DNA of 64,000 bases from contig JAQTXG010000005.1 of the NCBI GenBank assembly GCA_028688895.1, positions 1-64,000 of the forward strand. Reading direction: 5' to 3'. Source of the DNA: Candidatus Altimarinota bacterium. GTDB lineage: Bacteria > Patescibacteriota > Gracilibacteria > BD1-5 > UBA6164. Positions 1-64,000 of this stretch are shown here, piece after piece. The translations under genes and the position numbers were made by a program. Below the pieces are notes generated by a model. It was not told the DNA's origin. It worked only from the letters and a program-made list of their open reading frames with translations, and did not search any database. The first letter of the stretch is position 1, and the number at the start of each line of letters is the position of its first letter.

Positions 1-635
1 GCAATATTTAATTTATTATATCATATCTGCCCCAATAAGACATCTGCTATTTTAAATGAATTTACTCAATCAAGTACAATAGTAGTATTAGTTCACGCTT
101 CCCTTCATCTGACATACAATGATGACATAGCCTTTGATAATTCTCTCTCTATATCAGTTTTTAAATATACTCAATCATACTGAAAAGGTTCATGATTATG
201 CAGTATATTTCTTACAAAATCAACAGCTTTGTCATCATCTGAAAACATTTCTAGAAAATTTTGCGAATTCTCTAACATTTCAGTATATCTCTTTGTTCAG
301 ATTTCTTTAAAAAAACAATCCAATATTACATATAAATAATGCATTCAAATATCCTCATGAGTAATTCACAATTCCAACAAATTTGGATTATCATTAACTT
401 TATTTTTTAATTGAATACCCAATTTTTTTCAAAATTTTTCTGTAAGTTTTCACTTTCAAGCTCATGCCAATCAAGTAAAAGCAAAAACATTATCTATTTC
501 TTGTTTTGTTAAATTAATTATATCAATTGTTTTATGTAACTTTATTCAAGGAAAATTATCTACTCAATAATTTATTTTTTCTATCACATTCATCGAACTA
601 TAAGCCTCTACGATATTAGGATTATTACCATGCAT
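1..635 (-). CDS. P-loop NTPase, kinase-like, 3' end cut by window
   Basis: The frame reads 211 codons from ATG at 635 and runs off the left edge. Residues about 53-63 hold a Walker A-type loop, FTGLAGAGKGK, with two of its glycines written TGA. The loop is followed by a Lys/Leu-rich helix as in nucleotide or small-molecule kinases. Later there is a hydrophobic strand ending in an Asp (IVLDGV) that could be Walker B. The N-terminal 50 residues before the loop are not recognised. The general P-loop assignment is fairly safe, but substrate and pathway are unknown. It is divergent from the malic enzyme gene, with about 130 bases of very AT-rich DNA between them. Confidence 0.7.
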
Positions 636-769
636 AAATATTTCTTATTTCTATAAAAAGTTTATAGATAATAAAATAAAAAGTCAAATAAGCAAGTTAT
701 TTTATATTTTTGTATTGTAATTATATAAATTTATATATCATTGTTATACTATAATTTTTAAATATAAAT

Positions 770-1903
770 ATGGATTACTTCAATGAAAGCTTAAAATTAC
801 ACGAAAAGTGGAAATGAAAAATAGATTTTAAATCTAAAATAGAATTAAATACTAAACAAGACTTATCTCTAGCATATACTCCATGAGTAGCTCAACCTTG
901 TCTAGAAATAGCAAAAGACGCTGAAAATGCATACAAATACACTATTAAATGAAATACTGTAGCTGTCATATCAGATTGATCAGCAGTTTTATGATTGTGA
1001 AATATTTGATGATTGGCATGACTACCAGTAATGGAATGAAAATGTATACTTTTCAAAGAATTTGCCTGAGTAAATGCATTTCCTATAGTATTGGCTTCAC
1101 AAGATACAGAAGAAATAATTAGTACAATAAAAAATATATCACCAACAGTTTGATGAATAAACTTGGAAGATATATCAGCACCTAGATGTTTCGAAATAGA
1201 AGAAAGACTCAAAGCAGAATTAAATATACCAGTGTTTCATGATGATCAACACTGAACAGCTATAGTATGTTTAGCATGAATGATAAATGCTCTCAAAATC
1301 ACAAATAAAAAGATAGAAAATGTAAAAATAGTAGTAAACTGACTTTGAGCAGCTGGTACGGCTATAATAAAATTATTCAAATTATACTGATTTGAAGATA
1401 TAATAGTTTGTGACAGTAAATGAATCGTTTCAAAAAATAGAACAGACTTAAACAAAGAAAAATTAGAAATTTTAAATATTACAAATATAGATAATATTGA
1501 TTGAAAATTGTCAGATGCAGTAGTTTGAGCAGATGTATTTGTATGAGTTTCTGCTCCTTGAGTATTAACTGAACAAATGGTTAAAACGATGAATAAAGAC
1601 TCTATAATATTTGCCATGGCAAATCCTACTCCAGAAATCATGCCAGACTTAGCAAAAAAAGCTTGAGCATTGATAGTAGCTACTGGTAGATCAGATTTTC
1701 CAAATCAATTAAACAATGTATTAGTATTCCCAGGATTATTTAAATGAGCACTAGAAAATAGAGTAATAAAAATCACAGACTCGCATAAATTAGCAGCGGC
1801 AAAAGCATTAGCAGACTATGTACAAAATCCTAGTACAGATGAAATAATACCTAGTCCACTTGATAAAAATGTAGCAAATGTAATAGCAAGTGTTATAAAA
1901 TAA
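770..1903 (+). CDS. malic enzyme (NAD(P)-dependent, short bacterial type)
   Basis: At 377 residues this is the short bacterial malic enzyme, without the C-terminal phosphotransacetylase-like domain of long MaeB. It oxidatively decarboxylates malate to pyruvate, yielding NAD(P)H in the cytoplasm. Visible motifs are AYTPGVAQP with the catalytic Tyr near residue 36, VMEGKCILFK with the catalytic Lys near 91, the metal-binding FHDDQHGTAIV segment near 160, and the Rossmann loop VVNGLGAAGTA near 188. Many of these glycines are TGA. For an organism with few biosynthetic routes it could supply pyruvate and reducing power. Identification is near certain; NAD versus NADP preference cannot be told. Confidence 0.96.
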
Positions 1904-1927
1904 ACAATAACAAATAAAAAATAAAAA

Positions 1928-2716
1928 ATGAAAAAAAGTATAAGCTACTGTGTAGCAGTAAAATATGATTTTAAAAATTTAGTAAGTTATCTAGAAAATA
2001 ATTACAAATTAACAAAATATAAAAATTTCTGTATAATAAAGTTTGAAGAATGATTAAGTTTTATTTTTGATTACTGATCAGTAGTAAACTGGAATTTAAG
2101 TTATGATGATAGTAAAAAAATACTTGATGAATTGGAAAAATTTGAAATATCTCCTATAGATGAAAATATATTTGAAGAATTTTTTTATGAAGAAAAAGAA
2201 TGATGAGAATTAAAAATAAGTAATGATAAAGTATACCTAAGTACAACAACTATAGAAGAAAAAATATGAGTATCTCACTCGATGGCACAATCTATAAAAC
2301 TTAGTTATTTTGAAACAGCCACTCAAAATACAATAGAAGAAACAAAAAACATTCCTAATAATCTGGCAAAAACATGAAATATACTTTTAAAAAGTAATGA
2401 AATCTCAAAAATGAGATGAAATCTTTTTATGACAAAAAGTAGAATAAATCTACATTATGACTTACTTGATTCACCAGAATTTTTCTGGGAATATCCAGAA
2501 TTGTTAAAATATTATGAAACTACTGCAAATTATTTAGAAATAAAAACTAGAATAGAAGTATTAAACAAAAAACTAGAGGTAATCCATGAAATGTTTCAGA
2601 TGCTAGCAGATGAGCAAAAACATAAACATAGTTCCCTTTTAGAATGGATAATTATATGGTTAATAGTAGTAGAAGTATTTTTTACGATTTTTCATGATGT
2701 ATTAAAATTATTTTAA
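1928..2716 (+). CDS. RMD1/DUF155 family membrane-tail protein
   Basis: A 262-residue protein starting 24 bases after the malic enzyme stop, so possibly co-transcribed. The C-terminal part (about residues 165-262) carries the family hallmark: a helical coiled segment with HKHSSLLEWIIIW, then a single hydrophobic membrane segment and a short tail. This matches RMD1/DUF155 proteins, known from yeast mitochondria and many bacteria, whose biochemical role is poorly defined. The acidic N-terminal half is variable. An internal Met at 2429 begins the only part readable in the standard code, but homology extends upstream, so the ATG at 1928 is chosen. Family call good, function unknown. Confidence 0.85.
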
Positions 2717-2753
2717 AACTGGAATTTATTTTTCAATTTTTTAAACAATAAAT

Positions 2754-2781
2754 TTGATTTAAATACTATTTTAAATATAAT
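2754..2781 (+). promoter_or_regulatory. sigma70-like promoter of the toxin-antitoxin pair
   Basis: TTGATT at 2754-2759 and TATAAT at 2776-2781 are separated by 16 bases, about 33 bases before the antitoxin ATG. The AT-rich background makes such matches easy, so this is only a candidate. Confidence 0.4.
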
Positions 2782-2814
2782 TATGTATATAATTTAATAT
2801 ATAATAACATACAT

Positions 2815-3114
2815 ATGGGTAAAATAATTGAAAGTAAATATATATCAGCAACAGAATTAAAAAACAAAACAAAAAATGTTTTGGATATGACAGATGATTT
2901 ATGAGAAGTATACATAATGAATAATAACAAACCTAAAGCAGTTATAGTCAGTATAGAAAGATACAATTATTTAAATAATTATAATATTCCAGAAGTAGAA
3001 CCTGATGAATTTGAAATAAATGCAATTAAAGAATACGAAAAACAAAAAAAAGATTGAACATTAGAATTTATAGAATGAGATGAAGTTTTTAGTTTTTTAA
3101 ATTCATTAAAATAA
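2815..3114 (+). CDS. type II antitoxin, Phd/YefM family
   Basis: A 99-residue protein. Its N-terminus (KYISATELKNKTKNVLDM, then a strand and NKPKAVIVSIERYN) is the Phd/YefM DNA-binding fold, which represses its own promoter. The acidic C-terminus (about residues 60-99) would wrap the toxin. The toxin gene starts one base after this stop, the usual antitoxin-toxin order. Two glycines are TGA, so the pair is adapted to the host code rather than freshly acquired from a standard-code donor. Confidence 0.88.
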
Positions 3115-3115
3115 A

Positions 3116-3379
3116 ATGTATAATATAAAACTAGAAAAAAAAATTTTAAAATTTTTAGATAAACACAAATGAGAAAATATTATTAATATCTTTATAAAAG
3201 CATTAAGTATATTAAAAATTAATCCATATAAAAATAATCTAGATGTAAAATTATTAAAATGAAAAAATAATTATTATAGACTTAGAATCTGAAAATATAG
3301 GTTTATATATGAAATAATTGAAAATAAACTAGTTATTATTTTTACAAACTGAGATACTAGATGAGATATTTATAAATAA
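3116..3379 (+). CDS. type II toxin, RelE/ParE superfamily
   Basis: An 87-residue basic protein with the RelE/ParE fold signature: N-terminal helices (KILKFLDKHKGE), the central LKGKNNYYRLRIGKYRFIYEI strand pair, and a final strand with VIIFTNGDTRGDIYK. Members cleave ribosome-bound mRNA or poison gyrase. The YRLRIGKYRFIYE segment looks more like the RelE/YoeB side, but the catalytic residues are not distinct enough to decide. It lies one base downstream of its antitoxin. The flippase ATG follows 16 bases after its stop, so they may share a transcript. Confidence 0.88.
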
Positions 3380-3395
3380 TTATTACTTACAAAAA

Positions 3396-4910
3396 ATGAT
3401 AGACCAACAAAATTCACTTTCGGAAAAATTTCTCAAAAAAGGTTTCTGGCTTTATGTATTCTCATTTATAATTGCACCGATTTGATATATTATAAAAGTT
3501 ATATTATCAAATGATTTAAGTGTAGAAGAAATATGAGTGCTTTATTGAATAATCAGTTTGATTACTTTGGTAGCTGGATTCAATGATTTTTGAATGACTG
3601 AAAGTCTAAACAAATTTTTACCACAATACATAACAGAAAAAAGATATGACAAAGTAAAAGCACTGCTTTTATACGCTCTCTGAACACAAATGGTAACAGC
3701 TATAATCATATTTTTTATATTTTTCTTTTGAGCAAATTATATATGAACAAATTATTTTAAATACAATGATGCTATTGAAGCTATAAAAATATTTTCATTT
3801 TATTTTATTTTAATGAATATCTTTCAAGTAATATGAACATTTTTTATGTCAGTACAAGATACTTTATATAGCAAAATATGAGAATTAGCAAGAATGTTAT
3901 TTGTTTTATTATTCATATTAACATTATTTTTAAATTGAAAATGAACACTGATAAATTATTCTTACGCTTGGCTTATTTGATTAATTATTTGAATAATTGT
4001 TTGATATATATTATTTTATAATAAATACTATAAAATATATCTAAAATGAATAAAAGCAGATATCAGTTCAAAATTTTACAAAAAAATATTTAAATACGCT
4101 ATATTTGTTTTCATATGAGCTCAAGCAAGCACTATACTTTGACAAATAGATATGCAAATGATTATTTATATGCTATGAAGTAAAGACGCTTGATTATATT
4201 CAAACTATCTAAGTTTGATATGAATACCATTTCTAATAATTACTCCTATTTTTTGACTACTATTCCCTATTTTTTCAGAAATGTATTCAAAATGAGAAAT
4301 AGAAAGAATCAATTTGGTTAAAAATATTTTTGAAAAAAATTTCCTTTGAATTTGAATAGCAATAAATATATTATTTTTTCTTTTCTGAGAAATCATAGCC
4401 TATATATTTTTCTGAGAAAAATTTATAATGTCATGAACAATTATTAAATATTCAGCACTATTTCTAGCATTCAATTTTTTACTACAGATAAATTTCAATC
4501 TATTAGCTTCTATATGAAAAGTAAAAGAAAGAGTAGTTATTATCTCTTACGCAATAATAATCAATTTTATTTTAAATCTAGTATTTATTAAATTATTATG
4601 AGTAGTATGATCAGCTCTAGCTACATGAATTTGATGGATTTATATACGGTACATGTCAGAAATTAAATTGTGATTTGAATACAAATCCAAATTTAACTTG
4701 AAATATGTATTTAAAAACATTATATTTCTAAGTTTGATATGAATAATTATATATTTCATATTACCTAAAGAATTCACTTCTATATCGAGAATTTATCTAT
4801 TCTTTGAAGTAATAGTTATTTCTATTATATACTTTATATGTTATTTATTTATAAACTATTGAGATTTCAGATTTTTGATTCTAGAAATAAAAAGACTCAG
4901 AGGAAAATAA
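3396..4910 (+). CDS. polysaccharide flippase (Wzx/MATE-like)
   Basis: A 504-residue, very hydrophobic protein with about 14 membrane segments, the usual size of Wzx/MurJ-type lipid-linked oligosaccharide flippases of the MATE/MOP superfamily. Its N-terminus contains the LVAGFNDFGMTESLNKFLPQY stretch typical of RfbX-like proteins, where a GxxxxLxxFLP pattern marks the first amphipathic region. It would move undecaprenyl-linked glycan units across the cytoplasmic membrane, which fits the large glycan operon 2.5 kb downstream. The stop at 4908-4910 is directly followed by a strong hairpin terminator. Confidence 0.85.
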
Positions 4911-4944
4911 AAATCACAAAGCAAATTTGCTTTGTGATTTTTTT
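4911..4944 (+). terminator. bidirectional rho-independent terminator
   Basis: A near-perfect inverted repeat (AAATCACAAAGCAA / TTGCTTTGTGATTT) flanked by A and T runs. It lies between the flippase stop and the convergent apt stop and can serve both strands. Confidence 0.9.
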
Positions 4945-4953
4945 AAATATTTA

Positions 4954-5460
4954 TTAATATTCCAAAATAGTATTTACATTATAACCTTTCAATTTTTCTC
5001 TTCCATTCAAAAAAGTTAAATCAACTACTACATTTACACTATGAACAATTCATCACAATTTTTCTACCAATTGACAAGCAGCAAATGCAGTTCATCAAGT
5101 AGCTAGTAAATCATCAATTATTACAACCTTGTCTCATTTTTTAATAGCATCTATATGTATATCAAAAGTATTTTTTCAATACTCCAATTCATAATCAACT
5201 GAAATAGTTTCATATGGCAATTTTCATTTTTTTCTAACAATTGCAAGAGGTTTAGACAATTTATAAGACAATGCTCAAGCAAATAAAAATCATCTAGCAT
5301 CCAATCACAATACCACATCAGCATCATCTATAAGCTCTGCAAATCTTTCAATTGTAGTATTAAATGCAATAGGACTTTGTAAAAGTGGAGTAATATCTTT
5401 AAAAACTATTCATTCTATAGGAAAATTTTCTACATCTCTTATATATTCCTTTAATTCCAT
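4954..5460 (-). CDS. apt: adenine phosphoribosyltransferase
   Basis: A 168-residue protein, the usual length of Apt. It converts adenine and PRPP to AMP. The PRPP-binding motif VVIIDDLLATGGTA is clear near residues 112-125, with both loop glycines written TGA. The flavour of Apt is confirmed by the N-terminal FPIEGIVFKDITPLL and by VVLGLDARGFLF near residue 50. It is the last gene of the mtnN-luxS-apt run, starting 7 bases after the luxS stop. The nucleosidase releases adenine, which Apt returns to the AMP pool, so the order makes metabolic sense. Confidence 0.96.
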
Positions 5461-5467
5461 AAAATAA

Positions 5468-5947
5468 TTATTGTGGATAAAATAAATTGTGTTCTTTTAT
5501 ATCAAGTAATACTTCAGTCAAATATTTATTTGATATATATTTTGCCATAGGTAAATTCATATCCAAATAATTTCCACAATCACGAGCACTTTGTCATGGT
5601 ATTTCTCAAACAAAATCTTTCATAAAAGTATACAATTCTATAATCAATGGAACTATATCTTTTGATTCATAATCACCAGTCAAAAGTAAATAAAATCATG
5701 TTCTACATCACATAGGTCAAAAATAAATAGTTTTTGAACCATATTCACTATGATTTCTCAAAAAAGTAGCTCATAAATGCTCTATTGCATGCATTTCTGC
5801 ATTATTCATAACTGGCTCTTTATTAGGTTGAGTCATTCTCAAATCAAAAGTAGTAATTACACTATCACCTACATTATCTTTTCTAGAAACAAATACTCCA
5901 GGAAACATCCTAGTATGATCTATCATAAAACTTGCTATTTTATCCAT
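5468..5947 (-). CDS. luxS: S-ribosylhomocysteine lyase (AI-2 synthase)
   Basis: LuxS splits S-ribosylhomocysteine into homocysteine and DPD, the precursor of autoinducer 2. The 159-residue frame shows the N-terminal SFMIDHTRM, the FDLRMTQPN stretch, the zinc-ligand motif HAIEHL (HxxEH), the NHSEYGSKTIYFGPMGC region with the third zinc ligand Cys, and GFYLL. The frame extends upstream to a GTG at 6019, but that would overlap mtnN by 61 bases and add residues absent from LuxS. The ATG at 5947 gives the normal family length and a clean 11-base gap after mtnN. Confidence 0.97.
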
Positions 5948-5958
5948 ATTTTTATTTA

Positions 5959-6621
5959 TTAATTTATAATTTTTTCCAATACTTTCAAAGAATTTTGCAT
6001 TGCAAAATCCAGATTTCACATATGAGCATCCTTTGCATCATTATCTGCTCAATCAGATATAGCTTTTATAAATACACATTTATCCAAACTATCAAATTCA
6101 CGAGCAACAGATGCAACAGCAAAAGCTTCCATTTCTATTACACTTGCATTATATTCATTTTTCAATTTTTGCACTTTTTCATTATCATCTATAAATTGAT
6201 CTCATGTAAGACAAAAAGAATCTCCAAATACTTGAAAATCAAACTGTCACAAATCTAAATCTATTTCATTATTTATAATTATTTCTTTTTTTGCATAATC
6301 CAAATGTGCTCAATCAAATGGTAAATACATATCATGTTGTAATATTTTATTTACTATAAACACATCTCATACTTCTACTTCATTTCAGAGTAAACTTCCT
6401 GCTATACCAATATTTATCAATTTTTCTATATCATAATTCATAAATATATAAGTAGTAGCAATTGAAGCTTGTATTTTTCATATTCAAGTCAATGCTAACA
6501 CAATTTCATTATTTTCATAAATACTTATATTTTTCAAATTATGAGTATTTATTAGAGAATACATATCAATTATATGATTAGCTTCTTCTTTCATAGCAGT
6601 TATTATAGCTGTTTTTTTCAA
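5959..6621 (-). CDS. mtnN: 5'-methylthioadenosine/S-adenosylhomocysteine nucleosidase
   Basis: A 220-residue MTAN/Pfs enzyme that removes adenine from MTA and SAH. Features are the N-terminal strand with IITAMKEEA (the catalytic Glu region), the GIGKIQAS loop, INIGIAGSL, VIEMEAFAV (the substrate-binding Glu) and AISDGADNDAKD with the catalytic Asp near the C-terminus. The start is taken as TTG at 6621: the frame meets a stop four codons further upstream, and an ATG start at the internal Met would delete the first beta strand. It feeds ribosylhomocysteine to LuxS and adenine to Apt, the next two genes. Confidence 0.94.
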
Positions 6622-6689
6622 TACAATAAATTAAGAATTAAATTACATTTTTATTATATGAAAAAAAATATAAAAATAAAATATTAATA

Positions 6690-6732
6690 ATAAAAACAGT
6701 TATTAGAAAATTTCTAATAACTGGTTTTTAAT
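6690..6732 (-). terminator. rho-independent terminator of the 143-residue gene
   Basis: An inverted repeat, CAGTTATTAGAAA / TTTCTAATAACTG, with flanking A/T runs, just past the stop at 6728 when read on the minus strand. It separates this gene from mtnN. Confidence 0.8.
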
Positions 6733-7159
6733 TTTCAATACTATAAGTAAACCTTGAAATTCATCTATAACCTACACAAGCAGAACTTGTTTTAAGTCAT
6801 AATTCATCAAATTTATCTGATTGTTCTAATAATTTGATAAGAGATTTATTATATACTTCATCTATTAATAAATATTCATGAGTTTGAAAATGATTTACTT
6901 CTTTTTTTATTTTGTCATACAAACTATTTTCTTTGTGTTTTTTTAGTAAAATTTTTCATGAAGTATTACTTGGTTTATCTAATAACCAATCAGAATTATT
7001 TATCAAATCAATAATACTTGAATACCTGACTTTTAAAGATCATATATCACTAGTTATTTTCATCACATCAGCAGATATTTGATTTCTAGTCCCAAGGATT
7101 GCATTATTTTCTCATTTTTCTAAACTACTCACCTCTAATAAAGCATGTATTTCCAACAT
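6728..7159 (-). CDS. hypothetical soluble protein, 143 residues
   Basis: I do not recognise this protein. It starts MLEIHALLEVSSLEK and is rich in charged helices, with no membrane segment or signal peptide. The C-terminal stretch TSSACVGYRGISRFTYSIE is more strand-like and contains its only Cys. TGA is used for several glycines, which supports a genuine coding frame. It is followed by its own terminator and stands alone between mtnN and the divergent phosphomannomutase gene, so there is no context-based clue to function. Confidence 0.6.
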
Positions 7160-7323
7160 ATTTTTTTATTATTTTATAAATCACACGGATTATATGGATA
7201 TTTTTTAAAAAACAAGAGAAAATAAGGAAAAAAATAGCTTTTTAACATAAAAATATTATTTAGAGTGACTTTTAATGTTTTTTTTATATATTTATCACTA
7301 ATTATTATTAAAAAATATAGATT

Positions 7324-8064
7324 ATGTTTAAAATGATTGTATTTGATATGGATGGTACTTTGACACCTTCTAAATGAAAAATGGATAGTGAAATGGTAGA
7401 ATTATTCAAAAAATTGTTATGAAAATACAAAGTTTGAATAATCTCAGGTTGAAAATATGAATTATTTCAAACACAAGTACTTCCCCATTTATGAAATGAT
7501 GATAAATTATTATCAAATCTATATGTTTGCCCTACATGTAGTACTGCTATGTACTTGTATCAAAATTGAGATTGGAATATGCAATATTCTCTAGATTTAA
7601 CACTAGATGAAAGAACACATATAATCACTACACTTAATAATGCAATCATAGAATTGGATTTAAAACCAGAAATGACATGGTGAGAATTGGTAGAAGATAG
7701 AAGAACACAGATAAGTTATTCTGCACTTTGACAAGAAGCACCACTAGAATTCAAAAGTGTATATGATCCAGATTTCAAAAAAAGAGAAAAAATCAGAGAA
7801 CATATATTGGATGATTTAAAATGATTTAATGTGTTATTATGATGAGCTAGTACGATAGACATTACTAGAGAATGAGTAGATAAAGCTTATTGAGTGAGAA
7901 AGTTATCTGAAATATCAGGAATAGATTTGGATGAGATGATATTTGTATGAGATGCAGTATTCCCTGGATGAAATGATTATCCACCACTTGAAATATGAGT
8001 TACTTCTAAAAGAGTATTTGATATAGAGGATACGAAAAGATATATAAAAATGTTAGTTGATTAA
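7324..8064 (+). CDS. phosphomannomutase-like HAD hydrolase (eukaryotic PMM type)
   Basis: A 246-residue HAD-superfamily protein. The nucleophile motif FDMDGTLTPSK is at residues 8-18, motif II is in GIISGGK, and the GDAVFPGGNDYPPLE segment near the C-terminus carries the metal-binding Asp in the form typical of eukaryotic-type PMM (cap type IIB). It would interconvert mannose-6-P and mannose-1-P, supplying the ManC encoded 10 bases downstream. The position at the head of the GDP-mannose module supports this over a general sugar phosphatase. A simple phosphatase role remains possible. Confidence 0.85.
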
Positions 8065-8073
8065 AATATAAAT

Positions 8074-9420
8074 ATGAATTTAAAAGTTATTATATTGGCA
8101 TGATGAAGTTGAACTAGATTGTGGCCATTATCTAGAAAAAATTATCCAAAACAATTTATAAAACTAAAAGAATTTGATAATATATCATTTTTTGAAAAGT
8201 GTGTAGCTAGAGCAAATAAAATAACAGATTCGAAAAATATTTTCATAGTAACAAATAATGAGTACAAATTTCATTGTATGAATCAATCTAATATTGATGA
8301 AAATAATATAATAATTGAATCTCAAGCAAAAAATACTCTTTGAGCTATATCATTATGAATAGAATCATGAAATGAAGATGATATATATATAGTATTATCC
8401 TCAGATCATATAATAAAAGATGAAGATATTTTTGTGGAAATGATAAATAATAGTATAGAAGCAGCAAAGAATAGTATTATAACATTTGGAATTAAACCAT
8501 CAAAAGCTCATACATGATATGGGTATATAAATTTTGAAAAAAAATGAGATCTTCCATATAAAGTAATAAATTTCAGAGAAAAACCAGATGAAAATACTGC
8601 TAAAAAATATATTGAAAATTGATATTATTGGAATGCATGAATATTTATGTTCAGTAAAAAAATATTTTTAGAAGAATTAGAAAAAAATAATAAAGAATAC
8701 TTTGAATTAATCAAAAATTGAGCTAGTAAAAATTTTGAACAATTACCAGATTTGTCGATTGATTACTGATTACTAGAATTATCAAATAATATAAAAATAA
8801 CTCCACTAGACATATATTGGAATGATTTATGATGATTTGAAGCATTTTTAGAATATTTTGATGAAAATAATATAAAAAATGATTTTTCAAATATATGATG
8901 AGATAATAATTTTTTAATACAAACAAACAATAATAAAGAAGTAGCTTTTATATGAGTGGATGATTTAATAGTAATAGATACAAAGGATGCCTTACTCATA
9001 TCTAAAAAATGAGAATCATGAAAAGTAAAAAATATTTTAGAACAACTAAAAGAAAAAAACAAATACCAAACAGATTACTGATTAACAGTTTATAGACCAT
9101 GGTGAAGCTACACTATAATAGATGAGTGAAAAATGTTTAAAACAAAAAGATTAACTGTCTTACCAGGTAAAAAATTATCTAGTCAAATGCATCATCACAG
9201 GTCAGAACATTGGGTTGTAGTAAGTGGTACTGCAAAAATTATATTAAATGACAAAGAAATTCTATTATCTAAATGAGAATCTACATATATACCTATTTGA
9301 ACAACTCATAGACTTGAAAATGTATGAAAAATAGATTTACATATTATAGAAAGTCAGATTTGAGATTATCTAGAAGAAGATGATATAGTCAGATTTGATG
9401 ATGAATTTTGAAGATGTTAA
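8074..9420 (+). CDS. manC: mannose-1-phosphate guanylyltransferase / mannose-6-phosphate isomerase
   Basis: A 448-residue bifunctional-type ManC/AlgA. The N-terminal nucleotidyltransferase has LAGGSGTRLWPLSR (its glycines are TGA) near residue 9, then YGYINFE and INFREKPD. The C-terminal cupin (about residues 330-448) has VYRPWGSYTI, SSQMHHHRSEHWVV and GTTHRLEN, the metal site of type II phosphomannose isomerase. It makes GDP-mannose from mannose-1-P and GTP, and may also isomerise fructose-6-P. Gmd starts 15 bases downstream. Confidence 0.96.
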
Positions 9421-9434
9421 AATTTAATTACTAA

Positions 9435-10529
<1,095 letters not shown>

Positions 10530-10531
10530 TT

Positions 10532-10996
10532 ATGTTTATAAAAGATAAATTATACAGAGAAATAATTGACAAAACTATTATACAAACAATAGATATAGTA
10601 TTTTTAAATGATAAAAATGAGATACTGTTATGATTGAGAAATAATAATCCATTAAAATGAGTTTATTATTTACCAGGATGAAGAAGATTAAAAAGTGAAA
10701 CGATTTTAGAATCAGCTAAAAGAAAAGCAAAAGAAGAAATTTGAATAAATATAGATACAGATAAATTAATATTTTTATGAGTTTATGATGATATATATGA
10801 AAATTCAATGTATAAATGAATTTGATCACATTATTCACCTATAATTTATATATACAAATTAAATGATATAGAAGCAAAAAATATAAAAACTGATTTACAA
10901 CATAATGATTTAAAATTTTTTAATATAAATGACAAAAATCTATGTTACATGTTATCAGAAAAAATAAGTGATATAAAAAAACTTAACATTTTATAA
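10532..10996 (+). CDS. gmm: GDP-mannose mannosyl hydrolase-like Nudix protein
   Basis: A 154-residue Nudix-superfamily protein with the LPGGRRLKSETILESAKRK / AKEEIG segment, close to the atypical Gmm/NudD box in which the usual REUXEE is modified. The N-terminal MFIKDKLYREIIDKTIIQTIDIVFLN is the Gmm pattern. Gmm hydrolyses GDP-mannose or GDP-glucose to GDP and sugar and may balance GDP-mannose supply. As in the E. coli colanic acid cluster it sits among gmd and fcl. Its ATG is 2 bases after the gmd stop and fcl follows after 5 bases. Confidence 0.88.
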
Positions 10997-11001
10997 AAAT
11001 T

Positions 11002-11949
11002 ATGGAAAAAAATTCTAAAATATATATAGCATGACATAATTGACTAGTTTGATCAGCAATATTGAGAAATCTAGAAAAAAATTGATATACAAACTTAATA
11101 TTTAAAAATTCAAAAGAACTAGATTTAACAGATAATAATAAGGTAAAAGAATTTTTTGAAAAAGAAAAACCAGAATACGTATTCTTAGCTGCAGCAAAAG
11201 TATGATGAATAATTGCCAATAACAATTACCCTGCCGATTTTATTTATCAGAATTTACAAATACAAAATAATGTAATACATAATAGTTATTTAAATTGAGT
11301 AAAAAAATTATTATTCTTAGGTTCAAGTTGTATATACCCAAAATATTGCGAACAACCTATGAAAGAAGAATATTTACTTACATGAATACTTGAACCTACC
11401 AATGAACCTTATGCAATAGCAAAAATAGCATGAATAAAAATGTGCCAAAATTATAATAGACAATACGGAACAAATTTTATAGCATGTATGCCAACAAATC
11501 TATATTGACCAAATGATAATTTTGACTTAACTTCTAGTCATGTATTACCTGCTATGATCAGAAAATTTCATGAAGCAAAATTAAATAATTCAGAAGTAAC
11601 TCTTTGGTGAGACTGAAATCCTATGAGAGAATTTCTTTATGTAGATGATATGGCTGATGCGTGTATTTATATGATGAATAATTTTAATCCAACAAAAGAA
11701 CAAAACGAATCATGAGATATTTTTATAAATATTTGAACATGAAAAGATATTACTATAAAAGAATTAGCTAAAACTGTTCAAAAAATAGTATGATATAATT
11801 GAAAAATTCACTGGGATACAAATAGACCTAATGGAACTCCTAGAAAATTACAAGATGTAAGTAAATTAAATAATCTGTGATGGAAATACAATGTAGAATT
11901 GGAAGAAGGAATTAAATTAAGTTATGAGTGGTTTTTAAATAATAATTAA
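11002..11949 (+). CDS. fcl: GDP-L-fucose synthase
   Basis: A 315-residue SDR epimerase-reductase that turns GDP-4-keto-6-deoxymannose into GDP-L-fucose with NADPH. Features are the loop IAGHNGLVGSAI, the family-specific LAAAKVGGI followed by [26 protein letters not shown] with catalytic Ser and Cys, [10 protein letters not shown] with YxxxK, and [18 protein letters not shown]. All are at normal spacing. It ends the GDP-fucose module and is followed by a modest hairpin and about 110 bases before the CDP-sugar genes. Confidence 0.97.
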
Positions 11950-11964
11950 TATAGTTTTTAACAA

Positions 11965-12002
11965 AAAAAATAAAATTCATATGACTTTTATTTTTTTTTT
12001 CG
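11965..12002 (+). terminator. possible terminator after fcl
   Basis: ATAAAATTCATATGACTTTTAT followed by a run of ten T. The stem is centred on TCATATGA with one mismatch, so it is weaker than the other terminators here and read-through into rfbF is likely. Confidence 0.5.
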
Positions 12003-12061
12003 TAGTATTTCAAGGTATTTAATAGAAAATAATAATAAATTACATATATAACTAATAAATT

Positions 12062-12835
12062 ATGAAAGTAGTAATCCTAGCATGAGGTCTATGAACAAGA
12101 TTATCTGAAGAAACAACTTTGAAACCAAAACCTATGGTTGAAATATGAGGTAAACCTATTTTATGGCATATAATGAAGATATATAGTCATTATGGATATA
12201 CAGATTTCGTAATATGTTTATGATACAAGTGATACTATATAAAAGAATGGTTTGCCAATTATTTTTTACACAATAGTGATGTAACATTTGATTTAAAAAA
12301 TAATCAAATGAAAGTTCATAATAATAATAGTGAAGACTGGAAAGTTACATTAGTAGATACATGAGATAATACATTAACATGATGAAGAATTAAAAGAGTA
12401 ATAGATTGATGATTTATTGATTGAGATGAATTCATGATGACTTATTGAGACTGAGTAAGTGATGTAAATATTAAAGAATTAGTAGATTTTCATAAAAATA
12501 ATTGAAAGTTAGCGACATTAACTGCTGTACAACCTGAATGAAGATTTTGAAAACTTTGAATCGAATGAAATATAATTCATGAATTTGCTGAAAAAAAAGA
12601 CAATGAAGATTCTTATATTAATTGATGATTTATGGTATTAAATAAAAAAATAGTACAAGATATTTCTGGTGATAATATATCATTTGAAAAAGAACCCTTA
12701 GAAGAAATAGCAAAAAAGTGAGAATTAATAGCTTATAAACATAAGTGATTTTGGCAAGCAATGGATACTTTAAAAAACAAACATGATTTAGAAGAAATGT
12801 GGAAAAATTGAAGTATTCCTTGGAAAATATGGTAA
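12062..12835 (+). CDS. rfbF: glucose-1-phosphate cytidylyltransferase
   Basis: A 257-residue nucleotidyltransferase that makes CDP-glucose from CTP and glucose-1-P. Features are LAGGLGTRLSEET at residues 6-18, [22 protein letters not shown], the YGDGVSDVN metal site, and the C-terminal [10 protein letters not shown]. All are diagnostic of RfbF/DdhA rather than RfbA or GalU. It starts the CDP-3,6-dideoxyhexose block (rfbF, reductase, rfbG, rfbH, then rfbE), with 10 bases to the next gene. Confidence 0.97.
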
Positions 12836-12845
12836 TAAAAAAAAT

Positions 12846-13718
12846 ATGAAAACAATTTTAATAACATGATGAACTTGATTTCTAGGTTCGAATATAATTA
12901 GAAAAATTTTAGAAAATAATATTTATAATATTATTTTATTAAAAAGATCGACATCAAATACTGAGAATATAAAATTATTATTAAAAAATAAATCATTAAA
13001 AATATATAATATTGATCAAATTGATTTAATTAACATTTTCAAAGATAATAAAATTGATATAGTTTTTCATACTGCTACATGTTATTGAAGAAACAATGAA
13101 AACATAACTGAAATTATAGAAAGTAATTTAGTATTCCCTTTAAAACTTTTAGAACTTTGTATAGATTATAATGTTTCAACATTTTTTAATATTGATACAA
13201 CTTTACCAAATTGAATTAATTACTATGTGATATCAAAAAAACAATTTTTAGAATACTGAAGAAAAATTTCAATAGAAAATAATTTAAATTTTGTAAATAT
13301 TAAATTAGAACATATTTATTGACCATGAGATGATAAAAGTAAATTTATTTGAATGATAATTAATAAAATATTAAATAATGAAAACTTTATAGATTTAACC
13401 TTATGAGAACAAAAAAGAGATTTTATTTACATTGATGATGTTATAAATATGTTAATAATAATTATTATTAATAATAAAAACAACTGATTTAAAGAATATG
13501 AAGTATGAACATGAAATACAATTGAAATAAAAGAATTAGTAAAGAAAATTAAAAAAATACTCAAGTCTAACATAAAACTAAATTTTTGAAAGTTAGAATA
13601 CAGAAAATGAGAACAAATGTTATCTTGTGCTAAACTTGATAAGATTTTTAAAGATTTTAAATTTACAAACATTGATAATTGATTAATAAAAACAATAGAA
13701 TATTTTAAAAATAAATAA
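12846..13718 (+). CDS. NAD-dependent epimerase/reductase, CDP-dideoxyhexose synthase-like
   Basis: A 290-residue extended SDR with loop LITGGTGFLGSNI at the N-terminus, a TATCYGRNNEN segment, and an active site with NIDTTLPNGINYYVISKKQF, so the YxxxK motif is YVISK. The DTTLP...Y..SKKQF arrangement is what I recall for CDP-abequose/paratose synthases (RfbJ/RfbS), which reduce the C4 ketone after RfbH and its partner. Position between rfbF and rfbG supports that. The exact product (paratose or abequose) cannot be read from sequence alone; the rfbE downstream favours paratose. The rfbG ATG is 2 bases after this stop. Confidence 0.8.
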
Positions 13719-13720
13719 AA

Positions 13721-14761
13721 ATGAAAAAATTCTACAAAAATAAAACTATCCTTATCACATGAACTAGCTGATTTAAATGAAGCTGGTTAGCTTTTTGGTT
13801 ATATAATTTATGAGCAAATGTAATCGGATATAGTTTAAAAGCAAATACTAGTCCAAATAACTTCGAAATACTAAAACTAGAAAATAAAATCACTCAAATA
13901 TATTGAGATATTAATGATTTGGAAAAAATGAATGAAGTAGTAGAAAGATATAAACCTGAAATCATTTTTCATCTTGCTGCACAACCATTAGTAAGAGATA
14001 GTTATGATAATCCAGTTTATACATTTCAAACAAATGTTATATGAACTGTCAATGTTTTGGAAACTATTAGAAACAATGAATGTGTAAAATGATCAATACT
14101 TATAACAACAGACAAAGTATATCATAACAATGAATGGATATATCCATATAGAGAAAACGATAGACTATGATGACATGATCCATATAGTAGTAGTAAAGCA
14201 ATGTGTGAACTAGCAATAGACAGTTACTATAAATCATTTCTACAAAAAAGTAATAAAAAAATAGTATCTGTAAGAGCTTGAAATGTAATATGAGGATGAG
14301 ATTGGTCAAAAGATAGACTTATACCAGATATAATAAAAACTATATTAAAAGATGAAAAATTAATTATTAGAAATCCTGATAGCGTTAGACCATGGCAATA
14401 TGTTCTAGAAGCACTATACTGATATTTAATAATATGAACAAAAATATTTGAAGATGATAAATATCTTTGATCATATAATTTTTGACCAGATTTAATAGAT
14501 AATTTAAAAGTATTAGATATAGTAAATGAAAGTATTAATATATTATGAAAGTGAAGTTTTGAAATTCAAAAAGATATTAATAATCCTCATGAAGCATGAC
14601 TACTATTACTAGATAATACTAAGGCAAAAACATTACTTTGATGGAAACCTAAATACAAAGTAGATGAAGTATTAAATAGAACATTAAATTGGTATAAAGA
14701 TTATTATGAATGAAAAAATATGGAAAAAATATCTTTAGATGAAATAAACATGTTTATGTAA
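13721..14761 (+). CDS. rfbG: CDP-glucose 4,6-dehydratase
   Basis: A 346-residue SDR making CDP-4-keto-6-deoxyglucose. The family pattern is complete: WLAFWLYNLGANVIGYSL after the loop LITGTSGFKGSW, IFHLAAQPLVRDSY, the ITTDKVYHNNEW active-site region, DPYSSSKAMCELA with YxxxK, RAGNVIGGGDW, and RPWQYVLEALYGYL. The SNP/VRPWQ and GGGDW motifs separate it from RmlB and Gmd. It is followed by a strong terminator-like hairpin and about 130 bases before rfbH. Confidence 0.97.
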
Positions 14762-14787
14762 ATAAATTTTAAAAACCATTATTAAAC

Positions 14788-14832
14788 CACAAAAAAATAA
14801 ATTATTAACATAAAATAATTTATTTTTTTTGT
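14788..14832 (+). terminator. rho-independent terminator after rfbG
   Basis: A long AT stem, AAAAAAATAAATTATT / AATAATTTATTTTTTT, with a six-base loop and extra T residues. Despite the AT-only stem the match is perfect over 16 pairs. Confidence 0.65.
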
Positions 14833-14887
14833 TTTAGTTATATTTTCTTTATAATATTGCCATAATTTATATTATAATAAATAAATA

Positions 14888-16186
14888 ATGTTAACTCCTG
14901 ATTTTAAAGAATATATTAGTAAAATAATTGAATTACAAAAAGCTAAATTAGTTTGAAACAATGTTCCTGTTTCATGAAAGGTATTTGATGAAAAAGAATT
15001 AGAATATGCAATAGAATCTATACTAGATTGTCACTGGACTGAATGAAGATTTAACAAACAATTTGAAGAAAAATTAGCTTCTTTTTTGGGAGTTAAATTT
15101 ATTGCAACTACAAATTCTTGAAGTAGTGCAAATTTATTAGCATTTACAGCACTTACAGCTAAAGAATTAAAAGAAAGAAGAATTAAAAAATGAGATGAAG
15201 TAATAACAGTAGCAGCATGATTCCCTACTACAATTAATCCAATTATTCAAAACTGATGTGTACCAGTTTTTGTTGATGTAGATTTAGAAACATATGAAAT
15301 AAGCATAGAAGAATTAAAAAAAGCAATTTCTCCAAAAACAAAAGCTATAATGATAGCTCATACATTATGAAATGCATTCAATATATGAGAAGTTCAAAAA
15401 ATATGTAAAGAAAACAATCTATGGTTAATAGAAGATAGTTGTGATGCTCTAGGAACTAAATATGACTGAAAATATACTTGAACTTTTTGAGATATTGCTA
15501 CTTTTTCATTTTATCCTGCACATCATATTACTATGTGAGAATGATGAGCTCTGGCTACTAACAATGCATTATTAAATAAAATAATTAAATCTTATAGAGA
15601 TTGGTGAAGAGATTGTTGGTGTGGAACTTGAGAAGACAATAATTGTAATAATAGATTCAATTGGCAATTATGAAACTTACCAAAATGATTTGATCATAAA
15701 TATACATATTCTAGAATTTGATACAATTTAAAAATAACTGATATGCAAGCAGCTATATGATTAGCTCAACTTGAAAAATTAGAAAATTTTATACAAATAA
15801 GAAAAAATAATTTTGATTATTTAACAAAAAAATTTATTGAAAATTGATTAGATAAATATTTTATATTACCAAAAGCAACTGAAAATGTAGAAGCTAGTTG
15901 GTTTGGTTATGTATTAAGTTTAAAAGAAAATTCTAAATTTTCAAGAGAAGAATTAATGATGTTTTTAAATGAAAACAAAATTTGAACAAGACTTTTATTT
16001 GCTTGAAATTACTTAAAACATCCAGCATTTATTGATTATGTAGAAGATTATAGAATTATATGAGATTTAAAAAATACTGACTATATAATGAATAATAGTT
16101 TTTGGATTTGATTATTTCAATGATTAAATGAAGAAAAATTGGATTATGTAATTTTAAAATTTAAAGAGTTTGTTAATGGAAAATAA
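14888..16186 (+). CDS. rfbH: CDP-4-keto-6-deoxy-D-glucose 3-dehydrase (E1)
   Basis: A 432-residue DegT/AryC-fold PMP enzyme that removes the C3 hydroxyl of CDP-4-keto-6-deoxyglucose. The aminotransferase Lys is replaced by His in FYPAHHITMGEGG, the hallmark of E1. Four cysteines are spaced 57, 1 and 7 residues apart (EDSCDAL, then RDCWC, then NNCNNRF), matching the iron-sulfur ligand pattern known for this enzyme. The usual reductase partner (RfbI/DdhD) is not encoded in the window. The next gene starts inside its last codons. Confidence 0.97.
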
Positions 16187-16991
16187 ACAACCACTAATTA
16201 GTATTCTAATACCTACATATAATAGACCTGAATATTTAAAAGAATGTATTAATAGTGTTTTAACTCAAAAATGATTTAATAATAATGAATTGGAAATTAT
16301 TATTTCAGATAACTCTACAAATAATGATACTAAAATAATTGTAGAAAAAGTTATTATTGATTATTTAGATAAAATAATAATTTTCAACAAAAATAGTTCA
16401 AATATATGAATGATAGGAAATTGGAATAAACTTTTAGAATTAAAATCTTGAAAATATTTTATATTTTTATCAGATGATGATAAATTTTATAATGACAATA
16501 GTCTAAAAATATTGTATGATTTAATAATAGAAAAAAAATGAGATTTAGTTTATTGAAATAGTTTCATAGATAGAAATTGAAAATTAGAATATATAAAATT
16601 TCATTTAACAAATGGGTATGAAATGTTTAAAAATAATTGTATTTCTTTTTGATGAACATTATATAAAAATAAATGATATTATTATGATTTAAATGCATGA
16701 TATTATGCTGATTATGATTTTAATTTAGAATATGTCATATGAGGTAATATATTATATATAGATAAAGATACTTTTATATATAGAATTCACAATAATCAAA
16801 TAACAAATTCAATAAATTGAATAGATGATAAAAAAATGAAATTATACATATTTAATAAACATAAATGATATTATTATAATTTATTATCTTATATAAAATT
16901 ATTATTAGTATATATTATAATATATATTCTTGTAAAATTATGACTTTATAATTATACTTTAAAAACATACTTAAAATGTGTAAAAAAATAA
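16176..16991 (+). CDS. GT2 family glycosyltransferase
   Basis: A 271-residue GT-A fold enzyme with SILIPTYNRPEYLKECI at the N-terminus, IIISDNS, and the metal-binding FLSDDDKF near residue 100. The C-terminal 50 residues are hydrophobic and may touch the membrane. It would transfer one sugar of the surface glycan from a nucleotide donor; donor and acceptor are not readable. The start overlaps rfbH by 11 bases and the end overlaps the next gene by 16 bases, so these genes are translationally linked. Confidence 0.9.
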
Positions 16992-18151
16992 TAAATAAGC
17001 TACTAAATAATGAATTTAAAAAAATACTTTTATTAATATATAAAACTTATTTTGATAAGCCTATAATAAATTTTTATAAAACTAATTATAAAAAAAATGT
17101 ACTAATAAGCTATATAAAATATCCTTTTATAAAATGAGTAAATTATTCACATACAAATAATATTGAAGCTATTAGTATATGAGAGGTATTTAATAAATTA
17201 TGATATAATGTTGATATAGTAAATTACGATTATGAATGAAAAATTAATTATGAAAAATATAATATTATTTTTTGATTTTGAGAACCATTAGAAAATAGTT
17301 TTTACATAAATAGTAATAACATTAAAATTTTTTATTGAACTTGAATGAATATTTGTGACAATAACTACAATACTATTTCAAGAATTAAAGAAGTTTTTAA
17401 CAAATTTAATATCTACATGATTGAGTCAGGAAGAATAATAATGAAGCCTTTATTTCTTCAGACTACATTAGTTGATGCTATAATATGTATGTGAAATAAT
17501 ACCATTACTAATTCATATAAAAAATACTATAATTGACCAATTTATAATATTCCAGTTACATATTATGAAACACTAAATTATAAAGATAGATTGAATAATT
17601 TTAATTACACAGAAAATAAAATAAATTTTTTATGGTTTTGAAGTTCTTGATTAATTCATAGATGATTAGATATATTAATAGAATTATTTAAAAAAAGAAC
17701 AGATTTAAATTTACATATTTGTTGACCTGTAGATAATGAAATAAAATTTAAAAATTTATATAATGAGGAAATGTATAACACTAATAATATATTTACACAT
17801 TGATTTGTAAATATTAAATCAGATATATTTAATGAAATAGTTAATAAGTGTACATATGTAATATTTCCATCATGTGCTGAATGAGAACCAAGTGCAATTA
17901 TTAATTTAATGTCTATTTGAATTATACCAATTGCAACTGAAAATAGTTGAATAAATTTAGAGTTATGAATTAAAATTGATAGTATATCATATCATGATAT
18001 ATTAAAATCTATTGATTATGCTTTATCATTATCAAATAGTGATATAATCAAAAAAAGTAAATTATGTGCAAAAAATACATTAAAAAGAAATAATATAAAA
18101 AATTATAAATATATATTAAAAAATAACCTAATTGATATAATAAAAGATTAA
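16976..18151 (+). CDS. GT4-like (GT-B) glycosyltransferase
   Basis: A 391-residue protein with an N-terminal domain of unusual sequence and a C-terminal GT-B half. There FLWFGSSGLIHRGLDILIELF, then LHICGPV, and CAEGEPSAIINLMSIGIIPIAT form the nucleotide-sugar binding pattern of GT4-like enzymes. The Glu of the ExxxxE motif is seen in EGEPSA. The match is divergent, so only the fold and general role are claimed. It overlaps the preceding GT2 by 16 bases and lies 22 bases before the next GT2. Confidence 0.75.
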
Positions 18152-18173
18152 TATTATAGTAATTAATTCTTAT

Positions 18174-19157
18174 ATGAAAAATAAACAATCATTACTTAGT
18201 ATATGTATTCCAACATATAATAGAAAAAATATTTTAGAAAAGTGTTTAAAATCATTTATAAATGAAGCCTATTATCTCAATATTCCAGTAATTATATCAG
18301 ATAATAATTCTAATGATTGAACTAATATTTTACTTAAAAATATATCGAAAAAATATAGTAATATACAATACTTTATTCAAAATGAAAATAAATGAATTGA
18401 CTTTAATATGTTATTTGTAGCTGATAAATGTATTACTAAATACTGATTATGGTTATGAGATGATGATTTAATTATTAAAAATAAATTAATTGAAATTTTA
18501 AATTATCTAAAAACCAATAATTATGATGCAATTTTTTTAAATTATAAATATAAAAATATTATTCAATTTGATAATTTAAATGAAGATTTAATATTAAATT
18601 CAAATCAATTATATGAATTATTTCTTAAAAATAATAATTTATCTTTATGAATACCATATTTTTGATCTATAATATTTAACAGAAAACAAATTAACATAGA
18701 TTATAATTCTAGATATATCTGAACTAACCATTTATATTTTTGATCTATTTTAGATTATATAAAAGATAAAAAAAAAATATTATTTACAAAAGATATATTT
18801 ATATTATTAGATGAATTTAAAATAAAAAAAACTTGGAATAATACGTTAGTAAAAATTTATTGTAATGATATATTAGAATTTTATAACAAAATAGATAATA
18901 GTTATAAATTAGAAAAATACAAAAATAATTATATTAAAAATACTTTCTCTATTATAAATATAATATATTTAAAATTATATAATACAGATAAATTTGATAA
19001 TATAATTTACAATAAAATAGCATTTAAAAATTTTAAAAATCATACAAAATATATTTGATTTTTACAAAAGATAAATTATATACTAGTTTGTTTATTACCC
19101 TTATTTATACTTAAAATATTAAACATATGTTATCAAAAAACAAAAAAATACTTATAA
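18174..19157 (+). CDS. GT2 family glycosyltransferase
   Basis: A 327-residue enzyme: SICIPTYNRKNILEKCL, VIISDNNSNDG, then WLGDDDLI as the DxD region near residue 98. Its length and the GDDD motif resemble abequosyl/dideoxyhexosyl transferases, which would fit the neighbouring CDP-sugar genes, but this is inference from context. A hydrophobic C-terminal segment (ILVCLLPLFILKIL) may anchor it. Its last 31 bases overlap the start of rfbE in another frame. Confidence 0.88.
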
Positions 19158-20167
19158 CATGATGATTATGATTTTTATGATCTAATCTAGCATTTGAATG
19201 ATATAGAAAGTGATATGAAATAATTGTTTTAGATAATTTTTTTAAAACACACTGAAATATTATTAACTATAAATGGTTAAAAAAAGAAATTAAATTTATT
19301 TTTGAAAATAAAGATATTAGAATTCAAAATGATGTTGAAAATGTTATAAAAAAATATAAACCTAATATAATATTCCATGTTGCATGACAAGTAGCAATGA
19401 CTACTTCAATAGAAAATCCTAGACTTGATTTTGAAGTAAATACCTTATGAACATTTAATTTATTAGAATCAGTTAGATTATATTCACCAAGTACTATTAT
19501 ACTCTATTCATCTACAAATAAAGTATACTGAGATTTCTCTAATTTAAAATTAGTAGAAAAGGAAACAAGATACACATATCCTGATTTTCCTAATTGATTT
19601 GATGAAAATATTACTCTTGATTTTCATTCCCCTTATTGATGTAGTAAATGATCTGCAGATCAATATTTATTAGATTATCATAGAATATTTTGAATAAAAA
19701 CTGTTGTATTTAGACATTCTACAATGTATTGAGGTAGACAATTTGCAAGTTATGATCAATGATGGATTGGTCGGTTTATAGAACAATCTTTAAAATTAAA
19801 AAAATGAGAATTAAATAAAATATCAATACACTGAAATTGAAAACAAGTTAGAGATTTACTTCATGCAAATGATATGATGAGCTTATACTATAATACCTTA
19901 GATGATATAGATAAATGTAATTGAAATGTATTTAATATTTGATGATGAGAAAAAAATAGTTTATCCTTAATTGAGCTCTTCAATTTTTTAGAAAAAGAAT
20001 TAAATATAAAAATTGAAATCGAACATAAAGAATGGAGAGAATCTGATCAAAAATCTTTTATTGCAGATATATCAAAAATTAAAAAATTAACTTGATGGGA
20101 ACCTAAAATAAGTAAGGAACAAGGATTAAAAGAAATGTTAAAATGGATTGAATCTATAATTAAATAA
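19127..20167 (+). CDS. rfbE: CDP-paratose 2-epimerase (CDP-tyvelose synthase)
   Basis: A 346-residue SDR that epimerises CDP-paratose to CDP-tyvelose at C2. Features are the loop LITGGLGFLGSNLAFEWY, the specific IFHVAGQVAMTTSIENP (most SDR relatives have LAAQ here), YSSTNKVYGDF, SPYGCSKGSADQYLLDY with YxxxK, FRHSTMYGGRQFASYDQGW, and VRDLLHANDM. These are the RfbE signatures. Its presence suggests the CDP-sugar end product is tyvelose or a paratose/tyvelose pair. It starts within the preceding glycosyltransferase gene. Confidence 0.95.
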
Positions 20168-20171
20168 AATT

Positions 20172-21083
20172 ATGAGTAATAATGAATTAGTATCTATAAT
20201 AATTCCTACATACAACAGAGAAAAAATTATATGAGAAACTATAGAATGTGCAATAAATCAATCTTATAAAAATATAGAGATTATTATTTGAGATAACTGT
20301 AGTACTGACAATACTTTTTCTGTTATTGAAAAATATGCGAAAACTGATAATAGAATAATTTTATTTAAGAATAAAGAAAATTTATGACCAGTAAGAAATT
20401 GGCAGGAATGTATAAATAAAGCAAAAGGAAAATATTTGAAAATATTATGGTCTGATGATTTGATATCAAATGATTTTATTGAAGAAACAATAAAATTATT
20501 TGATAGCGATACAGCATTTGTATTTACAGCTACAGAAATATTTTATAATGATTGAAAAAAACAAATCGCATATATACAAAAAAATAAGATTATTAATACA
20601 AAAAATTTTATAGAAAAATCTATTTTGAATGAATCAGATTTCCCATTATCACCATGATGTGCGATTTTTAGAACTATAGATGTAAAAAATAATTTATTAT
20701 TAGATATAGAAAATAATGATTGATTAATATTTAATAAATATTGAGCTGGTAATGATTTATTAATATTTTTACTTACTGCAATTAATTACAAATATGTGAA
20801 ACATATTCAAGAAGTAAAATCATATTTTAGAGCCCATAAATGATCAATTTCATGTACAAATGATATTAATTTATATTATGAATGGGCTAGAAAATATGTT
20901 AGTATGATTTATAATAATCAAAAATTAAAAAATAAATTTAAAACAAAAATATATATATTAAATATATTTTTTATAAAATATAAAAATATCAATTTATCAA
21001 CTGAATGAAGTATAAATTTTAATTATTTTATAAAAAAAATGATTAGTAATATATATTTAACAATAAAAAATAAAATATGATAA
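20172..21083 (+). CDS. GT2 family glycosyltransferase
   Basis: A 303-residue enzyme: VSIIIPTYNREKIIGETI, IIIGDNCSTDNT, LKILWSDDLI as the DxD equivalent near residue 96, and a PGCAIFR segment in the acceptor half. It is 4 bases after the rfbE stop and 32 bases before the next gene. The penultimate residue is a TGA glycine just before TAA (TGATAA), an illustration of how the standard code would misplace the end. Donor sugar unknown. Confidence 0.9.
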
Positions 21084-21115
21084 ATTATAATCATTTAATA
21101 CTTTTAAATTAAAAT

Positions 21116-21883
21116 ATGAAACTATCAATAATAACCTGTACATATAATAGTGAAAAATACTTGGAAAAATGTATAGAAAGTGTGAAAAATCAAAAATTAA
21201 ATAATAGTATATATGAGCATATTTTCATAGATTGATGTTCAAAGGATAATACAATTAATATTATTAATAAATATAAATCAGAGAATACTGATACAAATAT
21301 AATAGTTGTACAAAAAGAGCCTAAAGGTATCTATAATGCAATGAACTCATGAGTAAATAACTCTAAATGAGAATATATTACATTCTTGAATTCTGATGAT
21401 TACTATAATGATAAAGTATTAAATGATTATTTAAATTTTGTTGAAAATGATTGAAATAAAGAACTATATTATTGAATAAATAATATAGTTGATAATGAAT
21501 GAAATATTAAAACAGAATATCCAAATAAATGAATTTACAAAAAATGATTAAATAAATACATTTTAGCTATGGCTTGTTATATATTTCAATCAAATACTTT
21601 GTATAAAAAATCATTGCATGATAAATATTGATTATATAATGAAAATTTAAAACTGGTATCAGATGCTGAGTTTTTCGTAAAGTTAGCAAAATGAAATATT
21701 TCAAATATATTTTATAATAAAGTAATAGCAAATTTTAGAATGCATGACTGAAGTGCATCTAAAAATATTAATTTGCAAGAAAACGAATTAGAAAAAGTTA
21801 GAATAAATATATTTTGAAATATGACTGGAAATTTTATGAATTTAATATATAAAATATTAAAAAAAATATTAATAAAACAATAA
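21116..21883 (+). CDS. GT2 family glycosyltransferase (WcaA-like)
   Basis: A 255-residue enzyme of the short GT2 type with SIITCTYNSEKYLEKCI, HIFIDGCSKDNT, GIYNAMNSGV and FLNSDDYY as the DxD region. The KGIYNAMNxG motif is characteristic of the WcaA/colanic-acid subgroup of fucosyl-, galactosyl- or N-acetylglucosaminyl-transferases. The acceptor half contains LVSDAEFFVKLA, where the Asp is likely the base. The gmd-like gene starts 1 base after its stop. Confidence 0.9.
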
Positions 21884-21884
21884 A

Positions 21885-22868
21885 ATGTATAAAATAGCAT
21901 TAATTACATGAGTTAATTGACAAGATTGAGCATATTTATCAGATTTTTTAATTAAAAAATGATATAAAATTATTTGAATATTAAAAAGTAAACATAGTAA
22001 TCTAGATAATTTAAAGTATTTTAATATAGAAAAATTAATACATTTTCAATATTCTGATTTATCAGATTCTAAAAAAATAGAAGAAATTATTTTAAAAACT
22101 CTACCAGATGAAATATATAATTTATGATGATTAACCTCTCCTTGAGAATCTTGGTCAAAAGTAAATGATTATGTAAATGTAAACATAAATAGTATATTGT
22201 GAATAATTAATTGAGTTAAAAATAGTAATAAAATAATAAAAATATTTCAAGCATCTACAAGTGAAATGTTTTGAAATAGTAATAACTTATGATTGCAGAC
22301 CGAAAATACACCATTCCATCCAACAAATCCTTATGCTGTTACTAAATTATTTTGATATTGGATGACTAATATTTTTAAAGAGAGCAATAATCTATATATT
22401 GTAAATTGAATATTATTTAATCATGAGTCTCCTTTAAGAAATATAAAATTTGTTACTAGAAAAATATCAGACTGAATTGCTAAAATAAAATTATGATATG
22501 AAGAATTTATAACACTATGAAATATAAATTCAAAAAGAGATTGGTGATTTGCTTGAGATTTTGTAGAATGATTTTGGATGTCTCTACAACAAGATAAAGC
22601 AGATAACTATATTTTTTCTACATGAGAAATACATACTATTTCTAATTTTCTAGAAATTTGATTTAAACATGTTTGAATATATAATTGGGAAAAATATGTA
22701 AAAATTGATGAGAAATATAATAGACCAATAAATTTAATGAATTTATATTGAAAAAATAGTAAAGCTAAAGATATTTTAGGATGGTCACCAAAAGTTAAAT
22801 TTGATTCATTAATAAAAATGATGATTGATGAAGATATAAAAAGACTTAAAAATAATAAATATCCTTAA
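21885..22868 (+). CDS. GDP-mannose 4,6-dehydratase-like SDR (second copy)
   Basis: A 327-residue SDR clearly of the Gmd clade: ITGVNGQDGAYLS loop, QASTSEMFG, NPYAVTKLFGYWM, LFNHESPLR with FVTRKI, and KRDWGFAGDFVEGFW. It differs from the upstream Gmd in the AAQSHV segment, here NLGGLTSPGESW, and is about 37 residues shorter, so it may act on another GDP-sugar or be an Rmd-like reductase. The two copies are far from identical, so this is not a recent duplication. It ends the long operon, and its stop overlaps the convergent GT4 gene by 4 bases. Confidence 0.85.
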
Positions 22869-22888
22869 TAATTATTAAGGATATTTAT
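22856..22888 (+). terminator. bidirectional terminator between convergent genes
   Basis: The sequence around 22859-22886 is a palindrome, AAATATCCTTAATAA / TTATTAAGGATATTT. It contains the stop codons of both converging genes, so the hairpin is part of both coding ends. Confidence 0.75.
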
Positions 22889-23881
22889 TATTTTATTAGC
22901 ATTAGTTTTCCAATTGAATCTCTTAGAATTAATAAGTCACTCATCTATCATCTTATTTCTAAAATCTTTATCATTGATATATTTTAAAATTCATTCTTTA
23001 ATACTTTTTATATCATAAGGATTTACAATAACTTGTGATTTTAATACAATTTCATTAAATGGTCATATATCAGATACAACCACAGGACATCAACAAGACA
23101 TTGCTTCAGGAACAGTCATTCAAAATCATTCTAGAGTTGCAACAGAAATATAACATATTGAATTTGAATAATATTTTCTAAGTTCAAATTCTGATATAAA
23201 TTCTCTTTTAAAAATTATATTATCTTTCAATCATAATTCATTTACTAAATTATCTGTAGTCTCTTTTCAGATAACTGGTTTTCAAATTTTTATTAATTTT
23301 AATTTAGGATATTTTTTTATTACTTCATTAAATGCTAATAATAAATTTTTTATATTTTTTCTTTCTAATTCTGTTCATACATACAAAATAAAATCAAAAT
23401 CTGTAAAATTACTAATATTTTCTGGATAATAATTACTACTTATTCATAGATAATTAACAAAAATATTATCTGATTTTATTCAATATTCTAATAATTGATT
23501 TTTTGTAAATTCTGAAATAACAATAAATTTACTAACTGATTTAAAAATTAATTTTCAAATCAATGTTTTTCCCCAATAATCTTCAACATGCATTACGCAC
23601 ATATAGATTTTTTTCCATGGAAAAAAAAACTTAACAAAAATAACATAAGGATTTTCCCATGAAAAATAAATTTTATTATAAATTATTGATTTTAAAAGTA
23701 ATGAAACAATATTGAATATATAATTTCATATAATCTCATATTTTTTATATCATTTTTCTTTTAAATAGAAAAATTCAAAATTATGATTTACTTTTAATAA
23801 TTCATTTATTACAGAATTATCAACAATTCATATAGCATCATTTCTTTTTTGTAATACAAAAAGAATTTTATTACTTGTCAT
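22865..23881 (-). CDS. GT4 family glycosyltransferase
   Basis: A 338-residue GT-B enzyme. The C-terminal domain has FILYVGTELERKNIKNLLLAF, LKLIKIGKP, IFKREFISEFELRKYYSNS, and ATLEGFGMTVPEAMSCGCPVVVS, which is the full GT4 nucleotide-sugar site with the E-x7-E motif. The N-terminal acceptor domain is short and carries aromatic, hydrophobic patches suited to a lipid-linked acceptor. Its last 4 bases overlap the end of the convergent gmd-like gene. About 170 bases without a gene separate it from the next minus-strand transferase. Confidence 0.92.
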
Positions 23882-24050
23882 TTAACAAATTATTAATTAA
23901 AATAAATATTATCTCAATATTAGTACTCTGAATAAATTTATCAAATATAATTTTAGAGCTTATTATACTAAAAAATTTTTTAAATAAATTAGCAAAACAA
24001 TTTTCAACAATATTTTATTGAATCTACAGAATTTAATTTTCAAAGTTTCA

Positions 24051-25202
24051 TTACTTAATCAAATCATACAAACTAAAAACATTCACCTCCCGATCAAACT
24101 TTTCCCTAATAATCAATAAACTATGTCCCTTTAAATCCTCATACTCATCTAATACCCTTTTCAACTTTTCTTTCAAATCACTCACATCCCCCCTCTCAAA
24201 CAAAACCAAATCATCCTCACTAGTTATCTCTCTTGTTCATCATACATCACTTCCTACAACTACACATCATGTAGCCAATCATTCTATCACTGTCGTAGGC
24301 ATTCATTCTTGATAACTAGGATTTACAAGTACACAATTATTTTTACTTAAATAATCTAATACAAAATCTCTATCTTTAAATCACAAAAATTTTACATTTA
24401 ATCAAGTAGATATTTTTTGCAAGTTTTGTCTTTCTTCTCAATCTCAAATAATAACAAGTTCATTTTTCAATCCAGACAATTTGTAAGCTTCAATTAAATC
24501 AACAACTCATTTCAACACAACCAATCTTCAAACAAATACTATTTTAAAATCTCAACTTTTATCAATATCTATATTTGTTAAATCAAGCCCTCTATAAAAT
24601 ACATCTACCTGTTTATCTATAAACTCTCTATTAATAAATTTTCTACAAGCACCACTTATACCAATCAACTTATCCGCTCTCCTAAAAATCCATCTTCAAA
24701 TTATTTTATCATAAACAACTGACAAAAAAGTCTTTATTTTACTTCATAGTTTTACATAATCACTTCAATGCTCTATATGTATCCATTTTAATTTATTTTT
24801 ACGAGCAAATATTCATCAAAATAAACTAGAGAGAAAGAATCTAGTATGAGTAAAAACCATAGTTTCATCATTAGATTTCAAAATTCTCTCATTTAAATAT
24901 TTTTTAGTCAATCTGTAATCCTCTGACCAAAACTTAAAAACTGGAAAATTATTTATTAGTTCAAAACTAGGAACTAATAATACTTCATATCAATCTTTTC
25001 TATATCAAATAATCTTATCTTGATACAAGATTTTTTCATTTATATCCAATTGTAAGTCCTGCTCAATATAACTAACTACATTAATAAATCATCAAAAATC
25101 TTTCTTTATCCAGTATTTCCCTATCTCTTCTCACACTGTTTCAACTCATCATTTATGAGGTGGAAAATATGGCAAAAACTGAATAACATTTATTTTTTTC
25201 AT
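24051..25202 (-). CDS. GT4 family glycosyltransferase
   Basis: A 383-residue GT-B enzyme with the glycine-rich N-terminal loop FPPHKGGVETVGEEIGKYW, ADKLIGISGACRKFI, IVFVGRLVVLKGVVDLIEAY, LVIIGDGEERQNL and NPSYQEGMPTTVIEGLATG as the ExxxxxxxE site. It is a standard GT4 architecture. Codon use in the last 100 bases is noticeably richer in G than the neighbours (FERGDVSDLKEK, KFDREV). It lies in the minus-strand block with galE, so a hexose donor is plausible but not shown. Confidence 0.93.
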
Positions 25203-25284
25203 CTAAATTATTTACTACTATAAAACTTCCAACAATACTCAAAACTAGTATAACCACATACCAAATTATTTCAAAATTTATTTT

Positions 25285-25665
25285 CTATTTCCTTATTTTT
25301 ATACTTGCTAATTCACTTCTAATATATTCTACATCATACGCAAAGATTTTAGATAATCATTCTTTATCAAAAACTTTTACTTTTTCCTTTAATTCATCTA
25401 TTTCAGATTTAAGAAATCTTTCATATGTTCAATAAATAGAACTTACAGAAAATCAAAATGAACTAATAATAGAAAAATAAGCATCATCTTTTAATTTATC
25501 TATTATTGAATTATCCAACTTATAAAAAGATTTTCATATCAGATTTCCTGACATAAACATAACAACAAATCTAAAATCTTTAAATTGTTCATATTCTAAA
25601 TCTGTTAAATCATTTTTATTTTTAAAAGCCTCACTCTCTTTTGAATAAGTTGATAAATATAACAT
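25285..25665 (-). CDS. small hypothetical helical protein
   Basis: A 126-residue protein from the ATG at 25665. The frame stays open and protein-like to 25731, where the next upstream in-frame stop lies, so an unusual ATT start adding 22 residues is possible. It is all-helical in appearance, with EYEQFKDFRFVVMFMSGNLIGKSF and FLKSEIDELKEKVKVF near the end, recalling small four-helix proteins such as HEPN or four-helix-bundle families, but no diagnostic motif is seen. It lies between a GT4 gene and galE on the same strand. Confidence 0.5.
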
Positions 25666-25837
25666 ATCTATAATTTCTCTCAAATATCATTTTACATTAT
25701 TTAAATATTCTAAAAAATCTAGTTTTATAATGTTATTCTAGGTATTTTTAAAGTTTATACAAATTCCATTGTAGGTATTTTTTACTTTTTTTAAAATATA
25801 ATACAAAAAAAGACTAGAAAAATCCAGTCCTATTTTA

Positions 25838-26914
<1,077 letters not shown>

Positions 26915-27078
26915 AAATTATTTTACTAAGAAAAATATTTTAAAAAGTATAAAGAAAAATCCAAAAAACTCAATTATTTATTTTTAACTAGTATTTATTT
27001 ATAATTAGCGTATTGGTTATTAATAAGTATAATTAAAAATTAACAACATCTCTTATAGTAAAATAATAATATAATAAT

Positions 27079-27978
27079 ATGGAAAAACAACTTAATGATA
27101 ATGACAAAATTGATTTAACTAATAATAGACAGATAAATATTGCATATTTAATATTGGTACACCGTTTACCAAAACAATTTAAGAGAATGTTTAAATCTTT
27201 ATATGTTCCAAATAATTACTATCTAATTCATATAGATAAAAAAGCAGACCAAAAAATACATAGCGAAATAAAAGAATTTATAAAAGATTTTCAAAATACA
27301 TATATATTAGAAAGTGAAAGTATTGTTTGGTGAGGTTATAGTATGGTACAAGTAGAACTAAATGGGATAAAAAAATTATTAGAAATAAGTGCAAAATGGG
27401 ATTTTTTCATAAACTTAAGTGGTCAAGATTTTCCTATGAAATCACAAAAAGAAATAACAAATTATTTATCAAAAAATATAAATAATAGTTATCTAAAAAT
27501 AGCAGAACAATTATTAGAAAGACCTGAAACTATGAATAGAATAGAAAATTATTTTATAGATAATTGAGATAATGTATCACAAATTATAAGTAAAAAAAGA
27601 GATTATATGGAAAATGTAATTCCTTATATTGGTTGACAATGGATGATATTAACTAGAAAATGCTGTGAATTTATAATTAATAATATAGAAACAAAGAAAT
27701 TTGAAAAATTTTATACAAATACACTTATAGCAGACGAATCATTTTTTCAAACTTTGCTTATGAATTCTTCATTCTCATGAAAAATAATTAATGATGATAA
27801 AAGAAGTATTATTTGGGTAGCAGAATGAGATATTAAACTCAGACCTAAAACTTTTAATAATACTGATATAGACTTTTTATCTATAAATGGAAATCTATTT
27901 GCTAGGAAATTTGATGATAATATAGATTCAGATATAATAAATCAGATAATGGTAAATTTTGATTCACCAGTGAAATAA
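27079..27978 (+). CDS. GT14-type core-2/I-branching glycosyltransferase
   Basis: A 299-residue protein: NIAYLILVHRLPKQFKRMFKSLY, YYLIHIDKKAD, a VWGGYSMVQVELNGIKKLL segment, FFINLSGQDFPMKS, GGQWMILTRKC and a TLIADESFFQTLLMNS Asp-Glu motif. This order is the bacterial branch of GT14 (xylosyl- or N-acetylglucosaminyl-transferase). It would add a branching sugar. In Gram-negative bacteria such enzymes occur in capsule loci. It is a single gene with its own terminator, divergent from galE. Confidence 0.88.
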
Positions 27979-27988
27979 AATAAATATA

Positions 27989-28024
27989 TAAAAAAAACTA
28001 AAAGCTACGCTTTTAGTTTTTTTC
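27989..28024 (+). terminator. bidirectional terminator
   Basis: AAAAAAACTAAAAGC-TAC-GCTTTTAGTTTTTTT, perfect 15 bp stem. The last codons and stop of the convergent membrane-protein gene lie inside the hairpin. Confidence 0.92.
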
Positions 28025-28829
28025 TTGCTAACAAATTGAATCATATATAACAAATCAAAAATCATAAACTAATCAATCATAATAATAGATTTTTTGATTC
28101 TAAAAGTAAAAAATCGTTTACAAATGGAATAATAATAAGTAAAAATACTCAAAAAATCAAGAAATCATGATAAATACTTGATTTGTTATCAATAAAAAAC
28201 TTATTAAAATCTAAATAATTAAAAATAAACAAAACAACAAAAAATGAATAAACAAGATAATTAAGCAAAAAACTATAATAAAAACTAAATACAAAAAAGA
28301 TAATAAAAAAAACCGAAATAAAATTTAATAAAAAAATACTATGCTTAGAAATTATTCTATCTAGATTTAAATACAAATTCAATAAATAATCTATTACTCA
28401 AACCAAAAAAGCATAAAAACCAAAAGCTAGTAATTTATTATAAATATCTACATCAAAGTCTAAAAAATATAACAATATAGAACTTGATGACAGAATTATT
28501 CAAAAAATAAACAAATTGTCATATTGAATTTTTATAAATACTAGAAAAATAAAAAATAACAATAGTAAAAAAGAAACAACATCAAAAGTAATAATATAAG
28601 TAAAAAATATTAATAAAAAAGCAGATAAAAAAATAAAAATATAATTTTTTTTAATACTTAAACTTGATAATTTTTTAGAAAAAATATACTTAAATCATAA
28701 TACAACAATTCAAAAATACAAAACTAATAAGTACAAAAAATCTACCTTTAAAAAGCTATATAAAGCCAAAGTAACAATATATAAAAACAAAAATAAAAAA
28801 TAAAATTTTATATAAATTCAATTAATCAT
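28005..28829 (-). CDS. polytopic membrane protein, unknown function
   Basis: A 274-residue, extremely Phe/Leu/Ile-rich protein, hydrophobic almost throughout, with roughly eight to nine membrane segments. Polar positions are few: an FLKVDFLYLL loop, KKLSSLSIKKN, LNLDRIISKH, and ENDFL/ESKN near the C-terminus. No family motif was recognised. The codons are strongly T-biased on the coding strand, with Phe alone making up a large share. It lies next to surface-biogenesis genes, so a role there is possible but not shown. Confidence 0.7.
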
Positions 28830-28882
28830 ATTTTTTTAATTTAATTATTATAAACAAAAACAAAAAAAGTTTTTAAATATAC

Positions 28883-28910
28883 TTGACTTTTATTATTTTT
28901 TAAGTATAGT
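28883..28910 (+). promoter_or_regulatory. sigma70-like promoter of the fibrinogen-domain gene
   Basis: TTGACT at 28883-28888 and TATAGT at 28905-28910 with a 16-base spacer, about 54 bases before the ATG at 28964. Confidence 0.55.
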
Positions 28911-28963
28911 ATATTTAATATTTATTTAGTTATTTATTTTATTATTTATATATTATACTTATT

Positions 28964-30241
28964 ATGAATAAATTCAACAATTTTAAAAATTTTATTACAG
29001 GTAGATGAGAAATAGTTATTACAACTTGAGTAGTAGTTATCAGCTTGGTTATACTATACTCATATTTTTTATCGTCTAATGAAACTTCAAGAGACGCTAT
29101 TAGATATACAAATTTGTTAAAAATAAATGATGATTTAAAATTGTATTATTCAAAAAACAATACTTATCCTCTTCCAGACGATTCAGTTAATATAACTGCT
29201 AGTTGAGAAATACTGACATATCAATGAAATGCTTGAGAAGATGTATTCAAAAGCTTGTGAACAGAACTGATAAAAGATCCAAAATCATATAAATTATTCA
29301 ATTACTTGAATTATTTCACATATGCTACTGATGAGAAAAAGCAAAAATTTCAATTAATGACTTTTTATGAATGAGATCCAGAAAATAAATATGAACCTAC
29401 AACTAATAGAAAACCAATCAATTATTGAGACAAAATATGAATAGCAATAGAAAACAACACTTCTAGACCAATCCAAGAAACAAAACTTTGATTAGACATT
29501 TTAAATACACTTGATTCATACTCTATATATTTAGATGAAAAAAATATACTTGTTTGAGACAAATTAAATTTAAAACAATTAATTTCAAATACGGAAAAAT
29601 CACAAGCAGTATCATGTCTAGAAATAAAAAATTCAGGATTAAATATAAGTGGTAATTATTTCATAAATCCATTACTAGAATCAGATCTAAAAATACCAAA
29701 AAAACCTCTAAAAGTATACTGTGATATGGAAAGTGACTGAGGTTGATGGACTAGACTATATTTCAAAAAATGAAAAGAAACATGCTTCAATGATGATAAT
29801 TTTTACAATCCATTTATTATAGAAAAAGTAATTACAAAAGATTTTGCAATCAGTGATAATATTGAAACACTTAAAAGTGAATGATCATGGATTTTGAAAG
29901 ATATTGATCTAAAAAATGAATGATACAATACCAGAAAAATGGCAAATATAGCAAATTGTAAAACACCAATGTGAACAAAGTGGTCAAATGAATATGATTG
30001 ATGATATGTTTCAATCAGATGAACACTTTCAACAATGTGAACATGGACAAAAATGTTTTCTGGATGTGAATTTTATAAAAATGTATGAGAAAAACTAGTA
30101 GTATTCAATATATGATGAATGAAAGATTACAATATGACATGAGAATTCATTCATACATTATGTAACAATTACTCAGAAAAAGACAATTCTATAACATCTA
30201 AATGGGATTGGGACAATACTAGAGTTATCTGGGTAAGATAA
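28964..30241 (+). CDS. surface protein: pilin-like N-terminus plus fibrinogen-like domain
   Basis: A 425-residue secreted or anchored protein. Residues about 15-37 form a single hydrophobic segment after a short polar N-terminus (GRGEIVITTGVVVISLVIL), followed by a pseudopilin-like helix and LKLYYSKNNTYPLP, a motif common in type IV pilin-like proteins. The C-terminal part (about residues 225-425) contains VYCDMESDGGGWTRL near 247 and cysteines spaced as in fibrinogen-related (FReD/COLF1) domains. A ligand- or glycan-binding role at the cell surface is inferred. It precedes a row of glycosyltransferases. Confidence 0.82.
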
Positions 30242-30262
30242 AATATCAAATAATAATATAAT

Positions 30263-31195
30263 ATGAAAACAATTTCAATTATAATTCCTGCATACAGAGA
30301 AGAACAAAATATTCCTATAATATTTGAAACATTGAGAAAAATATTATCAAGTCTTTCAGATAAATATGATAGTGAAATAATTTTTGTGAACGACTGAAGT
30401 ATAGATAAAACTTGGGATGAAATACTGAAACTATGCAAAAAAAATGATAATGTAAAATGATTAAATCTCAGTAGAAATTTCTGACATCAACAAGCTTTAA
30501 CTGCAGGTTATATGAAAGCAAGTGGAGATTTAATTATCAGTATGGATGCTGATATGCAAGATCCACCAATTCTAATACTAAAAATGATTAAAAAATGGGA
30601 AAAGTGATTTGAAGTAGTATATGCTAGAAGAATAAAAAGACATGACAGATTTCTAAAAAAATATACAGCAATAGCATATTACAAATTACTAGCAAATTTT
30701 TCAGATACAAAAATCCCTAGAGATGTTTGAGATTTCAGACTTATAGATAAAAAAGTATTAAAAGCTTTCAAAAAATTAAAAGAAAAAGACAGATATATCA
30801 GATGAATATTTGCATGGATGTGATTTAAAACTACTTTCGTAGATTATGAAAGACCAGAAAGATTTTTATGAGAAACTTCATACACATGGAGAAAAATGAT
30901 AAAACTGGCAATGGATTGAATACTAAATTTTTCTACATTTCCTCTAAAAATTTGAGCTATCATAGGTTTTTTCATAATCATTCTATCAAATATTTTCTTT
31001 TTATATATCACTTATGATTTCTTCATAAATTGAGCTGATTATCCATTATATAAATGGATAAATGTTGTACTTTTATGATTTATGTGATTATTATTCATAT
31101 TTTTATGGATACTTTGAGAATACATCTGAAGAATATACAATGAAACTAGAGAAAGACCACTTTATATAATTTCTGAGAAAGTTAATTTTAAATAA
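30263..31195 (+). CDS. polyprenyl-phosphate glycosyltransferase (GtrB/DPM1-like GT2)
   Basis: A 310-residue protein. It has an N-terminal GT2 domain: SIIIPAYREEQNIPIIFE, IIFVNDGSIDKTW, NLSRNFGHQQALTAGYMKA, SMDADMQDPP (the DxD metal site) and VYARRIKR. Two C-terminal membrane segments lie at about residues 235-295, the GtrB/YkcC layout. Such enzymes load a sugar onto undecaprenyl phosphate for use outside the membrane by GT39/GT83-type transferases, and two of those are encoded 5-8 kb downstream. The next gene starts 4 bases after its stop. Confidence 0.93.
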
Positions 31196-31199
31196 ATCT

Positions 31200-32357
31200 A
31201 TGAAAAAAATATTAATTTTAAACTATGAATACCCACCATTATGATGATGAGCATGAGTAGTGAGTAAAGAATATGCCGAATGACTAGTTAAATTATGAAA
31301 TCATGTAACAGTTATTACAACATGGTTTGAATGAGAACCTGAAATTAAAGAAATATGAAACTTAAAAATAATCAGATTAAAATCTCTCAGAAAAAAATCA
31401 TTTCAATCAAATCCAATAGAAATGCTATCTTGGGCATATAAATCAATAATTTTTCTAAAAAAATATCTAAAACATTACAATTTTGATTTAGTAATTGCAT
31501 TTTTCAGTATACCTGGTTGAATCGTAGCTAAATACATAAAAGACAAATTCAATATTCCATACATATTATCCACACATTGACATGATATTCCAGGATTTTT
31601 CCCAGAACAAATGAGAAAATTTCATATACTTACAAATTGGTACACAAAAAAAATCTGGAAAAAAGCAGAAAAAATCCTAGTTTTAACAACTGAAATGAAA
31701 AAATTAGCCGACAAATTCTGAAATCCAAACAAAAATATAATACTAGCAAATTGATGTTATAGTGAGTTTTTCTATCCTGATGTATCAAAAAAGAAAGATA
31801 TGTTTACAATACTTTTTGCATGAAGATTGGTAATACAAAAAGACCCATTTACAATGTTAAAAGCTATTAAAATACTTAAAACAAAAACAAGTAATTTCAT
31901 AGTAAATATAGCTTGAGATGGTCCTATGAAAAAAGAAATAGAACTATATATAAAACAAAACAATTTATCAGAAAATATCAAATTTACAGGTTGGTTAACA
32001 AAAGAAGAAATAAGAGATTATTATCAATCATCACATATACAAATTTGTACTTCCAAAGTCGAAGCAATGAGCGTTGCAATTCTTGAATCACTTTACAGTT
32101 GATTATATATACTTTCAACTCCTATAAGTGGTAATACTGATATGATAGTAGAATGAAAAACTTGAGAATTTTTCAATATATGAGATTATAAAACTCTATG
32201 AAATAAATTGATAGATATTAGTGAAATTTATAGGGATAAAAAACATGATAATAAAATAATAGAACAATTAAAAGATAAATACAATCGGGAAAATATAATT
32301 TTTGAATTAAATAATATTACAAAAAATGTCATTAAAAATCTTACACATAATTGATAA
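31200..32357 (+). CDS. GT4 family glycosyltransferase
   Basis: A 385-residue enzyme with the N-terminal YEYPPLGGGAGVVSKEYA loop (three consecutive TGA glycines), HGHDIPGF, ILFAGRLVIQKDPFTMLKAI, VNIAGDGPMKKEI, FTGWLTKEEI and CTSKVEAMSVAILESL as the ExxxxxxxE site. Full GT-B fold, high confidence. Its end overlaps the next GT4 by 32 bases in another frame. The final residue is a TGA glycine before TAA. Confidence 0.94.
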
Positions 32358-33411
32358 TTTGGGCTTATGATGAGCTCAAACAGTTGTTAAATGAATCTTT
32401 GAAATACAAGTTTCAAATAATGATATTTATCTGTATACTATCAGAAAAACAGAAATTCAAACATCAATAAATCATAAAAATATTATTTTAGATAATTCAA
32501 AAAATAAATACAACTTCCCTATTTTGAAACTAAGAGATTTTATCAAAAAAAATGATATACAAATACTTCACTGTCATCTAGCAAAATCACAAATAATCTG
32601 AGCATTACTAAAAAAAATATACTTTCCAAAAATAAAATTAGTATTTCATGAACACTGAGAAATATTTGAGAACTGAAAAATATATCCATTTTTGATGAAT
32701 TTATTCAAAAATATAGTAGATATATATATAGCAGTATCAAAAGCTACAAAAAAAATTATTTTAGAAAAAACAAATTATAATCCAGAAAAGATAAAAATAT
32801 TATACAACTTTGTAGACTTAGATAAATTTAAAAAAATATGAGATATAAATATTAAAAAAGAAAGAAAGAAATACAATTTAAACAATGATGATATTGTTAT
32901 ATGATTTGCAAGTAGGTTAAATAAATCAAAGTGATATATAGATTTCTTGGAATCAGCCAATAAATTAATAAAAAAATGATATGATTACAAGTTTCTAATA
33001 GCCTGAGATTGATGAGATAAAGATAAAATAATAGAATATATAAGAAAAAATAATCTATCCAAAAATATAAAACTTATATGATATGTAAAAGATATGACAG
33101 CTTTTTACAACACTATAAATTGTTTTGTATTCCCTAGCCATAGAGAATCACTTTGAATTACATGAATAGAAGCAAACGCATGTGCTTGTCCAGTAGTTGC
33201 ATCAAACATAGATTGACTAAATGAAATAATGATAGACAACAAAAATGCAATATTATTCGAAAAACAAAATACAAAAGAGTTAGCAGAAAGTATAGAAAAA
33301 ATCATCGGTAATCTAGAAATAAAAAACAGTTTAATAAAAAATTGATTAACAGAAGTAAAAAAATATAGTTTAAAAAAGTATATAATTAATTTAAATAAAA
33401 TATATGAATAA
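32326..33411 (+). CDS. GT4 family glycosyltransferase
   Basis: A 361-residue GT-B enzyme: KILHIIDNLGLGGAQTVVKGIFE is the typical start of GT4 (TGA pair in the GGAQ loop), then ILHCHLAKSQIIG, HEHGEIFENGKI, IGFASRLNKSKGYIDFLE, FLIAGDGGDKD, LIGYVKDMTAFYNTINCFVFPSHRESLGITGIEANACACPVVA-like acceptor/donor segments. It overlaps the gene before (32 bases) and after (8 bases), so it is in a tightly coupled run. Confidence 0.94.
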
Positions 33412-34366
33412 TAATATTCCATTAATAAGTATTGTTATTATTAATTATAATTGATTAAAATATCTAAAAAGAACAATACCAAAAATTGTTAATCTAAGTT
33501 ATAAAAATAAAGAAATAATTATAGTAGATAATGGCTCAAAAGACTGAAGCATAGAATATATAAATTCATTGAACAATGTAAATTTAATTCAGAGTAGCAA
33601 AATAAGAGAAAAAAATTATGCCAGCAATTTATGAATAAATAATGCAAAATGAGAATATATATTACTCTGTGACAATGATTTATTAATAGTAGAAGATAAT
33701 TTATTAGAAAACTTATTAAATCAATATAATTATGATAATAAAACATGAATATTATGATTATCATTTGTAAACGAATTTGAAAAAAAGACTATATGATATG
33801 GTAATTATTTATGATTATTTTATACAAAAGAAAAGAAATCTCTAAAATTAGATGATTTAGCAAAATTAAATTGAATAGAAATATCATTTCCTTCATGAAT
33901 ATGATTTTTTATAAAAAAAGAAATATGGAATAAGTTAGGCTGATATGATGATTTCTTAAAATTTTGATGAGATGACAGTGATATCTGAATTAAATCATAT
34001 ATGTTTTGATTCAAAAACTTTTTATACACAAAATCTATTCAAATTCATATTTGAATGTCTGAGAGACAAGATAACAATAAATTTAGAATAAAATTTAGAG
34101 ATATGTTTTTTGCTGATTTATATACCATGACAAAAAATTATACAAAATACAATTTAATCATAACTATTGTTTTGTATAGTATTTTTTACTTCATTAGATC
34201 AATAAAACAATCACTATTTAGATTTCACATATGACCATTTTTTGCATTTTTTGAAGCTTATTATTTATACATCAAAAATATAAATTATAATCTAAATAAA
34301 AGAATAGATATACAATGAAAAAGGATTATTAAAGAAGATATATTTATATTTAAATCAATACATTAA
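33404..34366 (+). CDS. GT2 family glycosyltransferase (rhamnosyltransferase-like)
   Basis: A 320-residue enzyme: SIVIINYNGLKYLKRTI, IIIVDNGSKDGSIEYI, NYASNLGINNAKGEYILLCDNDLLI as DxD, and FKFGGDDSDIGIKSYMFG with the acceptor-side base. These are the pattern of the WcaE/rhamnosyltransferase subgroup. A hydrophobic segment near residues 250-265 may bind the membrane. It starts 8 bases inside the preceding gene. Confidence 0.9.
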
Positions 34367-34381
34367 AAATAAAACATAACT

Positions 34382-35569
34382 ATGAATCAATTAAAAAAAG
34401 TTAAAGACTTATTCTTACAAATATTATTAATTATCTTTTCTTACATCGTAAAAAAAGATAATAATCTGATGATTTTTTGAGCATGAGTATGAAATTCATT
34501 TAAATGAAATACAAAATATTTATTTTTATACTGAACAAGAGAAAAAAAATATAATTGTTTTTGGATAACTAGAAACAAAGAATTATATAAATCCCTAAAA
34601 AATAATTGATACCCAGTACTATATTTATATAGTATATTTTGATTCTACAAATTACTTAAAAGTAATATTTTGTTTATAGAAATGTGAGCACAAGACTGTG
34701 TATATACATGACAAATTTTTTGAAACTTAAATTTTTTTAATTTACGGCATTGAACACCACTTAAAAAAATTTGAGATGATATGATAAAAGAAAATATATG
34801 AAATTCAATAAATATATTGTACAAAATAAGAAATATTCTATGAAAAAAATTTAAATCATCAGCAAACTTAAAATATATATCTAGTCCTTCAACATTTGTT
34901 TCAAAAATTCTCAAAAAAGCATTTGATAATGATAATGTATATATTACATGATATCCTAGAAATGATATATTTTTTGATAAAAGTTTAATTATAGATGATT
35001 TTTATATTAGTTTGGATTTATGAAATTATGATAAAATAATCACTTATTGCCCTACTTTTAGAGACAATTCAAATATATCTCCATTTACGAAAGATTTTTT
35101 AATTAAATTAAATATATATTGTAAAGAAAAAAATTATTTATTTTTAATAAAACTACATCCGTATGATAAAAGTTTAGATTTAAATTTGAATATCTATTCA
35201 AACATTAAAAGTATCGAAAAAAAAGTAGATTTACAAGAATTATTGGTATATACAGATATATTAATTACTGATTACTCAAGTGTATTTTTTGACTATATTA
35301 TAACAAATAAACCAATAATATATTATTCATATGATTACGAATTTTACATAAAAAATTGTAGATGACTATATTTAGACTATTACAAAGAAATACCTTGACC
35401 TTTTATAAAAGAAGAAAATGAGTTAATTCAATGTATAAATAATATAAATGATTGGTTTTATGATGAAAATTACCAAAACAAATATAAAGAATTTAATGAT
35501 AAATTTAATAAATATAAAGACTGAAAATCATGTGAAAGAGTATTTAGTTTAATTTCTAAAAATATATAA
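34382..35569 (+). CDS. CDP-glycerol:polyglycerophosphate glycerophosphotransferase-like (TagB/TagF family)
   Basis: A 395-residue protein of the PF04464-type family: LMIFGAGVGNSFKGNTKYLFLY, NLRHGTPLKKIGDD, ITYCPTFRDN, FLIKLHPYDKS, LLVYTDILITDYSSVFFDY, then GPFIKEENEL. The HGTPLK and TDYSS motifs are the catalytic/CDP-binding hallmarks of TagB/TagF enzymes, which transfer glycerol- or ribitol-phosphate from CDP-alditols. Next to tagD (1 base away) and with gpsA 6 kb away it suggests glycerol-phosphate transfer to a surface glycan. Whether it primes or polymerises cannot be told. Confidence 0.93.
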
Positions 35570-35570
35570 A

Positions 35571-35963
35571 ATGAAAAAGATATTAACATATGGGACTTTT
35601 GATTTAACACATATTTGACATATAAAAATTTTAAAAAGGGCTAAAGAATTATGAGATTATTTAATAGTAGGTGTATCTACAGATGAATTTAATAATTTAA
35701 AATGAAAAAAATGTGAATTTCCTTATGACCATAGAAAAGAAATAATTGAATCTATTAAATACGTAGACTTAGTTATTCCTGAATCTAATTGGGAACAAAA
35801 AATAGATGATGTAAATAAATATAATGTTGATATAATGGTCATGTGAGATGATTGGGAATGAAAATTTGATTATTTAAAAGAATATTGTGAAGTAATATAT
35901 TTACCTAGAACCTGAGGAATATCAACAACTCAAATAAAAAATAATATATCAAACAAAAAATAG
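35571..35963 (+). CDS. tagD: glycerol-3-phosphate cytidylyltransferase
   Basis: A 130-residue single-domain cytidylyltransferase, exactly TagD size. YGTFDLTHIGHIKILKRAKELG holds the HxGH motif, VGVSTDEFN follows, and PRTGGISTTQIK is the RTxGISTT signature near the C-terminus. It makes CDP-glycerol from CTP and sn-glycerol-3-phosphate for the TagF-like enzyme encoded just upstream. The related LicC or FAD synthetases differ in these motifs. The acetyltransferase starts 1 base later. Confidence 0.95.
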
Positions 35964-35964
35964 T

Positions 35965-36591
35965 ATGAAAATAATATATATTTTAATGCCAAATTTCATA
36001 AAAAATATTCTAAAATATTTAGTTTTTTTAATAAAATATAAAAAAAGTATAAATATAAATAGCTTAATAAATTTGCCTATTTCATATATTTACAATAAAA
36101 AAATAAAAATTGGAAAAAATGTAAATATATGAATATGAAACTATTTCACATGAAACATAGAAATATGAGATAATTCATATATTAATTCATCAAACACAAA
36201 ATTAAACTGATGAGAAAAAAATAAAATAATAATATGAAAATATTGTTCTATCTCATGGAATGTATCAATAATTTCAAAAAATGAACATAACTACAATTTA
36301 ATCTCAACAAGTCCATTTATAGATAATACAGATATTTGAAAAGACACAATTATATGAAACGATGTCTGGATTTGAGCTAATTCAATTATTCTACCATGAA
36401 TAAATATTTGAAACTGAGCAATAATATGAGCATGATCAGTAGTAACAAAAAATATTGATGATTATGCAATAGTTTGAGGAAATCCAGCGAAAATAATTAA
36501 ATATAGATTTAACAAAGAAAAAATTGAGAAACTAAAAAAATTGAATCGGTGGGACTGGAATATAGAAAAAATAAAAAAATATCCAATTTAA
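35965..36591 (+). CDS. hexapeptide-repeat O-acetyltransferase
   Basis: A 208-residue left-handed beta-helix protein. Repeats of the [LIV]-G-x4 type run from about residue 50 to 180, many glycines being TGA: IGKNVNIGIGNYFTGNIEIG, then IGKDTIIGNDVWIGANS and LPGINIGNGAIIGAGSVV. The last is followed by DDYAIVGGNPAKIIKYRF, the C-terminal signature of the CatB/LacA/NodL acetyltransferase group. It probably O-acetylates a glycan residue or CDP-linked sugar. It ends a convergent pair, with a strong terminator overlapping its stop. Confidence 0.93.
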
Positions 36592-36609
36592 TTAAATTGG
36601 ATATTTTTT
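36575..36609 (+). terminator. bidirectional terminator
   Basis: AAATATCCAATTTAA-TTAAATTGGATATTT palindrome followed by a T run. It covers the stop of the acetyltransferase and abuts the stop of the convergent gene. Confidence 0.9.
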
Positions 36610-38513
36610 TATTTCCCTTCACATAAAAACACATTTGGAAAATAATTTTCTTCTGGATGCATATATGAAAAAATTCTATACTTCACTATTCAAATTCTTG
36701 ATGCTATATTTTCACATTTAGTATCTAAATATTTCATAACATCTACATTTACCAAATCCCTAGTACTTCAAACTACTATTATCTGTTCATTTTTATCTAA
36801 TATATCAAAGAAATTTAAATCATTTTCCAAAAATTTTTTTGTAGATTTATTAGAATTATATAATTCATCAAAATTGGTTCCAGAATCTCTATTGTTATTA
36901 TAAAATATGAAAGATTTATTAGAATAATTTTTTACATATTTACTCAAATAATAATTATCGTCCCAATTTATTCATCAATCAGCTAATCTAAGTAAAACTA
37001 TATTATCAAAATTATCAAAAATATAATCAAAAGCTTTTACGTTATCAGGCTTAGCAGCTCTAAAATGTATCCTAGTTCATTCTATATTTTGCCAATTTGC
37101 TTGTGATAATTTAGTAAAAGGTTGAAATTGTGGTAAATATGGAAACTGCAATGGTATAAATATAATAGTAATAAAAACTAAAAGATAATAATTCTTCTTT
37201 TCTCAATTATTTATTACAATTAACCAAATATAATAAATTAATATACTTACATAAAAAATAAATATTCATTGAATCAAAGCTATGTATCTAAAATCTTCAT
37301 ATCTATTAAAAAAATACAATGAAAAAATAATCGGTACAAAAAGCGAAAAAATCAAAAATAAATTCTTATATATCTTTTTATAACTCAAGAATAACAATGA
37401 TATCAATAAAAATTCTAGTGAAAATCATAAATTGAAAGGATTAGATAAATGAGATAAATATATTTTAATAGGGCTAAAAAAATCAATCTTTAAATTTATC
37501 ATATTTTGTATACCAAATGGCATTTTAAACAAAGTGATGAATCAAATAGAGTTTAAAACAAAAATAATTCATAATAAAACAAATATTAGATATATAGGAT
37601 AATATTTTTTAAATTTAAATGTATTTAAAATAGTAATAAATAAAACAAAAGCTAATAATGGAAATAGCATTATAATTGTAGCATGAAATTCAAACAATCA
37701 AATTATAAATATGATAATAGAGGTAGAAGAATAAACTAATTTATCTTTTATTTTGCTAGACTTAAATAATTTATATAAAAAATAAAACAAAATTAAACTT
37801 ATGATGATTAAAAATACATAAGCTCTTAAAAATCTAGAAAAATACAAAACTATGTCATTTACAGAATAAATATACATAGAAATCAATCAAATAACTGCAT
37901 TTCAAGTTATTTTAATTACTATGTAATATATCAAAAATAATCATAGAAATCATACAATTGCAACAGGCAATCTAGAAGAAAATTCTGATAATCAAAATAT
38001 TTGCTGAGAATAACTAGTAACAATAGATAGTGACAAGTTCCTGTCAGTCCATTTTGCATCTCATACTTCATCATACAAAAAATCCCATCTAGCGAATTCT
38101 CCAGTCTGAGAGTAGGTATACGCAGGTGAAAAATGATATTTTTCATCTTGATGAAATGGAGTACTTCAAAGATTGATAAAAATATTTGAAAAACAAATAA
38201 TAGTTATTAAGATAAAAAAACTCAAATAAACTTTTCATTGATTAGTTATATTCTGATATAGAGATTTATGATTAGAAATAAATTTTTCATTTATTATATC
38301 AGATTCAATTAATGATATTTTATATCTAATAGTATAAAATACCAAACTTAAAAATACTAAAGTCAAAATTAACAATCAATACTGAATATTTATAGAGTCT
38401 CATACAATACTTGCATACTTAGTTTTTACAAAAAAACTAAACAACAATGATATAGCAAACAAAAACAAAAAAATATTTTTGATTATTTTAAAAAATTTTT
38501 CTTTTGATAACAT
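36609..38513 (-). CDS. membrane glycosyltransferase, GT39/GT83 (PMT/ArnT-like)
   Basis: A 634-residue protein with around 10-12 membrane segments. After a few N-terminal segments comes TPFHQDEKYHFSPAY, whose QDE is the acidic catalytic loop of PMT/ArnT-like GT-C enzymes, then RNLSLSIVTSYS and LPVAIVGFLGLF. The C-terminal 150 residues form a soluble tail. Such enzymes take a sugar from a polyprenyl-phosphate donor outside the membrane and put it on proteins or glycans. The GtrB-like gene at 30263 could make the donor. Confidence 0.85.
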
Positions 38514-38533
38514 TTATTTAAGTTAAAAATAAA

Positions 38534-38725
38534 TTAATTTAAAGAATCAAGTATTTCTTTTCAAGAAATAAAAATAGAAACTCCTAAAATAATAAGAAGC
38601 CACAATTTGTGAGACAAAAACTCTCACAAAAACACTCCTTGTAATAATATATTTATATTTCACAATAACATTATTGATAAAAATAATAATATTAGAAAAG
38701 AAAATAAAATTAATTTTTTAAACAT
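38534..38725 (-). CDS. small membrane protein, two segments
   Basis: A 63-residue protein with two hydrophobic stretches, FKKLILFSFLILLFLSIMLL (residues 2-21) and LWLLIILGVSIFIS (about 42-55), joined by a short polar loop. Three glycines are TGA. It lies 20 bases upstream of the GT39-like gene on the same strand, so it may be co-transcribed with it. I do not recognise a family; it may be a helper of the membrane transferase. Confidence 0.6.
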
Positions 38726-38739
38726 TATATGCGTAATTA

Positions 38740-38768
38740 TTGATATATAATAATATATATATTATAAT
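38740..38768 (+). promoter_or_regulatory. sigma70-like promoter of the second GT39-like gene
   Basis: TTGATA at 38740-38745 and TATAAT at 38763-38768 with a 17-base spacer, 52 bases before ATG at 38821. It lies in the divergent intergenic gap. Confidence 0.5.
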
Positions 38769-38820
38769 ATATCATATAAACTAAATTAATTGCAAATATA
38801 ATTCAAAAATATTAATATTT

Positions 38821-40362
38821 ATGAAAAAAATTCTATTTTATTTATCTATATCAATTATATTCATTTATTGAATATATATCAGATATTATGAATTATGAAC
38901 ATGATCCTTTTGGATAGATGAAGGATACAGTTCCATTATTTCATTTTTTTCAAATATAAACAATTTCAATCCATACTTACCAACATGAAAATATGATTTT
39001 TCACAATACTTGTTTACCTTTTTTCAAACATTAAGCTTTAAGTTATTTTGAATATCAGATTATTCAGCAAGATTAACTAGTTTCATATTATCTATATTAA
39101 ACATGATTGTGTATTTAATATTTTCTATCGAATTATTAAAAAATAAAAAAAATAATTTGATTTGAATTATATTTTTATTTTTCATATATGTTTTTTCTAC
39201 GTGGCAGATAATATGGGCTAGAGAAGCCAGATTTTATGAACTATTATCATTTATATACTTTATAAACATTTATTTTATATGGAAATACGCTAATACAAAC
39301 AAAATATTTTATTTTTTACTATATCTAGTATTTACTTTATCATGAATAATATTTCATCCGTTTTGTTTTTGACTTATTGTAATATGAATAATTATTATAC
39401 TGTACAAGATATTTATTGAAAAAAATAGAGCAAAAATTGGATATTTTACATGAATTGTAGTAATATTAATAATATACTATTTAATAGATTTATGATTTAA
39501 CTATATTTCTATATGAAATATATATACATGAGAAAGCGTTCCAAGTATTAATAGTATATGAAAATATAATTACTTAATGTTTTTTAATTTTTATCTAAAA
39601 AGTTTATATTCTCAATTATGAATAATACTTATTTCATTTATATTATGAATTATATACTTTACTTATAGAAAAAAGCACTTAAATTTGATTATTTTTTGAT
39701 GAGTATTTTTGATAAATATTTTGTTAATTCCATATTGATATATGGCTCATTCTAGATATATGTATCATATATATTCTATAATTACTCTTATATGATGATA
39801 CAACATTATTTTATTGTATAACTATTTATCCGAAGAACTAAACATAGATTACAGAAAAATAATAACTTCATTATTTATTATAGTTACTATATTTTGAATT
39901 TATAAAACATACAATATTACAATCCTAGCTCAAAGATATTATTATATTGATTATACGTCACCAAAGCCAAATTTCAAAATGGCATATAAATATTTAGATG
40001 AAAACTTTATAGATTACAAAATAATTTCAGGTTTCCCTCAATTATGTTATTGGTATAACATAAATAATATTGAAAGATGTAGCTATGCAATAAATATAAA
40101 TCTATTATGAGAGAATGATTTAAATGACATATTAAATAAAAATCAAAAAGAAAATTATACTAATATATCATATATAAATAATATTAATGATATCGAAAAT
40201 TTAAGATTATATTTCTTTGTAATCGATGATCTAACTCTAAAAAATGCAATAAATAAGGATCTAATACAACAAATTAAAACAAAATGCACGATGATTTACA
40301 AAGATATTTGAAATTATGAAACTTCAAATTTTATATGAATTTGGAAATGTGCTTATAATTAA
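38821..40362 (+). CDS. membrane glycosyltransferase, GT39-like (PMT_2)
   Basis: A 513-residue polytopic protein with about 9-11 membrane segments. After the first segment comes GTGSFWIDEGYSSII near residue 38; the acidic DE pair is the catalytic loop of PMT_2/GT-C enzymes. WQIIWAREARFYELLSFI near residue 125 matches the second conserved loop (REAR), and MAHSRYMYHIYS is a third. The C-terminus is soluble. It probably glycosylates a surface polymer or protein from a lipid-linked donor. It is transcribed away from the other GT39-like gene. Confidence 0.87.
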
Positions 40363-40393
40363 TAATAAATATATATTTTTATTAATAAATAAT

Positions 40394-40421
40394 TTGACAT
40401 TTAAATATTTTAATATATAAT
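40394..40421 (+). promoter_or_regulatory. sigma70-like promoter of the Gly-rich surface protein
   Basis: TTGACA at 40394-40399 and TATAAT at 40416-40421, both consensus, 16-base spacer, 53 bases before the ATG at 40474. Confidence 0.65.
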
Positions 40422-40473
40422 ATATTAATATTATGCAATTAGATTTCCATTACATTATTTTTTATAATAAACT

Positions 40474-41610
40474 ATGAAAAAAATTAATTTAAATAGAATA
40501 ACAAAAAATAGTTGAATCATATTCAGTACTATTTTTGTATTATTGATATTATTAATAGCAAATACTTCGGCTATTAATTGAATAATTGGTTATTGAAGTA
40601 ATAATGATTATTCAAACCCTACTAATACATTATCTTGATCAGTAACAGTTGGTTCATGAGAAACATTGACTTGAACAACTTTAGCTACTATCAATAATGC
40701 TGTACAATTAACAAATAATTGAATATCAGTAACAATACCAAGTAATACACAAATAGCAAACGCTCAATGAACAAGTTTTAACGTAAACTCAATTACTACA
40801 TATGTACTAAACAATTTACCAGTTGCACTGTCTACAAATGAACTTGATGTATGAAAAATAAAATTTTGAATTGATTGAGTTAATCTATATTTTTCAAAAC
40901 CAGTTAAATTACAAATACCAGTAAACACTACAAATTCAACTGTAAAAATATATTCAAAACATGCATGAGTTAGCTGATATCAAACATATTCATTAACAGA
41001 TACATTAGCATCAAATTGTAATAATGGGTATGCTTCACCATCTAGTAACATAGCAACAGTTTCAAATTGAATAGCTACTATATACACATGTTCTGCATCT
41101 GATTTCATTGCTTCAGTAACTAATACTCAAACAAATAGCAGTTCATGAGGTTGAGGTACATGAGGAGGTGGTGGTTGATCATTATTGAGAATGGATAACT
41201 GTCCAAAATGAGATTATTCAAAAAGTTATTATGACAGAGAATGTTGAATTGCTCCACTTATCGTAAATAATTTATCAGCAACTTGAACTCTAAATGATTC
41301 ATTAAACAATAATGAAAAAAATTTAAATAATTGAACAAAAAGAACAATAGATTACAAATGAATTAATATAGTTGTAATTGAATGATATAAATTATCAAAC
41401 AAAACAGCTTTAGTAGCAAAAAAAATAATTGAAAACAAAAAATTAACATTAGTTGAAAAAAATACATATATAAATAGAGTAAATGAATTTTTAATTTCAA
41501 AATACAATTTCGATATAAGTAACAAAAATAATGTTACATTGAAAAATAATTATATAAAACAATTTTTTCTATTAAAAAAAGCAATAAAAGACTTTAGTAA
41601 TAGAAAATAA
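40474..41610 (+). CDS. secreted surface protein with Gly-rich linker
   Basis: A 378-residue protein with an N-terminal hydrophobic signal/anchor at about residues 16-37 (IFSTIFVLLILLIANTSA). A beta-rich Thr/Ser/Asn region follows up to about 230, then a run of SSGGGGTGGGGGS. After that comes LLRMDNCPKGDYSKSYYDREC, a DNCPxGDxSxSYYD cysteine motif resembling C-terminal modules of surface proteins in this group. The C-terminal 100 residues are helical and charged. No enzymatic motif. A consensus promoter and a clear terminator frame it as a single, probably well expressed gene. Confidence 0.8.
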
Positions 41611-41620
41611 TTAACTAAAA

Positions 41621-41658
41621 TTTAAAAAGGTAAATCAGTAAATAATTTACCTTTTTAT
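41621..41658 (+). terminator. rho-independent terminator
   Basis: AAAAAGGTAAAT-CAGTAAATA-ATTTACCTTTTT, perfect 12 bp stem with T tail, directly after the surface-protein stop. Confidence 0.9.
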
Positions 41659-41720
41659 TTAAAATAATTTTAAATTTTAAAAAAAACTTTAAGAATAATC
41701 TAAAAAACAAAAACACCTAC

Positions 41721-41742
41721 GAAAAAAAAAAAAAAAAAAATA
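41721..41742. repeat. poly-A tract
   Basis: A run of about 19 A follows CCTACG in the 250-base gap between the surface-protein gene and gpsA. The remainder of the gap shows a short CTTAG/CTAAG hairpin near 41783-41799 and no open frame. Confidence 0.7.
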
Positions 41743-41862
41743 GAAATTTTTTAGATAAAATTTATGAAAATAATTTACCGCTTAGCTATTTCTAAGGGAA
41801 AATTTTTGTATAAATGTTAGCAAAAAAAGCATCTTTTATAGAAGTGAGTTTTTAGATATTCA

Positions 41863-42807
41863 TTAATACATAATCCCATAAAAAAACTTTATATGTTCAA
41901 ATCATTCACTATTTTTCACTTTTTCATATACAGCTTTAAGAGTCTCATATCACTCTGCATGTTTATTTTCAGATTTAAGTATTTCTAGAGCCAATCAGAT
42001 TTTTTTTCATGAACCTAGTAGTTGTCATAAATAATGATTTCTAGAATTACCGAAACAAGTAGCAACTATATCTCATCCAAGAGAATAATAAGAAAAATCC
42101 AAATCATCACTACCTCCATACAATTTAATAATTTCCTTCATCTCATCATAAAATTGTAGCAAACGATAACCTATACTTGATTTTCACTCACCTTTTCACT
42201 CATAGTATCAAACCATTATAGCCATTATATTTTTCAAACTACCATACAATTCTATGTTCAAAATATTTGTTTGAACTTTTATTTTTAAATAATCATTTTC
42301 TAAAAATGATTTTATTTTATTTCAGATTTCTACATTTTTTATTCATAAATCTGCTCAAAGTGTCTTTCACTCTATCACTTCTGCTGCTATCATTCATCAT
42401 GATAATACACTATAATTGTATTGTTTTCAAACCATTATTTCATCTACTAGTTCACTAATTAACTTATTAGATTTTATATCTATTCACTTAGCCAAATTCA
42501 AAATAGTAACTCCAGGTTTCAATTTATCTTTTATAGAATTCAAACTACTAGAAATAAATTGAACTGGAATAGCAATAATAATCAAATCAATTTCAGATAA
42601 CAAATCATCATAATTTTTAACCAAATTTATATTTTCAGGCAATTTATAACCAGCAAAAAAATAAGGATGTTCTCTAGTATTCTGGATAGAATCAACAATC
42701 TCTTTATTCAATTCAAAAGCATAAAAACTATGATTGGGACTATTTTCTCACAACAGCTTATTCATAGCAAAACCAAAAGCTCAAAGTCAAAGTGTAAGTA
42801 TTTTCAT
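41863..42807 (-). CDS. gpsA: glycerol-3-phosphate dehydrogenase [NAD(P)+]
   Basis: A 314-residue GpsA that reduces dihydroxyacetone phosphate to sn-glycerol-3-phosphate. Seen are the N-terminal loop LTLGLGAFGFAMNKLL, IIIAIPVQFI, ILNLAKGID, SVLSGGMIAAEV (the substrate-site SGPxxAxE region, here SGGMIAAE), ELYGSLKNIMAIMVGYYEG with the catalytic Lys, and NSRNHYLGQLL. In most bacteria this feeds phospholipids; here TagD could use the product for CDP-glycerol. It is a single minus-strand gene, 90 bases downstream of a terminator. Confidence 0.95.
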
Positions 42808-42866
42808 AAAAAAAATTAATTTATAATAAAAACTAGTATATATAAATGTAAATATATGTAAAATAA

Positions 42867-42900
42867 AAAAATATCATACAAAATTGTATGATATTTTTTA
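42867..42900 (-). terminator. terminator of the surface nuclease gene
   Basis: AAAAAATATCATACAA-AA-TTGTATGATATTTTTT, perfect stem of 16 pairs, immediately after the stop at 42898 on the minus strand. Confidence 0.9.
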
Positions 42901-45687
42901 AAGCATCTTCTCTTTCCTCAACAACATCAAAATCAATAAAACTCAAAAAACTCAAATCAAAATATAAATAATTATAGAATTTTGACTTCAAAAATCCAAA
43001 ACTTCTGTTTGTTCTATTTTTTTCTCATAATCTTCATCTTCCTTTGAAGACGCCTCTGCTTTTGGAACTATCGTAGTTTTTTTAGCTTTCTTTGGAGTCT
43101 GATAAAAATTAACTATATATTCTCATATATTTAATTCCCCATTATCTCACAAAACAGCCAAATAAACCTTATAATTTCCAAACCTCTCATACTTGATACC
43201 TTTTGGATTTTTTCACTCAAATTTTTGTCCATTTCAAAAATCCCAACTATATTTTTGTATGTTTCAAGTACTTTCAGATCAATCAAAATTTATACTACAA
43301 GTATCAAAACATGTAATACTATTCCCAGTAATAGTTTTATTTTTTCAAATCTTTCACTGAATTGTTATGATCGATTCTATACTACCAGTAGAAACTAAAC
43401 TAGTACTTTTATCAACGACTTTTTTACTCGAAATAATAACTGATGTACTGCTATTTAATCACCAAATTCATAGATTTTGTTTTTTAGCAACTGATTCTGC
43501 TTTTTTATATTCTTCACTATACTTAAAATCATAATCCAAATACGCTTTTGCATATCACAATTCTATCAATTTTTTATTAAAACTTTCTCAATCCACATAA
43601 ACAAATCATAACAATCTAGCATAATTATCACGAAAATTGTTTGGATCCATTTCCACATCTACTTCTAGTCCTGATATTGTGTCATTTACAAAATCATAAG
43701 CTTCTTGTCAAAACTCTTGTATTTCTTTATTGGGATTTTTTGTCTCTGGAGTATCAATACCTATAAGTCTCATATTTTCTACTTTATTTGTAGATAAAAA
43801 TTGTACTTTAACAGTATCTCAATCTATTACTTCTACTACTTTAGCTTTTCAAGAAAATACATCCAATCTAGAATGATCCAAATAAAATCCATCTTTTACT
43901 TTGAAATCCCGAGCCAATTTATCTATAAGTAGATCTTTACAAAATAAATTTACTTCATCCAAATCATTATTTAGATTTATTTTTGTAACTTCCTTTAGAT
44001 ATTTCTTTGTTTCTCATTTTTTAATTATTTCTCCTGTAGAAAACTTGAAAGCCTTACTTCATCAATCAATTATATCATCCAATTTACAAATACTTAAATC
44101 CAAATCTAGCTCTCAATTATTGATTATTTCAATAAATTCCAAATCATCACTTCATGCAGGATTTGGCAACAATTTATGAAGCTTTAATCCAGAATAATCT
44201 GATAAAACATCAGTATTTCAATAAGGAATGACATACATCAACTCTTTATTATCTTCATTTATTACTTCATCTTTGATTTCCTCTTCTATCACTTTTTGTT
44301 CAACTTGGATATTAGTAAAATTGAGTTCTGTGATATTATAATTATTTTCATTTCAATACTCATAAACCTTCAATTTTACCTCAAAAAATCCATTTCAATA
44401 CTTAACATATCCAGGATTACATTTAAATTGTGTTCCAGAATCAAAAATAGCATTTCAAAAATCCCATATACATCTTTCCCTTGAATTTTTTAATTCATAA
44501 TTCAAATTTATACTACAAGATTTTTTGTTTGTACATTCATTTTTATCATTTATACCACTTTGAATAATTATTTGAGGCTTACTAATATTTAAAGAACTAT
44601 TATCAGTATAAATATTACTTACATATACTGTTGAAGAACTAACAACAGGTTTTATATATCATTTATTGACCACTTTAAAGGATTTTTCTATAAAATTTTC
44701 TAGATTATTTTTATTTATTATCTGTACTTTAAAATCAAATGTTCAAATAGGTACAACTATAGTATTTGGATTACATTTATCTCATTCACTAGTTTCAAAT
44801 CAAAAATCTATTTTACACAAATAATCTGATTCACTGAAATCTCAAACAAAACTATTTCTCAAATCTAGATTTATTTTACACTCTTCTTTACTAGTATCAC
44901 AATTATAAACATCAACTATTTCTTCTTTCTCCAATAAATAAGTAGGTACTTGAAAACTATATTCTATTTCTGGTAATAAAATAAAATTGTTATTTATATT
45001 TTCCACTATATTTCAACTAGAACTAACTGTATTGTTATCAACTGTTCCAGATTGAGTATTAATCCATTCTGTATCATTATTTTCTGTAACTATAGAGCCA
45101 GTTTCAGTTTCAATAGTTGAATCTATAGAACCTGTTTCAGTAGAATTATCATCAGAATCCATGACACTTCAAGTTTGTGATTGTGTATTATCAATATCCA
45201 GACTTCATGTAGAACTTAATACTTCCTCATTTACATCCAAACTGCCAGATTGCGTATCTTGAGTGTTAGAATCTGCTTCACCTAACACTTCTGTAGTATT
45301 TATATAATCATAAATAACTATTACTTTTCATTTTTCACTTGTAGCATAAGTATAACTATCTAGCAAATTTCAAAAATTGTCATACAAAAACAATTGTTCA
45401 TCACTATTATTTAATAATAATTTAGTCTCATTTCTAAAATATTTTTTCCTTTCTTGTACATTCAAAAAATATGTTTCGTCAAAAACAAACTCCTTTTCAG
45501 AAGTATCCTTCAATATATATCCACTCAAAAACAAAACTTGATCAGAATTATTATACAACTCTATATATTCCAGATTAGCATCATCATCTGTATTTGGAAA
45601 TATTTCAGAAATATTCAAGTTTCAAAATACTTGAGATATTAAAACAACAAAAAATCATAAAAGTAAAAATAAATTTCTAAATTTCAT
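42898..45687 (-). CDS. membrane-anchored surface nuclease: LTD - PKD - LTD - SNase - PKD - TM
   Basis: A 929-residue protein. Signal peptide at 1-22, then a lamin-tail-like domain (about 22-115: NISEIFPNTDDDANLEYIELYN). A Ser/Thr/Gly-rich linker with SGS/TGS repeats lies at about 125-215, then PKD-like beta domains with CxWDFG and CKIDFG motifs (about 235-480). A second lamin-tail domain follows (from about 500: LHKLLPNPAGSDDLEFIEI). The staphylococcal-nuclease domain lies at about 605-735 with VIDGDT, RLIGIDTPE and DNYARLLG, so all catalytic Asp/Arg/Glu are present. A last PKD and a C-terminal membrane helix end it. It likely degrades nucleic acid outside the cell. Confidence 0.9.
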
Positions 45688-45697
45688 ACAATAAAAA

Positions 45698-45724
45698 AAG
45701 TAATATAAAAACTTATATTACTCA
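45698..45724 (-). terminator. terminator of the DUF2304-GT2 gene
   Basis: On the minus strand AGTAATATAA-GTTT-TTATATTACT followed by seven T. It lies between the two minus-strand genes, so they are separate transcripts. Confidence 0.75.
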
Positions 45725-45770
45725 TAACATATTAATATAACATTAATATTTGAAGCTATTTTTTAAAAAA

Positions 45771-46799
45771 CTATCTAAAAAATTTATTCCACAAAATCCT
45801 AACAGCTATATTTATAGCATTTCATGAAGATTGTCACTTCTTTAATGAATATTCAGTGTATTTGATAGTAACAGGCACTTCTTTGTATGGTATTTTTTGA
45901 CAAGAAATAATATCCAATATCTCTGAAGCATGTGTCATACCATCTTGTGTAATCCTGATTTTATCGAGTATTTTGGTTCTAATTACTCTATAACCATTAT
46001 GAGTATCAGTTAAGTTTATATTACTTATGAAAAATGTGAACAGTATTCAAAGTTTCAAAACCATTCTTCTAACAAATGGAATTCATACCTCTTTTTTTCA
46101 CAAAAATCTACTACCAAGCAATACATCTATACTATGATGCTCTTTTAATATTTTTTCAAATGATTTCAGATCTTCCAAACTATGTTGTCAATCAGCATCA
46201 TAAGTAATAACATAATCTATATTTCAATACCTTCTTACATATTCAAATCCAGTCTCAAGTGCTGCTCACTGTCACCTATTTTTCAAATGATTTAATAGAA
46301 TTATTTTGTCTCAAAATTTTTCCAAATGATGCCTAGTATTATCTTTTGATCAATCATTTACAACTATTATATTTTTGTATCAACTATCCAAAATATTTTT
46401 CACAGTGTGATAAACTACTTTTCACTCATTATAAGCAGGTATAACAAATACTTCTTTTCAATTTATTTCATTTTTTGCTGAAAATTCTAGTGCGATTCAT
46501 CTGACAAGCTGTGTAATGTCTTCTTTATTTCCTACATGTTTACCCAATAATAAAAGTACAAAATAAAGCAAAAATATGATAGAAGCATAAACCAAAACAT
46601 CAGCTCATCTAGCTACTCAAAATACATTTCAAATATCATTTAAAACATTTGGAAAATATGTAAATATTAACAATCAACCTCAGATAGAAATAAAAACCAA
46701 AAAATGAAGAGCATTAAACTTCTGCTTATTAGCTATATCTAATGCAAGTATCAATATTATTATTCACGAAATCGTAAAGAAAAAATCTAGTAGTGTCAT
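45771..46799 (-). CDS. DUF2304-GT2 fusion, polyprenyl-phosphate sugar transferase
   Basis: A 342-residue protein joining two modules often found as neighbouring genes. Residues 1-105 form three hydrophobic helices with a conserved middle loop (GVARGADVLVYASIIFLLYF), matching DUF2304. Residues about 130-342 are a DPM1-type GT2: VFVIPAYNEGKVVYHTV, IIVVNDGSKDNT, YVITYDADGQHSLED as the DxD site, and a C-terminal PVTIKYTEYSLKKGQSS. It would make a polyprenyl-phosphate sugar. The fused helices likely tether the enzyme to the membrane. Confidence 0.88.
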
Positions 46800-46823
46800 G
46801 GAAAAATAGAATTAATATTGTAA

Positions 46824-46974
46824 ATCCCCCCCTCAATCTTCCCACCCAAGGGATAACTGAGACAGGAGTGCTTGCACGACTATCTTCGAAGTTAGAACGA
46901 AGTAGAGAAGAAGCTACAGATTGTTCTACTCCTTTCTCCCACGGAGGGAAAGGCTTAGGATAGGGGGATAAGTT
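46824..46974. repeat. 150-base GC-rich composite palindromic element
   Basis: The element begins AATCCCCCCCTCAATCTTCCC and ends GGGAAAGGCTTAGGATAGGGGG, which are imperfect inverted repeats. The interior (46880-46930) also has a short inverted motif, CTTCGAAGTTAGAACGAAG. Composition is far richer in G+C than the rest of the window. It ends 11 bases from the recG stop. Its arms resemble the single elements at 26084, 53731 and 60244. It looks like a miniature, non-coding mobile repeat or two palindromic units in opposite order. Confidence 0.8.
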
Positions 46975-46984
46975 TATAAATTTA

Positions 46985-48997
46985 TTATATAGATTTCTCA
47001 CTTTTTTCAAATAATTCTTCTATATCTTCTCTGATTTGTGATATAAGCTCTAAATCTCTCAAATCAGCAACCTTTAAATCTGGTACTCATGATTGCCTCA
47101 AACCATATACTTCTCCTGGTCATCTCAACTCCAAATCTATCTCAGCCAATTCAAAACCATTATTAGTTGATTCCATAGCTTTGAGTCTATCAGTTTGATT
47201 ACCACTTGTAGGAAACAAATAACAATATGATTGATAAGCTCATCTACCTACTCTTCATCTAAATTGATGCAGTTGTGATAGTCAAAATCTCTCTGCTCAT
47301 TCTATACACATTATTGAAGCATTTGGTATATTTACTCATACTTCTACTACTGATGTACTAGACAATATCTGTATTTTATTCTCAGAAAATTCTCTCATTA
47401 CTTCATCTTTTTCTTTTGGTTTCATCTTACCATGCAACAATCCTACTCTAAAAGGATGAAATATTCATATAAGCGATTCATATGTAGAAATAGCATTTGC
47501 CAAATCTATTTTTTCTGATTCTTCTACTAGTGGAGATATCCAAAATACTTGTCTACCTTGTTCCAATTGAGATCTAACAAATAATTCTATCTCTGATCTT
47601 TGAATATCATTTTTAGCTACTTTTGTATATATTTCCTTTCTACCTTTTGGATACTGTGAAATAATAGACAAATCCTGGTCTCCATATAGTGTCAAAGCCA
47701 AAGTTCTAGGAATAGGTGTAGCCGTCATATTGAGACTATGAGGAATCAATCAAGACTTATTTCAAAATCATCTTTCCAATACTTCTCTTTGTTTTACTCA
47801 AAATCTATGTTGTTCATCCACAACCACAAATCACAAATTATAAAAACTTACATCCTCCTGCACCAAAGCATGTGTACCTATAACCAAATCTATATTTCCA
47901 GTTTTTAAATCAGACTTTACAGCTTCTTTTTGTTTTTTTGTCAAACTACCTACAAGCAAATGTGAACTAATATTGTATTTCATAAGCAATTCCTGCATAG
48001 ATTCAAAATGCTGTCTAGCTAGTATTTCAGTAGGTGCCATAATTGCGACCTGGATACGAGAAGAACTACTCTCAATTATCCCATGAATACTTGCTATCAA
48101 TGCAACAGCAGTTTTACCTGTTCATACATCTCACTCCAAAAGTCTCTGCATACTGTGAGGCTTTTCCATATCCTTTAGTATTTGAAAAAGTACTATTTTT
48201 TGATGATCAGTTAAATCAAACGGCATGTTTGAAATAATATCCTTTACAGTTTCAGCATTCATTTTGATAGCTAAAGATTTACCTTCTGTATTTTTAAAAC
48301 TTTCATATTTAGTAGATATAGCTCTATGATTTATCTCATAAAGTTCTCCATAAGCAAGCCTATGTTTAGCTAATTCTATATCATGTTTATTTTTAGGAAA
48401 ATGTACCTTGTAAACTGCTTCTTTTTTAGATATAAAATTGTATTTTTTTATTATTGATTCTGGTAAATCTTCTACTATTTCAGAAACATATTTTTTTAAC
48501 AATTCTACTTTTCCAGAAGTCCATTTACTAGGTATATAGTTTATATCACTATAAACAGGAACTATTTCACCTGATACTTTTGATAAATCAGTCTCTACTT
48601 CTGGTGATTGAAAAGTAATTTTACCAAAAGCGTATTTTACTTTTCAAGAAACTATTACTTTTTTTCAAGTATAAGCTTGCAAAGTCGTAGCTAGATATTT
48701 CCTATTAAACCAAACAGACTCAGACAAAAAACCATTTTTATCTTCGAGAACTGCTTTTGAAATAAGCTTACCTCAACCAGTCATTTGAGTATTTATAGAT
48801 ACAAGTGTAACCAAAATAGTATTTTTATCCTTTATATTTATAAGTGAAAAATTATCAAGCACATTGGTCCTATCCTCATATTCACGTGGATACTGATTTA
48901 ACAAATCTCAAACAGTACAAACACCACCCTTTTCCAGAGCTTTTATATAATTATCAGTAGTATGTAAAAGTGATTTTGTCAGTGGAGTATTTAGCAT
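46985..48997 (-). CDS. recG: ATP-dependent DNA helicase RecG
   Basis: A 670-residue RecG, normal length. It remodels stalled replication forks and Holliday junctions. The N-terminal wedge/OB region includes [15 protein letters not shown]-like [16 protein letters not shown]. Then come the helicase motifs: the Walker A segment in GDVxxGKTAVAL, [15 protein letters not shown], the DEQHRFGVKQRE motif [20 protein letters not shown] motif [18 protein letters not shown], and the TSVVEVGVNIPNAS and QFRGRVGRG motifs. The stop is just beside the GC-rich element. Confidence 0.96.
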
Positions 48998-49140
48998 AAA
49001 ACATATATTACATTTATATTATATACAGATAATATACAAGTTTTTAAGAATGTCTAGTAAATATCAAAAAAACATTTGCATAAATCATATTACACATATA
49101 ATCTATACAAAATTAATTTTTAAGTTTTAATTAATAATAA

Positions 49141-49827
49141 ATGAAACAACTATTAAGTAAATACAAAATAGAACTAGAAGAAAAAGAAATGGATACTTTT
49201 CAAAAATTTCTAGAAATATTCAAAGAAAAAAATAGTCAAATAAATCTTTCAGCTATCAGAGATGACGCTTGAATAATAGAAAAACACTTCATAGATTCTA
49301 TTATGTTAAATGTATTTATAGAGCTAGAGTGAAAAGTCGCAGATATGTGAACTGGATGATGATTTCCTATGATACCACTTGCAATAACTAATCCAGATGT
49401 GCAATTTATATGAATAGACTCTGTTTGAAAAAAACTAAAAGCTATAGATGAATTTGCTGAAAAACTGGAACTAAAAAATGTAAAAACACTAGCAGGTAGG
49501 GCAGAAGAAATCTGACAAAATCTAGAATATAGAGAACAATTTGATTTCGTAACAAGTAGAGCAACAGCATTCTTCCCTACACTTTTAGAATATGTTATAC
49601 CACTTTTAAAAGAATGAGGAATATTTGCAGCCTACAAACTAGATGACAAAGAAGAACTAAAATCAGCAAAAAAAGCACTATCTAGACTATGAGCAAAAAT
49701 ACTAAAAGTAAAAAATTACAGAATAGCTGACCAAGATAGAACAATAGTCTTAATAGAAAAATTACACAAAACTCATCTAAAATACCCTAGAAAAGTATGA
49801 GTACCATTAGCTAATCCTATAAAATAA
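49141..49827 (+). CDS. rsmG: 16S rRNA (guanine527-N7)-methyltransferase
   Basis: A 228-residue RsmG, which uses SAM to methylate G527 in the 530 loop of 16S rRNA. Features are the N-terminal helix (KFLEIFKEKNSQINLSAI), KHFIDSI, VADMGTGGGFPMIPLAI as the SAM loop with three TGA glycines, GIDSVGKKLKAIDEFA, GRAEEIG and FVTSRATAFFPTLLEYV. All are at RsmG spacing. It is divergent from recG; the two share a 143-base promoter gap. Confidence 0.96.
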
Positions 49828-49833
49828 TTTTTT

Positions 49834-49910
49834 CATTATTCATTATTCATTATTTATTATTCATTATTCATTATTTATTATTCATTATTCATTATTCATT
49901 ATTTATTATT
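49834..49910. repeat. heptamer tandem array (11 units of YATTATT)
   Basis: Eleven contiguous 7-base units, CATTATT or TATTATT, fill the gap between the rsmG stop and the next ATG. The unit order is C C C T C C T C C C T, giving partial higher-order 21-base periodicity. The array takes the place of any ribosome binding site and contains no stop codon in any plus-strand frame. Confidence 0.95.
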
Positions 49911-49911
49911 T

Positions 49912-50475
49912 ATGATATACATTCTCCCAACTGATACTTGCTACTGAATAGCTTGTCCTATTCACGATTTAAAAGCATACGACTGAATCTACAAAATAAA
50001 AAAAAGAAGTTTAGATAAACCTCTAGCTATTTTGGTGCCTGATTTTAAATGGCTAGCTGATAATACAGATTTGACAGCTGAACAAATAAATTTCCTAGAA
50101 AATTACAACAGACCATTTACGGTTTTAACTGATTGTAATAGTTTAAGAATTTGGATTAATTATATAGATGATGAAAACAATGAATTTGTAAACAGAGATA
50201 TTTACGAAAAGTTTGCTTTTAGAGTAGCTAATAATTCAATACAAAAAAGATTGTTAAAAGAAAATTGACCAATGTTTATGACAAGCGCAAATATAAGTAA
50301 CAATCCAGAAATATACCACAAAAGTGAAATAAAAGAACAATTTGCATATTATCTAGAAAAATGAACAATTCAATTTGTATGAGAAAATATGTGAAATCCA
50401 GAAAAAAATAAACCATCTGACATATTTGAATTCATATGAGATAGTTTGGATATAAATTATTTGAGAAAAAATTAA
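49912..50475 (+). CDS. YrdC/Sua5 family threonylcarbamoyl-AMP synthase-like
   Basis: A 187-residue YrdC-domain protein: IYILPTDTCYGIACPI at the start, IKKRSLDKPLAILVPD (the KxRxxxKPL motif), AFRVANNSIQKRLL and MFMTSANISNNPEI. These are the conserved nucleotide and bicarbonate/threonine-site motifs. It likely makes threonylcarbamoyl-AMP for the t6A37 modification of tRNA. The N-terminus is about 10-15 residues shorter than E. coli YrdC, though it begins at the first strand. The ATG follows the heptamer array directly. Confidence 0.92.
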
Positions 50476-50502
50476 AACCTAAGTAAAATTAGGTTTTATT
50501 TA
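50473..50502 (+). terminator. bidirectional terminator
   Basis: AAAACCTAA-GTAAAA-TTAGGTTTT with T tail, overlapping the YrdC stop; the short convergent frame ends in its T tail. Confidence 0.8.
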
Positions 50503-50664
50503 TTTGTTTAATCTAAAAATATTTTCTAGATTTGAGCTTACTTTATCAGAAATCACTCTTTTTTCTGCTTGAAATCTTCTAGTACCAGAATTTTCCATAT
50601 TTGAATCACCTGATTCAAGCGTACTTTTAGAGAAAAAATTCATAGATAAATTACTTATTGACAT
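50500..50664 (-). CDS. small hypothetical protein, 54 residues
   Basis: The frame MSISNLSMNFFSKSTLESGDS... contains glycine only as GGT, ends in TAA at 50500, and lies just before the convergent terminator. It is polar, with a charged helix (RRFQAEKRVISDKVSSNLENIF) at its C-terminus and no membrane segment. It is not recognised. Support is limited to codon usage and position, so it may be a genuine small gene or a chance frame. Confidence 0.45.
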   Translation of the reverse strand: MSISNLSMNFFSKSTLESGDSNMENSGTRRFQAEKRVISDKVSSNLENIFRLNK

Positions 50665-50899
50665 TTGTTGTGCATATTAAAAATAAACTATATATATATT
50701 ATACATTTTAATTATTTTAAAGTCAAAAATATGAGCCTTTATTTTTCATAATCTATAATAATATCATAATAACCAATAAAAAAATAATGATTTATAGTGA
50801 TAATAGCTTGTCACTATATGAATTTTTCACTATTCAATTAAATTTTACATAACATAATTTTTATATAAAATAAGAGTACTTAATTATAAATAAATAAAA

Positions 50900-51829
50900 A
50901 TGAAATACTTAGAAAAAATTAAAAATTTTGATGAAAATAATCTATTATCGCTTGATGAAATTGTATTATGAGCATTAGAACTATTTGAAAATACAGATAT
51001 TAAACTGCTAGATATTACAGAATTCAAAAAACCATTAATTGCTTGATCTGGAAACGCAATAGTAACAGCAAAAATAATCTTTTCAAAAATTGACGCTATA
51101 TTTTGTGATGAAACCAATTTTGATGAATGTATTAAAAAAGACATAGATTGACTAGTTATATTATCTGCTTCAGGTGAAAAACATGCTACTGTTTTTGCAA
51201 AAAAAGCCAAAGAATTATGAATCAAAACAAAACTTCTTACATGTAACTCAAATTCTACTGCCTGAACTATTTTATGAACAGAAAACACTATAGTAACAGC
51301 TAAAAATAGAGAACCTTATACTTACAATACTTCTACATATATGTGATGGATATTTGCTTATACATGAGAAAATCCAAGCGAAATTAAAAATTTTATACAA
51401 GAAAAAATTGATCCTATATTAAAAAATATTGATTTTTCAAAATACGATTCATATATAATAGTTACTCCAGATAATTTTTCATGAGTGAATCAATTATTCA
51501 ATGTAAAATTTATAGAATTATTTGCTAGAAAAATAGCTCGTGATGTATTTTCATATGAACAAATGAAACATGCTACAACTGTAGTACCACATGAAACAGA
51601 ATTATGTATCACATTTTGAGACGAAAAAGATTTTAGATTTAATTGAAGTAAAATAAATTTCCCACTTCCTGAAAATGCAGATTTGTGAGCTATTATGGCT
51701 ATATGATACTATGTTATTTGATATATTCAAAACTCATATCCTCATTTTTTCAAAGTAAACATATGAAAATATATAAGTGATATCAATAAAACAGAGTTTG
51801 GGAAAGGTTTAAAAGTAATTGTAGAATAA
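50900..51829 (+). CDS. SIS-domain sugar isomerase-like protein
   Basis: A 309-residue protein with two SIS-like halves. The first half has PLIAGSGNAIVTAKIIF, LVILSASGEKHATVFAKKAKELG and KLLTCNSNSTAG, the standard phosphosugar binding loop. The second half (from about residue 190) has YIIVTPDNFSGVNQLFNVKFIELFARK and ATTVVPHETELCITFG. The size fits bifunctional PGI/PMI-type enzymes, but the typical catalytic Glu/His context is not clear. A sugar isomerase supplying the glycan pathways is possible. Divergent from the small 54-residue frame. Confidence 0.8.
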
Positions 51830-51830
51830 T

Positions 51831-51858
51831 TTGACATTTTAGTTTTTATGTGTATTAT
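51831..51858 (+). promoter_or_regulatory. sigma70-like promoter of the 62-residue gene
   Basis: TTGACA at 51831-51836, beginning 2 bases after the SIS gene stop, and TATTAT at 51853-51858 with a 16-base spacer; 32 bases before the ATG at 51890. Confidence 0.5.
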
Positions 51859-51889
51859 ATAATATATTACAAAAATAATTATTTATACA

Positions 51890-52078
51890 ATGGAAAAAAA
51901 TGAAGTAAAATCATATTTATATGATGCTACAATAGAACTAAATACTATTAATTGTGGATTATTAATTCAATATTGAATAGATCCAAAAAAATATTGATAT
52001 ACAGAATTTGATATAATGCAAGCTCAAATTAATAATGCAACAAATGAATTACTAAATGATATTATTCCTGTTTTTTAG
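51890..52078 (+). CDS. small hypothetical protein, 62 residues
   Basis: Frame MEKNEVKSYLYDATIELNTINCG... contains TGA glycines (YGIDPKKYGYTEFD), a candidate promoter just upstream and a strong terminator 17 bases downstream, so it is probably a real single-gene unit. Acidic, soluble, no signal peptide. Family not recognised. Its isolated, well-framed expression unit is more than a chance frame would show. Confidence 0.65.
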
Positions 52079-52092
52079 TATTATTAATAGAC

Positions 52093-52127
52093 CTCAAAAA
52101 AAGCTAGATAAACTAGCTTTTTTTGTG
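52093..52127 (+). terminator. bidirectional terminator
   Basis: AAAAAAAGCTAG-ATAAA-CTAGCTTTTTTT, perfect stem with T tail; also covers the stop of the convergent ATPase gene. Confidence 0.9.
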
Positions 52128-53666
52128 TTCAAATTTCTCAATTATTTCTACAAATATTTTGTACAGATTATCATCATATCAATTATTTTTACTCAACCAT
52201 ATAGATAAATTGAATGCTATAGTTGGCTTAGAATATTTATAAAAGTAAGTATTAAATAATTTCTCATATTCTGTAGATATTTTTTTTACTGATTTAAGTC
52301 TATCTAACATATCATCCAAATGTCTCAAACTCATTTCATGTATTTTTTGATCAAAATCTGCTCAAAATCTCTCTTTTCTTTTGTTTATTTTATCTGTTAG
52401 ATAACTTTTTATAGAATCTATTTTGTAATAATTTTCAAATTCTCAATCGAGAACAATCCAATTATATTTTTTAAACTCTTTTTCAGAAACACTTGAAACA
52501 TGATGTACTTTTTTGATAGATTTCTCTATTTTATCGAAATCTACTTCATAACTCTCATCTTTATCTATAACAGCAACCACATTTTGTTTTCAAAACAATT
52601 CAGATGCAAACATATACCATTCATGCAATGCTCATTTACCTCATACATCTATTACACTTATATTTTTATAATTTAGATTAAAATAATTTTGTTTTTCATC
52701 ACTTGATAATTTTTTTCATTTTAAATCCAAATATTTATGCATATCTATGTTTTCATAAATATTTGGCACTGATATCCTCTCTGTTTCTCATTCCACTAAA
52801 ATAACAGCATCAGAAAAAAATATAGAACTATTCTTGAATATCAAATTTATCATTATTTTATTATACCTACCATATGAATTATTTATCCTTTTTGTAATAG
52901 TATTTCAATCTACATTATTAACAAATACTATATCAGAAATCTCATATATTCATTTCTTGAAATTTGAAACCAATTCACCAGAATGAGTAGAATACAATAT
53001 TTGAGTATTTTCCAATTCTCAAATTTGAAGCAATATTGTATCTATCATCTTGGTAGCATGTGGATGCAAAAAATTTTCAGGCTGATCTATCAAAAAAACA
53101 TTATAATCATCATTATTTGTATTATTTATACTATACAAATACAATTCCAACAAACTAATCAAGAGAGTTGTTTTTCTCTTTCATGATTCCAAATCTAGAG
53201 CTTCCAATTTTTCTTTTTTCTTTTTTAATATCACCTTACTTTGTTCTTTATTTTCAAGTATCAAATCAATCAATTTCATATAACCATTTTCTTTTTTATC
53301 TTTGTTGATTTTTCTATCACTAGGTATATATATGATATTAAGTTTTTCAAATATTTTCTTTGTCTCTTTATCTGGAATTATGTTTCTAGTAATTACTTCT
53401 TTTCAATCAAAATAGGCTTCAGTTCTAACTATGAAATCTTTTCAATCATGATTTACAACTGACTCCAATATCAAAACTTCCTCAGAGTTTTTAAAATCCT
53501 TTTCTTTTATATCTTTAGAATTAAAAAGTTTCTCTATTGCTTTCAAAACAACAGTTTTACCACTACCATTTTTTCAAACAAAAACAGTTTTATTTACTCA
53601 AATAACTATTGTTTCATCTACTATTGTCCTAAAATTTTGTATCTTTATGTTTTTTATTTGGAACAT
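52113..53666 (-). CDS. OLD-family ATP-binding protein (AAA_15/TOPRIM)
   Basis: A 517-residue protein with an SMC/ABC-like split ATPase: N-terminal strand IKNIKIQNFRTI, Walker A GKNGSGKTVVLKAI near residue 40, a helical insertion, then Walker B-like NVFLIDQPENFLHPHATK with a signature region, followed by a C-terminal TOPRIM-like domain (about 330-517: NVVAVIDKDESYEVDF, then WIVLDWEFENYY). OLD proteins are nucleases used in DNA repair or antiphage defence. No partner such as GajB is next to it, so a lone OLD function is assumed. Confidence 0.85.
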
Positions 53667-53730
53667 TAGGATTTTGTTAAGTTGTATTTTTATATTTATC
53701 TTATATTTTGGGAAATTAAAGTATATTTTT

Positions 53731-53776
53731 TCTAATCCCTCCCCCTTCGGGTACTCCCTTTGAAAAAGGGAGAAAT
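53731..53776 (+). repeat. GC-rich palindromic element (family A copy 2)
   Basis: TCTAATCCCTCCCCC, CTTCGGGTACT, then CCCTTTGAAAAAGGG and AGAAA, in the gap upstream of the ATPase gene. It differs by only a few bases from the copy at 60244-60290. Confidence 0.9.
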
Positions 53777-53834
53777 ATTATTTATATTATCATTTATATA
53801 TTAACATATAGTATATTCTTTGGCAAGAAATTTA

Positions 53835-54545
53835 CTATTTATTATAATAAATTTCACAAGCTCTTTTTATAGTTAAAATTAAAGGATCATATAAAACTAA
53901 ATCTGTTTTTATATTGTTAAAAGCTATTGGTAACTCAGTACATCACAATACAATTCCAGTAGCTCATTTTTTTCTAAATAATTCTAAACAATGTATCAAT
54001 AAATCTTTATCAAAATCACACAATATAAAATCTCATCAAATTATCTTTAAAATAATATTATTTATTTTTTCTAATATAAAGTCATTTTCTATTACTATAC
54101 TTTTTATTCAATGTTTAATTAAAGTTTTGCTATACAATCAACTTTTAATTGTATTTATACTTCATAATATTCACACTTTTTTATATCAATCATTCACTAA
54201 TTTATATGCCAATTCATCTATCAAAGAAAGATTACATAAATTATTGTCTAAAAATATTTTATCATAATATAAATGCATTGTATTACAAGACATTATAAAT
54301 ATATTTATTCAACTATTTTTTAATCTTTCATATTCATTTTTTACTGTCAAAATAGTTTCATTTATTGATTCTAAACTATTAGTTAATTCTTTTACAGGTA
54401 TATTATCAATAAAAATATGTGGGAAATCATTATTTTTAATTCAATTTGAATATTTTTTAGATTCATTTAATATTAATTCATAACATCTCAATGATGCATA
54501 AGGTCACATTCCTCAAAGGACTCATATAATTTGTTTTTTTATCAT
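53835..54545 (-). CDS. aspartate/glutamate racemase family protein
   Basis: A 236-residue protein: IIGVLGGMGPYASLRCYE at the N-terminus, IFIMSCNTMHLYYD containing the first catalytic Cys, KKVGILGSINTIKSG, and ATGIVLGCTELPIAFN containing the second catalytic Cys. These match the PLP-independent Asp/Glu racemase superfamily (RacX/YgeA type). It could supply D-Asp or D-Glu for peptidoglycan or a surface polymer, but YgeA-like enzymes have broad specificity. Its start overlaps the upstream 311-residue gene by 7 bases, so the two are translationally coupled. Confidence 0.9.
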
Positions 54546-55474
54546 AATATATTTTTTATTAATTGATTAAAATTGATATTTTTTCAAAATTTAGCTAATA
54601 CAATATTTCTATCAAACTCTACAGAACTATTTATATTTTCTCCAGATAATTCTATATAATCATATTCAGAACTTACATAATCTTCTCATTTTGTAGTAAA
54701 ATATGCTGGTATCTCTCCAGTTTTCTGTAACAAAGGAATATTTAAAATTGAATAATCATTATTATCAGAGAAATTTTCTTCGTAAATTTTTCACAAATTA
54801 AAAAATGGTTTTTCTTTTTTTCATCATATAGGTAATAAAACTCAAACATTATTTGAATCAAATGGATAGATATCTAGGATATGTCAATTACAAATAATAT
54901 TAGCAGATGAATATTGTAAAGCAGAAATATTAGATTTTCACTTACTACTAGCATAATTTTCTAAATTTTTTATAAGTGAATCTATGTAAGATTTTCAACC
55001 AAGTTTAGTAATATTTAAAGAGACTTTATCTAAATAATTTTGCTCTAATTCAAAATTAAAATTTAGTATTATTTTATCATAAATATCATAATAAAATTCT
55101 TGGATAAATAATTCAAAATATTTTTTCATAAAACTAGAAACTTGATTAGCATTATTTATATTTAATCAATTTTCATTAATAATAAATCATGTTGCTTGAT
55201 ATATAAGATAATTAACATCATTAATTCATATTTTTTGCAAATATCTTATTATTTCCAATGCTGGAATAATTAAAGCAGGTGAACGAACTGGTACTCATAC
55301 ATCATCCAGTCATACTCATGTAGTCAAGATTATTTTTCAATCCAATGTATCTTTAACTAAAGACTTACTCAAATTTTGTAAATCTATAGCTGTTTTAGTG
55401 TAAGAAATTTTATTAGGTCATACTTCTTCGTTATTTTTAAGCAGAAAAGTATTCATTAAATCATTTGTTTTCAT
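54539..55474 (-). CDS. unknown protein coupled to the racemase
   Basis: A 311-residue soluble protein I cannot place in a family. Starts MKTNDLMNTFLLKNN. A DGKIILTTGVGLDDVGVPVRS segment near residues 45-65 and LEIIRYLQKIG / NYLIYQATGFIINENG suggest a Rossmann-like alpha/beta core. Helical middle, and FPLLQKTGEIPAYFTTKGED near the C-terminus. The last codons (TTA TGA TAA) contain the racemase start. Coupling suggests it acts on an amino acid or amino-acid derivative, perhaps activation or ligation, but no motif proves it. Confidence 0.7.
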
Positions 55475-55815
55475 ATTTTTTTTATTATTTATTATTAATT
55501 AGAATAATCCATCCTAAATTCCTTCCTTTTAAAAGGAAAGAGGCAACAGTTTTCAACTTACTTAATAGTAATTAGAAATTAAGCACAAAAAAACTGCTAT
55601 TTCATACCGAAATAACAGTTTTTGTATTGATTTATTTTTTGAAGCTTATATTTTTAAGCATAGCAAAATCACCACAATCTATTATTTCAGATTCTGGCAA
55701 TAGTCCAAGTATTTAAAAATATATTAGTTTTCATAAATATTTTTTATTAATTAATTTATAGGCTTAGATTATAATTTTTTATTTTTTTGTCAAAAGATTT
55801 ATTTAAAAAAGAGTA
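55475..55815. other. gene-free stretch with a decayed frame and a hairpin
   Basis: 341 bases without an intact gene. 55515-55545 holds a short CCTTCCTTTT/AAAAGGAAAG hairpin, possibly a worn palindromic element. 55588-55624 is a terminator-like stem. 55632-55734 on the minus strand reads MKTNIFLN and then, after a frame change, LGLLPESEIIDCGDFAML to a stop, which may be a gene remnant. 55735-55815 shows nothing clear. Confidence 0.5.
55587..55625 (-). terminator. hairpin terminator
   Basis: On the minus strand AAAAACTGTTATTTC-GGTAT-GAAATAGCAGTTTTTTT, 14 pairs with one mismatch, T tail. It would end transcripts coming from the Nudix gene. Confidence 0.75.
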
Positions 55816-56298
55816 TTATAATGAATTTAGTGCTGATTTTATGATATTTTCAATCAACATTTTATCTCATTGATAAATATCAATAAACTCATCTATTTTC
55901 ATGAATTTTCTAGAAAATGATTCATTGTTTTTTACAAAATCATAAATTACATTTACAATAGCTACATAAAACAACATATATGTTAAATCATTTTTATTTG
56001 TTCAAAAATAATCAGATTCAACAACTAGAGACAACTTTATATCTTTTATACTAACAAAAGCTTCTTCTAATGTTTCCCTTTTAACAGCATCAATAAAAGA
56101 CAAATCATTATTATTTACATGTCATCATGGTATATCAAATCACCTATGTATTTCTACTACTAATACATTTTTATCATTATCAAATACAATGACTCATGTA
56201 CTTGTTACTTTATCATGTGGAAATACAAAATCTGGATTATGATATACAAAATTACATTTTTTTTTAAAATTTCTTGCTTGATATTTATCTTGTGACAT
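55816..56298 (-). CDS. Nudix-fold hydrolase with degenerate box
   Basis: A 160-residue protein with strand TGVIVFDNDKNVLVVEIHR, then DIPGGHVNNNDLSFIDAVKRETLEEAF. This is a Nudix box in which the Glu after GX5 is replaced by Asn/Asp and the last Gly by Phe, while the RETLEE metal-binding core is kept. It probably cleaves a nucleoside-diphosphate derivative. It starts 16 bases after the 545-residue gene on the same strand, so they may function together. Confidence 0.82.
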
Positions 56299-56314
56299 TT
56301 TTAATTATTTAATA

Positions 56315-57952
56315 CTAATTTATCTTTTTAATTACATTTATCTCAAAATCTGACTCTTTCAACTTCATATAAAAATCTGTTATACTTCATTTACAAACTA
56401 ATGGGAAATTTTGTTTTTTTATGTCATTTATATGCTTCAGTATAGGTAGGACTATCTTTCATAACATTTCATTTTTGTTACTACTATAACTTGATTTAGG
56501 TAAATCTTTATTTGAAACATCTTGTCATAATTTTTCAAGAAGTATTTCAAATATATCTATCGTAGTATTTTGACTGTGTATTTCCTTTGAAGTAAGTTTT
56601 TCTCAATCTAAATAAATTCTTCTTTTAATCATATATAAAGTCAATCATTTTATATCTGTTCACAAAAAATCTACATAATCTCATGATATACTTTTTACTT
56701 CTCAAGATTTATATGTTATTAATGCATAATCAGCTGTAAATATTGATAATTCTCATTTTGTTCTGTATTGTTCCAACTTAGTTCAAGATCTCTCATATCA
56801 ATCATAAAATGATGAATAATCTAGATTTAATCTAAATCAAGTTTTTTTATTTAATTTGAATATCAATTCTTCATCTATATATCATACTTTTTGACTAACT
56901 AAAGCAAATTTAATTGTTCAAAAAACTCATAGAGAATCCATATAAAATGTGAAATTTTTATCTTCTAATAATTCAATTATTTGCTTTCTAATAAATCTAT
57001 CATTTAACTCTTCCCTATTATTATCAAACAATGATTTTATTGATTCTCTATAAATCTTTAAATCTCTATAAAAATTATTTCAAGCATAATTAGAACCATA
57101 CAATCTATATAAATCCTGAAATACTTTCAATGTATAAAAATTTCATACATAATTAATTCACTGGAATAAATCGACATCATCTATACTTCTTCACTTGATT
57201 CAAAAATCATTTATAAAAAAATTAATTCACCTATTTTTATCTTCTAACAAAGATAAATTATAATTATTTTTAGTTACTAGGTTAGGACTCATTAATGAAA
57301 AAGTTAAATCTAACTGATTAAAGTCGTTATATTCTCAAATATTTTGATAATAGTAATTATTATCTTTTTCTAATGCCAAAAGATGAGAATCAGAAGCTAA
57401 AAATGAAGTTCATATATATAATCAATTATTTCTAATTCCTCAGAAAAAATTGTATTCTTTATATAATATCTTATCCAATTCTATTACTTTGTTTAAATAT
57501 ATGTTATGCTCATCATTATCCATATCAAATTTATCAAAATCATCTACACTTATTTCTTTATCTACTAGCAATTTTAAAGTCAAAATATTTGATAAAACAG
57601 ATGGAGGATCATTCCAATTATATTCAGATAAAAATCATATATCTCAATTTAATCAGATTTTTTCTAAAAGTTTTTTATTAATTGGATATTCATTTTCTAT
57701 ATTTTGAGTTACAAATCACTTATCATTATCTCTAAAAATATATTCGATTTCTTTACTTGAAATATTTAAATTGTATCAAACATAATTTCTAAGTGTTATT
57801 TTTTGTGTCAAGATAGAAGCGTTTCATTTAGAAAAAGCAGAAATATCTCACACTAAAGTTACTACTATTGGTGAGCTTATTACTATATCATATTTATTAA
57901 AAAATATTTTATAAATATGTTCAAATTCAGAAATTAAACGATTTGTATTCAT
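56315..57952 (-). CDS. unknown 545-residue protein
   Basis: I do not recognise this protein with confidence. The N-terminus, VISSPIVVTLVGDISAF then KGNASILTQ, faintly recalls the sugar-binding start of GHMP kinases such as galactokinase (APGRVNLIGEH), and FFGGIRNNGLYIGTSF might be the counterpart of the glycine-rich phosphate loop, but the match is weak and the length exceeds that family. The rest is alpha/beta with many Asp, Tyr and Asn residues, and no membrane segment. The frame is clean, with many TGA glycines. It sits between an MFS transporter (8-base gap) and a Nudix gene (16-base gap), suggesting uptake and processing of a small molecule. Confidence 0.65.
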
Positions 57953-57960
57953 TAATTAAT

Positions 57961-59160
57961 TTAATTATTTAATACTATATACCTTGACATTATTATAGAT
58001 ATAATCATAAAAAATCAAATAATTAATAAAGATACATTTATTTTGACAAAACTCAGTAAAAATAATAATACAAATTGATATAATAACAAAACAGAAATAA
58101 ATAAACTCCTTATGGTAGCTTTGGCTCTGATCGGTGTTATATCCATCAATATATGATTCCGAATCGGCATATATGCAAATTCTACAAATGTAATACATAT
58201 AAATAATACTGTTAAAATAAATCTTTGTTCAAAAAAATAAAACGCCATAAAATGTAATATCATATTTAAAAATACCAACAAAGTAAAACTCATTTGCCAT
58301 CATAATTTATTTGCTATTTTTGATGAAGAAAGACTTCAAAGAATTCATGAAATAGTTGCAAACCAAACAACAATACTAGATACATAATCCTCTACTCATC
58401 ACTCAACAATTACAGGTAAAATAACTTTTGCCAATAAATATAAATCAGTTCAAAACAACATAGAAACAAGCAAAAAAACTATACTTTTAGTAGATTTCAT
58501 ATATTTAAATGAATCCATAATTGTATCAATATGCAAGCTCATAGAATTTATTATTCAATCAGCTTTTCTAATATAACTATCATCTATTTCCTTAAATCTA
58601 GAAATAACTAAAAATACAAAAATCCAAACTAATAAATCCAGAGATACCAAAATAGAGTATGAATTAGGAAAATATTTAAGTACAAAGAAAATTATTAAAG
58701 GTGTAATCAATTTTCATACCTGTGTAAGTGATATAAGTTTTCAAATAGTTTTTCAGAAGTCTGCTTTTTTTCAAATGGCATTCAAATCATCTTCTAATTT
58801 AGCCTGAGCATTTCAATTCCAAAGTGCCTGTCATAATGCACTAAAAAATATAGCAACAAAAAACATCTCATAACTAGGTATAAACAAATATATAAGTAAA
58901 GGAAAAAATCCAGCCAAAATAGAATATTTCATAGTCTTTACTCTACCTAAATTGTCTCAAAAAGTCGATGTAGGTATTTCTAGTAAAAATATATAAAAAT
59001 AATATATAGATGAGATAAAAACTATATCAGAAATTCATAAACCGAAAAACTTGTAATACAAACTTATTACAGGTGATAAAAATGAAAATGATATTAAAAA
59101 AGTTCAAAAATAATGTATTTTTAAATTAAATTGTCAAACTTTTTCTACTTTTTCGCTCAT
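57961..59160 (-). CDS. MFS transporter
   Basis: A 399-residue, 12-segment major facilitator protein. EIPTSTFGDNLGRVKTMKYSI at about residues 60-80 is the loop 2-3 motif (G-x-x-x-D-x-x-G-R). The middle loop (KLEDDLNAIGKKADFGK) is typical of the family, and RNHILMDITPIRAKATIRSLF near residue 330 is the C-half counterpart. It closely resembles transporters of unknown substrate common in low-GC bacteria. It is the first gene of the minus-strand MFS-unknown-Nudix run. Confidence 0.9.
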
Positions 59161-59215
59161 TTATTTGATTTTAATTATATTTTTACTAATATTATCAAAA
59201 TAATAATAAAAAATA

Positions 59216-60175
59216 ATGTATATGTCAAAAAATAATATAAATTTATCTGAACATTATTTTATATCATATTTTAAAGATTTACTATCAATAAAATATGCAT
59301 ATGAGATAACAAACTTTTTACTTAAAAAGTCTAAATTAAGTATATGAGATTTTGAAAAAAAATGGGATAGTTATGACTTAATTTTTTGAAAAGAATACTG
59401 AAATAAAATATCAGCTCTCAGTTTTGCTACTATTATTGAGGCCAGATGAATATTATTAAACAATATTCTAAAATCTAGAGAAATAGACAATAATTTGATT
59501 GTTGAATTAGCTTCATGATTCACACCTAGATGACTAAATCTAGTTAACAAATGAACAACAAACTACATAGAAACTGATAAAGAAAATGTTATAAAATTAA
59601 AACATAATTTTTATGAATATCTAAATAGTATAGATATAAAAACTCCTCAAATAAAAACATTGGATGTACTTGATAGACACCACTTCAAAGAATTATATGA
59701 TTTAATAAAAGTAGAAAAATTAAAAAATAATAATTTAGAACAGATAACTCTTTTAAGTGAATGATTAGTTATATATTTGGATAAAATAGAGCAAAAACAA
59801 TTCTTTGACAACTTGAGAGAGTTAGCAAAACTTTTAAAAGAAATCAATATAAAAATGACATATCTAACTATAGATATGCCTACTCATGAAAACTTTACAA
59901 ATTGGTTAGTGCACGAAGATTTCAGTCTAAAAGATCATTTAGATGTAATGAGTAAAGTAGAACCAAAAATAATCGAGTCTCTACATAATACACAAAACGA
60001 TTTCACTACATATAACTCTCTTTGAGAACTAAAAAAATACTATTACGATGAAGAAATAATCACAAGCCTAAAAACTCCAAAATTAGCTAAATACAAAAAA
60101 ATAAAAAATCTAAAAGAAAAAATAAACACTTTTCTAAAACAAGATATTTTATTCGCGTGGGAAGTAGAGATATAA
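59216..60175 (+). CDS. leucine carboxyl methyltransferase-like SAM enzyme
   Basis: A 319-residue protein of the LCM/Ppm superfamily: IIEARGILLNNIL near residue 75, the SAM site in VELASGFTPRGLNLV then NYIETD, TLDVLDRHHF, and LLSEGLVIYLDK, which is the LCM-family hallmark (CEG-x-LxYL). The bacterial members methylate carboxylates or small polyketide-like substrates; the target is unknown. Two Met codons (59216 and 59222) could start it. Divergent from the MFS gene. Confidence 0.85.
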
Positions 60176-60243
60176 CTTAACCAGCTTTTAGACACCAAAT
60201 ATTATCACAATAAATTAACTTAAAGAAAATTATATACTTTGAT

Positions 60244-60290
60244 TCTAATCCCTCCCCCTACGGGTACTCCCTTTGGAAAAGGGAGAAATT
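60244..60290 (+). repeat. GC-rich palindromic element (family A copy 3)
   Basis: TCTAATCCCTCCCCC, then TACGGGTACT, then CCCTTTGGAAAAGGG and AGAAA. Almost identical to the copy at 53731-53776, in the 3' gap after the methyltransferase gene. Confidence 0.9.
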
Positions 60291-60300
60291 TAATAAATTA

Positions 60301-60330
60301 CATCCCTTATTTTAAAAGGGATTTTTAATT
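60301..60330 (+). terminator. rho-independent terminator
   Basis: ATCCCTT-ATTTT-AAAAGGGAT followed by five T, serving the plus-strand methyltransferase transcript, downstream of the palindromic element. Confidence 0.7.
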
Positions 60331-60337
60331 ATATACA

Positions 60338-60913
60338 TTAATATTTTAAAGGTATTTTTTCAAATGTGATTTCTGTTAAATTATTGATATAATCTATAGA
60401 TAATCAAAGTTCTTTTTCATATACTTGAAAACTTGTTCAAAAAATTGCTTCATCATAGTTAAATCCTAATAATTTACTATATTTTATAACTATTTCTTCA
60501 TCCTCTCCTTCTATTTCTACATATGGTTTTAATCCAGGCCATAGATCTATCATTATCTCTATTTCATTATTTATTTGCCATACTTCCCTGTATGTTTCTT
60601 GATAAGATTTTTGTCTTAATCATACTTTTTTAAATATACTAACCATCACATCAAAATCATTCACTTGTGTTTCCAATTCTTTTATAGAATGTATATCCAA
60701 AATTCACTCACTCTCTTCTTTATAAGTACAAGTTATCTTATCTCACTCATCTCTAACTCTTAAATATGATTTAGCTGGATTTAATGGATTTTCAAATACA
60801 ATTCTTTTCATTAAAGTATTTTCTTTAGTACAAATACCATTTAATTTTATAATATCTTTTACTAACTTTTCTCTATTTATATTAGAAAAAACAACTTCAA
60901 ATTCTGTTTTCAT
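60338..60913 (-). CDS. CYTH-domain protein (triphosphatase/CyaB-like)
   Basis: A 191-residue CYTH fold: KTEFEVVFSNINREKL (the EFE/ExExK-like start), SYLRVRDEGDKITCTYK, SIKELETQVNDFD, LRQKSYQETYREVW, IEIMIDLWPGLKPYVEIEG, and LLGFNYDEAIFG. The paired Glu, Arg and Lys strands form the tunnel that binds triphosphates with metal. Members hydrolyse inorganic triphosphate or thiamine triphosphate, or are class IV adenylate cyclases; the WPGLKPYVEIEG strand is of the CyaB side. It begins the six-gene minus-strand run at its 3' end. Confidence 0.88.
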
Positions 60914-60935
60914 AATGATTTATTAAAAATTATTA

Positions 60936-61427
60936 TTAATAATTAATTATTGTATTTGCATGTTTAAATATATCATCATGCCATGATTCTAATTTATATT
61001 TGATTATCAATTCAGATATATATTTACATCTATCAATTTCCTTTGATATACTTTCTCTTATATAAAATTGAAAATTATCATAAACATCTGCCATCTTTAC
61101 TATTAATGCTCATTCTCAATACCCAACACATCTTTTGACTATATCTTCTAATCTTTCATCTTTTAGTAAATCATTATTCTTAGAATTAGCTTTTACTATT
61201 TCTAAAACATTCATACCAAAGTTTTTTCTAATAGTTTCCTCAGAAATTTCTGTATCTTCTAAAGCATCATGTAATAATCAAGCAATACATAAATACTCAG
61301 GATATCAATTATTATATAAATATGTACACACTCTAATACTATGAAACAATGCTGGTTTTTTTTGTTCCTCTATTGGAAAATATTCTACTAAAAGTTTTAA
61401 AGCTTTTTCTATTTCAAATCAAATCAT
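60936..61427 (-). CDS. HD-domain phosphohydrolase (RelA/SpoT HD-like)
   Basis: A 163-residue protein with PALFHSIRVCTYLY, CIAGLLHDALEDTEISEETI and NVLEIVKANSKNN, then LIVKMADVYDNF. The H...HD...D order and LLHDxLEDT are the signature of the RelA/SpoT hydrolase HD domain (including MESH1-like short forms). It could hydrolyse (p)ppGpp or a related nucleotide. It lies 22 bases upstream of the CYTH gene on the same strand. Confidence 0.87.
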
Positions 61428-61466
61428 GATTAATGTTTAGTAAATAATATAAGTGTAAAATTTTTA

Positions 61467-61964
61467 CTATTCAAAATTATTAATTACATATTCTAAATTA
61501 TAATGATGAAATTTAACACTACAATCTCAAAATAATAATTTTAACTCTGGATTAATTTTCTTATTCAAAGAATCTAATCAATAATTTAATTTTTGGTATT
61601 TGTTAATAAACTCTTCAAATGATATATCTATAACAAATTCTACGTGTTCAAATCAATCCTCATAATTACTTCATATTTTTGGTGCAGGTATTTCTATAAG
61701 ATTTATCTCTCTATTTTTATATTTAATTGGTTCAAACAATTTGTAAGTAGCTATTTTTCTTCATGAAACAATATTTTCTGATAATAATTCTGACTTATCA
61801 TATAAATATTTCTTTATTATAATGTAGTTTTCAATAGAAGATACTCTATAACAAATATGATCAAGTTCATAACTAGATACATCTACATTTGAAAGTTCTA
61901 AATTTAGAAAAATCTTATCCAAAAAAATATTTACAATACTTTGACCAAAAACATTATTTATCAT
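61467..61964 (-). CDS. YecM-like VOC-fold protein
   Basis: A 165-residue protein: LDHICYRVSSIENYIIIKKYL then LLSENIVSGRKIATYKLFEPI, NLIEIPAPKIGSNYEDGFEHVEFVI, and KFHHYNLEYVI at the C-terminus. This is the PF06185/YecM family, a vicinal-oxygen-chelate fold with a probable metal site formed by the DH, EH and FH motifs. Function is unknown in E. coli. It is inside the CYTH/HD/GreA run with 39 bases to the downstream HD gene. Confidence 0.87.
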
Positions 61965-62181
61965 TTTTATTAATTAAACATTAAATTACTTATTCATGAA
62001 AAATTCAAAAACACAAAAACAATAATTTTTTAATAGAACATAAGTTTTTTTCTAAAATATTTTCATAAATATATATCTATATAATTTTTATTTATCTTAA
62101 TACTTTATTTCAAATTTCTACATACAAATAAAAATATTATAAATTTAAATTTATATGTTATTTTTATTCAAAGAATAGATA

Positions 62182-62835
62182 TTATTTTAATCCTATTTCA
62201 CAAAAAAACTGCTCCAAAAATTTCTCAACAAAACTATGTCTTTCTAAAGATAATTTTTTTCATGATTTTGTATTCATTAAGTCTTTAACTAATAAAAGCT
62301 TTTCATAAAAGTGATTAATAGAAGTTCCATTTGCTGAATTATATTTATCTTCAGTCATATTTAATTCAACTTCTATCAAAGGGTCATAAATTGCTCTATT
62401 CTTCTTTCATCAATATGCAAAAGTTCTAGCAATAGCAATTGCTCATACACTCTCCAATCTATCCGCATCCTCTACAATTTTAAATTCAATAGATTTATCA
62501 ATTACATTTCAAGTAAGACTTATTCAATATCAAAAATTTTCAAGTATATAAATAATTTTCTCAATTTGTATATCACATAACCCCAATGTTTTTAATAAAT
62601 CCAAAACCTTTGTTTTTTGTAAAATATACTTATCTCAAAAAAATTTTTTATCCAACATTTCATGTAATAATGCTGATATATAAATGACTATCTCATCTCA
62701 TTGTTTTTCTTCAACATATATTTTTTTTGAAAGATTATAAACTCTAATTATATGTTGTAAATCATGAGCAGTACATACTCATTCAAATTCTAACTTCAAA
62801 AAATTATAAACTTTTTCAATATAATCTTTAATCAT
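62182..62835 (-). CDS. HD-domain hydrolase
   Basis: A 217-residue HD-superfamily protein. AHDLQHIIRVYNLSKKIYVEE and ALLHEMLDKKFFG form the first metal motifs (HD followed by LLHE rather than LLHD), and KIVEDADRLESVGAIAIARTFAYGG is the third with the conserved DADR. This matches the YedJ/YpgQ-type group of predicted nucleotide phosphohydrolases. The Asp-to-Glu change in LLHE is notable. It sits between the GreA-like gene and a 217-base gap before the YecM-like gene. Confidence 0.85.
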
Positions 62836-62853
62836 AATTAGAGTAGTTATATA

Positions 62854-63321
62854 CTAAACTATTTCAAGTATTTCTACTTCAACATTATTATTTCAAACTC
62901 TAAACTCACAATATTCTCACATTTCCAATCAAATTATTGATTTAGCTAAAGGTGTTTTATACGAAATCCTTCATTCAATAGGAGTATTGTATCATCAAAT
63001 TGTAAAAGTTTTTTCTTCTCAATTAACTAATAATTGAACGGTAGATCAAATCACGACTTTATCTTTATCATTATTTTCTATAATTGAAAGAGCCAAAATC
63101 CTAGAATTATTTAAAAAATTCATCAATTCTTTGTATCTACTTGTAACCATTTTTTGTTTCATTTCTGCCTCATCAAAAGCAGGATTATCATGCCAAGTTT
63201 CAGACGACTGTGAACATGCTTCTTCCTTCATTCTTCAACATTCAGCATATTCTTCTTCCAATTCTTTTTTTCTTAATAAATGAAGATTATGCTCATCTTC
63301 TATAATAAAAAATTTTTCCAT
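62854..63321 (-). CDS. GreA/GreB-like transcription factor
   Basis: A 155-residue protein with an N-terminal coiled-coil stretch (HLLRKKELEEEYAECGRMKEEAC, then MKQKMVTSRYKELMNFLNN) and a C-terminal FKBP-like half with VIGSTVQLLVNGEEKTFTIGGYNTP, RISYKTPLAKSIIGLEMGEYCEFRV. This corresponds to GreA/GreB, which rescue backtracked RNA polymerase. The acidic coiled-coil tip is less clear than in standard GreA, so it may be a Gre-like regulator such as Rnk. Gap of 9 bases to the CYTH gene. Confidence 0.85.
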
Positions 63322-63330
63322 TAAAAAAAA

Positions 63331-63879
63331 TTATATAATAAATTCTTTATATCAATATTTTTCTAAATATATATTTAAATCAGAGTATTTTTTTCATGCA
63401 ATCATTCATCACGCAATAAACTCTTCTTGAGTAATATCAGCTAAACAAAAACTAGGCATAACAAAATTATTTTTTTCTAATTCATCAATAAATTCAAAAT
63501 CAACAACAATTAATCATTTTAAGTCTCACATAAAAATGTCTATCTCTGCTATTTTTCAATTATAATCATACAAATACCTAATTTTATGTACTTTTTTTCA
63601 ACATAGTTTATTAAATATATTAAATTCACTCTCAGTCAAATTAATAGTTTGTTCCTTTTGAACTGATGCATCTCATTCATTCAAAGGAAATTTTTTAGTT
63701 ATTTCATATTTTTCTCAATTTTTTCTAATCCTAATTTTAGGATGTTTCGACTCAATTGGTAAATAAATATCTATGATTTCTTTTTTTCATTTTACATATT
63801 TAGATTCTCATTTTTCTAAATATTCAAAAAATCATTTAGGAAACTCTTTTAATAAATAAGTATTTTCTAATTCTAACAT
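63331..63879 (-). CDS. CYTH-domain protein (short triphosphatase type)
   Basis: A 182-residue CYTH protein: MLELENTYLLKEFPKGF, EIIDIYLPIES and PKIRIRKNGEKYEITKKFPL, KIRYLYDYNGKIAEIDIFMG, LIVVDFEFIDELEK, then FCLADITQEEFIAGGMIAGKKYSD. The ADIT-x-EEFIAGGxLAGK segment is typical of short CYTH triphosphatases related to NeuTTM and YgiF. The N-terminal EIE is present as ELEN. With the other CYTH gene it brackets the HD, YecM-like and GreA-like genes in one strand run. Confidence 0.9.
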
Positions 63880-63900
63880 AATTAATTTTTATATAGTAAA

Positions 63901-64000
63901 TTATTTTTTAAAAACTCATGGTTCATTTACAACATAATATGCAACCTTTTTTATTCATTCAACATATTTTTCAACTATTTCCTTGTCACATTCTCTATTC
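63901..64000 (-). CDS. unknown protein, C-terminal end only
   Basis: Only the last 32 codons are in the window: NRECDKEIVEKYVEGIKKVAYYV then VNEPGVFKK and TAA, with TGA glycines. A single charged helix and a short strand can be seen; no family can be named. It lies 21 bases upstream of the CYTH gene on the same strand and may be part of that run. Confidence 0.55.

What the first reader, a model, noticed from the sequence alone, without database searches (positions are those of the whole stretch)
42898..45687. Surface nuclease with lamin-tail, PKD and SNase domains plus C-terminal membrane helix
One 929-residue protein combines a signal peptide, two lamin-tail-like domains, PKD-like beta domains, a full staphylococcal nuclease with catalytic Asp, Arg and Glu intact, and a C-terminal anchor. 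An episymbiont that cannot make nucleotides could use it to digest host or environmental nucleic acid at its surface. Lamin-tail domains may bind DNA or cell walls.
Basis: partly seen in the sequence, partly recalled or inferred. Interest (0 to 1): 0.68.

Follow-up and report, generated by a model that had tools for sequence, protein, structure and literature searches.

The report
Membrane-anchored surface nuclease, optional module
A tiny uncultured bacterium that reads the stop codon TGA as glycine carries on its surface a membrane-anchored nuclease with an intact active site, probably for cutting up nearby DNA or RNA; it resembles known surface nucleases, but here the cutting domain is an optional part that many sister species lack and one has kept in a dead form.

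Summary
Window 42898-45687, minus strand, is one 929-aa frame, open only with TGA read as glycine (40 in-frame TGA). It holds a signal peptide, LTD, acidic S/T-rich linker, two Cys-rich PKD-like domains, a second LTD, staphylococcal nuclease (SNase), PKD and a C-terminal membrane helix with a basic tail. The SNase active site is complete and its predicted fold (pLDDT 89) matches solved SNase (TM about 0.8). Most likely it is an active nuclease held outside the membrane, similar in function to Haloferax Hvo_1477 (LTD + SNase; deletion impairs growth on DNA). New here: the locus recG-GT2-[gene] is conserved across sister genera, but the nuclease is optional. Many orthologues at the same site lack it, only 22 of 48 family genomes have any SNase, and one congener (G119) keeps the domain with its catalytic residues lost while carrying a separate exported SNase. 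ComEC is in 47 of 48 genomes, so the nuclease is not tied to competence. 'Cannot make nucleotides' is not supported: pyrC, pyrD-like, pyrE-like and pyrF genes occur, all TGA-free, apparently recent imports. Activity, localisation and substrate are inferred, not shown.

The parts
42898..45687 (-). whole gene, 929 aa under code 25 (TGA = Gly)
   Evidence: chance of an open frame this long about 3e-33
45622..45687 (-). N-terminal signal peptide, residues 1-22 (MKFRNLFLLLGFFVVLISQVFG)
   Evidence: hydropathy peak at residues 2-27 after K/R; cleavage site inferred; no SignalP run
45343..45627 (-). lamin-tail domain 1, residues 21-115
   Evidence: Pfam PF00932, above cut-off
44983..45336 (-). acidic, Ser/Thr-rich linker, residues 118-235 (29% S+T, net charge -21), repeated TGS motifs
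   Evidence: poorly conserved among orthologues
44302..44982 (-). two Cys-rich PKD-like beta domains, residues 236-462 (C263, C270, C291, C305; C385, C391, C406, C423)
   Evidence: conserved in family; no Pfam match
43858..44196 (-). lamin-tail domain 2, residues 498-610
   Evidence: PF00932 27.3 bits alone, below cut-off; adjoins SNase in many relatives
43444..43857 (-). staphylococcal nuclease domain, residues 611-748; D622, D624, R640, D645, T646, E648, R691
   Evidence: Pfam E 8e-25; S. aureus nuclease structures are best PDB hits by sequence and by predicted fold, pLDDT 89.4; catalytic positions invariant or nearly so in 39 aligned SNases, T646 excepted
43084..43374 (-). PKD domain, residues 772-868
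   Evidence: PF18911 E 4.5e-9
42901..42987 (-). C-terminal transmembrane helix and basic tail, residues 901-929
   Evidence: hydropathy up to 3.2; helix in the otherwise poor full-length model
42866..42899 (-). AT-rich hairpin followed by a T run straight after the stop: likely terminator
   Evidence: -14.1 kcal/mol, z -6.2
45771..46799 (-). upstream neighbour: DUF2304 + family-2 glycosyltransferase, polyprenyl-phosphate-sugar-synthase-like; conserved partner of the locus
   Evidence: NCBIfam PpgS 180 bits, below its cut-off of 370
46985..48997 (-). recG, syntenic upstream marker
41863..42807 (-). gpsA-like glycerol-3-phosphate dehydrogenase, syntenic downstream marker

Best explanation
A surface scaffold protein (LTD - linker - Cys-rich PKD-like domains - LTD - PKD - membrane helix) that in this species carries a catalytically competent SNase domain. 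Sec-type export puts the chain outside the cell and the C-terminal helix with its basic tail holds it in the membrane. The beta domains and linker hold the nuclease away from the membrane, where it cuts DNA and/or RNA close to the cell, most likely with Ca2+ or another divalent ion and little sugar or sequence specificity, as other SNases do. Products (oligonucleotides, nucleotides, phosphate) could be taken up, longer DNA perhaps through the type IV pilus/ComEC route. Shown: frame, domains, complete active-site residues, predicted fold, conserved locus, constraint on the domain, optional nature. Inferred: export and anchoring (sequence only), activity, metal, substrate, nutritional use. The nuclease is an accessory module, not the core job of the protein.
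For: SNase active site complete; predicted fold matches solved SNase, TM 0.77-0.81, 32-37% identity. Between G000 and G117 the SNase is as conserved as the other domains (72% identical; dN/dS about 0.27 against about 1 in linkers; dS high, so rough). Signal peptide, 12 Cys in even, conserved sets, C-terminal helix. Orthologues with intact catalytic residues in G117 and G120 at the same locus. Optional: same syntenic gene without SNase in G101-G106 and G091-G098; 22 of 48 family genomes have any SNase; one congener with catalytic residues lost. Precedents: Hvo_1477, whose deletion gives poor growth on DNA (PMC3929857); Mycoplasma agalactiae MAG_5040, a sugar-nonspecific SNase with signal peptide (PMC3585158).
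Against: No activity or localisation data for any member. The full-length model failed (pLDDT 28.8, two sequences), so domain arrangement is not modelled. K84 and G86 of S. aureus nuclease are Asn and Ala here. Patchy presence means no strong, constant need for the nuclease. Parts of pyrimidine synthesis are present, weakening the hunger argument. G120 has an in-frame TAA at codon 223, either a MAG error or a broken gene.
Confidence: 0.65

Rival explanations
1. Competence nuclease: it trims bound double-stranded DNA for entry through ComEC, as EndA or NucA do in other bacteria, rather than feeding the cell.
For: ComEC and at least four full-length PilB/PilT-like ATPase genes in the genome; a membrane-held nuclease lies where such an enzyme would act.
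Against: ComEC is in 47 of 48 family genomes and 33 of 33 good ones, SNase in only 22 of 48: DNA uptake does not seem to require it. The gene is not next to competence genes.
Confidence: 0.15
2. Contact or adhesion protein in which the nuclease domain acts mainly as a nucleic-acid or host-surface binding module; catalysis is secondary and free to decay.
For: Core LTD/PKD scaffold and locus kept without SNase; G119 keeps the domain with the D21, R35, D40, T41, E43 and R87 positions all changed and 11 residues missing, yet an open frame and dN/dS of about 0.34-0.51 there.
Against: In the window and 30 other examined SNase domains D21, R35, D40, E43 and R87 are all kept, which binding alone would not demand.
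Confidence: 0.15
3. Defence or attack: the surface nuclease destroys phage or neighbour/host DNA at the cell boundary.
For: PADLOC holds a candidate defence profile 'SNc+LTD' that matches residues 612-759 (E 5e-27).
Against: Only the SNase part of that profile aligns; the locus is a housekeeping/glycosylation neighbourhood (recG, GT2, gpsA), not a defence island, and is syntenic over genera.
Confidence: 0.05

Closest known systems
Hvo_1477 of Haloferax volcanii (SNase + lamin-tail putative lipoprotein; PMC3929857, PMC5118699)
   Same: SNase joined to a lamin-tail domain in a putative cell-surface protein; deletion impairs growth on DNA, so the proposed role is supported there
   Different: Order SNase-LTD, lipobox anchor, small protein; here LTD-PKD-like-LTD-SNase-PKD, C-terminal helix, no lipobox, 929 aa, bacterium with TGA = Gly
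Staphylococcus aureus thermonuclease (PDB 1EY0 and others)
   Same: Domain fold and catalytic residues
   Different: Secreted single domain; K84 and G86 positions differ here; no scaffold
Shewanella ExeM / Vibrio Xds (LTD + EEP nuclease; PMC6085458)
   Same: Signal peptide, N-terminal LTD, nuclease, C-terminal membrane helix with basic tail; ExeM found in the cytoplasmic membrane fraction
   Different: Unrelated catalytic domain (EEP), GG rhombosortase-type site, Gram-negative
Mycoplasma SNases such as MAG_5040 (PMC3585158)
   Same: SNase with signal peptide in a reduced, host-dependent bacterium that also reads TGA as sense
   Different: TGA = Trp there; no LTD or PKD; lies beside an ABC transporter, not seen here
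Ca. Izemoplasmatales 1,049-aa nuclease with lamin-tail domain (PMC8289736)
   Same: Large protein combining nuclease, nucleic-acid-binding and LTD domains, proposed for degrading extracellular DNA
   Different: Sits in a DNA-degradation locus with probable nucleoside transporters; none seen here

Membership tests
SNase (PF00565) | profile match over cut-off | tested here: met
   87.7 bits against 21
SNase (PF00565) | SNase OB-fold | tested here: met
   model pLDDT 89.4, TM about 0.8 to S. aureus nuclease
SNase (PF00565) | catalytic D21, R35, D40, T41, E43, R87 | tested here: met
   D624, R640, D645, T646, E648, R691
SNase (PF00565) | Ca2+-dependent cleavage of DNA/RNA | not testable with these tools
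   needs an enzyme assay
Lamin-tail domain (PF00932) | LTD1 profile match over cut-off | tested here: met
   49.1 bits against 34.3 in six-frame search
Lamin-tail domain (PF00932) | LTD2 profile match over cut-off | tested here: inconclusive
   27.3 bits alone, below 34.3; two stretches counted
PKD (PF18911) | profile match for the C-terminal domain | tested here: met
   36.7 bits against 27
PKD (PF18911) | profile match for residues 236-462 | tested here: not met
   no Pfam hit to E 0.1
Hvo_1477-type LTD+SNase surface nuclease | SNase and LTD in one protein with an export signal | tested here: met
Hvo_1477-type LTD+SNase surface nuclease | lipobox (N-terminal Cys) anchor | tested here: not met
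   first Cys is residue 263
Hvo_1477-type LTD+SNase surface nuclease | needed for growth on DNA | not testable with these tools
   uncultured organism
PADLOC PDLC01096 'SNc+LTD' | profile aligned over both SNase and LTD | tested here: not met
   only profile positions 45-193 of 279, matching the SNase residues 612-759, align
Sortase-anchored wall nuclease (YhcR type) | LPXTG before the C-terminal helix | tested here: not met
   no LPXTG in the sequence

The most novel reading that the evidence does not exclude
The nuclease domain is passing, in living sister species, from enzyme to pseudoenzyme to absence while its surface scaffold and locus stay fixed: in G119 the dead SNase fold is kept under constraint as a binding module, and cutting has passed to a separate exported SNase-Excalibur protein.
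Probability: 0.3. Interest if true: 0.5.

Novelty: new variant of a known kind. Interest (0 to 1): 0.4.

Why it matters
It gives a concrete, testable enzyme by which some TGA-recoded, Gracilibacteria-like bacteria may obtain nucleic-acid building blocks, and a natural comparison set (active, dead, absent at the same locus) for asking whether surface nucleases matter to this lifestyle. It also warns that a surface nuclease is not evidence of nucleotide auxotrophy: this genome seems to have imported pyrimidine genes.

Tried and rejected
Full-length AlphaFold2 with two sequences: unusable (pLDDT 28.8). Idea that g16/g20 orthologues keep an SNase remnant after LTD2: rejected, profile comparison gave 11% probability over 14 columns. 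Suspected contamination of the genome by standard-code contigs carrying pyrF/purC: rejected, those contigs use TGA as sense and the genes are flanked by TGA-rich genes. LTD2-SNase or full-length search in plasmids and phages: no record covered most of the query; the hits listed were SNase matches. Literature searches for thermonuclease or LTD nucleases in Patescibacteria found nothing specific, within open-access papers only. Tree of the scaffold region: forks near the base of the family are unresolved and several branches are long, so the number of independent losses is given only as 'several' (at least 3 changes forced by well-supported branches for the SNase-less group; gains not excluded).

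Full report
Observation. The frame at 42898-45687 lies on the minus strand and reads through only if TGA is glycine (code 25; 40 in-frame TGA). The whole window behaves so: long frames cover 85% of it under code 25 and 0% under code 11. The nearest named relative is Patescibacteria group bacterium UBA6164 (L003), 62% identical over the full length, which fits the Gracilibacteria/BD1-5 part of the CPR; placement beyond 'Patescibacteria group' rests on the genetic code and my own knowledge.

Anatomy. Pfam finds SNase, LTD (two stretches) and a PKD domain. The first LTD passes its cut-off, the second does not alone. Residues 236-462 match no Pfam family but form a recurring family-specific unit of two Cys-rich PKD-like domains. 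There are 12 cysteines, in sets of even number, kept in orthologues, as expected outside the cell. Hydropathy gives an N-terminal signal-like stretch and one C-terminal helix with the tail LRKEKML. The linker 118-235 is acidic and 29% Ser/Thr. A strong AT-rich hairpin with a T run follows the stop, so the gene probably ends a transcription unit that may start at or before the glycosyltransferase gene upstream.

Active site. Aligned to S. aureus nuclease (E 3.5e-22), the residues corresponding to D19, D21, R35, D40, T41, E43 and R87 are D622, D624, R640, D645, T646, E648 and R691. In an alignment with 38 other SNases, mostly from viral contigs, all but T646 are invariant or nearly so. The predicted domain (pLDDT 89.4) has S. 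aureus nuclease as its top solved-structure matches.

Comparison across genomes. The gene sits in recG - DUF2304/GT2 - [gene] - gpsA in the genus members whose contigs reach that far (G117, G119, G120), and recG/GT2 stay beside it in several sister genera. Orthologues differ in domains: G000, G117 and G120 carry LTD-CysPKD-LTD-SNase-PKD-TM; genus g9 (G101-G106) has the same protein without LTD2 and SNase; g6, g16 and g20 have LTD2 or not, but no SNase. Outside the family, LTD2-SNase adjacency recurs over the class, also in standard-code lineages. In 380 genomes sampled over the phylum, no listed match outside the class spans both LTD2 and SNase, although separate SNases and separate LTDs are common (weak matches are not all listed).

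Loss and decay. Any SNase at all is found in 22 of 48 family genomes, 17 of 33 good ones. Of 32 SNase domains examined, only one, in congener G119, has lost D21, R35, D40, E43 and R87: IDGDT became IENNL, the R35, D40, T41, E43 and R87 positions became N, N, I, D and N, and 11 residues are missing. The frame is open and dN/dS of that domain stays under 1 (0.34-0.51), although its substitution rate is raised and synonymous sites are near saturation. G119 has a second, intact exported SNase with an Excalibur domain, next to hsdM; its orthologue is also in the window genome. G117 and G120, with the intact anchored enzyme, show no second one. Four genomes are too few for a statistical claim.

Mechanism. 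Most likely an anchored, divalent-metal-dependent nuclease that cuts nucleic acid near the membrane. Precedents are Hvo_1477, an LTD+SNase putative lipoprotein without which Haloferax volcanii grows poorly on DNA (PMC3929857), and mycoplasma SNases (PMC3585158). ExeM shows that an LTD can be dispensable for extracellular DNA degradation while raising activity in vitro (PMC6085458). ComEC and pilus ATPases are present, so uptake is possible, but ComEC is nearly universal in the family (47/48) while SNase is not, so the two are not coupled.

Nutrition premise. The genome holds pyrF and pyrC over NCBIfam cut-offs, a DHO-dehydrogenase-like, a PyrE-like and a PurC-like gene; AIRS_C was not found. 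ATCase, CarAB and the rest of purine synthesis were not tested. So 'cannot make nucleotides' is unproven for purines and doubtful for pyrimidines.

Glycosylation. The GT2 gene beside the locus resembles polyprenyl-phosphate-sugar synthases (best NCBIfam hit PpgS, below cut-off), PMT-like genes lie nearby, and the pairing is kept whether or not SNase is present. I infer, without test, that the Ser/Thr-rich linker is glycosylated.

Verdict. Real, anatomically as described, functionally plausible, with a functional precedent in the literature: a new variant of a known kind. The added value is the optional and decaying nuclease at a fixed locus.

Noticed in passing
G000:C43:13599-15598 (L208), G000:C28:10728-12225 (L106), G000:C38 (L107:9410-10366): pyrC + pyrD-like, pyrE-like + pyrF, and purC-like genes without a single TGA, GC 0.34-0.38, directly flanked by TGA-rich genes of lower GC: three apparent recent imports of nucleotide genes from a TGA-stop donor, not yet recoded.
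   Followed up: partly
L109:7923-8837 (G000:C32) and L115:1881-2795 (G119:C16): A second exported SNase with a C-terminal Excalibur domain, next to an hsdM-like gene in both genomes (hsdM named from sequence by eye).
   Followed up: partly
G120:C10 (L038), codon 223 of the orthologue: In-frame TAA where the orthologues have a Glu codon, in an otherwise intact gene: MAG error or nonsense mutation.
   Followed up: no
window 52113-53666: OLD/GajA-like AAA + TOPRIM nuclease, best PADLOC hits Old and GajA; no partner was sought.
   Followed up: no
window 36609-38513 and 38821-40362: Two PMT_2-like membrane glycosyltransferase genes (weak matches) near the nuclease; the second is syntenic in the genus.
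   Followed up: no
G113, G114, G123-G126 orthologues (L040, L042, L041, L047, L046, L061): After LTD2 the SNase place is taken by unrelated sequence and, in most, a beta domain with 'SGIKIxGxTFPN', also found after the SNase in g2.
   Followed up: partly
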